A model generated the notes under the pieces. It was not told where the DNA came from, searched no databases, and saw nothing but the letters and a program-made list of their open reading frames with translations. Positions 1 to 64,000 of a stretch of 64,000 nucleotides of DNA are shown here, piece by piece. Positions within the stretch are counted from its first letter, which is position 1. Every line of letters begins with the position of its first letter. The stretch is taken from NCBI GenBank assembly GCA_036365515.1, contig CM070874.1:95886942-95950941 (forward strand), read 5' to 3'. Source of the stretch: Torymus aiolomorphi. Lineage: Eukaryota; Arthropoda; Insecta; Hymenoptera; Torymidae. The position numbers and the translations under genes are program-made.

Positions 1-2
1 TG

Positions 3-404
3 CAGGAAAAGCCAATCAGACCAGCTCTGACACGGCCTTACACTGGCCCGCATAGGGTAATTTCGCGCGACAGCGACAATCACACCTTCGACATAGACGT
101 GAATGGCAGAACCAGGACCGTAAGCATCGAACGCTTGAAGCCTGCGTTCATCCTCCAAGGGGACCCGGACGACGCTAAGGATAATACTCCTGAACCGATC
201 ATCCCTCCATCTCCAATCACAGTACGCACCACGCCTAAACCTGCAGGCATTCTCAAGCCTCCACAGCTTCCAGCAGCGGACGAGCCACCCTCACCTCTCA
301 CCCCTCCCGCCAACGGACATCCTACCCAGCCCATTCCTCCTTTACCCAAACCTAAGCGCGTAAAATTCGTTCCCAATATTCTTAAACGGAACAAAAAAGA
401 CTGA
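3..404 (+). CDS. C-terminal end of a Ty3/Gypsy-type Pol polyprotein (partial)
   Basis: An open frame enters from the left edge and stops with TGA at 402-404. The first part reads RPYTGPHRVISRD, then FDIDVNG and TVSIERLKPAF. This is the usual end of Gypsy Pol: the small C-terminal integrase domain followed by a Pro-rich tail with no catalytic residues. The tail (about residues 50-133) is rich in P and K and ends KRVKFVPN plus a basic stretch, as in many insect Gypsy elements. Protease, RT, RNase H and the integrase core would lie left of the window. The frame is open to the edge, so the copy may be recent. The first internal Met at 99 is not the real start. Confidence 0.85.
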   Translation, partial: QEKPIRPALTRPYTGPHRVISRDSDNHTFDIDVNGRTRTVSIERLKPAFILQGDPDDAKDNTPEPIIPPSPITVRTTPKPAGILKPPQLPAADEPPSPLTPPANGHPTQPIPPLPKPKRVKFVPNILKRNKKD

Positions 405-909
405 GTAGACTCTTTCGAGCAGACATAATTGCTCATCTTGCGAAGGGGTGCAGAGACCAAACCTACGTTAGTTTAATTTATCGCACTACGTGACCTGCTG
501 TAAATCTTCTTGTAAATACGTTCTGTTAAGCTTAAGTCAATCACGAGTAACTTGCTCGTTACTCCCGATCTCACAGATCACAACATTTTATTATTCTCAC
601 TACGTTGCGCAACCAAAGACGATACTTTAGCCTTATGGAGTCAAATCCGAACAAACAATTGTCATTGTTCCTATTACAAGAAAACACTTGTACAATCATT
701 ATTCTGTGATTCTAGATCTTAAGCTACGCTCATCTCTCAAAAATGACATTCAACTTCGTCACTAAATGTAAATAATTTTATAGCTCTTTGCGCACTGACT
801 GCACTCTCACTTCACGCACTCTTGTAATCTCTCTCATCAATCAAGCGCTACTTCGCACTTGTTAAAAAAATTGATACTCATTTTTTTTGTCTCCTTTCGG
901 GGGGAGTAC
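405..909 (+). other. Gypsy element 3' untranslated region ending in a polypurine tract
   Basis: AT-rich non-coding sequence between the Pol stop and the presumed 3' LTR. It ends in a G-rich purine run at about 899-908 (ggggggagta), directly before the TG of the LTR. This is the expected place and composition for the polypurine tract that primes plus-strand DNA synthesis. No env-like frame is visible. Confidence 0.6.
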
Positions 910-1114
910 TGTAGGCCCCCACCGATAGGTGGCGGCACTTGATAGTGCTGTAGAGAGAGAGAGAGCAGCCATGCTGCGAGCGAGCGCCGCCGAAGTCGCC
1001 GCTCAGTTCCGCTCCGACCACTGTTCCAGTCGGACCACGCCAGAGAGAGAGAGAATAAAGACTTCAGTAGGAAGTAGTGTCTATATCATTCACCTCACCT
1101 CACCACTTCCTACA
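910..1114 (+). repeat. 3' long terminal repeat of the Gypsy element, about 205 bp
   Basis: The segment starts TGTAGG and ends CCTACA, the canonical TG...CA with a 6-bp terminal inverted repeat, right after the polypurine tract. It holds a polyadenylation hexamer AATAAA at 1054-1059 and GA-rich runs at about 952-966 and 1041-1053. About 205 bp is short for an LTR. The 5' LTR is outside the window, so LTR identity and the target duplication cannot be checked here. Confidence 0.7.
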
Positions 1115-2585
1115 TGAACATTATCAAACTGTATATAATTATTTGCTTGGTTGTAGGTTTTACATTCAATTTACATTGATTGTATGTGCACTAACATTAT
1201 TCGTATGACTAATAATTATAGGATTTATAAAAATTGGTATAATAATGCTAAAATAACTCAATATTTTATAAGATTTACATGCTAAATAGGTTACGCTAAC
1301 CATTTGAGGATTAACAATATAATAGAGTCTATAAAAATTGTTTTTTTTTCTTAAAATAAATTATATTTGATTTTTTTTAGAGGAAACAAAGTTTGCAATC
1401 ACTAAGTATTTTGTAGGTATTAATTGTTTCACTATAAAATAATTTGCTTTTACCAAGATTTTGGTATTCAAAGTCCTGTTTGGATTCACTTTTTTGTTCA
1501 TGCGTCAAGTTTCTAACAAAACTCTATCATACTTACATAAAATCCATAATATATTAGATTTTTATTTTTCAGTAAAAAAATTTCCTAATATTTAAAAATA
1601 CAATGTAAATTATAAAAATATATATATTAATAATTTTCATAAATACAATTACAGAAGTAAAGACATAAATATAATTATAGAAGTATAGACAACACTTAAA
1701 ACTGAAAAAAAATTATTTGAACACCACTTTTAACATATATGCTTAGTAACGCATATATACAGAATTAAAACTTTATTTATCAATATCATGTAAATCTAAA
1801 ATATATAATATATTTTTCTAAACTAATTTATTTGTTTAATAATTATTTATAAATTAATTACTATTAAAAATTATATCAATTGAATATAATCAAAAAAGGA
1901 TAATACCTAACTTTTTTGATCAGAAGTTGATCAGATTTTGACTAGAAATTGTCGCCAGTACGTGGGATTTCCGGGGATCACAATTTTTACTATATAAGCT
2001 GACTAACTATCAGAAAATCAATAATATTCTGGTCAATTTATGATGAATTTTCTACCACGGACGTTAAAACTTTTGTTTCAAAAAATGATGAACGGCAAGA
2101 ACGGCATATTTTAATATTTCAACTTTCAATTGAATATTGAGACATTTTTTGATAAATAAGTGATGAAAGTTTTCAAACTCAAATGAAATAATATTAAATA
2201 TTATTGCTCAAGTTAATATTATCTAAATTTAATATAAAAAGTTGATTTTTTTCAATTGATAAATGTTTATTATTTTAAGATCGAAACTGTTAATTCCTGT
2301 CGCGCGCGAAGCGCGCGTGATGTTGCTAGTTATTTTAAAATAAGGAAAAGTTATATCTAAATTATATCGCTCATTTTGGAGCTGCCTTCAGGTAACTTTG
2401 CAAACCTTTGAACCTTTTTCATATTTTATTTTGCTCACGTGGTATACTATGTAGGTATATCCCTCTATAAAAAATGCATCCTTGGCATGGTCGACGCCAT
2501 GTTGCGACGCCATGTTGATTTTTTCTCGAATATCTCGAATATCTCGAAATCTCGAATTTTTTGGCGCATGCGCAAATGCCCTATA
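1115..2585. other. AT-rich intergenic stretch, no gene seen
   Basis: Very AT-rich with no long frame and no recognisable protein. A small GC-rich palindrome (cgcgcgaagcgcgcg) sits at about 2300-2317, and short tandem copies of ctcgaatat at about 2524-2558. I see nothing else that can be supported. Confidence 0.6.
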
Positions 2586-2767
2586 GGGACTTAGGGAGTC
2601 TCTACAACCGTGCAGCGCGCGTGTGTGCGCTCGCTGTGTATAAGGTATACCTATATATAGGAGAGCGCTATATATAGGTATACCTTATAGGAGAGCACTA
2701 TATATAGGTATACCTTATACACGAGAGGGCATATGCACGCGCAAAGTTATAGAGACACCCTTAGAGT
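2586..2767. repeat. Foldback element with a duplicated arm
   Basis: The outer arms pair imperfectly: ttagggagtctctacaac at about 2590-2607 against the reverse complement of gttatagagacacccttag at about 2746-2763. Inside, the arm gtgtataaggtatacc (2636-2651 and on) is followed by two tandem reverse-complement arms, at about 2668-2688 and 2697-2722. The left arm could therefore pair with either right arm. It is probably a non-autonomous palindromic element. No target duplication was established. Confidence 0.55.
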
Positions 2768-2910
2768 TATGGTGGAATGGTATAGAGATAGCTCAGATAG
2801 CGCATGTGTTGTGAGCGGGAAAATATGATATATATTAATTGATAGAAATTTATAATCAATTGATAAATCGATGACAAATTTTTATTTAAAAAAATATATT
2901 TATTCATTAC

Positions 2911-2937
2911 GTGTGTGTGTGTGTGTGTGTGTGTGTC

Positions 2938-2991
<54 letters not shown>

Positions 2992-3064
2992 CCTGCGTGC
3001 GTGCGTGCGTGCATGCGTGTGTGTATGTGTGTGTGGGTGAGTGGGTGGGTGGGTGTGTGTGTAT
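2911..3064. repeat. (GT)n microsatellite with variant units
   Basis: About 150 bp of nearly pure GT repeats with interruptions (TCTGTAT, GCGTGCCT, GGGTG). It lies directly beside a copy of the dispersed repeat that ends near 3720. A second copy of that repeat has a (CA)n tract in the matching place at 18606-18742. Confidence 0.9.
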
Positions 3065-3722
3065 GTAAACACTCGATATCTCGAAAACCATTTCACCTAT
3101 TTTCGTCGGACAAAGCTTATATTCTTTTGGTCCCGAAAAAATACTCCGTTTTAATTTTTTATCGATTTTCTTTTTTTTTTATAACCAAAAAATCTTTAAA
3201 CTACCTACGTTTTCTGTTTTTAATTTTCAAATTATCTTTAGTATGTCATGGAAAATGTTCTTATAATTCATAAATTAATTTTTCAAAAAATATTTGATTA
3301 TCGACACAAAATTTTATTTACTTATTACGCTTATTGAAGCTAATATTTGGTATAAATTTCAAGAGATTATCTTCATTTTTTTTGAGAAAAAAATTATTTA
3401 AAAAAAAAAACGCGTTTTCACTGACACACGATGACAAGAATAAAAACCAATTAATCGTCCTGAAATTTGGTATAGAGGATATAGATTTTTTATATCTCCA
3501 AACTGTTCATTGCGCAACAAAATTGAACTGTCACGACCAAAGATATTTGAGGTTGAAAGTTTTTTAAAAATATTTTCGAATAGCGTTTTTCAGACAATAT
3601 TTGATAGATAGAGAAACTTTTGTATAATACAATTAATTATTGTCATATAAAAAATTAAAAAGAGGAATAAATACATTAGTTTGAGGAAGCTAAGTGCCAA
3701 TGTATATTGGGAGCGGTTTTTT
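3065..3722 (+). repeat. Dispersed AT-rich repeat, copy 1
   Basis: Non-coding and AT-rich. Its right end has ttgaggaagc, then a near-palindrome (tgccaatgtatattgg), then gcggtttttt at 3681-3722. The same end occurs at 17787-17835 (reverse orientation) and 30320-30362 (forward). Internal stretches such as aaagatatttgaggtt (about 3539-3554) also recur in the other copies. It resembles a non-autonomous mobile element, but I cannot assign a class. Confidence 0.6.
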
Positions 3723-4451
3723 ATTAGTGATGATGGTCGGATTAGTGTAAGGATCGTTTTATTTAGTTAAAATTAAAAACACGGTTTTCTCAATATAAAG
3801 ATATTCATCTTGAATTTTATACCTTCACTTTGCCTTTTTATATGTTTAACATTATTAAACACAGAAAACAGATATTTTCATAATTATGTTATTGTTTATC
3901 TATCTTAGTGGCAATTTTACTTATTGAACAAAATCACAACATGAAAAAAGCTTATTTAAATGAAATTAAACTTGATTAATCTTTATCATTGTAGTGACAT
4001 TCTGATACTATAGAATTTAATGAACCTTTAAATTTGTTAAAGCAGGAAACTATGGAATGGAATGAATCACTAGAACTAAATTCAAAAGATAAAGACAAAT
4101 CATATATTAAAATAACAAATACTTCTTCATGCATACATTTTTTAGTCAATAAAACTATAACATAGCTTGATGAAAAACATCATAATGTTTAAATGAATTC
4201 AAAATAAGTGCATTAAGGTTATATTGGCCGTAAGATCTCATTTAAAAATTTAAGACAAATATTTTGGTCGTATAATTTGTCGAAAACACTAATATTCTGC
4301 AGTACTAAGAGTAACAAATATGTAAAATGTTTTTTAGAACTATGAAGAAAACTTTACATCGGTTTTAGAACATTGCATTGCTCATTTCTTTCACTTTTTA
4401 GTACGCCTTACTACACAGTTTTTATGCTATAACTTTGATGTGAGTACCAGT
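3723..4451. other. AT-rich intergenic stretch
   Basis: No coding potential, RNA gene or clear repeat was recognised between the dispersed repeat and the first palindromic element. Confidence 0.5.
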
Positions 4452-4620
4452 CGTTACCGACGATTGCAGGGACCCATTTTTCTCAATCAATTTTAAATTT
4501 TAAGAAAATATCTCTCTGGTACGTTATAGTTGACTATCAAATCTATAACGTGTCAGAGAGATTTTTTATCAAAATTCAAAATTGAATGAGAAAAACGGAT
4601 CCCTGCAATCGTCGGTAACT
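4452..4620. repeat. Palindromic foldback element A, about 168 bp
   Basis: The left arm starts gttaccgacgattgcaggga at 4453 and the right arm ends with the matching reverse complement at 4619. The arms are about 75-80 bp with some mismatches, and a short loop lies near 4530. No coding sequence. Element B starts within about 20 bp of its right end. Confidence 0.75.
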
Positions 4621-4633
4621 GTGGGGCCTCGCA

Positions 4634-5028
4634 TCGCCTTAAGGGGATGCCATACTCGTACCATTACCGACCGAGCAATTCACACAGTTTCAAGCTGATT
4701 AAAAATAAAATACGTCGAATCACAAAAAATCAAGAGAACACTCTTCTGTATTTTTTAACGTTCTATCATCCAGTCAAAGTTTGGAGTCGGAATATCAAGC
4801 CGTTTTTTCAAAAACTTTGAACGAAATTAAATTTCGTTTTGTTCAAAGTTTTTGCAAAAACGACTTGATATTTCGACTCCAAACTTTGACTGGATGATAG
4901 AACGTTAAAAAACACAGAAGAGTGTTCTCTTGATTTTTTGTGATTCGACGTATTTTATTTTTAATCAGCTTGAAACTGTGTGAATTGCTCGGTCGGTAAT
5001 AGTACGAGTAAGGCATCCCCTTAAGGGG
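4634..5028. repeat. Palindromic foldback element B, about 390 bp (copy 1)
   Basis: Near-complete palindrome. Left arm: ccttaaggggatgccatac, attaccgaccgagcaattc, then gtttcaagctgattaaaa. The right arm gives the reverse complement and ends ggcatccccttaagg. The centre is near 4830 (aaatttcgttttg). A second copy with the same internal order lies at 8562-8941. The length and full foldback structure fit a MITE-like non-autonomous DNA element. Confidence 0.8.
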
Positions 5029-5455
5029 GTCCGAAAGTCAATTAAAAATTCAAATTTCGCGCCACAATATAGCAGACGAAAAAATAAGTAATTTGCCTAT
5101 AACAAATAGTAAAAACAATATTACGGAAAATCAGGACTGCATTACCCTCCGTTACATTATTATCTATCATTTTACAAAGTTTGAAGTTTCTATATAAATA
5201 TTTCGCTGAATGGCATTTGAATAATGTCTCAAAATCAAGTAATTCAAATGCCATTCAGCGAAATATTTATATAGAAACTGCAAACTTTGTAAAATGATAG
5301 ATAATAATGTAACGGAGGGCAATGCAGTCCTGGTTTTCCGTAATATTTTTTTTTACTAATTGTAAATTTTTACTAATTGTTATAGGCAAATTACTTATTT
5401 TTTTGTCTGCTATATTGTGGCGCGAAATTTGAATTTTTAATTGACTTTCGGACCC
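5027..5455. repeat. Palindromic foldback element C, about 430 bp
   Basis: The left arm starts gggtccgaaagtcaattaaa and the right arm ends with its reverse complement at 5455. The arms are about 190 bp, including cgcgccacaatatagcag and its mirror, and the centre is near 5225. It abuts element B with essentially no spacer. Confidence 0.8.
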
Positions 5456-6163
5456 TAGTAGCTCACAAAAGCAATTCATTTCAATTGCAATCGATTACAA
5501 AGGTTTTCTTTTACGTATACACAAATTTACAAGAACTAAAAACTATTTTTTCAACTTAATTTTTTCAATAACTACGACGAGTCTAGCCATATTCAGAGAA
5601 TCTTCATAAGAACCCACGTTAATTATAAACTACAATATCTCGAAAACTAGCACGCAAATCATATTCAAATTTGCCAGAGACGTTTATAATGATATTATTG
5701 ACCTACTGACGAAACTTTATTGATCTGACATTATTTTTTACATATAGTCCATACAACCTTAAATAATGAATTGAATAATAACATTTCTCTTGTAAATAAA
5801 AAACAAACCGTTCATTAATTATGCAGCTTCTTTTGTAACTTAAAAAAAAAAAAATCAACGCGCGAAGCGCGCGTGTCGAACTCTAGCGTATGAAATATTA
5901 TACTACATATAAGGGAGAGAGAGAGAGAGAGAGAACGCAACACCAGCGACACAAAGCCGATATTGCGCCGCCTTGCCGGGGCCACGTCCGTCGCGCCACG
6001 TCCATGCTTCTGGGAGGTGAGTGGTGGTAATGGTGGTTGTGAAAAACGCCGCCGAGCCGATGCCGACTCTCATCTAAGAAACCGTCGAAAAAAAACTTCA
6101 ATTACGATCTCAGGAACTACTGGTAAAACTTAGGTAATACTAGAGATACATTAAGTAAGAATT
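5456..6163. promoter_or_regulatory. Upstream region of ribophorin I with a GA repeat
   Basis: The first 400 bp are AT-rich with no feature seen except the GC palindrome cgcgcgaagcgcgcg at about 5859-5873, also found near 2300. From about 5915 a (GA)n run of about 20 bp is followed by GC-richer sequence (5938-6070) that leads into the coding start at 6164. GA runs near starts are typical of insect promoters, so this is probably promoter plus 5' UTR. No TATA box was identified. Confidence 0.4.
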
Positions 6164-8262
6164 ATGGGATCTCGAACTCCGTGGACTTTAATCACAAGAG
6201 AGGGTCTTCTTCTGCTGCTCGCCTGCAGCCTGGCCTCTTGCAGTCTTATCGACTCTAGTTTGAATATCAAGAACGCCGACAGAACCATTGATTTGCACTC
6301 ACAAATAACCAAGATCACCAACAAACTGGTAATCGAAAATACTGGTAAGAGTCCAGTACGCAACTTTATCTTTGCATTGGATGAAGAGCAAAACGATCAT
6401 TTAAGCTACATTTCTGCTTTACTAAGAGAGCATGGCAGACCAGAACTCAAAGTTAAGAAGGTAGAAGATCTAGAACTGAAGAATGCTCATCCTGATAAGC
6501 TATTTTATCAGATTGAATTGAGGGATCCACTGCAGCCAGAACGTTCAGTTCCTGTTGAAGTAGAAGTCATTTTGACGCATGAGTTAGCTCCCCATCCTAA
6601 GGAAATTCTGCAGAAGGAGAAGCAGCTAGTGAAATGTACTGGAAATCTTTACTTGTTCTCACCTTATTCTGTTACCAAACAGACTACAAATGTTCTGCTT
6701 CCTTCAAGGAATGTAGAGAGTTACACTAAAATTAAGCCTGTAACACAAAGTGACTCTACTATTACGTATGGCCCATTTGAAAAGAAATCACCCTTTTCAC
6801 AAGAAGAATTGAACGTGCATTTTGAAAACAATAATAAATTTTTGACTGTTACAAGACTTGAAAGGGTCATTGAAATATCGCACTGGGGCAATATTGCTGT
6901 AGAAGAAACTATTGATTTATTACACACTGGAGCATTATTAAAAGGTTTGCAATAACTTCAATATGTATTTTTAATTAAATAACAGTACACTATTATTTTG
7001 AGATCTTTTAAAACATTATAAATATTATTATTTCTAAATAAAAAATAATATTTGAATATTATTAAATATGCATGCACATATAAATATAGGATATATAAAA
7101 TGAATAACATTTTATTTTACAGGCTCATTCTCAAGATATGAATATGCCAGGGAATCTAAATCTGGGCAGCCAAGTGTTCAAAGTTTTGACACAGTTTTGC
7201 CAGCAGCAGCATCAGATATCTATTATAGGGATGAAATTGGAAATATTTCTACCTCCCATACTAGGATAAAGAAAGATTCAGTTGAATTGAATTTGAGACC
7301 ACGTTTCCCACTTTTCGGTGGATGGAAGACTAAATACACAATTGGGTACAATGTACCTAGTTATGAATATCTTTACAACAATGGAGATGAATTTATTTTA
7401 AATATGAGGTTAATAGACCACATATTTGATGACATGGTTATCGATGAAATGGTTGTTAAAATAATTTTGCCAGAAGGAAGTCACAAACTCAATTTAGATC
7501 TCCCATATGAGGCCAAACAATTGCCAGCTTCTCTGCACTATACTTATTTAGATACTGCTGGACGTCCTGTTATATCTGTGACTAAGAAAAATTTGGTGGA
7601 GAACCATATTCAAAACTTTAAACTGAAATACACATTCCCAAAGCTTTTAATGTTACAGGAGCCACTTTTGGTCGCTGGTGCACTTTATCTTTTGTTCCTG
7701 CTTGTTATTCTTTATGTACGCCTAGACTTTTCCATTGATAAAGATGAAGCTTCAGAAAGTAAGTTACGAGTTGCTGGACATTGTGAGACAATTTTGGCTT
7801 TTCAAGATCGCAGAGTTTCATCTTACAATGAACTAGATGATTTTCTAACAAACTTAAAATCAAATAAGGATGTTAATGTTTATTTGACAGCAGTAAAAAG
7901 TGTTAACCAATTATATAAAAATGCCACTGCTGCTGTTGCAGAGTTAGGTAAGATATTTATTATTTCTGATAAAAAAATTTCTTTTACTTTAAAATAATTT
8001 GTTTTATTTTTATTATTTTTAATTTACAACAGCTCAGAAATTAAAAGGAGAATCTGGAGATGTGTATGATAGAATACAAGAACTCCAAAAGCATGATAGA
8101 ACTCTGAAAGAGCTGTACAACCAACAACAAGTGTTATATGTTGACAAATTGGTGCCTGGTAAAATCAATCGACAACAATTTGTTGAAGCCGAATCAGCCA
8201 TTGCTAAAAAGAAAGAAGAGTGTGTGGAAAAAATTAACAACATTATTAAATCATTGCAGTGA
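6164..8262 (+). CDS. RPN1: Ribophorin I, oligosaccharyltransferase subunit
   Basis: Subunit of the ER oligosaccharyltransferase complex, which transfers the glycan to Asn in nascent proteins. Ribophorin I is the non-catalytic substrate-presenting subunit. Three exons: 6164-6944, 7123-7947, 8033-8262 (611 aa; the human protein is about 607). Introns use gtttgc/ttacag and gtaaga/caacag and keep the frame. An N-terminal signal peptide is visible (hydrophobic core at about residues 14-26, LLLLLACSLASC), then a lumenal domain with IELRDPLQPERSVPVEVEV and FGGWKTKYTIGYNVPSYEYL. One membrane segment lies at about residues 438-460 (LLVAGALYLLFLLVILYVRL), followed by a cytosolic coiled-coil-like tail ending in SLQ. 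A poly(A) signal AATAAA lies at 8449-8454. The gene appears intact. Confidence 0.95.
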
Positions 8263-8561
8263 ACAGACGTTTTATATTTAATCCTTGTTTGAATACAAGG
8301 TCTAATAACAAGTAAAGAACTGTTTTTAAAAAACAGAAGAACTACTATGTTTGATGTCAAGTTTGCAGTGATAAATCACATTGTTTCATTTCATTTGAGT
8401 ACCAGCATTTTTGTGTTATGAGCTTTATAAAAACATTCTTAACTTTGTAATAAAAAAATATGAAATAAGAATTTTTGTATAAAAAGTTGAAGCGATATAC
8501 ATACGTACTTTAATAATTACTTGCATAATAAAAAACAATAAAAAATTTTCCTAAGACTTTA
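8263..8561 (+). other. 3' UTR of ribophorin I and short spacer
   Basis: AT-rich non-coding sequence with a polyadenylation hexamer at 8449-8454 after the stop at 8262. It ends at palindromic element B copy 2. Confidence 0.6.
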
Positions 8562-8941
8562 TGGGGGTGCCATAGCCGTACCGTTACCGACCGAGAAATT
8601 CACACAGTTTCAAGCTGATTAAAAATAAAATACGTAAAATCACAAAAAAACAAGAGAACACTTCGCTGCGGTTTTGAACGTTTTATCACCTTGTAAAAGT
8701 TTGAAGTCGAAATATTAAGTGGTTTTTGCAAAAACTTTGAACAAAACAAAATTCGGTTTCGTTCAAAGTTTTTGCAAAAACAACTTGATATTTCGACTCC
8801 AAATTTTTACTGGATGATAGAACGTTCAAAACCGCAGCGAAGTGTTCTCTTGATTTTTTGTGATTCGACGTATTTTATTTTTAATCAGCTTGAAACTGTG
8901 TGAATTGCTCGGTCGGTAATGGTAGGACTATGGAACCCCAT
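8562..8941. repeat. Palindromic foldback element B, about 380 bp (copy 2)
   Basis: Second copy of the element at 4634-5028. It has the same arms (gttaccgaccgag, gtttcaagctgattaaaa, caagagaacact) and the same palindromic layout centred near 8750. The outer ends differ (tgggggtgccatag here, ccttaaggggatgcc there), so the copies have diverged or belong to subfamilies. Confidence 0.8.
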
Positions 8942-10025
8942 TATGTAGTATGAACAACCACCCAAGGACGTTTTTAAAAGCAAAAATGTTTGTGAAGCAA
9001 TTATATTTTATGAAATTAAATAATATTTAGTTACACACAAAAAATAATAAAATAAATTAAATATAAAAAATTTCAGGGCATTTTCAAAGTTTTATTCAAT
9101 ACATCAAAAATAGCAACATAAGCAGTTTGAAATTAAAATTTATACTTATTTAACGTTTATAAAAATTTTTCTGAACGATTTGCTTTAAAAATATAAAAAT
9201 ATTTATTAATAAAAATAATATTTGCACCTGGAAATCCCGTCACAGATTTAATTTTTCAATAATATACTAATATAAGTTATAAAATGTTTTTTGTTTTATA
9301 TTTACAGGAAAATTTAGAATTACTTTAAGCACAGCACCTCGATGCACATTTCGATAAAATTATTTTATTCAAATGCTTGCTCAAGCGAAAAATGCACTGG
9401 ACTGTGAAAATCCCCAAGAGCACGACATAAAAACATCCATACGTTTTGAAATTGCAAAAAAAAAGATATATAGGTAACTAATAATGGAGTTTTAAGCTGC
9501 TCAACAACCGATATCGTGTATATCCACCTGCGCGCATTCGTTGCCGAGGAAATAATCACATTCACACGTACAAGAGTATACGTCCATGGGTAATATACAG
9601 CAGACGCACGGTAGTGTGATGCCATATACTATAAGTACTTACCCATTCGCCGTTTCGAGGGGCGACTTGAGGCTTCAGTCAAACGCGGACCTCGCTTCCC
9701 GCCGGCACTGCCGGTCGAACGAGCCGAGCACAGTGTGCAGTGCTGAGTTTTTGAGTCACCAAGACTCGATACTCAAGACGCAGCACGTAGCGTTAAAGCG
9801 TATAATAGCATAGTTGATTGAACACGGACACCTGCTAACCTTATCTGCGACGCCCTGGCGATCGTCGTAGGCCCCTCCAAAGACTGCCCAATCGTGACAC
9901 AATTTTTATGATAAGAAGGACAATGATTAATTTGCGGAAATTTATAGGTAAAGCGTGCAAGTAGCTTGTTTTACGCGGGTTCCAAGCGGCTTGTTTACTT
10001 CGAGTTAAAAGCCCACGGACCCTTG
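8942..10025. other. Intergenic and upstream region of the TatD gene
   Basis: AT-rich up to about 9360. From about 9500 the GC content rises, with a GC-rich patch at 9640-9800, consistent with a promoter or 5' UTR for the downstream gene. Two short frames here (near 9365-9625 and 9586-9813) have no recognisable similarity and I do not call them genes. Confidence 0.4.
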
Positions 10026-10134
10026 ATGCCTCGAGGTTAAGCCCCGGGAAGCCTTGTTGTGTCTAATTTGTTCTGTGCTTCCACAAAGTACAGTGGACTG
10101 ACGCTTGAGAATTTTCATGATGTTCTTGTTCTAG

Positions 10135-11203
10135 ACATTGGTGCTAACTTAACGGATCCCATGTACCAAGGCATTTACAATGGTACTTCAAAGCATCAGC
10201 CAGACCTCGAGAAAGTTTTGGAGCGCAGTTGGAATAACAACCTGTCAAAAATCATCATCACTGCTGGTAATTTAGAGGAAAGTAAAAAGGCCTTAGAAAT
10301 AGCAAAAACTGATGGTTGGTATCATAATATCAATTTTAAAAAAATCATTTACAGAAAATTATTGATTTGCATTAACTGCATTAATTTATTAATTTTTTAT
10401 ATACTTTCCTTTACAGAAAGATTATTTTCTACGGTGGGTTGCCATCCAACAAGATGTAATGAGTTTGAAGAATCAGGAGATCCAGAAACATATTTAGATG
10501 CTCTGTGTCAGCTTGCTCTTGAAAACAAAAACAAAATTATAGCCATAGGAGAGATGGGTCTTGATTATGACAGACTGCAATTTTGTTCCAAAGAAACACA
10601 AAAGAAATATTTTGAAATGCAATTATCTTTGTGTTCAACTCTTAAACTTCCTATGTTCTTGCATTGTAGGAATGCAGCAGAAGATTTTGTGCGCATACTT
10701 AGAGAACACAAAGACAGGTTAACAGCTGGTGTTGTTCATTCTTTTGATGGTAATACCGAAGATGCCTATAGTATGTTACAATTGGGACTTTATATTGGAA
10801 TCAATGGATGGTAAGTAATAAACCAAAATATATATTTGTTAATATACAAAAGTACTAATAATTTTCATTGGAATAAATACAAAATAGCTATAATAAAATT
10901 TGTAAAATAGTACTTACATTGTGTCTCAAGATATTTATTTTCATTGTAAAATTCATTGTAGCAACATTATAAAGTTTAAGCCTGATAGATTGTTAATGTT
11001 TAACCCATTAAGAGTGGTTAATGTATAAGACAACTTATATAAATTTTAGTATACTAGGTTATTTTAAAAAATTATTGTGAATATTACTGTATCTTCATCT
11101 TTCTAAGATCCTAATAAATCTGATAATTATTAAAAAAATTGTTTTTGCTACATTCAATTTTTACAATTAAATAAAAGTAAAAAAATTTTGCATGTGCAAA
11201 TGT

Positions 11204-11293
<90 letters not shown>

Positions 11294-11834
11294 GCGCGCA
11301 CGCACGCACACACTTTATACTTCAAAATAAAATCAATAAAGTATAGAATCTAATTTTGTTTTTAGAATATTAGTTTATTTTTTGAGTTGTTTTACTATTA
11401 TGTTTTATATTGTTTACTTTTTCAGCTCTCTTAAGACTGAAGAAAATCTTTTTGTTGTAACGACAATACCTTCAGACAGGCTTGTTATAGAAACAGATTG
11501 TCCATGGTGCGAAGTTAGACCAACACATGCCTCAGCCAAAGATATAGTAACACAATTTCCTTCAGTGAAAAAAGAAAAATGGCAGTCTGATAAATTGGTC
11601 AAGGGTCGGAATGAGCCTTGTAATATAGTGTAAGAAACTTAAAAATTCTATTTTCATTTTTCTTATGAAAATTGATTTTCTGATTTTTATATTTTCCTTG
11701 AAAAAAAAAAAACATTTTAATGTTTTAGTCAAATACTGGAAGTATTAGCAAGTGTCAGAGATGAAGAAGAAGAATACCTTTGTAATCAAATATACAAAAA
11801 CACTATGAAACTTTTTTTCCCATATGAATTGTAA
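10135..11834 (+). CDS. TATDN1: TatD-family deoxyribonuclease (TATDN1), 5' end unresolved
   Basis: Metal-dependent TIM-barrel nuclease of the TatD family, implicated in DNA repair and apoptotic DNA degradation. Exons: up to 10314, then 10417-10810, 11426-11629 and 11729-11834. Motifs in order: DIGANLTDP, STVGCHPTRC (metal-binding His), AIGEMGLDYDRLQ (Glu), MFLHCRNAAEDF (His), VVHSFDGN (His) and ETDCPWCEVRPTHA (Asp). The protein ends NTMKLFFPYEL. All expected metal-binding positions are present. The first intron is readable in frame; splicing at 10315-10416 restores TDERLFSTVGCHP. No in-frame ATG precedes DIGAN in the open frame. One option is ATG at 10026 with a mini-exon to 10035 joined to 10135, giving MPRDIGAN. 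Another is an unseen upstream exon joined before the readable VLVLDIGAN. Confidence 0.92.
11201..11313. repeat. (CA)n-(CG)n microsatellite in a TATDN1 intron
   Basis: A run of about 36 CA units passes directly into (CG)n at about 11279-11299 and then CGCA/CA units. It lies within the intron 10811-11425. Alternating purine-pyrimidine DNA of this kind can adopt Z-DNA. A similar CG/CA pair is at 14355-14404. Confidence 0.9.
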
Positions 11835-12673
11835 TCTGCATTTACACAATTCCAAAGCAGACCTCTGTACAATGAAAAGTGCATCTTACTGTATACAAAC
11901 AAATGTGCATTATACAAACTGAATTTACACTGAAAGTGATACAGAACATAAAGTATTGACTTCATAAAAGTGCTTTTGCAACTAGATGATTTATACATCA
12001 TCGCATGCGATAAGTCGTGCCGACGTGAATTGTAAACCTCAATATACTTGAAGGATCTCTTTCGATGTAATTTCCTAATATATTCTTGTTATTTCAGTTT
12101 TATTGTCATACATCGGTAATCAACACTATTATTATTATTAATATTATTTTTATTACTAGTAATAATACGTAATTTAACATCATTTTGTAATTTTTAATTT
12201 ACCTATCTTGTTAAGTTATTTATTAAGTTTTTACTTTCTATACACTAAAATAATTACACAATTTTTAAGATTTTTTTATACAAAAAGAATTATTTATTTT
12301 ACATTTCTTTTAATTGATTTATAAAGAAATACATCCATGATAATATAAAAAAAAAGTCGAAGAGAGTTTCTATCATACATTATTCCTGTAACAGTCATAC
12401 CAAGATGTCCAATTTGAAAAATGTCTTGCCATTTTGTATCTGTCATCATAAAATTAATAGTTCAGTAACTAAAATTTTTTCAGATACTATTGCAACATGT
12501 ATCAGATATACAAGATACATCTTTTTTTTAATATCACAGGTTCAATGGCCGTTGTAGTCATGACCGTCAAAAATATGCAACCAAAAACTCCTGTGTTCTA
12601 ACAAATTAATGCATAGATGTAAAGGAGTTCTGTTGCCATTGGAATTGTTAATTACGATATTCAAGTTTCCCTC
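11835..12673. other. Region between the convergent TATDN1 and TMEM214 genes
   Basis: The 3' ends of a plus-strand and a minus-strand gene face each other here. The sequence is AT-rich with no coding frame and presumably holds both 3' UTRs. No repeat was recognised. Confidence 0.5.
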
Positions 12674-23572
<10,899 letters not shown>

Positions 23573-25427
23573 TCTGGAGGGTTGTCGTTTGTCCGAAAAA
23601 GGCGAAAAACAAAGTCAACGTCGCGGCCTCGAGTCGGAAAAGGCGAAAATGTTGGAGCGCAAGTACTTATATACAGGTTATGAAGACGCTCTCTCACAGC
23701 TGAGTGCACTGGTGGCACATACAGTAGGTAGTTCACGGCTCGCGGCTAGCCCGAAGTTTACGTGGCGATCTCTCTTTCAGTTTCAAGTACAGCAGTAGGG
23801 ATTAACGCTGGCAACTTGGCGGGATTAATTTACTAGCGCGTGCACAGTGTTAAACTGTTAAGAGCAGATATACTGAGTCTGAAGCATCAGTCGTGCAATT
23901 AATAATAACTTGTTTATGTTAACAAAATACTTTTTTAATCAAAAAACGAAAGTTTTATGATAAAATAGTGAGAATTACAAACCCGTATGTTGAACAGGTG
24001 GTAGAGTGGAGATTTTTCAATTTTAACGTTGGCTCCACATCCTCGCGCGAAATATCGTAATATGAAATTTTGATTTTACATAATAATCTATCTAATTAGG
24101 TATAGCCCATTACGTAAGATCACCAATACAGAAGATCGATGATTCAGTTTAGGTAATATTTTTCATGTTAATAATTTGTAATAAAATTTACGTGCAATCG
24201 ATAAAAAAGAAATTATATACATTATATGTAAAAATGTCACTTATACATTCAATAGAATAATTATTTTAGCTAACTTTTCTTTCATTTTTTTTCAGTAATG
24301 ACTCTGATAACCTTCTAAGTTTGATTGAATTCTACAACTATCTCTCTAATTAATTTGATTAAAAATAACAATTATATTCTTTATTTTCTATATTTTTAGA
24401 ATCATCAACTATATATTAATAATATATCAATGAATGGATCATTCGATCACAAACGTTGACAGTTCTACTGTAGCGACATATGTTCATAACATGGTCTTAT
24501 ATATAGCACTGTGCCATTTTTTTATTTTAATAAATGGCACAAGTACTCAAAAAACAATTTACTGTACGGAAAATGATACAGTAACCACAAGTATTTCGAA
24601 TAGACTAGTTGTTAGATTTTTTAAATATCATAAACACTATTTTTATTCACGAGTTTGGAAATTAAATTTTAATAAGAAGAGTAAAATTAAAATAAAACGA
24701 GATGCAGAATATAAAGGTAATATATTTATTTTTGGCAAATGTTTATTATAGTTTACTAATTCTAGGCTAATTATGTTTATATTTTGAATGAAACTATGTC
24801 AGATTTATGAATGAGTTAGTGTGCTTATATTTTTCTTAGATTCATATCTCAAGATAAACTGTATATATAAATTGACACTATAAGTATTACTCCTCTGTTT
24901 ACAGTTTGAATTTTGAACGACAACTGACGAACGTCTATCATCGCGGATCTAATTATAAATCACGAATAAACTATTTTTTTTTAGTTTCTACTTTTTGTAT
25001 TAATGAAGTAATATTTTGAATTTCTCTTTATTCTATAAAAGAATATTTCCTTATTTAATTTATTTATATTTTTTACATAATTTATACATTTTCGGTGTTT
25101 TTGAAACAGAATGCAATGTCTGACAATCAGAAATTACACATAGATTTTATATTAAATCTGTTCTAATATTTGTCACTAAATGGTCACTACGGTCAACTGT
25201 TAATCTTCTGTTATAAATATTTTTGCTATAATTTTCCATTCTGATTTCTGGATTTTAATCATATTTTTCTTACATGTGTAATCATCTGCAGATTTCTGCA
25301 CTTGATTTTTCAAATTTCTCAACCAATTTTCATATTATCAAAAGGTAATGTGTACTTACCGACAAATTTTAGAATGTATATTTCTTTTGCAAATAATAAT
25401 AGAATTACTAACAAAAAAAATTAAGTA
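23573..25427. other. Upstream of TMEM214: promoter-proximal and intergenic
   Basis: The first 250 bp beyond the ATG (23573-23850) are GC-richer and likely hold the TMEM214 5' UTR and promoter. Further on the sequence is AT-rich. A 105-codon frame at 24434-24751 has a hydrophobic stretch (MVLYIALCHFFILING) and a possible donor at about 24716, but no partner exon or similarity is evident, so I do not call a gene. Confidence 0.4.
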
Positions 25428-25660
25428 TAGTATTTACATATACGGAGCGCCTGAAAGAGCTGTTTTTCCAAAAATTTACTCAGAATTTATTTAATTAAAT
25501 AAAAGCCGTAATGCCGATAAGTAGGGATCTGTAAACTTCGAATTTTGCCAGTTTTAAAAAGTGTTTATCTCATGGAAATGCTGATAGAATCGCACAAAAA
25601 AAAATCTGAGCATAGTATTTACATACACGGAGCGCCTGAAAGAGTTGCTTTTCCAAATAA
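25428..25660. repeat. Two direct copies of a ~45-bp motif, 185 bp apart
   Basis: The motif agtatttacatatacggagc with cgcctgaaagag and tttttccaaa at about 25430-25474 recurs at about 25613-25656 with a few changes. It could be a duplicated satellite-like unit or the direct terminal repeats of a small element; the inner sequence is non-coding. Confidence 0.6.
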
Positions 25661-25857
25661 ACGTTCGAATGTTTATTAATTAAATAATGAAATTGGGTTG
25701 ATTTTGAGGTTCACATCGCCTATTATTGAAGCACACGTACAATCTCTATAATTCAAAGAATGTGCGTCAGCTTCAATATAAGCAAAAATATGTAAATTGA
25801 GGTAGATATTTGAAAAATCAATAAATGTCGGTAAGCATGTACAGACTATACAAGGCA

Positions 25858-25980
25858 TCCCCGGTTTGATAAATAAACCAAATAAAACGGGTGCCGAAAC
25901 CTAATAACCTATGCGGTTTTTATATCCAAATCTACAAATTTTTATTAGTTTTTATAAGATCGGTTTATTTTAGTCGGGAT
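25858..25980. repeat. Short palindromic MITE, family D copy 2
   Basis: Ends ccccggtttgataaataaac and gatcggtttattttagtcggg. The internal gggtgccgaaacctaataac and ctatgcggtttttatatcc match family D copies at 13804 and 28849. This copy has the intact (empty) version of the site that is interrupted in copy 3. Confidence 0.7.
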
Positions 25981-26689
25981 AATTTTGTATGACGCTTTAG
26001 AGAATTGGAAGTTTAAATCTGAACGGAATTTGATTATCCTGCTTTTTAGGCACGACCGCTTCTTGGGAGAGCCTTATATTTTCACTTATAAGAGCGAAAA
26101 TTGTAAAACATCAAAAATCAATAATTGATTGTATAAAAACTGTTTTCCACCTGAAATGAGTCCATTCCCGAATGGAAATAATAATCGTACAACTATGTTA
26201 CAATCTAGTACATTATTGTAAATTATCGCACCACTTGGGCATATTCGGACATTTGTACGGGATCGTACCTAAACGTACCGAATCGTACGGAAATGTATGT
26301 CAGGGTATACTCGAAGGTACAGCCTCGTACAGAAACCTACAGAAACTTACATATGCTGAGAAAAATTATTTTTTGTCTCCAAAAATTTCTTGCCTAAGCG
26401 TACCGAAACGTACCCAAACGTACCAAAACATGCGGAAACGTACCTCAGCGTACAAAAACGTATGAAAATGTACGTTAATGTACGTGAATATACGGTGTTG
26501 TAAAGAAAATTATGAGAACTTGAAATATACTGGAAAATATTTGTCATTTCAAAAGTTTTTGTAGAATAAAAATTTTCGTAAAATATTACATTTTAAAATT
26601 CCGTATGTTTACGTATGTTATCGCATGTTTCTGTAAGGTCACGTATGTTCAATATTGAAAGTATGACGCCATCCATTTTTTATGTTAAG

Positions 26690-27118
26690 TACTAAAAGAC
26701 GATCTTTGGAGGCAAAAGTGAAAAGATCTTGGGTGTTTTTTAGCAACGTTTCGTTGGCTTAGTACGCCAACCTCATCAGGCCTTTATTCAAACACAGAAA
26801 TAAATTAACATATACAATTATTTTAAACTATATAAAGACAATTAAACAACGACGCATGAATACAAAAATCAAAATTACCAAAAATAATAAACGTATATAT
26901 CATACGTCGATCCGATGTTATTATCGACTGAAAACAATAACACATATGCTGTATTTATATACATCGGACGATGTTTACATAAAGAGTTATATGGTATCAA
27001 GTTCGTTAATAATGGGAAAATACATTGTGCTTAGTCTTTGGATATCTTCCTTTTTGTTAATACTATTTTTATTGTTTTTTATATAGATCATTTCGGAAAT
27101 CCGTCTTTTTTTGTAATA
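26690..27118 (-). mobile_element. 5'-truncated Penelope-like retroelement fragment
   Basis: Read on the minus strand, a frame at about 26987-27115 gives RRISEMIYIKNNKNSINK followed by EDIQRLSTMYFPII and a stop. This is the typical C-terminal tail of Penelope-like proteins, at the end of the GIY-YIG endonuclease. About 200 bp downstream is the hammerhead-like motif at 26747-26780, as in Penelope-like elements. Only the last ~40 codons and the 3' region are present, so the copy is dead on arrival. Its edges are estimated from where the 10-bp array stops and resumes. The family call rests on recalled sequence style. Confidence 0.65.
26747..26780 (-). ncRNA. Hammerhead-ribozyme-like core motif
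   Basis: On the minus strand: CTGATGAG, then the perfect 6-bp stem GTTGGC/GCCAAC closed by the loop GTACTAA, then GAAAC. These are the two conserved core boxes (CUGAUGA and GAAA) on either side of stem II of the hammerhead. Helix I and III partners are not obvious nearby. A GUC-containing partner (GCGTC) lies about 100 nt upstream on that strand and would give only about three base pairs. It may be a decayed or dimer-acting ribozyme. Such motifs are known in Penelope-like elements. Confidence 0.5.
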
Positions 27119-27480
27119 ATTAATGTCGGTACGTTTCGGTACGTTTCGGTACGTTTCGGTGGGTTTCGGTACAAAAATATTTGCATATTGATACATTCAT
27201 TTGGTACATACAAGTATGTTTCCGTTCATTTTCGTACGTACATGTATGTCACTGTACATCACCGTACGTTTTTGCAAGTTTACGTACGATTCGAGACGAT
27301 TTGGTACGTTTTGGTAGGTTTTCTTATAAAATGTCCGAATCTTAATCAAAACGTACCGAAACGTACCGAATCGTACGGAAAGGTGCAGAAACATAGCGAC
27401 ACGTAAAGGAACGTGCCGAAACATACGATAATTTACATTGTAGTACCGTTTATTTTTTCCATTCGGGATCTTACATTTTT

Positions 27481-27660
27481 TTTATATTTTGCAACACTTT
27501 CTTTGATATATTCATAATTCAAAACTTCTTTTACAGTTTTTTACACTTCTTCACATTTATTAACATTTTCTTACAGTTTTTAAATACTTATTAACATTTT
27601 TTTACAGTTTTTCAACACATTCTTGCAGTTTTTTATAATTTTCGTGTGATAAACATTTTT
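27481..27660. repeat. Further 10-bp phased array (fragment)
   Basis: Directly right of element copy 1, units such as ttacagtttt, ttacacttct, tcacatttat and taacattttc follow each other at 10-bp spacing from about 27531 to 27630. They resemble the array of the copy at 29702 more than that of its neighbour. No left or right terminus was recognised, so this is called a fragment. Confidence 0.5.
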
Positions 27661-28019
27661 GCGTAAAACAATTTCTAGTAAGTTAAACCTAAAAGAACCA
27701 TTACAATCAAAATAGTCGATTTTTGGCTATTATAGGTAACAAATAATTTTTCATGGATTTGTTTCAGTTTTTGTCAAAATATAATACATTAGTATTTGAG
27801 ATGTAACAGTTTTTTCAATGTCGAAGATATAAGGTTCTCCTGAATAGTAGCGATCGTATATGCCTCATATGTATAAAGAAAGTTTTCATATAGGCGCGAC
27901 CCCCCTACTTCAATATAATTTTAAGAGAAATTTTCAATAAGCACGAAGAGCTCCTGCATATCATTTCAATAATTTGCTTATTACTTATAAATCAGCATGT
28001 AAGTAAAGTAACTCGAAAT

Positions 28020-28565
28020 TTTTGTGTGATTGCGGGTCAAAAATCCGTTTTTTGTTTCGTAGATTCGTTTTTGTTTTATGTGAATTTTCGATTTTCGCAA
28101 AATTGATTTTTGCATTTCTTTTAATGATAGGATCGAGATATTTGAATCAGATCGATAGCATTCGAAAGAGCATTAAAATACCTATATTAAAAAAAATTAC
28201 ATTAGTTATTACGGTTCTTTTGATATTAACAAAACCGTGTTTTTTTTTTAAAGTTTATAACTCCCAAACTAAATGGTCAATTTAAAAAAAAAAAAAATCA
28301 TAAGAATGGAGAATATAAATAACAATAATCTGTAAAAATTTGAATCCATTCTGTCGACTAGTTTTTGAGAAAAAAATTGAAAAATGAAAAAAAATGAGAT
28401 TTGTATGTCCAACGATTACTGGAGTAAAACTGGCTTAATCGCTTTGAAATTTCTTGTAGTGGTAGATTTCGATTAGCTTTCGGCTGAGTTCTTTGGGCAA
28501 AATGATTGGTCCATAAATTTCAGAGATATGTCAGGTTAAAATTTTCTCAACAACTTTTTTTTCGA
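28020..28565 (+). repeat. Dispersed AT-rich repeat, copy 3 (body)
   Basis: Inverted match to copy 2 (17990-18530), including gcgggtcaaaaatccgt, ttaatgataggatcgagata, cattcgaaagagcattaaaa and tggtccataaatttcagaga. The shared terminal motif is found at 30320-30362, so copy 3 appears to have been opened by insertions between about 28570 and 30300. Confidence 0.65.
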
Positions 28566-28848
28566 ACTGTCATCTCTGGAGCTTTATAAATAAACATAAA
28601 ATTTATAGACTATTTTATCTATGACGGGTAGATATCACTGACAGATAGAAAGAATGACTTGACACAAAGTCTCCGGATTGACTGTTAATGAACGTGCATT
28701 TGAATAGCGTCCAATGCCGGCGGATTGATAGTTAAGAAATCGAGAAGTTGGCGTAAATACTTGAAAAAGTTCAACTTTTTTTAATTGTACTTTTTTGTCT
28801 GTCATGTACTTCTTCACATCGGAAAGAAGAAAACTTGTTCGAAATTCC

Positions 28849-29303
28849 CGGTTGAAAAGGTCTGATAAAACCAGATAAAAGGGGTGCAGAAACCTACCCG
28901 CGTAAAAAAAAAATTTGATTATCGATATATATATGGACAATATATTGGCTATATGTCTCTCCGGCTCCGGAGCGAAATATTGGCCATAGTATTCCTCATA
29001 TAATTGTTATACAAATTCTTACTTATATATAGCTCGAAGAATAAGAAATATGGGCCACATTATGAACGTTATATGGAAAATAGTATGGCCAACACATGGC
29101 TCGGGCGCCGGAGTGACATGTGGCCCACATATTGCCTATACACCGATGTATGGCCCATATGATGCCCACATATTGCTCATACTCTGAGCAATATGTTGGT
29201 CACTTAATCTTTTTTTTTTGCGCGGGTAATACCTTATGCAGTTTTTGCACTAGAATCTGCAAATTTGTATTAGTTTTCATCAAACCATTTCAACGGGGTT
29301 TGT
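28849..29303. repeat. Short palindromic MITE, family D copy 3, split by an insertion
   Basis: The left half (28849-28896: cccggttgaaaaggtctgat ... gcagaaaccta) and the right half (29227-29303: taataccttatgcag ... aaaccatttcaacgggg) together give a family D element. The 330-bp insert at 28897-29226 sits between them. Confidence 0.8.
28897..29226. mobile_element. TA-flanked MITE inserted into family D copy 3
   Basis: Terminal inverted repeats cccgcgtaaaaaaaa and ttttttttgcgcggg (one mismatch) are flanked on both sides by TA (28895-28896 and 29227-29228). Comparison with family D copies 1 and 2 (cctaataacc) shows the empty site with a single TA, so the TA is a true target duplication. TA duplication is the rule for Tc1/mariner-type elements. 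The 330-bp interior has no frame but many atattggcc/ggccatat-like words and two related blocks around 28961 and 29101 (ctccggagcgaaatattgg and cgccggagtgacatgtgg). Confidence 0.8.
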
Positions 29304-29701
29304 CAATTGAAAAACAATTTTTGATTATTTTTTAAAATATTTTTTATTTACAGAGAAAAAGAAATCAAAAAAAGATTTTATAAAATATACAGCGACTCTC
29401 AAATAAAATGTATATGAAAAAAAGTATAAACGTGAAATTTAGAGACAATTTTGTGTGTGGCATAGGCAATATGTATGTGCAATTTCATCAAGAAACTATG
29501 ATTTGAAGTAAAGGTTATTTAGTAATTTTGAAAGGTTTTGAAGTTAATATTATGATGAATTATTTTATTCATTTTTCATATATTAAATTATACCTATTAT
29601 TTTATTCATATTTTATACATAACTTAAAAATTAATACTTTTTAATCTTCATAAATGAATGTAATTAGAATTGTGTCAAAAACTGGTGCAATAATTTAAAA
29701 T
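29304..29701. other. AT-rich spacer within the repeat nest
   Basis: No frame or repeat terminus recognised. Confidence 0.4.
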
Positions 29702-30283
29702 TTTCCTGTATGGAAATAATAATTGTAATAAAATGTATGAAAATGTATAAAACTGTATAAAACGATTGGGCTTCGGAAATTTTTTTACGGTTTTATACAC
29801 TTTATTACATTTTCTTACATTTTTAACTGTTTTCTTACAAATATGACTAATTTTTCCAAATTAGTCTGCGAAAACAAATTGTAAAAAAACGTAAGGAAAG
29901 GTAAGAAAATATAAAAAAATATAAGAAAATGTAAGAAAATGTATAAAAATGTAAAATATTACATATTCTTACATTTATATACACTTTTATACTCTTTTAA
30001 GCCGTTTTGTATATTTTTATACGTTTTCTTACATTTCATTCAAATTTGTGCATATATGAGAACATTTTCTGGAAAAAACTTTTAATTTTTTTTTTAATTT
30101 TTATTACATTTATGTAGTAAAAATGTTTAAAAATGTATAAAAGTATATATATAACTGTATAAATCGTTTTGCATAAAATGTCCAAAAACCAGTGGTTTGA
30201 TACGGTTTTATACAGTTTGTTACAGTTTCGTACAATTTCTTACGGTTTTCTACATTTTCCTACATTTCTTTTTTTCATTCGGG
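29702..30283. repeat. Element with 10-bp phased TA repeats, copy 2
   Basis: Left end cctgtatggaaataataatt, right end tttttttcattcggg; both match the termini of copy 1 (cccgaatggaaataataatc / tttccattcggg). The interior keeps TA steps 10 bp apart: 29881-29950 reads as 10-mers with TA at positions 2-3 (gtaaggaaag, gtaagaaaat). The strip 30201-30270 reads as 10-mers starting tacag/tacgg/tacat. The repeat word differs from copy 1 (atgtaagaaa versus acgtaccgaa), but period, orientation changes and the shared motif ataaaatgtcc near the right array are conserved. Confidence 0.75.
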
Positions 30284-30302
30284 TTGGCATTAAAAATTAA
30301 TT

Positions 30303-30362
30303 AAAGGAATCAGTAAATTAAGTTTGAGGAAGCCTCGTGCCAACGAATTGGCAACGGTTTTT
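30303..30362 (+). repeat. Terminal motif of dispersed repeat copy 3
   Basis: aaaggaatcagtaaatt, then ttgaggaagc, then the near-palindrome gccaacgaattggc and aacggtttttt. It is the same end as at 3681-3722 and, inverted, at 17787-17835. Confidence 0.75.
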
Positions 30363-30670
30363 TTGAAGGTAAAATCGACAAAAAAGGATAAACATACATT
30401 AAAATATTATCTGTCATCTGCTCAAAAAAAAATTCCAGACACTTCGCAAATGAAATTAGTCTTGTTATATAAAAGCTATAAATAATGAAATTGGTTAACT
30501 GTGCCCTTAGCGTATACATAATACAAAAAATTTTGAAATAATTTATCAGCCATACCTTCCACATTTTCTAGCTAGTTATATGTCTAACTAAATTTTCCCA
30601 TAAAGTGAGGACTTAGAAGAGTGTACATGTGTGGCCGAATTAGATCTATGGACGCATTACCTCGAGTTAC

Positions 30671-30682
30671 ATTATATATAAA
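30671..30682 (+). promoter_or_regulatory. Possible TATA box of the serine protease gene
   Basis: The sequence ttatatataaaa lies about 145 bp before the first recognised exon acceptor at 30817. Position and composition suit a core promoter, but no initiator or signal-peptide exon was found between it and the exon. Confidence 0.25.
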
Positions 30683-30817
30683 AGTGTGTATATTACATTC
30701 TTTTCTTTACAACGAATTTTTTATTGTCTAGAAATTCAAGCTACGTGGAAAAGTCGAATTCAAAATCCTCGAAGTATTACAAGTATCAAAAAATAATTCT
30801 GGTTTTTAATGTTTCAG

Positions 30818-32818
30818 CTCGTAAAGCAGAAATCAAATGCTTGGAGTATTCCGAGAAGACGGCTAAAGTTGTGTGGATATCGAAGATTTCGCCGGTTCCA
30901 GTGCGACTTAAATGTCACAGACCGGCAAGTCCGCTGATCATCGGCGGTGAGGCGATGCGACCTGGTGAGTATCCTCACCTTGCAGTGCTGGGGAAAGCGC
31001 TGGATGAGGCCAGAACAGAGTACTTCTGCGCCGGCAGCCTCATCTCGGAGCGCTGGATCCTTACGGCAGCACACTGCTGCACGCACGGGGCCAGCGGCCC
31101 ACCCACCGTGGTTCTTTTGGGTAGCAGTAAAGCCCACGAAATTGTGAGTCATATTACGCTCTGGTGTCAGTGATATTGATTTAGTACGTTTGCAATAACT
31201 TCGTTTGATATTAAAAAAAAAAATTTATTTTGTAAAAAAAGGAGTAGCAATAATTAGGTATAAGTCGATTTTTTAATAATCGACATTAAATCCACGTGGG
31301 CTTATTAATTATTTATTCCTCGATATTTATATTAAGATTTGATAAGTGTGAGAAAAACGCATATCTAATTGGACCAAACAATAGTTGACCTTACGAAACT
31401 AGTTATGACATCACTGATATAATATGTACTAGTTTATGCCCCGTTATGAAACGTTCAAAATACAAAAAGTACCGTTTCCATAAGAATCCTAAAATAATAC
31501 CTTTGTATTTACTTAAAAAAATGAATTTTAAATATTCTACAAATAATATTTATAGATATATGATATAATACAAACTAGTAAGTAGCTAACATTGAACGCA
31601 TAACATTTTTTGCTTAAAATACCACGATGGAAATGGAAAATGTATATAAATACACTGAGAGAAATGTTGTAAGAAAATTTTCTATAAACATAAAAAGAAT
31701 TACTATATTCGATAGTAAATGTGAGACAGACACAAATTTTCATGAAATTTACTACAATTTATAATACATTGAAAAAAAAAATATTGTATGTTCAAGGAAA
31801 TCTTAGTTGTTTCAACTAAAATTTAGTTAAAACAAGTAATATTTACTTGAAACAAAGTCCGATTTTCTTGAACACACAACATTTTTTTTCAGTGATAAAA
31901 ATTGCTATCAATATAATAAAAATTACAAAATAATAGCAGGTTTAACTATAAATTGTAGTAAATTTCATGGAAATTTGAGTCTGTCCCACGGTTACTATGG
32001 AATATAGTAATTTTTCCTACATCACTATTCTCCGTGTATAAAAACATGTATTTACATTTATTAAATTCCATCATTTATGATATCAAAATAAAATATATAT
32101 TTTTATAAATAAACATAAGTTTCTGTAATAAAACATATATAAATGTTAATAAATATAAATAATTGTAAATTCATGTTTCAATTACGACCTTTATATACAC
32201 ACTTGTTTGCATTTATATACGTTTTATTGCAGAAATTTACACTTCTTTACATTTCTATACATTCTCGATTTCCACCAGGATATAACTTGTTCTTTTCAGA
32301 ACGAACGAAACTCAGGACAGCAAATCTCGATCACGAAAATCCAGCTACACCCGCGCTACAGTCCACCCCAGCTCTACCATGACCTAGCACTCCTCGAGCT
32401 CTCCCGATCCGTCGTTTTCACGGACAGCATTAAACCCGCCTGCCTCCACTTCCTCCTCGACCCTTCTCTTCTCCCTAGACGGCTCTGGGCCAGTGGCTGG
32501 GGCGGTTCCTCGGATCTCTCCATCATCTTGTTACACCCGATAGTCCCCGAGCGTTGTCGTCGGCTATACGACAAAGAAGCGTTGCAGCTGCCTCGGGGTA
32601 TCGATGCCGAGACGCAGCTGTGCGCCGAGAGCAGTAAGGGCGACACGTGCTCGGGTGATTCTGGCGCGCCTTTGCAGATGCGCCATCCACTGGGCTGCCT
32701 CTCGGAGGTCGTTGCTGTCACGAGCTTCGGGCTGCCGTGTCACGCTATGATACCCGGGGTCTATACCAAGGTTGCACCTTATGTTAGTTGGATTGAAGAG
32801 ATCGCCTGGCCCGATTAA
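30818..32818 (+). CDS. Trypsin-like serine protease (chymotrypsin fold), 5' exon missing
   Basis: Secreted-type S1 protease. Exons: 30818-31143 and 32300-32818 (stop). A short N-terminal part has C-x(25-30)-C before the activation site PLIIGGEAMRPGEYPH. This is the layout of insect snake/easter-type proteases, where Cys links the light chain, but no clip domain is visible. The catalytic triad is complete: His in LTAAHC (codon 31072), Asp in YHDLALLEL (32381) and Ser in GDSGAP (32660). Asp at the S1 base (codon 32642, DTCSGDSG) predicts cleavage after Lys/Arg. The usual GDSGGP has Ala at the second Gly. The loop between His and Asp is short. No in-frame ATG precedes 30818, so a signal-peptide exon must lie upstream. 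The intron 31144-32299 holds nested MITEs. Confidence 0.88.
31653..32036. mobile_element. Foldback MITE in the protease intron, with a nested second one
   Basis: Ends cactgagagaaatg and the reverse complement of cactattctccgtg, flanked by TA on both sides. Arms of about 120 bp pair imperfectly (tgaaatttactacaatttat and mirror; gttactatggaatatagtaa against ttactatattcgatag). Inside, 31767-31894 is a second palindrome with ends cattgaaaaaaaa and ttttttttcagtg and arms including tgttcaaggaaatc and gattttcttgaacac. Confidence 0.7.
32180..32280. repeat. Phased 10-bp array and end motif at the protease intron acceptor
   Basis: Units atttatatac, gttttattgc, agaaatttac, acttctttac and atttctatac follow at 10-bp spacing up to 32260, then cgatttccaccagg, which resembles the terminus of the foldback at 17449-17609. 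The exon 2 acceptor is only about 20 bp further on. Probably a partial element of the 10-bp family. Confidence 0.45.
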
Positions 32819-33888
32819 GAAAATTAACAAATACATTATCGAAATAATGGAATATTATACGTCTATGAAAATAAAATAATAGGAAGGATGTTTTGGAATT
32901 CATCCTTGCCACAATCAAGATTTTAGTTGGTTATGAAACAACGTGCATTCAATAACTAAGTTTTAAATGCCTTGTATTACTTGATAATTATTTAAACTAT
33001 TTTATCTTTATAATTATATTTTATTAGAGATCAAGCGTGATGATTGTTTACTCCTTTTTTTGGGTTTGACAAAAAATAAAGGTATCAAATAAAGTTTATT
33101 TTTCATCAGGATGAAAAATAAGTTTACTCCATATACCGGTTTTTAATCTCACAAAAACCATCTTAAAAGTAATTATGGGTTATCTTTACGTTGCTATATA
33201 ACTACAATATCCGTTAGTTGGCGGCTATTTAATTATAATTTTAACACTGGATTAAATGTCATTTTGATTACACTTTTTTCTTTAATATAATTATTACTCT
33301 AGTAAAAGTGTATATATTAATAAAGAATTTATTTACATGTATAAATAATTTAAATAGAGTATTTTTGAGCTTGACCATGACAAGCAAATCGTAATATATA
33401 ATGTAATTAATTTAATATAATAATTAAAATTCTTTTTACAATTTATAAAACACTATTATATCCATAATACTGCAAGCGTCGTGTTTCTCAATGTACTCCA
33501 TTCCGAACGTGCAGCAATACACGTAGCTCACGAATGGCGAGTCTAGCGCTTGGAGCCACGGCTGTATAGCACTTATATGACTGAATTGAAATCTTACACA
33601 CAACGAACACGGGAACATCGTAACAAACCACACGATTTGCTCTTATACAAACACACTTGCATTCGTTTCAATATATGCGCGAGAGCATAATCGAATGATA
33701 TATAAGTAGGACGTATACATCGAATAACATCACCATATAATCAGTCCAACACAGTCTCATTTACGACAACATCGGTACACATTAGCGCCCGTTCTCTTTC
33801 TCTCTCCCTCATATAGTCTCGCACAGCGCGCCTGCCTGAGTTCGTACGCGCACACACGTATACGAACGTCGCCTACTTTTACATTTAC
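32819..33888. other. Spacer between the protease and MTHFR genes
   Basis: AT-rich 3' flank with AATAAA near 32868 for the protease. From about 33780 the GC content rises toward the MTHFR start. A small palindrome built on ttatttttcatcaggatgaa lies near 33098-33120. No further gene is seen. Confidence 0.5.
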
Positions 33889-36483
33889 ATGTGCGTCTGG
33901 GGCGTCTGGACCGTGACGAGAGCAGTCGGCGGACGAGCAGCGCGGCGCAGTCTTGAGACTGCTTACAAGTGCAGCAGTAGTCGAGGCATGAGGAACCGTG
34001 TGCTCGGCGACGACGCCAACCTCGAGGACGCGGACGCCTCATCGTTGTCGCAAAACGACGAGCTACTAGGCGTCCATGAAAGAAGAGGGGAGCCCGTGCA
34101 CTTGGGAAAAGTCATCCAGGAGAAGATAGAAAAAGGAGAAAAGTTCTGTAGTTACGAGCTCTTTCCGACGAACAAGTTGACTGCTTATCAAAGGTGCGTG
34201 TCGTAAGAATTTAACATTTTTTTATTCACATGATTCTTTCGTTGGTTTTAATATTTGACAACGTACCGCAAGTAAATTATGAGGAAACTCTTGTAACAGT
34301 GATTATTATTTTTGTTCGTTTTATTGGTCCAAGTGTTCCAAAATGCAATTTGAAACTTTTTTTTTTATTAAATCATTTAAAAAACATTTAAAATTAGTTG
34401 TAGATGTAATAAGTATTTGTATATCAGAAGTCAGTGTGCTGTAGATTTTATCTAATGTGTATAGTATACCAAACTTTCTCTTAAAGAAAGTAAAAACGAG
34501 AATAAATCAATGTTTCACTGTAAATAATACAACTTTAAACGAAACCGGTATCTGTTATTATAATAAGAGCATCGCATAAACTAGAGTGCAGTACGTTTGT
34601 GACTATATATCCAATGGTGAAAAAAATTATTTAATGCATGATAATATAACACCGAAAGTTATCTAATGGTAGCTTTCCGACTTCCGACCACATCATGCAA
34701 TATTATGGATTTTACTAAAACACATCAGGATGTCATTTTTCGAGCTAAAAAATGAGCCCCTGATTTAGAATTTTCTTCATTAGACTCTAGATACAAAGAT
34801 AGAGTAGTTTTTCGAAATATGTGGGGAAAATAAGTGTCCACGGAGACTAATAACTACAATAGAAAATAAACAGAAAGTAGTAAAAAAAGCTTTAATTTAA
34901 GTTTTCTCGTTTGAAAATATTAATTCTTCAGGACGTTATAAGCAAATATCAAAAACAGCGTAAGACAATGGTTAAAAATATCACCCATAAAATCGTTAAG
35001 AAAAGGACCGAGATTTTGAACTATTTTTTTACCGTACGCTGTTTTTTATTGCTTATAACTTCCTGAAGAATTAATATTTTTAAATGAATTAAAGTTTTCA
35101 CTTTCTGTTTATTTTTTCTTGATTATTTCGTCATTTTTAACTATCAAGTAACTTGGGTTTCCATAAACACCGATTTTTCCTAGATATTGCGAAAAATTGC
35201 TCTATCTTTGTCCTTAGAGCTCAATGAACAAAATTCTAAAACAGGGGTTAATTTTTTTGCTCAAACAATGACATCTTGATGTTGTAGCCAAACCCATGAT
35301 CCTGAGAGGTGAACCGCTCTCCTTGTTAGTACACCATTTAATATAACATATCATCGCGTTTTTAAATTAAAAAATCTAACTAAATATATTTTGTCAAAAT
35401 AAGATTCTTCAATGAAACACGAACATGCTCACCTATATTTTACGCCCTTACGTGGCACGAGGAGACGGCAACTCCAGAGGAGCGATTTCCGTCGCTGAAG
35501 GCCGTCGAAAACTTTCCCCAAAACACGATGCTGCATCTCACCGCCAAGGGTTTAACGCGCGCCGAAGTCGAGACGATATTGAATCGAGCGCTGGAGCTTG
35601 GAATTATTAATATTTTCGCGCTTCAAGGCGGTATAATCATTGTCATAGAATTATAATTCAATTCCTGCTTACTTTGGTTATTTCAATTTTATAATAAATA
35701 TTTTCGATGTTTCACCGTCATGCATTATCCTAACAGATGCCGGTTCAGAGCACGGAGATTTCCAGCACGCATCAGATCTAGTAACTTTCATCAGGCAACG
35801 TTTCCGACAGAAATTTTGCATTTGCGTTGCCGGATATCCGGAAATGCACCCAAAATCTGATTCAAAAGCTCAAGATCTTCTTTATCTGAAAACTAAGGTT
35901 GGCATCATTCCACCGTCATTATTTTAATTTTTTAATCACAATAATTAGTAAATATCGTTTCACAGGTTGATGCAGGAGCCGATTTTATCATAACGCAGTT
36001 TTTCTTCGAATCTCGTCTTTATATTCAATTTGTTAAAGACTGCAGAGTTCTTGGGATAACCGTTCCCATAATTCCCGGCATATTTCCCTTTGTAAGTTCG
36101 CGACTGCTTTTCCGAATGACAAAGGTCTGTCATGCGAGTATTCCACCATTGATGCGAAAACGTTTGGAGGAAATGGGAGACGACGACAACGCTGTCAGGA
36201 ATTTTGGAGTGGATCTGAGTGTAACGCTAATAAAGGATATCCGAGAAAGTGGCCTTTTCAATGGTTATCATTTATACACATTGAATAGGTATATGTTCTT
36301 ATTTACCAGAATGCCTTATTAATAATAAATCATTGCAAATTTTATATTCTCAATATATTAATATAACTTGTTTCTTTTCATTTTAGGCCATTTTCAGCTG
36401 TAGAAGTCTATCGTCAACTCGACGTTAACGAATCAGCAATAGATATAATGAATGAACTCAAGACTGCCAATAGTGTTCGATAA
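33889..36483 (+). CDS. MTHFR: Methylenetetrahydrofolate reductase, catalytic domain only
   Basis: FAD enzyme that reduces 5,10-methylene-THF to 5-methyl-THF in the cytosol, feeding methionine synthesis. Exons: to 34193, 35404-35630, 35737-35897, 35966-36288, 36387-36483. The start is either ATG 33889 (370 aa) or ATG 33988, MRNRVLGDD (337 aa); the second gives a length close to the catalytic domain alone. Motifs: CSYELFPTN with the catalytic Glu (codon 34156), YALTWHEETATPEERFPS, TMLHLTAKGL, NIFALQGDAG (usual LRGD), CVAGYPEMHP, AGADFIITQFFFE, IPGIFPF, DDDNAVRNFGVDLS and HLYTLNRPFSAVEVYRQL. A stop follows at 36481, so the SAM-binding regulatory domain of the ~650-aa vertebrate enzyme is absent. 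Arg to Gln in the LRGD motif is unusual; the Asp is retained. Confidence 0.85.
34715..35300. repeat. Long foldback element in MTHFR intron 1, about 580 bp
   Basis: The left arm (34729 onward: acacatcaggatgtcattt, gatacaaagatagagtag, acttaatt...) and right arm (to about 35284: gctctatctttgtcctt, aatgacatcttgatgttgt) pair over some 270 bp with mismatches. The centre is near 35000. Non-coding; probably a MITE. Confidence 0.7.
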
Positions 36484-37285
36484 TTTTTTTAAATAAATTA
36501 TTTTTATACAAACTTATATAATTTATTATTATTGAAATACTTATTTTTAAGATGATAAAATTAAATCTACATGTATTTGTTTTGAAAGTTTTGATAAATT
36601 GAGAAACTATGTTTAATTAATGAAAGTTGTGATAAATAATTATTTTATAATAATTATAATAAAAAATGTTAGTTGGGGTAAAAAAAGATAGCGCAAATAT
36701 ATAATTGTTAACCTCCCATGTTCATAAGATATTTAACGTTGCTATGACTAGCACGTGCGTATAAGAGAGCACACTGACTAAAGTAGTAGACGTTCGCGCG
36801 CATTTTTATCTAAAAAAACGTGTTTCCGCGCCTTTTTCAAAGCCGCACATGCAGAGTGCATAGCCGTTCGATCGTCGATCGATAGATCGAAGCCGGCATT
36901 ATTCAAATTTCCGTGGAAAAAAAAGTACATTGATTAGGGTTTTGTATAACACGCAATGGATAAATATCTATCTAATTTTTGTTATATCCAAAATTATATA
37001 CGTATAGTTTTAATTTGTCAGTATAAATAAATAAATAAACATATAAAAATAATAATGTATATTACGTGCCTGAAGAGTTCTTACGAGTCTATGACAGTAT
37101 GGTAAGTTTTCATACTTGTTTTGGTTAGACACACTGCACAATTGGTTTTTTACGTTAATTCATGTATTTGCCTAATTAATTTATAAAATATACTTTTCTT
37201 CATATTATTGTATAGAGAAGACAGAAAACAGACCAGTATGCCCAAAGCCCTAAACGCATCGAGTGCGAAAATAGTTCCACATTCT
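36484..37285. other. AT-rich spacer after MTHFR
   Basis: Presumed MTHFR 3' UTR, then intergenic sequence with small palindromes (gatcgtcgatcgatagatcga near 36870). No gene is seen. Confidence 0.5.
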
Positions 37286-37289
37286 CGTT

Positions 37290-37477
37290 CGATATGTAAG
37301 GGAGAATGTACATAAGCACTGCGCTACGCTGAGCTACGTTACGCTACGCTGTCGCATTGATTACTTGTAGACCACGTCGCTGATTGGCTAACATTTAAAT
37401 ATTAGCCAATCAACGACGAGGTCTACAAGTAATCAATGCGACAGCGTAGCGCAGCGCTTATGTACATTCTCCCTAAG
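37290..37477. repeat. Palindromic element E, about 185 bp
   Basis: The left arm agggagaatgtacataagc with gcattgattacttgtagacc and tgattggctaa is mirrored on the right to agggagaatgtacataagc again. The loop is catttaaata near 37388. A short insertion of ctgagctacgttacgctac-type repeats unbalances the left arm. First of three adjacent palindromes before ISWI. Confidence 0.8.
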
Positions 37478-37504
37478 CTGTGTTCCGAAATTCATTTTCA
37501 TCTT

Positions 37505-37663
37505 AGGGTGCGATCTCATGGTGTTCCGAAAAATTAGACGGAACCATTTAAGCCTGTGAGAGCGAGAGAGACATTCACGGAAGAACCTCTCGCTCGCACT
37601 CACGGGCTTAAATGGTTGTCTAATTTTTCGGAACGCCATGGGATTTGGGATTGCACCCTTACA
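37505..37663. repeat. Palindromic element F, about 158 bp
   Basis: Left arm agggtgcgatctcatgg, gttccgaaaaattagac and aaccatttaagcctgtgag; right arm the reverse complement, ending gggattgcaccct. The loop is near 37580. Confidence 0.8.
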
Positions 37664-37785
37664 TTTGGCAACGTCGGCAACAGCTGATACAGCTGAACTC
37701 CTGTAACTAAATCACACAACCGTAAAATTAGTGTTCGACAACTGTCCTCGACCGTCAAAAACCGACAACGTTGCCAAATGTAATA
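37660..37785. repeat. Palindromic element G, about 125 bp
   Basis: Terminal arms ttacatttggcaacgtcgg and ccgacaacgttgccaaatgtaa, with a non-paired centre including the palindromic agctgatacagct. It overlaps or abuts element F with no spacer. Confidence 0.7.
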
Positions 37786-38171
37786 TGAATTTCGAAAAGT
37801 GGCGCGCACGCCGCACGCGGCGACTTATGGAGAATCAAGATGGCGATCGCTTTGGCATCTCGTCGCTCACGCGCCGCCACTCTGCCAGTGCCCAGTCCAC
37901 TGCTCAGAGTCGGGAATATCTCATTGGGCAGCGTGTGAGCACGAGTGCGCGACCCAAGTCGTCGTCCTCGTTGTCGGTACTACCGACGGCTAATTATTCG
38001 TGCGTGTGTTTTTTAAACATTAAGGAAGCCTTAAATTAAACAACATAAGTGAAAGGGTACCCCATCCAAGATTGAATCAAGCGTCTCAACGAGACAAAAG
38101 CAAACGCGGACGCGGCGTCGCCGTTGTTCGTCGTGCCACAGGACAGCTACGTGTGACCGCCACTGAGCAAC
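37786..38171 (+). promoter_or_regulatory. GC-rich 5' region of ISWI
   Basis: GC-rich sequence between the last palindrome and the ISWI ATG at 38172, including gcaagatggcg-like motifs near 37845. It is probably promoter and 5' UTR. Short frames here have no recognisable product. Confidence 0.45.
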
Positions 38172-41100
38172 ATGTCAAAGAACGCGGATGAGAATGCAAG
38201 TGACGCGGGGGAAAACTCCAACGACTCCTCGGCGGAGACGTCCTCGTCGCGTGGCGGTGGTGACTTTGAGACGAAGCTCGAGACCGACCGCAGCAAGCGT
38301 TTCGATTTCTTGCTGAAGCAAACCGAGATCTTCTCGCATTTCATGACCAACCAGGCTAAAGACAAAACGAGTCCGCTGAAGATCAAGCCAGGCAGGCCGC
38401 GAAAGGCACCAGCGGCTGTTGCTGCTGCTGCTGCCGTCGTCGCCCCTCCCGTACCTGCAGATTCCGGCAGCAAGGATCCGGCCGACCACCGACACAGTAA
38501 GACGGAACAAGAAGAAGATGAAGAGTTACTTGCCGCCGATTCCACCGTCACTCCTCCCGTTACGCGTTTCGAGAATTCGCCACCATACATCAAGTCTGGA
38601 GAGCTCAGGGACTACCAGATCAGAGGACTGAACTGGATGATATCGCTCTATGAGAATGGTATCAACGGTATCCTGGCTGATGAGATGGGTCTTGGTAAGC
38701 ACTCGTTGCACTAGTTTCTTAGTTTTTCCAAACCAATAATTTAAATATGTGTAAAGTTAATATTTTGTCTTTACTGTTTATACATCGTATACGATATTTA
38801 CACGCAACTTTGATAAAGTAAAACTATTAAAGATAAAGTTTCAACTTGCAGTTGTATAGTGAAATTTTACTTATTTTGAATAACATTACTATTCTTATCA
38901 GCAGTAGCATGGAATTGACAAGGCAGGTTTTTTAAATGCTGAATTTATTAGCACAAAGATCATGTAAAATAATGTGGATCTACAAGTTTTAGAGACACGT
39001 AAATCCATGTTATTTATGTAATCTTTGGGTGAATAGTCAAAGCATTTTTTAAATTACAAATTTAACTAGGAAATATATTTCAGATCTCTGCTTAATTAGC
39101 TCTAATTTGAAAAAAAAACTTATCACTTATTGGAAACTCTCTTTTATTTTACAGGCAAAACTTTACAAACTATTTCTTTACTTGGCTATATGAAGCACTT
39201 CAGGAGCATTTCTGGACCTCACATTGTTGTAGTTCCAAAAACTACATTAGCCAACTGGATGAATGAATTCAAAAAATGGTGTCCTTCGTTAAGAACTGTT
39301 TTTTTAATTGGTGATTCTGACACAAGAAATGCTTTTATCAGGGATGTGATGTTGCCAGGAGAATGGGATGTTTGTGTAACATCTTATGAAATGGTTTTAA
39401 GAGAAAAATGGGTCTTCAAGAAATTTAATTGGCGTTACATGGTAGTAGATGAGGCTCACAGATTAAAGAATGAAAAATCTAAGCTTTCTGAAATTTTGCG
39501 AGAATGTAAAACCGCTAACAGACTCTTGTTGACTGGTACTCCTCTCCAAAACAACTTACACGAGTTGTGGTCACTTTTGAATTTCCTTCTACCTGATGTA
39601 TTCAACAGTTCAGAAGATTTCGATTCGTGGTTTAACACTAACAGTTTCTTAGGCGACAATACTCTTATTGAAAGACTACATGCTGTACTACGACCATTCT
39701 TGTTACGTAGGTTGAAATCAGAAGTAGAGAAGGGATTAAAGCCAAAGAAGGAAATGAAGGTTTACATAGGTCAGTAAAAATGATCTTTAATTCTAACAAT
39801 AAAACATTCATTAATTCGTTTAAAAAAAAAAAAAACTAATGTATATATTACCTATACAATTTTTTTTTTATTTTAGTAAAGCATAAACTTTTGAATTAGT
39901 TAATAAACTTTCCATAATAAAATAATATTAAATAAAGTTGGTGCATGGGATAAAGTTAACGTTAATTGTGTTTTATAGGTTTAAGTAAAATGCAACGTGA
40001 ATGGTACACAAAAGTTCTTATGAAAGATATCGATATCGTGAATGGAGCCGGAAAGATTGAAAAAATGCGTCTACAGAACATTCTTATGCAGTTGCGCAAA
40101 TGTTGTAACCACCCGTACCTATTCGACGGTGCCGAGCCCGGTCCACCTTATACAACTGATGAGCACCTCGTCTACAACTGTGGTAAAATGGTCATCCTCG
40201 ACAAACTACTTCCAAAGCTTCAGCAGCAAGAATCTCGAGTACTGATTTTCAGCCAGATGACACGTATGTTGGACATCTTGGAAGACTACTGTCACTGGCG
40301 TTGCTATCAGTATTGCCGTTTAGACGGTAATACCGCTCACGAAGACCGTCAGAGACAGATCAATGAGTACAATGCCCCCAGCAGCGAGAAGTTTATTTTC
40401 ATGTTGTCCACCCGTGCCGGTGGTTTGGGTATTAATCTTGCTACCGCAGATGTCGTTATTATTTTCGATTCTGATTGGAATCCTCAAATGGACTTGCAGG
40501 CTATGGATCGTGCTCATCGTATCGGCCAACAAAAACAGGTAATAATATAATTTACGTAACTTTTTTTTTAAATCTATCATTTTTCAAATTATATTTAAAA
40601 ATATTTTTATTATAAACTTTACAAGATTATTTGTATTTTTACTTCAGGTACGAGTATTCCGTTTCATCACTGAGAACACTGTCGAAGAAAAGATTGTCGA
40701 AAGAGCTGAAGTAAAATTGAGGCTGGACAAGCTTGTTATTCAACAAGGTAGACTCGTGGATGCAAAACAAAATGCTCTGAACAAAGACGAGATGTTAAAC
40801 ATTATCCGACACGGTGCAAACGAAGTATTTGCTTCTAAGGATAGTGCTATCACTGATGAAGATATAGACACCATTCTCCAAAAAGGTGAAGAGAAAACTG
40901 AAGAAATGAAACAGAAACTGGAGAGCCTCGGTGAATCGTCTCTTCGAAATTTCACCGTTGATGCGCCGACAGATTCTGTTTATCAATTTGAGGGTCAGGA
41001 TTACAGAGAAAAACAGAAGATTTTGGGCTTAGGAAATTGGATTGAACCTCCAAAGCGTGAGCGAAAAGCTAACTATGCCGTCGACGCATATTTCCGCGAA

Positions 41101-42250
41101 GCACTTCGTGTATCTGAACCAAAAGCTCCAAAAGCACCTAGGCCACCGAAACAACCAATAGTGCAAGACTTTCAGTTCTTCCCACCTAGGCTTTTTGAAC
41201 TTCTTGATCAAGAGATTTACTATTTTAGACAGACAGTTGGCTACAAAGTACCTAAAAACCCAGAATTAGGTAATAAATGAGAAAAGTATTATTATTGTGG
41301 AATTCATTATTAATATGAGTTTTATAATCAATTTTGATAATATAACAAACAATCTTTCATTCAGGTTCGGATGCAGCGAGGATTCAAAAAGAAGAACAAC
41401 GTAAAATTGATGAAGCTCAGCCTCTTAGCGACGAAGAAGTTGCTGAAAAAGAAAAACTTCTCACCCAAGGTTTTACTAATTGGACCAAACGTGATTTTAA
41501 TCAATTTATTAAGGCAAATGAAAAATACGGACGCGATGACATAGAAAATATTGCCAAAGAAGTCGAAGGTAAAACTCCCGAAGAAGTTATGGAGTATTCT
41601 GCCGTTTTCTGGGAGCGTTGTCACGAACTTCAAGATATCGACCGCGTGATGGCACAAATCGAGCGTGGTGAAGCAAAAATTCAGCGCCGGGCTGGAATCA
41701 AGAAAGCATTAGACGCAAAAATGGCTAGGTATCGGGCACCTTTCCACCAGCTTAGAATAGCTTATGGTACAAATAAGGGCAAGAATTATACCGAAGAAGA
41801 AGACAGATTCCTCGTGTGCATGCTGCATAAATTAGGTAAAAGTTTCATAAAAGTTATTTACTTTCAAGTTCTATTTAAATCACGAAAATAATATGTGCCA
41901 TTGCTAAAAAATATTTTATATAATGAGAAAAATGTTTGCTAATTATTATATTGAAACTCATATCATTTTTAGGTTTTGATAAAGAAAACGTATATGAAGA
42001 GTTGAGAGCAACAGTACGCTCTGCGCCACAGTTCCGATTCGACTGGTTCGTAAAGTCGCGCACAGCGCTGGAATTGCAACGTAGATGTAACACGTTGATT
42101 ACTCTGATCGAGAGGGAAAATCAGGAACTAGAAGAGCGTGAAAGGCAGGAAAGAAAGAAGAAAGGAGGTGGTAGCGTTGGTACGAAACCTACTTCAAAGC
42201 GTAAAGTTGAGAATTTGCCGGCTCCCCAGCCCAGAAAGAAGAAGAAGTAA
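38172..42250 (+). CDS. Iswi: ISWI chromatin-remodelling ATPase (SMARCA5/SNF2H homologue)
   Basis: Nuclear ATP-dependent nucleosome-spacing motor of the NURF, ACF and CHRAC complexes. Six exons: 38172-38694, 39155-39769, 39979-40538, 40648-41269, 41365-41835, 41973-42250 (1022 aa; fly ISWI about 1027). The N-terminus has the AutoN-like [19 protein letters not shown], a GRPRK AT-hook-like motif with an Ala run, and an acidic EEDEELL stretch. The ATPase follows: [23 protein letters not shown] (split by intron 1), [44 protein letters not shown] and DRAHRIGQ. The C-terminal HAND-SANT-SLIDE module shows [20 protein letters not shown] and [16 protein letters not shown]. It ends in a basic PRKKKK. 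All helicase motifs are intact and all introns keep frame. Confidence 0.97.
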
Positions 42251-45200
42251 ACTAGTGCGGCGACTGATTTTTTTTCGAATAATCTTAAGTTATAGAGTGA
42301 ATGCTGTGGAATGTGACAGTACGTCGTTTTACGCAGACCGAGGCAAACTTTCTTTGACTAGAAATAGACACTTTGTACTGCTTTTTATTTTGTTTTGAAA
42401 GAAAAAAAAAAACAAACAATTCTCCATGAAGTAAATAGATAATACATATAAATATTTTGCAAGGAAACATAAATATTTTTCTTTTCAAAATATTAAGTAT
42501 ATGTTATTTACTTTATATTCCTAAATTTGAAAATAGTTAATTTCATAATACTAGTAATTTATATTATCATGACCAAAATAATCTAGTATCATAAATAGAA
42601 AATTTCCTAAGTAACTCGCTTTAATATTCTTTCATTCATTATTACATTAAAAAATTGAATTTTTTTATGTATTATGAAAATTCATTGTATATACCTCTAG
42701 TAATAATTGTAGTAAAATTAGTAATATTAAGAAAATCTGTAACTACAAATTGTCAATTTCTGTACAAAGATTGATACCTCGGTCTATTCTATCTATTTTA
42801 TAGCTACAATTTCATTAAAGTACTTTGACTGAACTGCGATTACATCGAAACATGTGTATGACAGTTTCTAATGAGAAATTGTGATATGACGGAAACCGAT
42901 CTTAAATGTCAACAATTTTGCAATTTCTTGACCCTTATATTTTAAAGATTAATCTCATACTGTCATTATTTAATGTAATCGTTTGATTTGTGTAAGGAAG
43001 TCGAATGATAAATAAAAATACGAGATTTGCATCGTACAAGTGCACTACTTATATTTATTTTTACTAGCATAATCTCCGAGCCTATATGTATAAACAAAAT
43101 ATTGATTTTAGATAAAAGTACTGTAAGGTACGAGATATATACATCAATTGAAGATTAGTTTTGTTTTACTTTGATCTAGAAGAAGAATAAGGAAATTATT
43201 AATTATTTTGAAAGAAAAAACATTTTAAATTTAATTACAAAAGTGGTCTGAACTATACATTTTTATTATATATACGTCATTAATATGTTGATTTTTTCTT
43301 TTAATGTTATAAAAATGAAACTCGTTGCAAGTAAATGTGTTTCTAATATTTTTTGCAACTCATATGACCAGTAACATTTTTATTGACTATTGAAAGTAAA
43401 ATATTTATTTAAAGTCTAAAAAAAACTGAGTGCAGGCTTCAGTACTTTATATTTATATACCAACATCAGTAACAAATTTGTTACTCTAATAAGAAAAGTT
43501 ATAAACGAAGAATCGTGTTGAAGTGAAAATTTTTAATGGAACGCTTTTGATATATTACAATTTTAAATAGTATCTGTAGGAATTCGTTAATAACATTAAT
43601 TTTTTTTATTACAAACTCTTAATTACAATTATTACTGACGTTGTATTATTAATATTTAAGAATAAAAATAAATTTAAAAATTATAAAGTTGCTTTTACTG
43701 TGTTACCTTTTCACTATAAAAATTATATATGTAAAATAATACGTCTTAATAATAACTCAAATTGTTTTTTTTTTATTTTTATTTTTGTTGTGTTGTCAAG
43801 ATTTTTTTACAGTACACTGGCGAGATGGTGTTATCGGCTTTTAATAACAAGGTTTTATGTTTCTTTTACATTTAAACAATTACAATCCTTACATCGGTTT
43901 TCGCCTTAATTTATACGACGATTTACACTGGGTAATGCGCTTATGTTGATGTGAACATTTCTAAGATTCTATCTATATATACTTGCACACACTTGGCGTT
44001 TATTTTATTTAAATCTTAATAAAAAGTATATCTGTTAATATAGTCATTTTTCACAAAAGATACAATTCATAATTTTGATAAATTCTTACATATTTTTCAA
44101 AATACAATATTATATTTTTTTCGAATGGTATTCAATCTAAAAAACTCATTAGACACGAATTGGTCTTTAACATTAAATTTACCATAATAGTATTCTGAAT
44201 GATTTTACTTTTTAATACTTTCATCATTTAATCAAAGCATCAGTGGTAATATGAATTTTTCCATCGCGTTAGAAATTCATAAAGAACTTTTTATTATTAA
44301 TGCCTTATTAAAAATGGCATTACAAGTAAAACGAATAATTCATACTTTTATGAAAAAAAAAATCATAAATGAAGGACACCGGCATCAGCTGGAAAAAAGT
44401 AATGATAAGAGACTACAAAACTGATTTGAGCCCAAAAATATATTAAATCTAAATCATTTAAACAAAACTGATGTTCTATATATCGTAAATAATATTAAAC
44501 AGTAAATACTTGTTAGTTTGACTACTAAGTCTGATGAAATCTTCATATTTTCACTTGTTTTCTCAAATTTCAAAACCTCATTTTGCTGGAGATTTCTATT
44601 ACTCTCTGCAAGTCAAACTTTTTTAATTTTCATAATTTTGAAAAAGTCGAATGTGTATACTATTGGTTTTAGACGTCTGTGTCATTAATTAACACGCATC
44701 CGTCGGCGTCCCTCTTTTTTAAAAATACAATTCTCGTATAAATCAATGATACAATTTTTTTAATTTAGTACATATCGATGTTTATTAAGGTACTAATTAA
44801 TAATATAAAAAGAGAGATAGGTGTGAAAAGTTTTATTAAACTTTCATTATCACGCACACACGCACGTATTGATACTGCGGATAATATCATCAAAAGTTTC
44901 AAGTATATAGCTAATTGCAACGAGTTTTTTATTCAAATAATTTCTTGTTCTTTTTTTTTTCTTAGCCATTATAGGCGAAGTTGAAAGTACATAATCCAAT
45001 GAGACATTGAATTTGCTTAGCTAATGGGCTTCCGATAAACTATATAGAGAAATTATACAACTGCCAAGTTCATTATTGTTAATTCTTACAGCCTAAGTAG
45101 TAATTGATTGGATGAAAAAACTACCACAGATCCAATCGTCAGTCAGCGGCGGGCAAAGTTAATTTTGTTATAGACGTATTCCTTATTCCAATGTCAATAT

Positions 45201-48200
45201 AACTCAACAGTTAAAATTCATTTGATGAAAACTTTTATAATAATCAATATTGCTTTATACTATTTTGATACTTTAGTTTATTTAACTAGTAGCTGAAATA
45301 TCCCAAATTAAAAATCGACGCTCATTACGAAATCTAGTACTTTTCGTTGCTTTAACACTAACACTAACGTACTAACTTTGCTGCAAAAACTGGATCCCGC
45401 CACTTTCGCCATAATCGAGCGAATCGTGTTAGTCTTCGACGCAAATCAATAATACGCGTGTCTTTGTTACAAATGCTGAAACGGGCTAGTGTTCGTCGGA
45501 ATCTGAATCGTGCTAGTTTTCGTTGGAGCATCGAAATAATCTTATATATAAAAGACTTTGCCTACCACTCAAACGGTGGTTAGAGGAAGTGAAAAACTGG
45601 TTCGTCGCATTTTTTATGGTGTATAATTCACACGAACGCGTTCACTGTCTTCCATTGCTTTACACTTAAAAGTCTGTAATATAATTGATAAAGATATATC
45701 AATAGTAATACTGGTAAATCATATGGCTTTGTAAACGCATTTGTCGTCGCGCGTTTAGTTCGTAAAAAGGTACATTACAATGCTCTTATGGGGAAAATAC
45801 ACTGTAGAATTGCGTCGACGGCATATTTGTAGTTCAAAGCGACTTTTCAAAGTTGATTTTTTTTCGAATGATCGATCGAGCCTTGCCGACTATATATTTA
45901 TTGACACGTACAGTACGGCAAAATGGTGGCATTTCTTCTACGTATAAAAAACTGTTATATCGTAAAGTGTAATAGATCGATTCGATGTCATCCATCGAGG
46001 GGGTACATTTGTTTTCACTGAAAGAGGCTCTAAAGCTGTGATGTGAACAAAACACATAAGTGCAATCACTTTGATATTGTGACTCTTTTATTTATAAACT
46101 GTAATTGTTGAAATGAAGATTACAAAAACTAAATATATGAACTAAATTAAGGTTACTAATTTATTAATTCAAATGGTTATTTTCTATTTGTAGCAATCTA
46201 AGCTATGTTTTAATGACACTATAGTAGAATGTTACCGATACTAATTTTTATATAAGATTATGATAGAGCTTCAAGATGATATGAAATGATGCTAAGTTCT
46301 AATGGCTTCATAAATTTAAGTTTATAGTATAATTAGTGTTACAAAGGTCAGTCGCATTATTTATACGATTTTGAAATAGCACGGCTTATATTAACACGTA
46401 CGGAATGCTTTAGAACCCCCTTAACAGTCACTACATGACCGAAGTTCTTTTACGCGACTAAAAAATGCTGTTTTTTACGCAGTGTAATTTAATTATTTGC
46501 AAAACAGATCATGATATCGTCTGCCAGCAGCGAAGTCTCTAATTTTAAAGCGTGTACGGCCTCAACAATCGAAAGGCTCGTTTTTTTTTACATTGTTTTA
46601 CGACTTTTTTTGTTCATTTTTCTCTTTTTTCTTTCATCGCGTTAATCGTGTAAACAAAAATAGAAAAAAATCGTTTAAATATGCATTAAAAACTAAATCT
46701 GACTTGGCGATTGCTTTTTCGAGAGAGCGCAGCGCCTTATATTATTACATGTCTTATCAACTTAAAAATTACGTGACCAAGAATGCGGTGTAGCCAACCG
46801 TCGTGTAAAATTGGTGATCTTAAGTATCCTAAGTCCTTTTTATGCAATTATCTCAGTTGGATGTAGAATTCGGTCGATCGATTGACTCGTCGAGCAAAGC
46901 GATTTCTCTTTTACAGTTCGATCTTTTCCAATTCAAATATTCCTTCGTCGACTCATTTCAAATTATTTTCGCACATTTACCTTTCTTTAATTAAAAAGTA
47001 ATACAGTTATTTCATATGCATGTTAACAGTATTATTATTAGCAACTTGCATTATCATATTGAAATAATTTTTAGATATTAATTATCTATTTCACACAAAT
47101 TAATATTTTACCAATATCAGCAAAATCCAAACGCACTGCGCGCGTACTATTTTAGTTTTGCGGCTATGAATATATAATTTTTCATTATGATTTCATTTTA
47201 GTTAGTTTAAATGATAGAATAATCAGATAATTTTGTAGAGCAAAAAAAAATTTATCTTTTTATTCTAATTTGAATGAATTATTTAGTTTAAAGTAGTTAA
47301 GAATAAAAATTCAATTTCAAAAAATCCAAATGTAGTGGAAGTAGCGAATTTTTGCGCCCATTCCATATAGGCCAATCAAAGTCAATCTTTAAATGCTTCA
47401 CAATATCCGGCCATCGTTCTTTTAAGAGTAGAGAAAAAGAAAAATTCAACTATTATATTAGCTTTTTAAGTATCAAAGGGTGCAGTATCGCTCTGTAGAC
47501 TAGTGTAATTCACGAATGTAACACGATACCAAAGAGGTAGCAGCGGTCCCTTTGTTACTTTAATTTTGAATTTATCGATATTCATAACGAGTGAATTACT
47601 CTTTAAGAGTGCCCCGTCAATTCTTTGATTTACAAAAGATCATTCTGTAATAGAGGGAACGATTTATCATGGTTCTGAGTATGTACGTCTCATCGTCACC
47701 CACCTCTTTTTATAACAAGCCACCCCCATTCGTAATTTCATTTTTCTCCTAGTTTTATTTTTCTTTATCATCACACCGCGCGCTTATTTCTTACCAAACT
47801 TTCATCGCAAATACATCGCTGCCACTTCGATACGAAGCGTCATTATCACTCACTACGAACTCTCGTTTTTTCCCTTATTTTTTCGCCTTATATGTACAAT
47901 AATCGCATATTCGAGCTCCGAATACTCACGACACGGACATACCCAATTCGGGTAAAACGCACTTTTTAATTCTTTCGGCTTAGACTGCACACCCGCGTTT
48001 TTCCATTAGTTCTGCAGAATTGCAGTGACTCTTTTACAGCTTGCATTACTTACTAACTGCTGTGATTATCACATATATTTTTTTTAAATACGTTCGAGTA
48101 AGTCTGTAAATTATATTGTAAACCTTGGCTTCATATCTATAGTATCAAGTCTTTACGCATAACCGACTTATTCTCCTTTATTCATATCACCAAATCAATT

Positions 48201-49513
48201 ATTTTGAATAAAATGAAGAATATATCAATATCAAATAAAATAGCGATATATGAACAAAAATATATAATACAATCTTTAATAAATTCCAATAACATAAAAA
48301 TCGATTGCTGCATAAGTTTTAATTTACAAACTTAATCTTATAACGTGCGGCAAGTCTTCGACAAGCTTGGAGAAGTAACGCCAAGTCCATTTAAATCAGT
48401 CTCAATAAAATAAAATAAAGCTACCAGGGTAGTTTCTCATAAAAAATCGATGGGATAATAATAAAAATAAAAGATAAAAACGCGAATGTGCAATCAACCT
48501 TACGGCTATCATGGCCATTATACGCTCGAGCGAAAGGATAAATCGCTACGTCCTCGTTGTATTTACACTTACAGAACTCCGGACGTCAAAGCTAACATCG
48601 GAGGGACATTCCTTTGATTTTACGCATACCATTATAAATTTAAGAGCTACAGTAATCAAGTGAAATGTCAAGGAATCTTAGGAGACTAAATATTTTGCAA
48701 CAAACTGTATAAATTTATAGTTCATAAAAGAGTAATACGTGAAAAAAAATTTTAACCTTGAACAATAAAATAATTATTTTTGAGTTCTTATTACATGCAA
48801 GACTATAATAGAACATTCGTGGTGAGGACATTTATTATGAACAGTCTAAATCGTAATACATTGTAAAACTGCTTGCTAAATAAACGTACCCTGGAATTCA
48901 CCATTAATTAAATCTAGATATAATCACTTGACTTCAGAGAATTGAAGAATTAATAACTAAATTTATTGTGGTGATAGTTAATATCATTGTTCAAATAGTA
49001 TTAAATATACAGTATCTTTTTTTCAGTCATTCAAAACACATAGTGTTGAAATGATTAGTAAATTAAACTAGTCTTTGTAAGGACTCAAAAATAATGTTTC
49101 AAGATGAAAATTATAAATTTAATAAGAAAAGAGTAGTAACTGCGTATATAAAATTTATGTAACATAAGCAAATGAAAACAAATAAAACTTAGTCCAGTTT
49201 TACTTCTCTAAACTACAGTAACAATTCTCGAATGTTTGATAAAATAAACGAAAAAGAGAAAATTTTTCAATTGATTTCCTTTCAACTAGTACTCATAATA
49301 ATAAAAAATTGATATGAGTAAATTTTACTAATAAGTCTCTTTTGGCTTCCGAATTATAATTACTAAAATTTTTCATTTACTACTCTTAAACTATATAATT
49401 CCTTTTTTTATTATGAAATTTTGCTGTATAATTATAAATAATATGCTATCACTATAATAGCAAAATCTAAGAAATCTTAAAACAGTTTCAAACACTTGTG
49501 TAAATTAATAGAT
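42251..49513. other. Long stretch without a recognised gene between ISWI and CUEDC2
   Basis: About 7 kb between two convergent genes. The first part is the ISWI 3' UTR (an AATAAA lies near 43013). The remainder is AT-rich with many short frames, the longest about 70 codons, and none resembles a known protein. Composition is more even and less repeat-like than elsewhere (for example 45320-46600 and 47700-48000 have moderate GC). A very long 3' UTR from either side or a non-coding transcript is possible. No tRNA, microsatellite or palindromic element was recognised. Confidence 0.4.
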
Positions 49514-49712
49514 TCTTTTGACACTCCGTGCGTAAGTACTACTTTTACGCACGCTTACGTTTGCAAGCGTGCGCTAAAATAGCACTTTACAGGCTGACCG
49601 TCAAAAAATAGTGTTCGATACAGGTGCTAAAAATCCTCGCTTCGCTCGAGCGACAAACTCGCGCTCGTGCGCGAATCATTTTTATTGCACTAGTATCGAA
49701 AAATACTATTTT
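49514..49712. repeat. Compact copy of the dispersed element found at 20000-20620
   Basis: Starts ttttgacactccgtgcgtaa and continues with acttttacgcac, aaaatagcactttac, ccgtcaaaa, gtgttcgatacaggtg, ctcgcttcgctcgagcgac, ending gtatcgaaaaatactat. The order matches the outer element at 20000-20620 without its inner insertions. It consists of two hairpin-forming parts (ttttgac...gtcaaaa and atagtgttcgatac...gtatcgaaaaatactat). Confidence 0.65.
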
Positions 49713-50270
49713 ATAATTGTTAAAATGACTGATCTAATAAAAACTTGTTTATATAAAATTGTATCACAACAAAATAAAAATGTTTTCTTTAACTAAACAT
49801 AAGTTTAGTAAATTTTTGTTAATTTATACAGTCATAAAATTATTAAAACGTATTTTATGATCAGAATTATAAAAAAGAAACTTCATAATTCAATTTTAAA
49901 CACATATATGTATGTGTAATAATAATAAATTCTACTGATTTCTTCGTATTGTCATGATAAATGCATTACACAAAACCTTCGAGAATTCTTACGTTTTAGT
50001 TGTCAAAGTAAAAAATAAAAAAAAAAATAAAAATTACTAATAAGAGACGGCAACAAAGGGGATAAAAAAAGAAAAGTAAAAAGTTGGCCTAGAGTTAACG
50101 AAATCCATCCCGGAGTTGACTTTGACGTCCACAAGCTGGTCTCACGCTCGGTCACGCAGCAGTGGCAGAAAAAGTCGGAGAGCGCCGTCGCATAGATGAC
50201 GATGTAGGGCGCTAGCGAGTCGAGGATGCCTCCAGGGGGGTGGATCAGGGGGTGGAGGCAGGGTGACTGG

Positions 50271-52103
50271 TTACGGGCGACAATGACCCCGGGGCTTGCG
50301 GCCGGCCTCGTTGCCATCTTCGTCTTCACCGCCGCGCTTCACTTCGGTAAACCGCTCGCCTTTTACTGACACGATCTTGTTGTCCAAGTAACGTACAAGC
50401 TTCTTTGGCTCAGTCTTGGGCGCGACTGGCCGATGCTCCCGCGCGTCGTCATCCCGATCGACGTAGCTATAGCGGTTTATGATGCGGGCCTTCAGTTCCT
50501 CATCATTCACTCGTGCCTTATTCCGACTGTTGGGCTGTGGAGCATAACAAAACAATTTGATATGAAACTTGATGGAAAAACTTTTAAAATAGCTTTGCAA
50601 ACAATGAACCATACTATATGAAATTAAAAAGTTTTTATATCAAGAATAGTTATTACTCATCTTAAAAACACAACAATTGTTGAGTTGTACCAAGTGAAGC
50701 ATAAAATATTTGTTACTGAAATCAATTTTATATTAACGAAACATTTGAATTATAATATTCTTAAATTTATCCAAATACTTTTTCTTTTTAAGTAAATGAT
50801 CGCTCACTGATTGATAAAAATAATGATAAGACAAAAAGTTACGATGTCATTGTACATAATAATTGATACATTTCAAATTCAAACTAATGATGAGTTTTTG
50901 ATTTGTTTAATAAAAAATTTAATTTTTCATTGTGTATTTTAGTTAATTATATTGTTAGAATTTAAAAAAAAGTACTGAAAATCATAAATACTGAGTTTAA
51001 TAATAATTAAACTACTTACTGTGAGGAAAGTAAGATTGCTAGCAATACTTTGTCCAGCTTCTTGTCTATGGAGGGCTAACTGAGCTGCTTTTGCAATGTC
51101 ACCGTCAGCAACAGCCAAGCAGTGACGGGCTTCAGCAGGACTTGCACCAGGAAACATTTCTTGCAGAAGTGCTACCTGATCTGCTACCTGATCCCAGGAA
51201 GACTCCTATTGCAAGCAAAAGATTGATTTTAAATAAGTTACAATCAATCAATTAATAAAATATAATAGAATTTTATTTTAATTTATACATTAAAAAAATT
51301 ATATCAATCTTTTGATTGAAAATGATTATTCTACTTACTTCAGCAAAGTACTCCCCACTAGAATCACTGCCAGCATCGCTAGTCTCTGACAAATGGTGAA
51401 CCCTTGTAGGTCTTTGAGACTCAGGCGGAAGCAGTGCTGCTAAACTAATACAACTGAGTGGATCATGCTGTTGCGTATTCTCGTTACTTTCTTTGTTATC
51501 TTCACGCAACTGACTTTCAATATCAAATAACCATTTTGATACTGCTTCTTTCTCAATGGTAGAAAATTCCGGAAGACAAGCAGATACCATTTCACTGAGT
51601 CCATCAACATCAAGTTCATCGTCCAGAGCACTTTCTTCCACCATGCTCACTACATAGCCCAAAACTATGTCATCTATTAAGCTAAAAACAATTTACTTAA
51701 TCAGACTTGTTGTGTATATAAGAATATTTTTTTGTAAATATATTCTTTTATTTACAAAAGTACATATTATTATATGTAATAAGAATAATACATATTATTA
51801 AATATTGACTGCTATAATATATACTTTGAAAATTCCTTAAAAATAAAATTAACTCCAAGTAACTCTAAGTATTTGTTTACTATGTTATATTCTATAACTA
51901 TTTTGTAAAATGATTAGATATTTTATTGTGTAATTTGTATAAAAAACAATTGTAATTAGCTGCTGTCTCTAGGGTAAATTTATATAAATAAATATTGACA
52001 TTTATTATAATTACTTCAGCTGAGCAGTTGGAACCTGCTTCCTCACAAAGCTGAACAAGGACTTCTTCACAAGCTCCTCCTTCTCACTCATTGTACGATT
52101 CAT
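50271..52103 (-). CDS. CUEDC2: CUE domain-containing protein 2
   Basis: Ubiquitin-binding adaptor; the mammalian protein affects steroid receptor turnover, IKK signalling and mitotic APC/C. Four coding exons on the minus strand: 52015-52103, 51339-51681, 51020-51205, 50271-50534 (882 nt, 293 aa; human 287). The start is MNRTMSEKEELVKKSL, and the second Met at 52091 is equally plausible. A splice acceptor directly before the first ATG shows an upstream non-coding exon. Motifs: SLFSFVRKQVPTAQL and LIDDIVLGYVVSMVEE at the N-terminus. The CUE region follows at about residues 147-185 (VALLQEMFPGASPAEARHCL, ADGDIAKAAQLAL). Last comes the diagnostic C-terminal block HRPVAPKTEPKKLVRYLDNK and KGERFTEVK. 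The C-terminal tail after KGERF differs from the vertebrate one. Gene intact. Confidence 0.92.
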
Positions 52104-52554
52104 TCTGAAAAATAGAAATATTTTATTAGAATGAATAAAAAAATTAATTATTAGTAATAAGAAGCTCTATGTCAAGGGCTTGCAAATAATATTCCTTGAT
52201 TCATTCATGTACATCAATTTTTGCCACAAAAAAAAACCCTGACTTTGATTGATTTTCAATAAATCCACTGTGTTAAAGTTTGAGTGGCAATGCATCAGTT
52301 TATAAAAAGCAGATGCAAAATAAATCTCGATACGATTCTTGCACTAAAAAAGGAACAAAAAAGACGAATTCTCATCCCACATATTTAGAAGTTCTGAAGA
52401 TTAACAAAAAAAAGAAGAACCGATCGTGCGCCAAGCAGAAAAAGGGGCGAACCTGCTTCTTCTGTCGCGATCAGACAGTTATCACAAAAAACTACGACGA
52501 GCGGATTAAAGACAGCAAGAGGACAAAATTCGGAGTCGAGTGCAAGGCCCAAGG

Positions 52555-52603
<49 letters not shown>

Positions 52604-53640
52604 GCTGTCTCTTCGATCGATTTGCGTTCCGTCAACCCTGCGAGCAAGTGACCGAAGCAACGCGCGCGCACGGCCTATCCCCGGGTCGACGTCTCTCCGC
52701 GCGAAAACACAATGTCCGCCCTCATTCGATACCCAAAAAAACACTGTTCAAAACCCCGGCGGATGCCGTGCGAAACAGCGTCACAAGCAGAGCGTTATGC
52801 ACAGTGATGTACACACTGCACTGTGCGCATATATACGCGCCTGAGAGACGCTATACTGTTGTCGGGGGAGGAAATGAGCAAGAGAGACGAAGCGAGACGA
52901 GAGGGAGAGAGCGACCGTGTGTATGTACATATATATATATAAGTAGAGAACCTAGGAGGATGCGATATACTGGGCTCTACGTATACACCAGCAGCGCGGA
53001 GTGTTTCTAACCTGTTCGATGTCGGCGGCGAGTCCGCCGAGAGCCGCCGATGGTAATAAATAGGTATACAAAGAGAGAAAGGGACGTGCGAGCGTGCAAT
53101 TCGCACACTTCAGCTACGCCAATCGCAAACGACACACTGCACTGGGATGGGAAACCTGCGCGAGCGGCGCTCGGAGAGATGAGAGAGAAAGAAAGCGAGA
53201 AAGAGAGAGAAAGAGCCAGTCACACAGTGTGTACATGTATATTTATCCTGTAATTACTTCTCTCTTTTCGTTCAGCTGAACCAGGAGAAACACAAGTGCC
53301 CTCCGCACGCAAAGCTTTTGTCAGCGTTTCCTCCTCTTCCACCTTTCCCCAGGACGTTAGCACAACAAGAGCAACTACGTGTAGGTATGTATCGTAAGTA
53401 TATTCGTATCGTACTATTTTGACAATCGCCTCGCTCGCGGTGCGCTCTTGCCGCCGCTCCGATGAACTCTGTGCGCCCGTCAGCTCGTCTGCGCGCTGCG
53501 CGCGTGTAGCTGGTATACCTGCCTGCCTGCCTATATGCGCACTGGCAGCTACATAGCGCTGTCTCTGTTCTGCGCGCTCCAGATTGCCAATGGCTTTTCT
53601 CCACTTTGCAGCCCCAAAGGGCTAACTTTATGAGCGATCG
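52104..53640 (-). promoter_or_regulatory. CUEDC2 5' intron, non-coding exon region and promoter
   Basis: The acceptor at 52104-52106 implies a 5' UTR exon upstream on the minus strand. The GC- and CpG-rich stretch 52620-53620, after a (CT)n microsatellite at 52556-52603, is the likely place for it and for the promoter. Frames at 52280-52651, 52540-53010 and 53272-53604 are low-complexity and not supported as genes. Confidence 0.35.
52556..52603. repeat. (CT)n microsatellite
   Basis: About 24 uninterrupted CT units upstream of CUEDC2; they give artefactual Ser/Leu frames. Confidence 0.95.
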
Positions 53641-56557
53641 CTGGGGGATGGCCGTATAGCGACTTTAGATTGCGTCAGCGCGGGGAAGAGGTTGATTAGT
53701 AGAGGATGCTATTTATCTTGGATAACAGCAGGACCTCGACGGTATAATGACGAATAGCAGCCGAAGGAATCTTATTGTGTTTAGTTTGATAAGATGCAAT
53801 GTTAGCAACATTCTTATACAAAGTCACCCATTAGACGTAATATTGTAGGACGCTATTGAGAGAATTTCTCGTAATGTGAATTTTATCAAAACTATAATAG
53901 CTTTGCAAACGGTTTCAGATCTTCATTTTCAAAAAGCTAGCACCTTACAATTCTAAAATTACTTTGTTTTTGCAAGTTATTGATTGATCGATCGACCAGT
54001 AAAATTACTTTCAAGTTATAAAAAGTGTACATGAACTACAAAAACTTAGAAACTGTTCGATTTTTCAATTAAATTTTTATACGTGCGATTTTAACAAATT
54101 GTTTAATCACTCCAAGTAAACGTTATTAAAATATTAAAAACGTGAAATTGAGTTTGAATAGTTTATATAGGCACGTCAGCAAATATTGAATTTTAAAAGT
54201 TTTAAAGTAACAAATAAATACTTTATCGTAACGAAAATATTGATAAAAGTCAAATTTTGTTAGCTTTCATAATTCAAACATTGTACTTACTTGAATGAAC
54301 GCCAAAAGTATTTCACAATTGAATAACGTTACTTATAGGGCTAAAAATAACCATAATAGGCACTGATTACTATAGGAGAATGGTTATATTTTGTAACTAT
54401 GAAGCACCATTTTTGGCATTCAATTTTTTGGAAGCATCTATAAATTCGCTATTTAACAAACAGGAAAAACAGCAATTCAAATGGTAGAGAAGTAAAAAAT
54501 TTAAAAAATACAAAACATCTGAATGGTGTAGAATGGAAGTAAAAAATAATGTTAGACCAATTATAAAAATACTGGTAACATGAATATTTAGATATTATAG
54601 GAAGCTATTCACAGACACAATTAAAAATGTATTATTGATAAATAATTTCCACGTGGAAAAAACAACGTTTATTACGTATCAATTAAAGTGGAAAGGGTCC
54701 GAAAATAGCATTTTTGTACGTTTTCGTAACAGCATTCCGGTTATAAAATGTATTCCTATACGAAGTTCAGACGTTTTCAAATCGTAGTGAAAAGCCTTTT
54801 CAAAAGTATTTATTCGTTTCTTCAAATGAGTTATGATATATTTATAATTGTGGAAAAATGACAAATAGTCATAAACGAGTAGATAACAAATTTTCTGTCA
54901 TCACTCGTATAATTAATTCCGACGTCGTGAACAAGTTGTTTAGTGTGCACAAAAATACATACAAATTTAAGAAGTATAAACGAAAAAATTACATTTAATC
55001 GCGCTCAAATCAACATTGAATCCCAAAAGAATTCTATAGACAACAACGATTATTATTAGGTACACAATAATATATTTATGAATAAAAACAATCTTAAATT
55101 CGATGATAAGTATAAAATGTATAGATATAGATGATATAATATCTCATGAAACCGAAAGTCACTCCCTCAAAAAGCAAAGATTTCCAGCGAACGCTCTCAT
55201 TCGTTAAATCCGTCCATTTATACCTATCCCTCTTATCAAAATCTCCACAGTGGAGACCCGTCACTACTCGAGTTCGCTCATTCCTCGCCAAGTTACATTA
55301 TATAGATAGTCATGCCCTCTCAAACGCGCGCCGAAGGTTCGCTGCTCCTGGAGAATCTGAGCGAGCGAGCGCGCGCGCATAGACCCGCGCGAGATCAATA
55401 ACCCCTTGGCGGTGGCGCGCGAGCTTTCAGCGTTTTCCAAGTGTACCTACCCCTGGCGCACCCTGGGCATCGGTCGCCCGGCCGGACCTTGACCTTTTGA
55501 CCCGCCCATTTTCCACCCGGTAGCTATGGGTAGAGCTTGCTCACGTATATATAATACTTGATTTTCCGTCTTGTTTATAAGCGTGCTCGTATGTGCGGAC
55601 GAGAGCGGAGGCGAAAGCTGAAAGGGTTCTGCGCGTTATTTATAGCGGCTCTGCGTCCCTGGGGGTCGCTATGGCGAGGGAAAATTTAATATTTCAGTTT
55701 TTCAGGACAGACATTGTGTTCGAGTGAGAGGAATTGGGGAACTTTTGTGAATTTTGAGTTTGTTTCGAAGTAAATATTTCTACAAAAAACGTTATATTTA
55801 AATTTAAATCATAAACGGATGTGATATAATATGTTCTCAACGTGAAAGGGTCAAATCTAAAACAAAATTCGTGATGATTTATTATTCAAACACACTTTAA
55901 CTGCTTGATTTTTTCACATTTAAATATGTATATGATCAAAATACACGTCCTCGATCGTCTGAATGCAAAAATAAAATAATTTAAAGTTCTTTGAGTTTTA
56001 ATAAATATTATCTCTTTATTTTTAGAATAGTCGCATCACTCCGCACATGAACTCTAATGACGCAACTTTGAAACTTTATTGGATCTGCTTTCCTATTTTA
56101 TACACTAAAATATTTCAAAGATTTTTAGTACCATGATGAAAATTATATTTAATTTCAAATCTTTAAATTTAAGTATTTATTTACAGTTTTCAATATGATA
56201 AATATTAATTTTATCTATTTGCTTTGCTTCATTTATATAGCTACTTATTGAAATGTGGCATATTTATTACGAATCACCCGATTTTTTATTTAATTTATTA
56301 ACGGATTTTTCAAATCTTGATCATTCATATCAACGACATCAAATGCACAGTTATTTTTACTTATGTATTATACTTACAATAATAAGTGTATTTTAAACTT
56401 AAAAATACCTTTATTTGAGTTATTACGCTGTTCAACAGAATGTAAAACTTTTCACACAAAAGTCGAACGTTACCAAGAGTCAAGAAACGAATAGGTATTA
56501 TCGTCTTTTGCTTGCGAGGGTTTTTAGCAAGTAAAATTTGTACGGTATGCTACATAT
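53641..56557. other. Intergenic region with an internal GC-rich patch
   Basis: AT-rich to about 55280, then a GC-rich patch (55310-55700) with a TATA-like tatataata near 55550 and no coding frame, then AT-rich again. The patch could be a distal promoter or CpG island. Nothing else was recognised. Confidence 0.35.
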
Positions 56558-56561
56558 GCAT

Positions 56562-59500
56562 GGCCGAATCCATCTCAAATCAGACAGCCCGCGTATGCCT
56601 ATTTCACCTATCATGTTGAAATAAAAATATTTATGTTCTACTCGAAAAAATATTTTACACGTGTTTTTTTATTTTTTTGTTTCATCAAAATTTCATGCGT
56701 TCAGCGATACCGAAAAATTCCGAGAAAATTCTTTCATTGAGAAAAAAAATTTTCAATGTGATTTTCAGACTGCTATTGTTTCAGCAGTTTTTCAAGCTTT
56801 TAAACGTGTAACACATAATTTCACTCAGTTTTGAGCCCTCTTTAACGGCCTTAATGTCATTTTCAAAAAAAAATAAAAATTCCACGAGCTATGCACTTTT
56901 TACTGAAAAATTCATTTTTTAGAGAAGTGCCTTTTTCTCGAAAACCCCATGTTTTTTTTGCACAATTTTTGTTGTCGTGATAGAGGACGATAATGCCTAG
57001 CTAGACGTATTTGTGAGATTCGGTACTTTTTCCCTGGGATAGCGATCACTAATGAGATAACACACAAACAAATTTTTCACGCTTAACGCTTATATATAGT
57101 CAATGATATTAGAGTCAATGTAAAGGTATTTATCTTTGTGCGTATGTAATATACATGTACGTGCGCCTACTTATAGGAGTATATGTACTAGTACATTTGT
57201 CCGCTAGATGGATATGGTTTGACTTAACATTTACAAAGAAAAGTTCGGTTTCTGCTATATATCACACATCTCGTCTTATTTAAAACCATCATCTTTTGGA
57301 AAATTATTACATATTTACACCTTATCAACTCAACTACGATGTCTCAATATTACTCAACAGAGAGAATCAAATGTGCAGACTTATTAGACAAACACAAACA
57401 AATTATTTACAAATCTAGTTCCGTACGTTTAAAACAACTTGAGAATCTTGCTCATCCATTGAAGCACCTCTATCCTCATTTACCTTTGACACCTTCTACA
57501 TATCTGTGTCAACATTGTTACAATCGTGCTTTAGAATTGGTGAGTAGTACTGACAATGAATTTATAACGGATAATGAAGTTACCGATAACGTAGTTGATA
57601 GAGATGAAGATTTTTTACCAAGTACTCCAGAACGCATTGAAGAATTTAATAATGAAATAAGTACATCTTTCTTAGGTTCTGTATCGCCTCTTAAAAGAAA
57701 AAATCTTATACATGAAAAATCAATTGAAAATTACGTAACAAAGAAGAAAAAAAAAATACTTTCAACATTGTCTAATACCCTTGATGTGAAGTTGAACAAT
57801 GTTTATGACGTTTCTATAACAGCAAATGAATCAACTGTATGCCATTGTACAGAATGGATACAAAATCTTGGTCTAGCCTTGCAAAAGTGTTCTACGGTAT
57901 CAGAAAAAATAAAAATTCTGACTTTGCTACCTTCATCCTTTACAAAACATGAAATTTTATCTTTATTTCCAGAAATAACAATGTATATGATCAACAAATC
58001 GAGAAATCTTGTTAAAGAAAAAGGAATTTATTCAGAACCAGATGCATATTCAGGCCATCCGATTGATGAAAACATGGAAAAAATTGTTATGGAATATTAT
58101 TTAAATGATGATTTTAATTGTTCAAGACAAAGTCCTAATAAATGTGACGTTGTTACAATTAAAGTTAACAATAAAAAAGAGAAAAAAGTTAAGCGTTTTC
58201 TTACTCGAAGTTTAAAAGAGACGTATAAAGTATTTAAAAATGATTATTCAGAATTGAGAATTGGAAAATCGAAATTTTATAGTTTGCGACCAAAGTATGT
58301 CTTACTTAGCCCCATCAAAGAAGTTTGTCTCTGTATCTATTGCGCAAATTATGATTTATGTCTTACGAGCTTAATTAATTTTAGAGGGAGTAACGTCACA
58401 GAGTTGGATGAAAGTCGGTCACAAATAATAAATGCAACAATGTGTTCTGAGCCATCTGATTTATGTTATTTACAAGAATGTAAACTATGTCCAGGGATTA
58501 AGGGAATTACGTTTCATGTTTTAAAACTGCAAGATGTAGAAGGCACAGAAGAAATTACATGTGCTTTGTGGGATAATGGAAACCTGATTAAAAAGACACT
58601 ATCAATTTCTGCTTTTAAAGATGAACTTTCGGTTTGGACCATGAGGGTTAGTACTCACATGTATGTAAAAAATATACAACGCAAAGCTATAAAAACAGAA
58701 AGAGAAAGTGCTAAAAAAGACTCACATCATTTAGTTCTTCAAATAGACTTCGCTGAAAACTGGGCTGTGATTCATAATAAAGCTGTTCAAGGAAATCATT
58801 GGGTTAATGATCAAATTTCTATTTTCACAGCAGTCTCTTATCAAGGGGATTCGACACAAAGTTTCGCAGTTATAAGTGATGACCGAAAACATGATTCAGC
58901 GTATGCTTTGCTAGCAGTACAAAAAATTATAAAATTCTTGAAAGAAAATTGTTGTGATTCAATTAAAAAAATTACCATCGTATCAGACGGCGCTGCGAGT
59001 CACTTTAAAAATCGCTTTCAATTAGATGAACTAAAACGAGCACCGTGTGATATAAAATGGTTGTTCTCTGCTACTGGGCACGGCAAAGGAGCTGTAGATG
59101 GTGTGGGTGGACTTATAAAGCATTATGCTACTTCGCATAATCTTCGAGAGCCCCTTGAAGAAGCTATTCAAAACGCAAATGATTTTGCAATACATGTTCA
59201 AAAATATACTGATGCTATTAAAATAATACATTTACAAGATGCTGAAATAGAACAATTCAGAAAAGAAAAAAATATTGATTGGCTTACAACTCCAAAGTAT
59301 CCTGGAATTCAAAAAACTCATATTATGGGTTAAAAAAACATGTGACGATAAAATACATTGTTTGACAGCAAAGACCGCTGATCGTCCGCTTACTGAATTA
59401 AGAACAATGAAGCAGAAAAACAAAGGTAGTAAAATAGGTATACAAATGAAAAAAGGTATAAAAATAAAAAATCAAAAAGACGCAAATAACAAATAAATAC

Positions 59501-60112
59501 ATAGTTATGTGTACCTGTATATTACATACACACAAAGACAAATACCTTTACATTGACTCTAATATCATTGACTATATATAAGCATTAGGCGTGAAAAATT
59601 TGTTTGTGTGTTATCTCATTAGTGATCGCTATCCTAGGGAAAAAGTACCGAATCTCACAAATACGTCTAGCTAGGCATTACCGTCCTCTATCACGACAAC
59701 AAAAATTGTGCAAAAAAAAAAAACATGGGGTTTTCGAGAAAAAGGCACTTCCCTAAAAAATGAATTTTTCAGTAAAAAGTGCATAGCTCGTGGATTTTTT
59801 ATTTTTTTTGAAAATGACATTAAGGCCGTTAAAGAGGGCTCAAAACTGAGTGAAATTGTGTGTTACACGTTTAAAAGCTCGAAAAACTGCTGAAACAATA
59901 GCAGTCTGAAAATCACATTGAAAATTTTTTTTCTCAATGAAAGAATTTTCTCGGAATTTTTCGGCATCGCTGAACGCATGAAATTTTGATGAAACAAAAA
60001 AATAAAAAAACACGTGTAAAATATTTTTTCGAGTAGAACATAAATATTTTTATTTCAACATGATAGGTGAAATAGGCATACGCGGGCTGTCTGATTTGAG
60101 ATGGATTCGGCC
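56562..60112. mobile_element. DNA transposon with ~600-bp terminal inverted repeats
   Basis: The termini are ggccgaatccatctcaaat at 56562 and its exact reverse complement ending at 60112. The inverted repeats run to about 57168 and from about 59512, about 600 bp each with scattered mismatches. Both sides are flanked by GCAT (56558-56561 and 60113-60116), a candidate 4-bp target duplication. The unique centre encodes a 664-aa protein (57339-59333). Total length is 3551 bp. The close match of the two long arms and the open frame suggest recent activity. A 4-bp duplication would fit the Sola superfamily, among others; the class is not settled. Confidence 0.85.
57339..59333 (+). CDS. Putative transposase of the long-TIR DNA transposon
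   Basis: Single-exon 664-aa protein between the inverted repeats, starting MSQYYSTERIKCAD. The N-terminal part has Cys pairs that may bind zinc (YLCQHCYNRA, CHCTEW, and further on CLCIYC and CKLCPG). The C-terminal half has three acidic motifs in order: LQIDFAENW (Asp470), IVSDGAASHFKN (Asp550) and HGKGAVDGVGG (Asp587). These are candidates for a DD(D/E) RNase-H-like catalytic triad. Similar FAEN / SDGxxxxFKN / HGKGxxDGxGG proteins occur as uncharacterised multicopy proteins in arthropods and cnidarians. A basic Lys-rich region precedes residue 145. The frame stops at 59333. A second frame (59275-59496) continues plausibly (KTCDDKIHCLTAKTADRPL), which may indicate a frameshift or a small unspliced intron near the end. 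Confidence 0.8.
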   Translation: MSQYYSTERIKCADLLDKHKQIIYKSSSVRLKQLENLAHPLKHLYPHLPLTPSTYLCQHCYNRALELVSSTDNEFITDNEVTDNVVDRDEDFLPSTPERIEEFNNEISTSFLGSVSPLKRKNLIHEKSIENYVTKKKKKILSTLSNTLDVKLNNVYDVSITANESTVCHCTEWIQNLGLALQKCSTVSEKIKILTLLPSSFTKHEILSLFPEITMYMINKSRNLVKEKGIYSEPDAYSGHPIDENMEKIVMEYYLNDDFNCSRQSPNKCDVVTIKVNNKKEKKVKRFLTRSLKETYKVFKNDYSELRIGKSKFYSLRPKYVLLSPIKEVCLCIYCANYDLCLTSLINFRGSNVTELDESRSQIINATMCSEPSDLCYLQECKLCPGIKGITFHVLKLQDVEGTEEITCALWDNGNLIKKTLSISAFKDELSVWTMRVSTHMYVKNIQRKAIKTERESAKKDSHHLVLQIDFAENWAVIHNKAVQGNHWVNDQISIFTAVSYQGDSTQSFAVISDDRKHDSAYALLAVQKIIKFLKENCCDSIKKITIVSDGAASHFKNRFQLDELKRAPCDIKWLFSATGHGKGAVDGVGGLIKHYATSHNLREPLEEAIQNANDFAIHVQKYTDAIKIIHLQDAEIEQFRKEKNIDWLTTPKYPGIQKTHIMG

Positions 60113-60116
60113 GCAT

Positions 60117-62524
60117 GTTGAATCGTAGATAATCTTCCGAAACATACGGCGACAGCCGATCGTACGAAAAACTGTTTTTCATTTAAGTACGTGAACACTG
60201 AGAATTCTTCCACGGTTACTTGAAACAAGATAGGTAAAACTAAATTCTACGTAACATTCAAGCGGAAATTTTATAGAATAAATACATATAGCTGTCATCA
60301 GAATCACTATCAAATAAAATATAATAAATTAGTAAGTTCTATGAAATACTCCTATATTCTCTTATTAGCTTTAATTAACTATAAATTATTTACCACAAAC
60401 CTTTTGTTGTTTTTAGATTCTAAAGAAAATAAAGCCGCAATAGTATAAGCGCCAATGATATGAAAAACTAGTTATCAAAAATTTGTTTATATCCTTTTAT
60501 ATAATTTTGATGCAAAGCCTCTAATTAAACAGTAAATTCTTCCTGTCTAGAAAAATCCAGTCTAGTAAGTATAATTTGAAAAAAGTAAAAAAAAAACTAG
60601 CTGTATTTCTTTGTTTTTTAATTAATCCTTCCTATCATCATAACAGATCATAACAACGTGAAATTTGAATTCGCGTATTTTTCGATGTATTTTTGATACT
60701 CAATACTAAGTTATTACTCATAACTATAAAAGGAATTAATATTTTTTAATTATAACAGTTTTAGTAAATTTTTTTTATTTTTATTTATTTTTTAAGTAAG
60801 TATGTAAACACTTCTGGACTAAAATAATTATGTTTCTAAGTAAAGATTTTTTTAACTTAAAAGGTAACTTTCAAGTTTTACTATTATCGCTTCTTTCTTA
60901 TTTCCGTATCAATAAATATTTTAAACATTCTGCTGAATCTCCGTCTTATACCTATATATATATATTAATGGGGAAGCGTTGTTGCACTTCGAAGGCGAGC
61001 TTTCAAATAGTGTAACTTGACTACAGTAGGTATGAGAATTTTGAAAGAAATTCTGGAACAATATACACTTGATTAGGAATAAAATGAACAACGCAAGTAT
61101 TATTCTAGTTCTTTATTTATAAGACATCACTTCATACAGGATGATATTCTTAACTTTTGACAATCTTACAAATTATGAACTATCATTCAGTATACATAAT
61201 CGACTTACCTATCATACATGCGCAACTTTAATTCTGTGAAATGACTCTTAAACCGCCTCTGATCATTATGATTTGAAGATAGATTTAGTTACTATGCTTT
61301 GTAACGTCGGAGAAGGTTCCTCTCATAGATGCTCTTTCAACGATACACACGAACTGTATGTATACTGATAGTCGATTTTGTTTGTATAGGGTATAAAATG
61401 TAACACTGCAATATACAGCTCTACAGCGAATCGCATTTTAAATAGACATTATTCCTCTTTAAAACTATCCAGTAACTTATTCATTAAATGCATGTATTTG
61501 AATCTTAAAGCAAACTTCGCTACAAATGGCACACGAGTACAATACCGAGCTGGCAATTGAATTGGAATAATTTAATATCGTTAAAAGTATAAAACGAGTG
61601 TAAAAAAATTTGATTCTTCGAAACAAGTTAAAATAGTTCAACTAATAATTAAACTATCGAGATTGATACTTTATTAAAGCTATTAAAGTAGACATGAACA
61701 AGATGATCAAAGGAGAAATATATTTTTGAGAAAACTTTGTGCTAAATAAACTTAACAGAATATCCAACTCTAGTAAAATGTCATTATACTAGTTATCGGA
61801 AATTTATGTAAAATTTTAAATTTGGCATTTTTATAATATCATATTATACAACACTAGTACACAATTTTAACGCTAAATAATTCACAAATTATTTAATGCA
61901 TCTCTATATGTATAAACAACGTTAAGGTTGACATAATTTCTTTAAATAACGGGCCAAATTTCAGCTGACACAAAGCTCTCAAAGTAAAAGTACGACTTTT
62001 CTCATCTTAGTCGAATTCCGGCTTACTTACAAATAAATTAGTGTATATACTATACTTATCAATTCTATGTACACTTATATTTAATATAAGAAGAAAAATC
62101 ACAATATCAAATGTTTGACGAACAAACCTAATAAAAAAACGAGTGTAAGCTTTTTAGCTTTACGCAAAATAAAAAAAACGTGAAAACGTAAAAATGTAAA
62201 AATACAGTGCGCAGAAATAACCGATTTTAATGTAAATAAACAATATGGTAATCACACAAAATTCCAATGCAAAATGACCAAAGCAATCAAACTTCATGTA
62301 CAAAACTAAAAGAAATTCAAGTTTTTATTAAAAAAATTTAATCACTTTATGTCATTATGTAATATCAAATGCAAAGGTATCGATTTTTACATACAAAACT
62401 AGAGGTACGGAAAACAAAAACAACTTGTATTACGCAAGTTATAAAGATATTAGAAGCAATCGTACGTAAAAACCGAAACGTCTCTTAATACTTTTCCTGA
62501 GTAACTCGTCTTACATCTCCTTCC
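60117..62524. other. Intergenic or 3' UTR stretch
   Basis: AT-rich with no frame of interest. It follows the transposon and precedes the 3' end of the minus-strand acidic gene, whose 3' UTR may cover the right part. Confidence 0.4.
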
Positions 62525-62526
62525 AG

Positions 62527-62600
<74 letters not shown>
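62525..62600. repeat. A-tract of about 40 followed by (TA)n
   Basis: Roughly 40 A residues directly followed by about 16 TA units, 60 bp downstream of the stop codon of the minus-strand gene. It could be a decayed poly(A) tail of a retrocopy or simple slippage. Confidence 0.9.
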
Positions 62601-62603
<3 letters not shown>

Positions 62604-62658
62604 TTTATACACATATAATTTAGAATGCCAACGATCACAAGAGCGAACTGGTCGCTTA

Positions 62659-64000
62659 TTATGTCTTGTCCTTCTTTGTGCGATCGGGCCTCGGCGACTC
62701 AGCCTCCTCTTCGCTCTTACCGCCGTTGTCCTCCTCCTCTTCCTCCTCTTCTTCCTCTTCTTCGTCTTCATTGTTGTGCTTGGAATCTTCGTCGGTGTAC
62801 TGTACGCTGCTACAATTCGTTTGGTCTTCGGGATCTTCGACGATTTCCTGCTCTTGATCGAGAAAGTCGGTCGGGACAAACTCCATCTGCTCTTCAGCGT
62901 AGTTTGTCGAATCATCGTTATCTGAAATAATATATTTTTTTATATTATTATAACTAATACTTGAACAAACTTTTGTTGTTACCTACTTCTTAAAAATAAA
63001 TAAATTTAAAGCCAAAGCTTTTTAATTTTACAAATCAAAGAATCACCTTTATACTTTTATAGTACTTATCACAAGACGTTCAATATCCTTACTTTTTAAC
63101 TTTGTTGTAACTTAAAGTGTTCGATACCTATTGATATCAGTATTATGTGTACTTTATGCGCGGTTGTAATTTTGATAGCATTTGCAACATTAAAAATTCA
63201 GATATTTAAATTTCGAAAAAACTAATATATAAGGCAAAATAATTAAAGAAGTAATGTGTAAAAAGTTAGGAAGTGATATTAATTTTAAAGGTACAATCAA
63301 ATCAACTTAATTTCTATTTATAGTTTAATTTTAATATATTTTAATTTTTAAACAATTTTTATATGCATGCGTATTTGCAGAGAAAGAAATTTTCAAGTAG
63401 ATAATTTTAAGGACGAATTCGTGATTCAGAAAAAATATGTGTAAACATAGATGTGGGCGAACGAGAATTTTTTTAGCACGAGCAGTTTCATGAGTCATAT
63501 GAAAACTACTTCGCGTTTCTCTCTATCCCAAGCTTACAAAATTTTTAACATAAAATATGTCCTTTCTATATATAAAACTTTACACAACCATTTCTAAAGC
63601 TTGAAGTAAATACGAATCGAATTTTAACCTGTTTAAATTATGCCAGTTTCAGTAAAATTTCTTACAGTAATAAATACTGGAAATAATAAGTAATATATTG
63701 ATTAAATTAAAAGTAATCTTCGTACCTATGTCGGAGCCGGCGTCAGCGAGATCAAGGTCGTCTCCGCCAGGATCGTCCTCTTCGTGCATCGCAATGATAC
63801 TCTCAAAGTTTGGCGAAGTCGGGCAGCTATCGTCATCGTCATCGTCCTCGCGATTTGCCTCGGTGATGTGATGATAGAGTGCGTCACCTGGACTCAGAGG
63901 TATATCCAGCGGCTCAAGTTTGACAGTTGGTGACGACGTATCCTTCTGACGTGTAGCGTTAATGGTCGATTGTTCCTGCTGAACTTGTTGCGGTGGCGTC
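62659..64000 (-). CDS. C-terminal part of an unidentified acidic, probably nuclear protein (partial)
   Basis: Two exons on the minus strand: 63726-64000 (open at the window edge) and 62659-62921 (stop TAA at 62659). The junction GTACG/TTTCAG keeps the frame. The visible 179 residues are rich in Asp, Glu, Ser and Gln. They start PPQQVQQEQSTINATRQ, then VKLEPLDIPLSPGDALYHH, DDDDDDSCPTSPNFESII, DDPGGDDLDLADAGSDI, MEFVPTDFLDQEQEIVE, a run of 11 Glu near the end and a basic PRPDRTKKDKT terminus. VKLEPLDIPLSP resembles a SUMO-acceptor or transactivation-type motif. The composition suggests a transcription or chromatin factor, but I cannot name it. Confidence 0.75.

Follow-up and report, generated by a model that had tools for sequence, protein, structure and literature searches.

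The Foldback (FB) element of Drosophila has palindromic arms of short tandem repeats with a 10-bp module, and its insertion produces a 9-bp target duplication. Target duplications differ among other DNA transposons: Tc1/mariner elements duplicate TA only, and Spy elements are not known to make any duplication. According to PMC3688188, Galileo, a member of the P superfamily in Drosophila, has long terminal inverted repeats (TIRs), many non-autonomous copies and tandem repeats in its arms; approximately 40 bp at its ends are conserved while the remainder is variable, and the THAP domain of its transposase binds sites within the tandem repeats. For Foldback and Phantom, the same text describes the role of the repeats as binding sites as still untested as of 2013. 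The Mutator/Foldback element Tm1 of root-knot nematodes, as presented in PMC3169594, has composite inverted arms containing a variable number of a short redundant motif of approximately 14 bp, includes MITE-like members and makes 9-bp duplications. In insects, cgSpy of the Spy / PHIS group carries 467-bp TIRs, the shortening of which cut activity to 42-60% (PMC11304231). A first-pass annotation of the DNA studied here had stated that it knew of no described element class with the design of the element discussed below; as foldback-like transposons with tandem-repeat arms are known (PMC3688188 and PMC3169594), this statement was too strong.

The window analyzed (the whole stretch of 64,000 nt from Torymus aiolomorphi) carries one copy, here copy 1, of a structurally foldback-like element in which short units of ten base pairs (decamers) fill most of the sequence. 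The parts of copy 1 are as follows.

26167-27467, plus strand: whole of transposon copy 1 (CCCG...CGGG), with a nested repeat inside it
26167-26644 plus 27118-27467: copy 1's own sequence, 828 nt
26165-26166, no strand: left flanking dinucleotide TT (the right flank, 27468-27469, is AT)
26167-26187, plus strand: left terminal inverted repeat, CCCGAATGGAAATAATAATCG
26232-26254, plus strand: anchor segment (...ATTCGGACATTT), separating outer from inner array blocks
26256-26352, plus strand: decamer block, forward, TACCGAAACG type
26391-26515, plus strand: decamer block, forward, 12 register positions
26597-26650, minus strand: decamer block, reverse, broken by the nested insertion
26645-27117, no strand: nested unrelated repeat, not the element's own (borders given by the search, a few bases uncertain)
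27126-27175, minus strand: decamer block, reverse, TACGTTTCGG type
27199-27335, minus strand: decamer block, reverse
27329-27347, minus strand: inverted anchor, AAATGTCCGAATCTTAATC, with translation KCPNLNQ
27349-27446, plus strand: decamer block, forward, adjoining the right end
27447-27467, minus strand: right terminal inverted repeat

An element was indeed present where one had been proposed (26166-27470), but its borders are 26167-27467 and the segment 26645-27117 is foreign to it. This nested repeat was found with 97-99% identity at at least 40 other genome places, with five partial matches in addition; it is cut off on its right, as its sequence runs on in six of the seven loci read. The claimed inverted ends are exact for 12 nt and 91% complementary across 22 nt. 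Copy 1 shows 96.5% identity to the majority sequence of 27 other copies, relative to which it lacks 21 nt in the left outer block and 57 nt at the nested insertion. Its own 2-bp duplication is imperfect (TT/AT, one of two bases matched).

The proposed recurrence of TA dinucleotides every 10 bp proved to be real. In 26166-27470 there are 46 pairs of TA steps at lag 10, compared to 15.3±3.5 (largest, 28) in 1000 dinucleotide-preserving shuffles. No excess was observed at lags 9 and 11 (11 and 8 pairs), the counts at lags 20 and 30 were also raised (42 and 36), and two control stretches in the window showed no excess at lag 10 (15 and 11 pairs). Runs of at least six TA steps at exactly 10 bp occur five times in the 64-kb window: four are within 26256-30262 and the fifth is inside an AT microsatellite. 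The finer details of the annotation also stood. The twelve consecutive decamers from 26401 were counted as eleven TA and one TG, the phase described for 27241-27330 and 27351-27430 is kept over 27205-27326 (10 of 13 register positions) and 27354-27445 (8 of 10), and the switches of orientation between blocks were seen. What did not hold was the description of a strict, single array: the period is local to the blocks, but the phase is reset between them, and because phases differ from block to block, the entire copy has a Fourier power of only 0.4 at period 10, which is not above that of the shuffles. The original observation of a decamer-periodic element is therefore partly confirmed.

To define the family, a search of the 1.08-Gb source genome (21 contigs) was made with the right part of copy 1 (27118-27470), yielding 39 other scored copies of 94-97% identity among 554 first candidates. 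A first sample of 30 loci (L010-L039, with the window copy as L010) was taken, and both ends were found in 28 of these (27 in addition to the window copy); with up to two mismatches allowed, L022 and L025 showed no left end. Because its members were selected for resembling the right half, this sample leans towards young copies. The 27 other copies range in length from 862 to 964 nt with a mode of 904 nt (exactly 904 in 14 of 27), and have ends of the type CCCGAATGG. Matching 2-bp target duplications flank 24 of the 27 (TA 9, AA 5, TT 5, AT 2, AG 2 and GT 1), while duplications of 3 bp or more were found at none of them. The target sites of these copies show a weak palindromic preference: the 2-bp duplication tends to be preceded by T and followed by A. 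At one locus (L016), two copies are nearly side by side, as another right-type end is found 31 nt ahead of the copy start (840-950).

The genome-wide search with the termini that had been suggested as a check was carried out with the 23-nt left end at up to three mismatches. It gave 790 matches (388 + 402), compared to a single match (0 + 1) for a reversed control pattern. These matches are mostly left ends, because a comparison by eye shows four mismatches in 23 positions between the majority right end and the 23-nt left end. A second sample, made up of 20 exact ends on one contig in listed order (leaving out four from the earlier copy listing), holds older copies than the first. Each of the 20 matches the left part of the family (86-98% over at least 143 nt). 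Ten of them have a right end in the 1.1 kb retrieved, at 532-1071 nt, and eight of these ten have a matching 2-bp duplication; copies with no matching duplication thus number 3 of 27 in the first sample and 2 of 10 in the second. This genome contains hundreds of copies of the decamer family, a mobile DNA element with dispersed ends of one type. The family resembles MITEs in having dispersed copies with common inverted ends and a target duplication of fixed length (2 bp), and a filled and an empty site can be compared for the second element described below (29705-30283) alone.

Other copies that lacked the period had been named beforehand as grounds for abandoning the claim. All 27 full-length copies keep it, with 40-54 TA pairs at lag 10 but only 1-3 at lag 9 and 3-7 at lag 11. 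In their majority sequence, there are 52 pairs at lag 10, compared to 10.2±3.2 (largest, 22) in 1000 first-order randomised sequences, and GTAC occurs 38 times where base composition would predict three occurrences. AT-rich sequence is rich in TA steps, and an effect of chance or composition might be suspected on these grounds, but this explanation is refuted by the shuffle tests and by the period in 27 of 27 further copies, and we assign it virtually no weight.

Six chains with 71 register positions, 63 of them TA, can be traced in the majority sequence. As there are 71 such positions, approximately 710 of the 904 bp consist of decamers (with the register placed on the TA chains). The unit is roughly AACGTACCGA, degenerate and with a GTAC core. 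In five of the chains (63 positions), T is kept 61 times, A 59 times and the following C 53 times, counts that lean towards TA because of the way in which the register was placed, while one column is nearly free. The layout is the same inward from either end: an end of approximately 20 nt, an outer array, an anchor of approximately 20 nt (GATTAAGATTCGGACATTT) and inner arrays, around a short centre that lacks the period. Each half is an inverted copy of the other (palindrome score 285.5, compared to at most 94.5 in 100 randomised sequences), with identity at 289 of 366 aligned positions, and it is for this reason that the decamer blocks change orientation. The long inverted arms with short tandem repeats that characterize foldback elements are thus present.

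In a comparison of the arms, the family shares with FB a palindromic structure of short tandem repeats (in FB, with a 10-bp module). It is unlike FB in its target duplication, which is 2 bp rather than 9 bp, and none of the 27 copies has the 9-bp duplication of FB/Mutator-type elements. These 2-bp duplications also separate it from Spy, for which no duplication is known. The TA-only rule of Tc1/mariner does not describe the family either, as TA accounts for 9 of the 24 matching duplications and AA, TT, AT, AG and GT are also found. Long TIRs are also found in some Spy / PHIS elements, and Galileo is similar to the decamer family in its long TIRs, many non-autonomous copies and tandem repeats in the arms; unlike Galileo, the decamer family has a 2-bp duplication and a 10-bp unit that fills most of the element. 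With Tm1, it shares inverted arms with varying counts of a short motif, but the unit is 10 bp rather than approximately 14 bp and the duplication is 2 bp rather than 9 bp. A palindromic family with long TIRs and a length of approximately 904 bp, this is almost certainly a mobile, non-autonomous element of the foldback type. None of the titles listed in a literature search describes the decamer family, and the papers listed for its sequence letters concern other subjects, although Repbase and Dfam were outside this search and the family may be named there.

The decamer array of copy 1 is not unique in the window, as three further places were scored as decamer arrays.

29705-30283, plus strand: diverged relative with the same end type, the anchor and AT-rich decamer blocks of alternating orientation (the second element)
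29703-29704, no strand: left TT of the target duplication that flanks the second element (its partner being 30284-30285)
27498-27597, minus strand: AT-rich decamer array shortly beyond copy 1 on its right side, without recognised ends
32072-32273, plus strand in 32072-32181 and minus strand in 32194-32273: AT-rich decamer arrays, no ends recognised

The second element has 36 TA pairs at lag 10 (9.5±2.7 in shuffles), carries the anchor in inverted positions and consists of AT-rich decamers of the AATGTAAGAA type. The best scores with a matrix trained on copy 1 were 30.5 and 24.7, whereas 100 randomised windows gave a 95% limit of 7.3 and no score above 15.8. It keeps GTA at 10-bp spacing, while the remainder of the decamer has changed. 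Its flanks belong to a dispersed repeat, a paralogue of which (approximately 17785-18000, minus strand) does not contain the element, and comparison of the filled and empty sites shows the TT duplication; together these are direct evidence of insertion. The arrays at 27498-27597 and 32072-32273 scored 37.8, 22.2 and 32.5, compared to at most 10.4 in 60 randomised windows. Beside the latter there is a long degenerate palindrome (31517-32178), in which a smaller inverted-repeat element (approximately 31650-32037) seems, by eye, to be nested. A small element at 28897-29226, with ends CCCGCGTAAAAA / TTTTTGCGCGGG and a TA duplication, is inserted in a dispersed repeat of which an uninterrupted copy is found at 13816-13936; it is similar to the decamer family in its CCCG ends and its 2-bp duplication.

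The copies also bear on how the 10-bp spacing arose and is kept. Indels of at least 10 nt between copies measured 50, 10, 60, 10, 20, 10, 11, 10, 10 and 40 nt. Nine of the ten are multiples of 10 and the tenth is 11 nt; three of the 10-nt indels are at one position and may be a single event. Smaller indels were of 1, 2 and 6 nt. Adjacent decamers are more alike outside the TA (identity 0.562) than decamers in shuffled order (0.493±0.017; 0 of 2000). As indels are mostly of whole decamers and neighbours are similar, tandem duplication of the 10-bp unit can explain the spacing, and local duplication of this kind could, judging from these sequences, preserve it without selection. With regard to possible selection against indels in the arrays, indel bases per mismatches were 8/146 in copy 1, 11/63 in the second element and, counted as gaps, 23/131 in four control repeat pairs, with the block limits chosen by phase. 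CpG methylation decay was considered and rejected: with CpG defined on the majority sequence, 62/140 CpG columns compare to 87/186 other C/G columns (p = 0.74), and an earlier hint of hypervariable CpG columns came from a biased definition of CpG.

Based on these results, the arrays might be functionally passive, that is, minisatellite-like decamers captured in a long-TIR transposon and growing or contracting by slippage, with a spacing that reflects nothing but unit length. The whole-decamer indels and the similarity of neighbours are as expected on this explanation, as is the absence of a significant reduction in variability between copies at TA columns (19/126 polymorphic, compared to 85/419 for other non-CpG array columns; p = 0.24), which means that there is no significant support for a present constraint on TA. 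Three observations count against passivity. First, TA is the best-kept part of a degenerate unit: in copy 1, excluding the first decamer of each block, it is kept in 86/94 cases compared to 206/282 in six other well-kept columns (p = 1e-4), although with the register placed on TA chains this count leans towards TA. Second, the counts of T and A in the five majority chains, with the same TA-placed register, point in the same direction. Third, the diverged second element retains GTA at 10-bp spacing despite its changed decamer. We regard passive arrays as a serious contender, at somewhat worse than even odds.

The explanation that we prefer is that of a foldback-type family moved in trans, with decamers as binding sites and arrays grown by duplication; taken as a whole, we would give it a probability of roughly 0.8. 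A non-autonomous element would be cut and pasted in trans by a transposase, which would itself, or through its DNA-binding domain, recognise each decamer as a degenerate site. Spaced by one helical turn, the bound proteins would all be on the same face of the DNA. Local tandem duplication, through slippage or unequal exchange, would have enlarged the arrays, a process that would itself keep the 10-bp spacing. The part of this explanation in which the arrays act as multiple transposase-binding sites stands, in our judgement, at about even chances. A protein-binding platform, for example for a transposase, had been among the suggestions of the first-pass annotation. A mobile element with inverted ends and possibly such a platform agrees with the results, and we consider the earlier interpretation to be partly supported.

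A more elaborate version of the binding-site explanation can be envisaged. In this version, some 700 of the 904 bp would form a helically phased platform, with GTAC sites one turn apart, A-tracts half a turn away and coherent curvature; a filament of transposase or host protein would assemble on one face of each arm, the arms would pair into a synaptic complex, and the enzyme would belong to a group making 2-bp duplications that are AT-rich but not restricted to TA. We consider this version in full to be rather improbable.

The first-pass annotation had also pointed to TA steps at helical period as determinants of bending and nucleosome positioning, and had proposed a rotational nucleosome or heterochromatin platform. 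In the classic nucleosome pattern, AA, TT and TA share the same 10-bp phase. In the decamer family, 57 TA steps are at phase 0 while AA/TT peaks at phases 4, 5 and 6 (25, 39 and 32 occurrences), half a turn away, and on account of this antiphase the nucleosome reading is unsupported and was set aside as the main one. The period is moreover exactly 10, with phase resets between blocks. Bending was estimated with a rough roll/twist model of dinucleotide steps. The modelled mean bend of the family is raised (15.3 compared to 10.4±0.8 in 60-bp windows; z 6.0), as are both the mean and the maximum of the second element (17.9 compared to 10.5±1.0, and 37.5 compared to 26.1±3.0, the latter among the highest in the window), and these values speak for a bending or positioning function. 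However, the modelled maximum for the family (30.2 compared to 27.0±3.0) is within approximately one standard deviation of random, and the mean is raised as well in a flank without the period (12.7 compared to 10.7±0.8). For these reasons, strong curvature was not retained as the design principle of the arrays, and the curvature that the model predicts may be a side effect of their design. A nucleosome or heterochromatin platform is an unlikely explanation of the element.

The palindrome might alternatively serve as a small-RNA substrate, with a long hairpin transcript entering an siRNA or piRNA pathway and the decamers incidental. The predicted folds are very stable: -350 kcal/mol for the family, compared to -194 to -217 kcal/mol in ten randomised sequences, and z = -8.3 for the second element, with none of 100 shuffles as stable. 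Any palindromic transposon would fold in the same manner, however, and we find it doubtful that small RNAs account for the design.

If the family is moved in trans, as the preferred explanation would have it, an autonomous partner with the same ends should supply the transposase. At least 150 places matching DDE_Tnp_4 (PIF/Harbinger-like) were listed, and none of the 30 examined has paired CCCGAATGG ends within 3.5 kb. At another locus (L070), one exact left end is located 3.6 kb from a further DDE_Tnp_4 place, with a match of only 109 nt; no right end was found in 7 kb, and the interior was unmatched in 20 further copies. These terminal 109 nt of the family (355-463 of the locus) end at the anchor, beyond which the sequence is unrelated and carries a 199-aa open frame in antisense (no Pfam match), the DDE_Tnp_4 frame being 3.5 kb on. 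L070 is either a truncated copy or a longer relative of the decamer family. A 701-aa open reading frame in the window (57228-59333) was rejected as a partner, as it is part of another element, which has separate TIRs of approximately 600 nt. That element (56562-60112) is a separate, young-looking transposon, the TIRs of which are 96-98% complementary in pieces; its 701-aa frame has no Pfam match and 21 homologues, among them two named tick proteins, and it may resemble Sola2-type transposases. The genes of the window read as SNF2/ISWI-like (the name ISWI being a reading of frames), ribophorin I, TMEM214 and trypsin, which points to an arthropod host.

A protein search with the translation of the right arm returned three unnamed ENA proteins, from public contigs of 1396, 6087 and 1686 bp, while that with the left-arm translation returned no match. 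The anchor translation KCPNLNQ is identical in the three proteins and in the window. These proteins are evidently translated relatives of the right arm, and from the shared anchor it appears that the family occurs in other public sequence data as well, possibly from the same species. Rfam gave no match anywhere in the window. An exact 26-nt array had a match in one phage contig and none in the prokaryote genome contigs searched, and the 18-nt end had none in viral contigs. In a G+C-rich IMG/VR phage contig (L001, 3076-3106), there are three exact copies of the decamer CGAAACGTAC, probably by coincidence.

The role of tandem repeats in the arms of foldback elements was presented as an open question in PMC3688188 (2013). 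The decamer family is a clean case in which to consider it: there are hundreds of copies, the unit is approximately one helical turn, and natural variants differ mostly by whole units. A sister element has diverged in almost everything but its ends, anchor, GTA core and spacing. Once its transposase is known, the family would allow a test of whether transposase sites spaced one helical turn apart matter.
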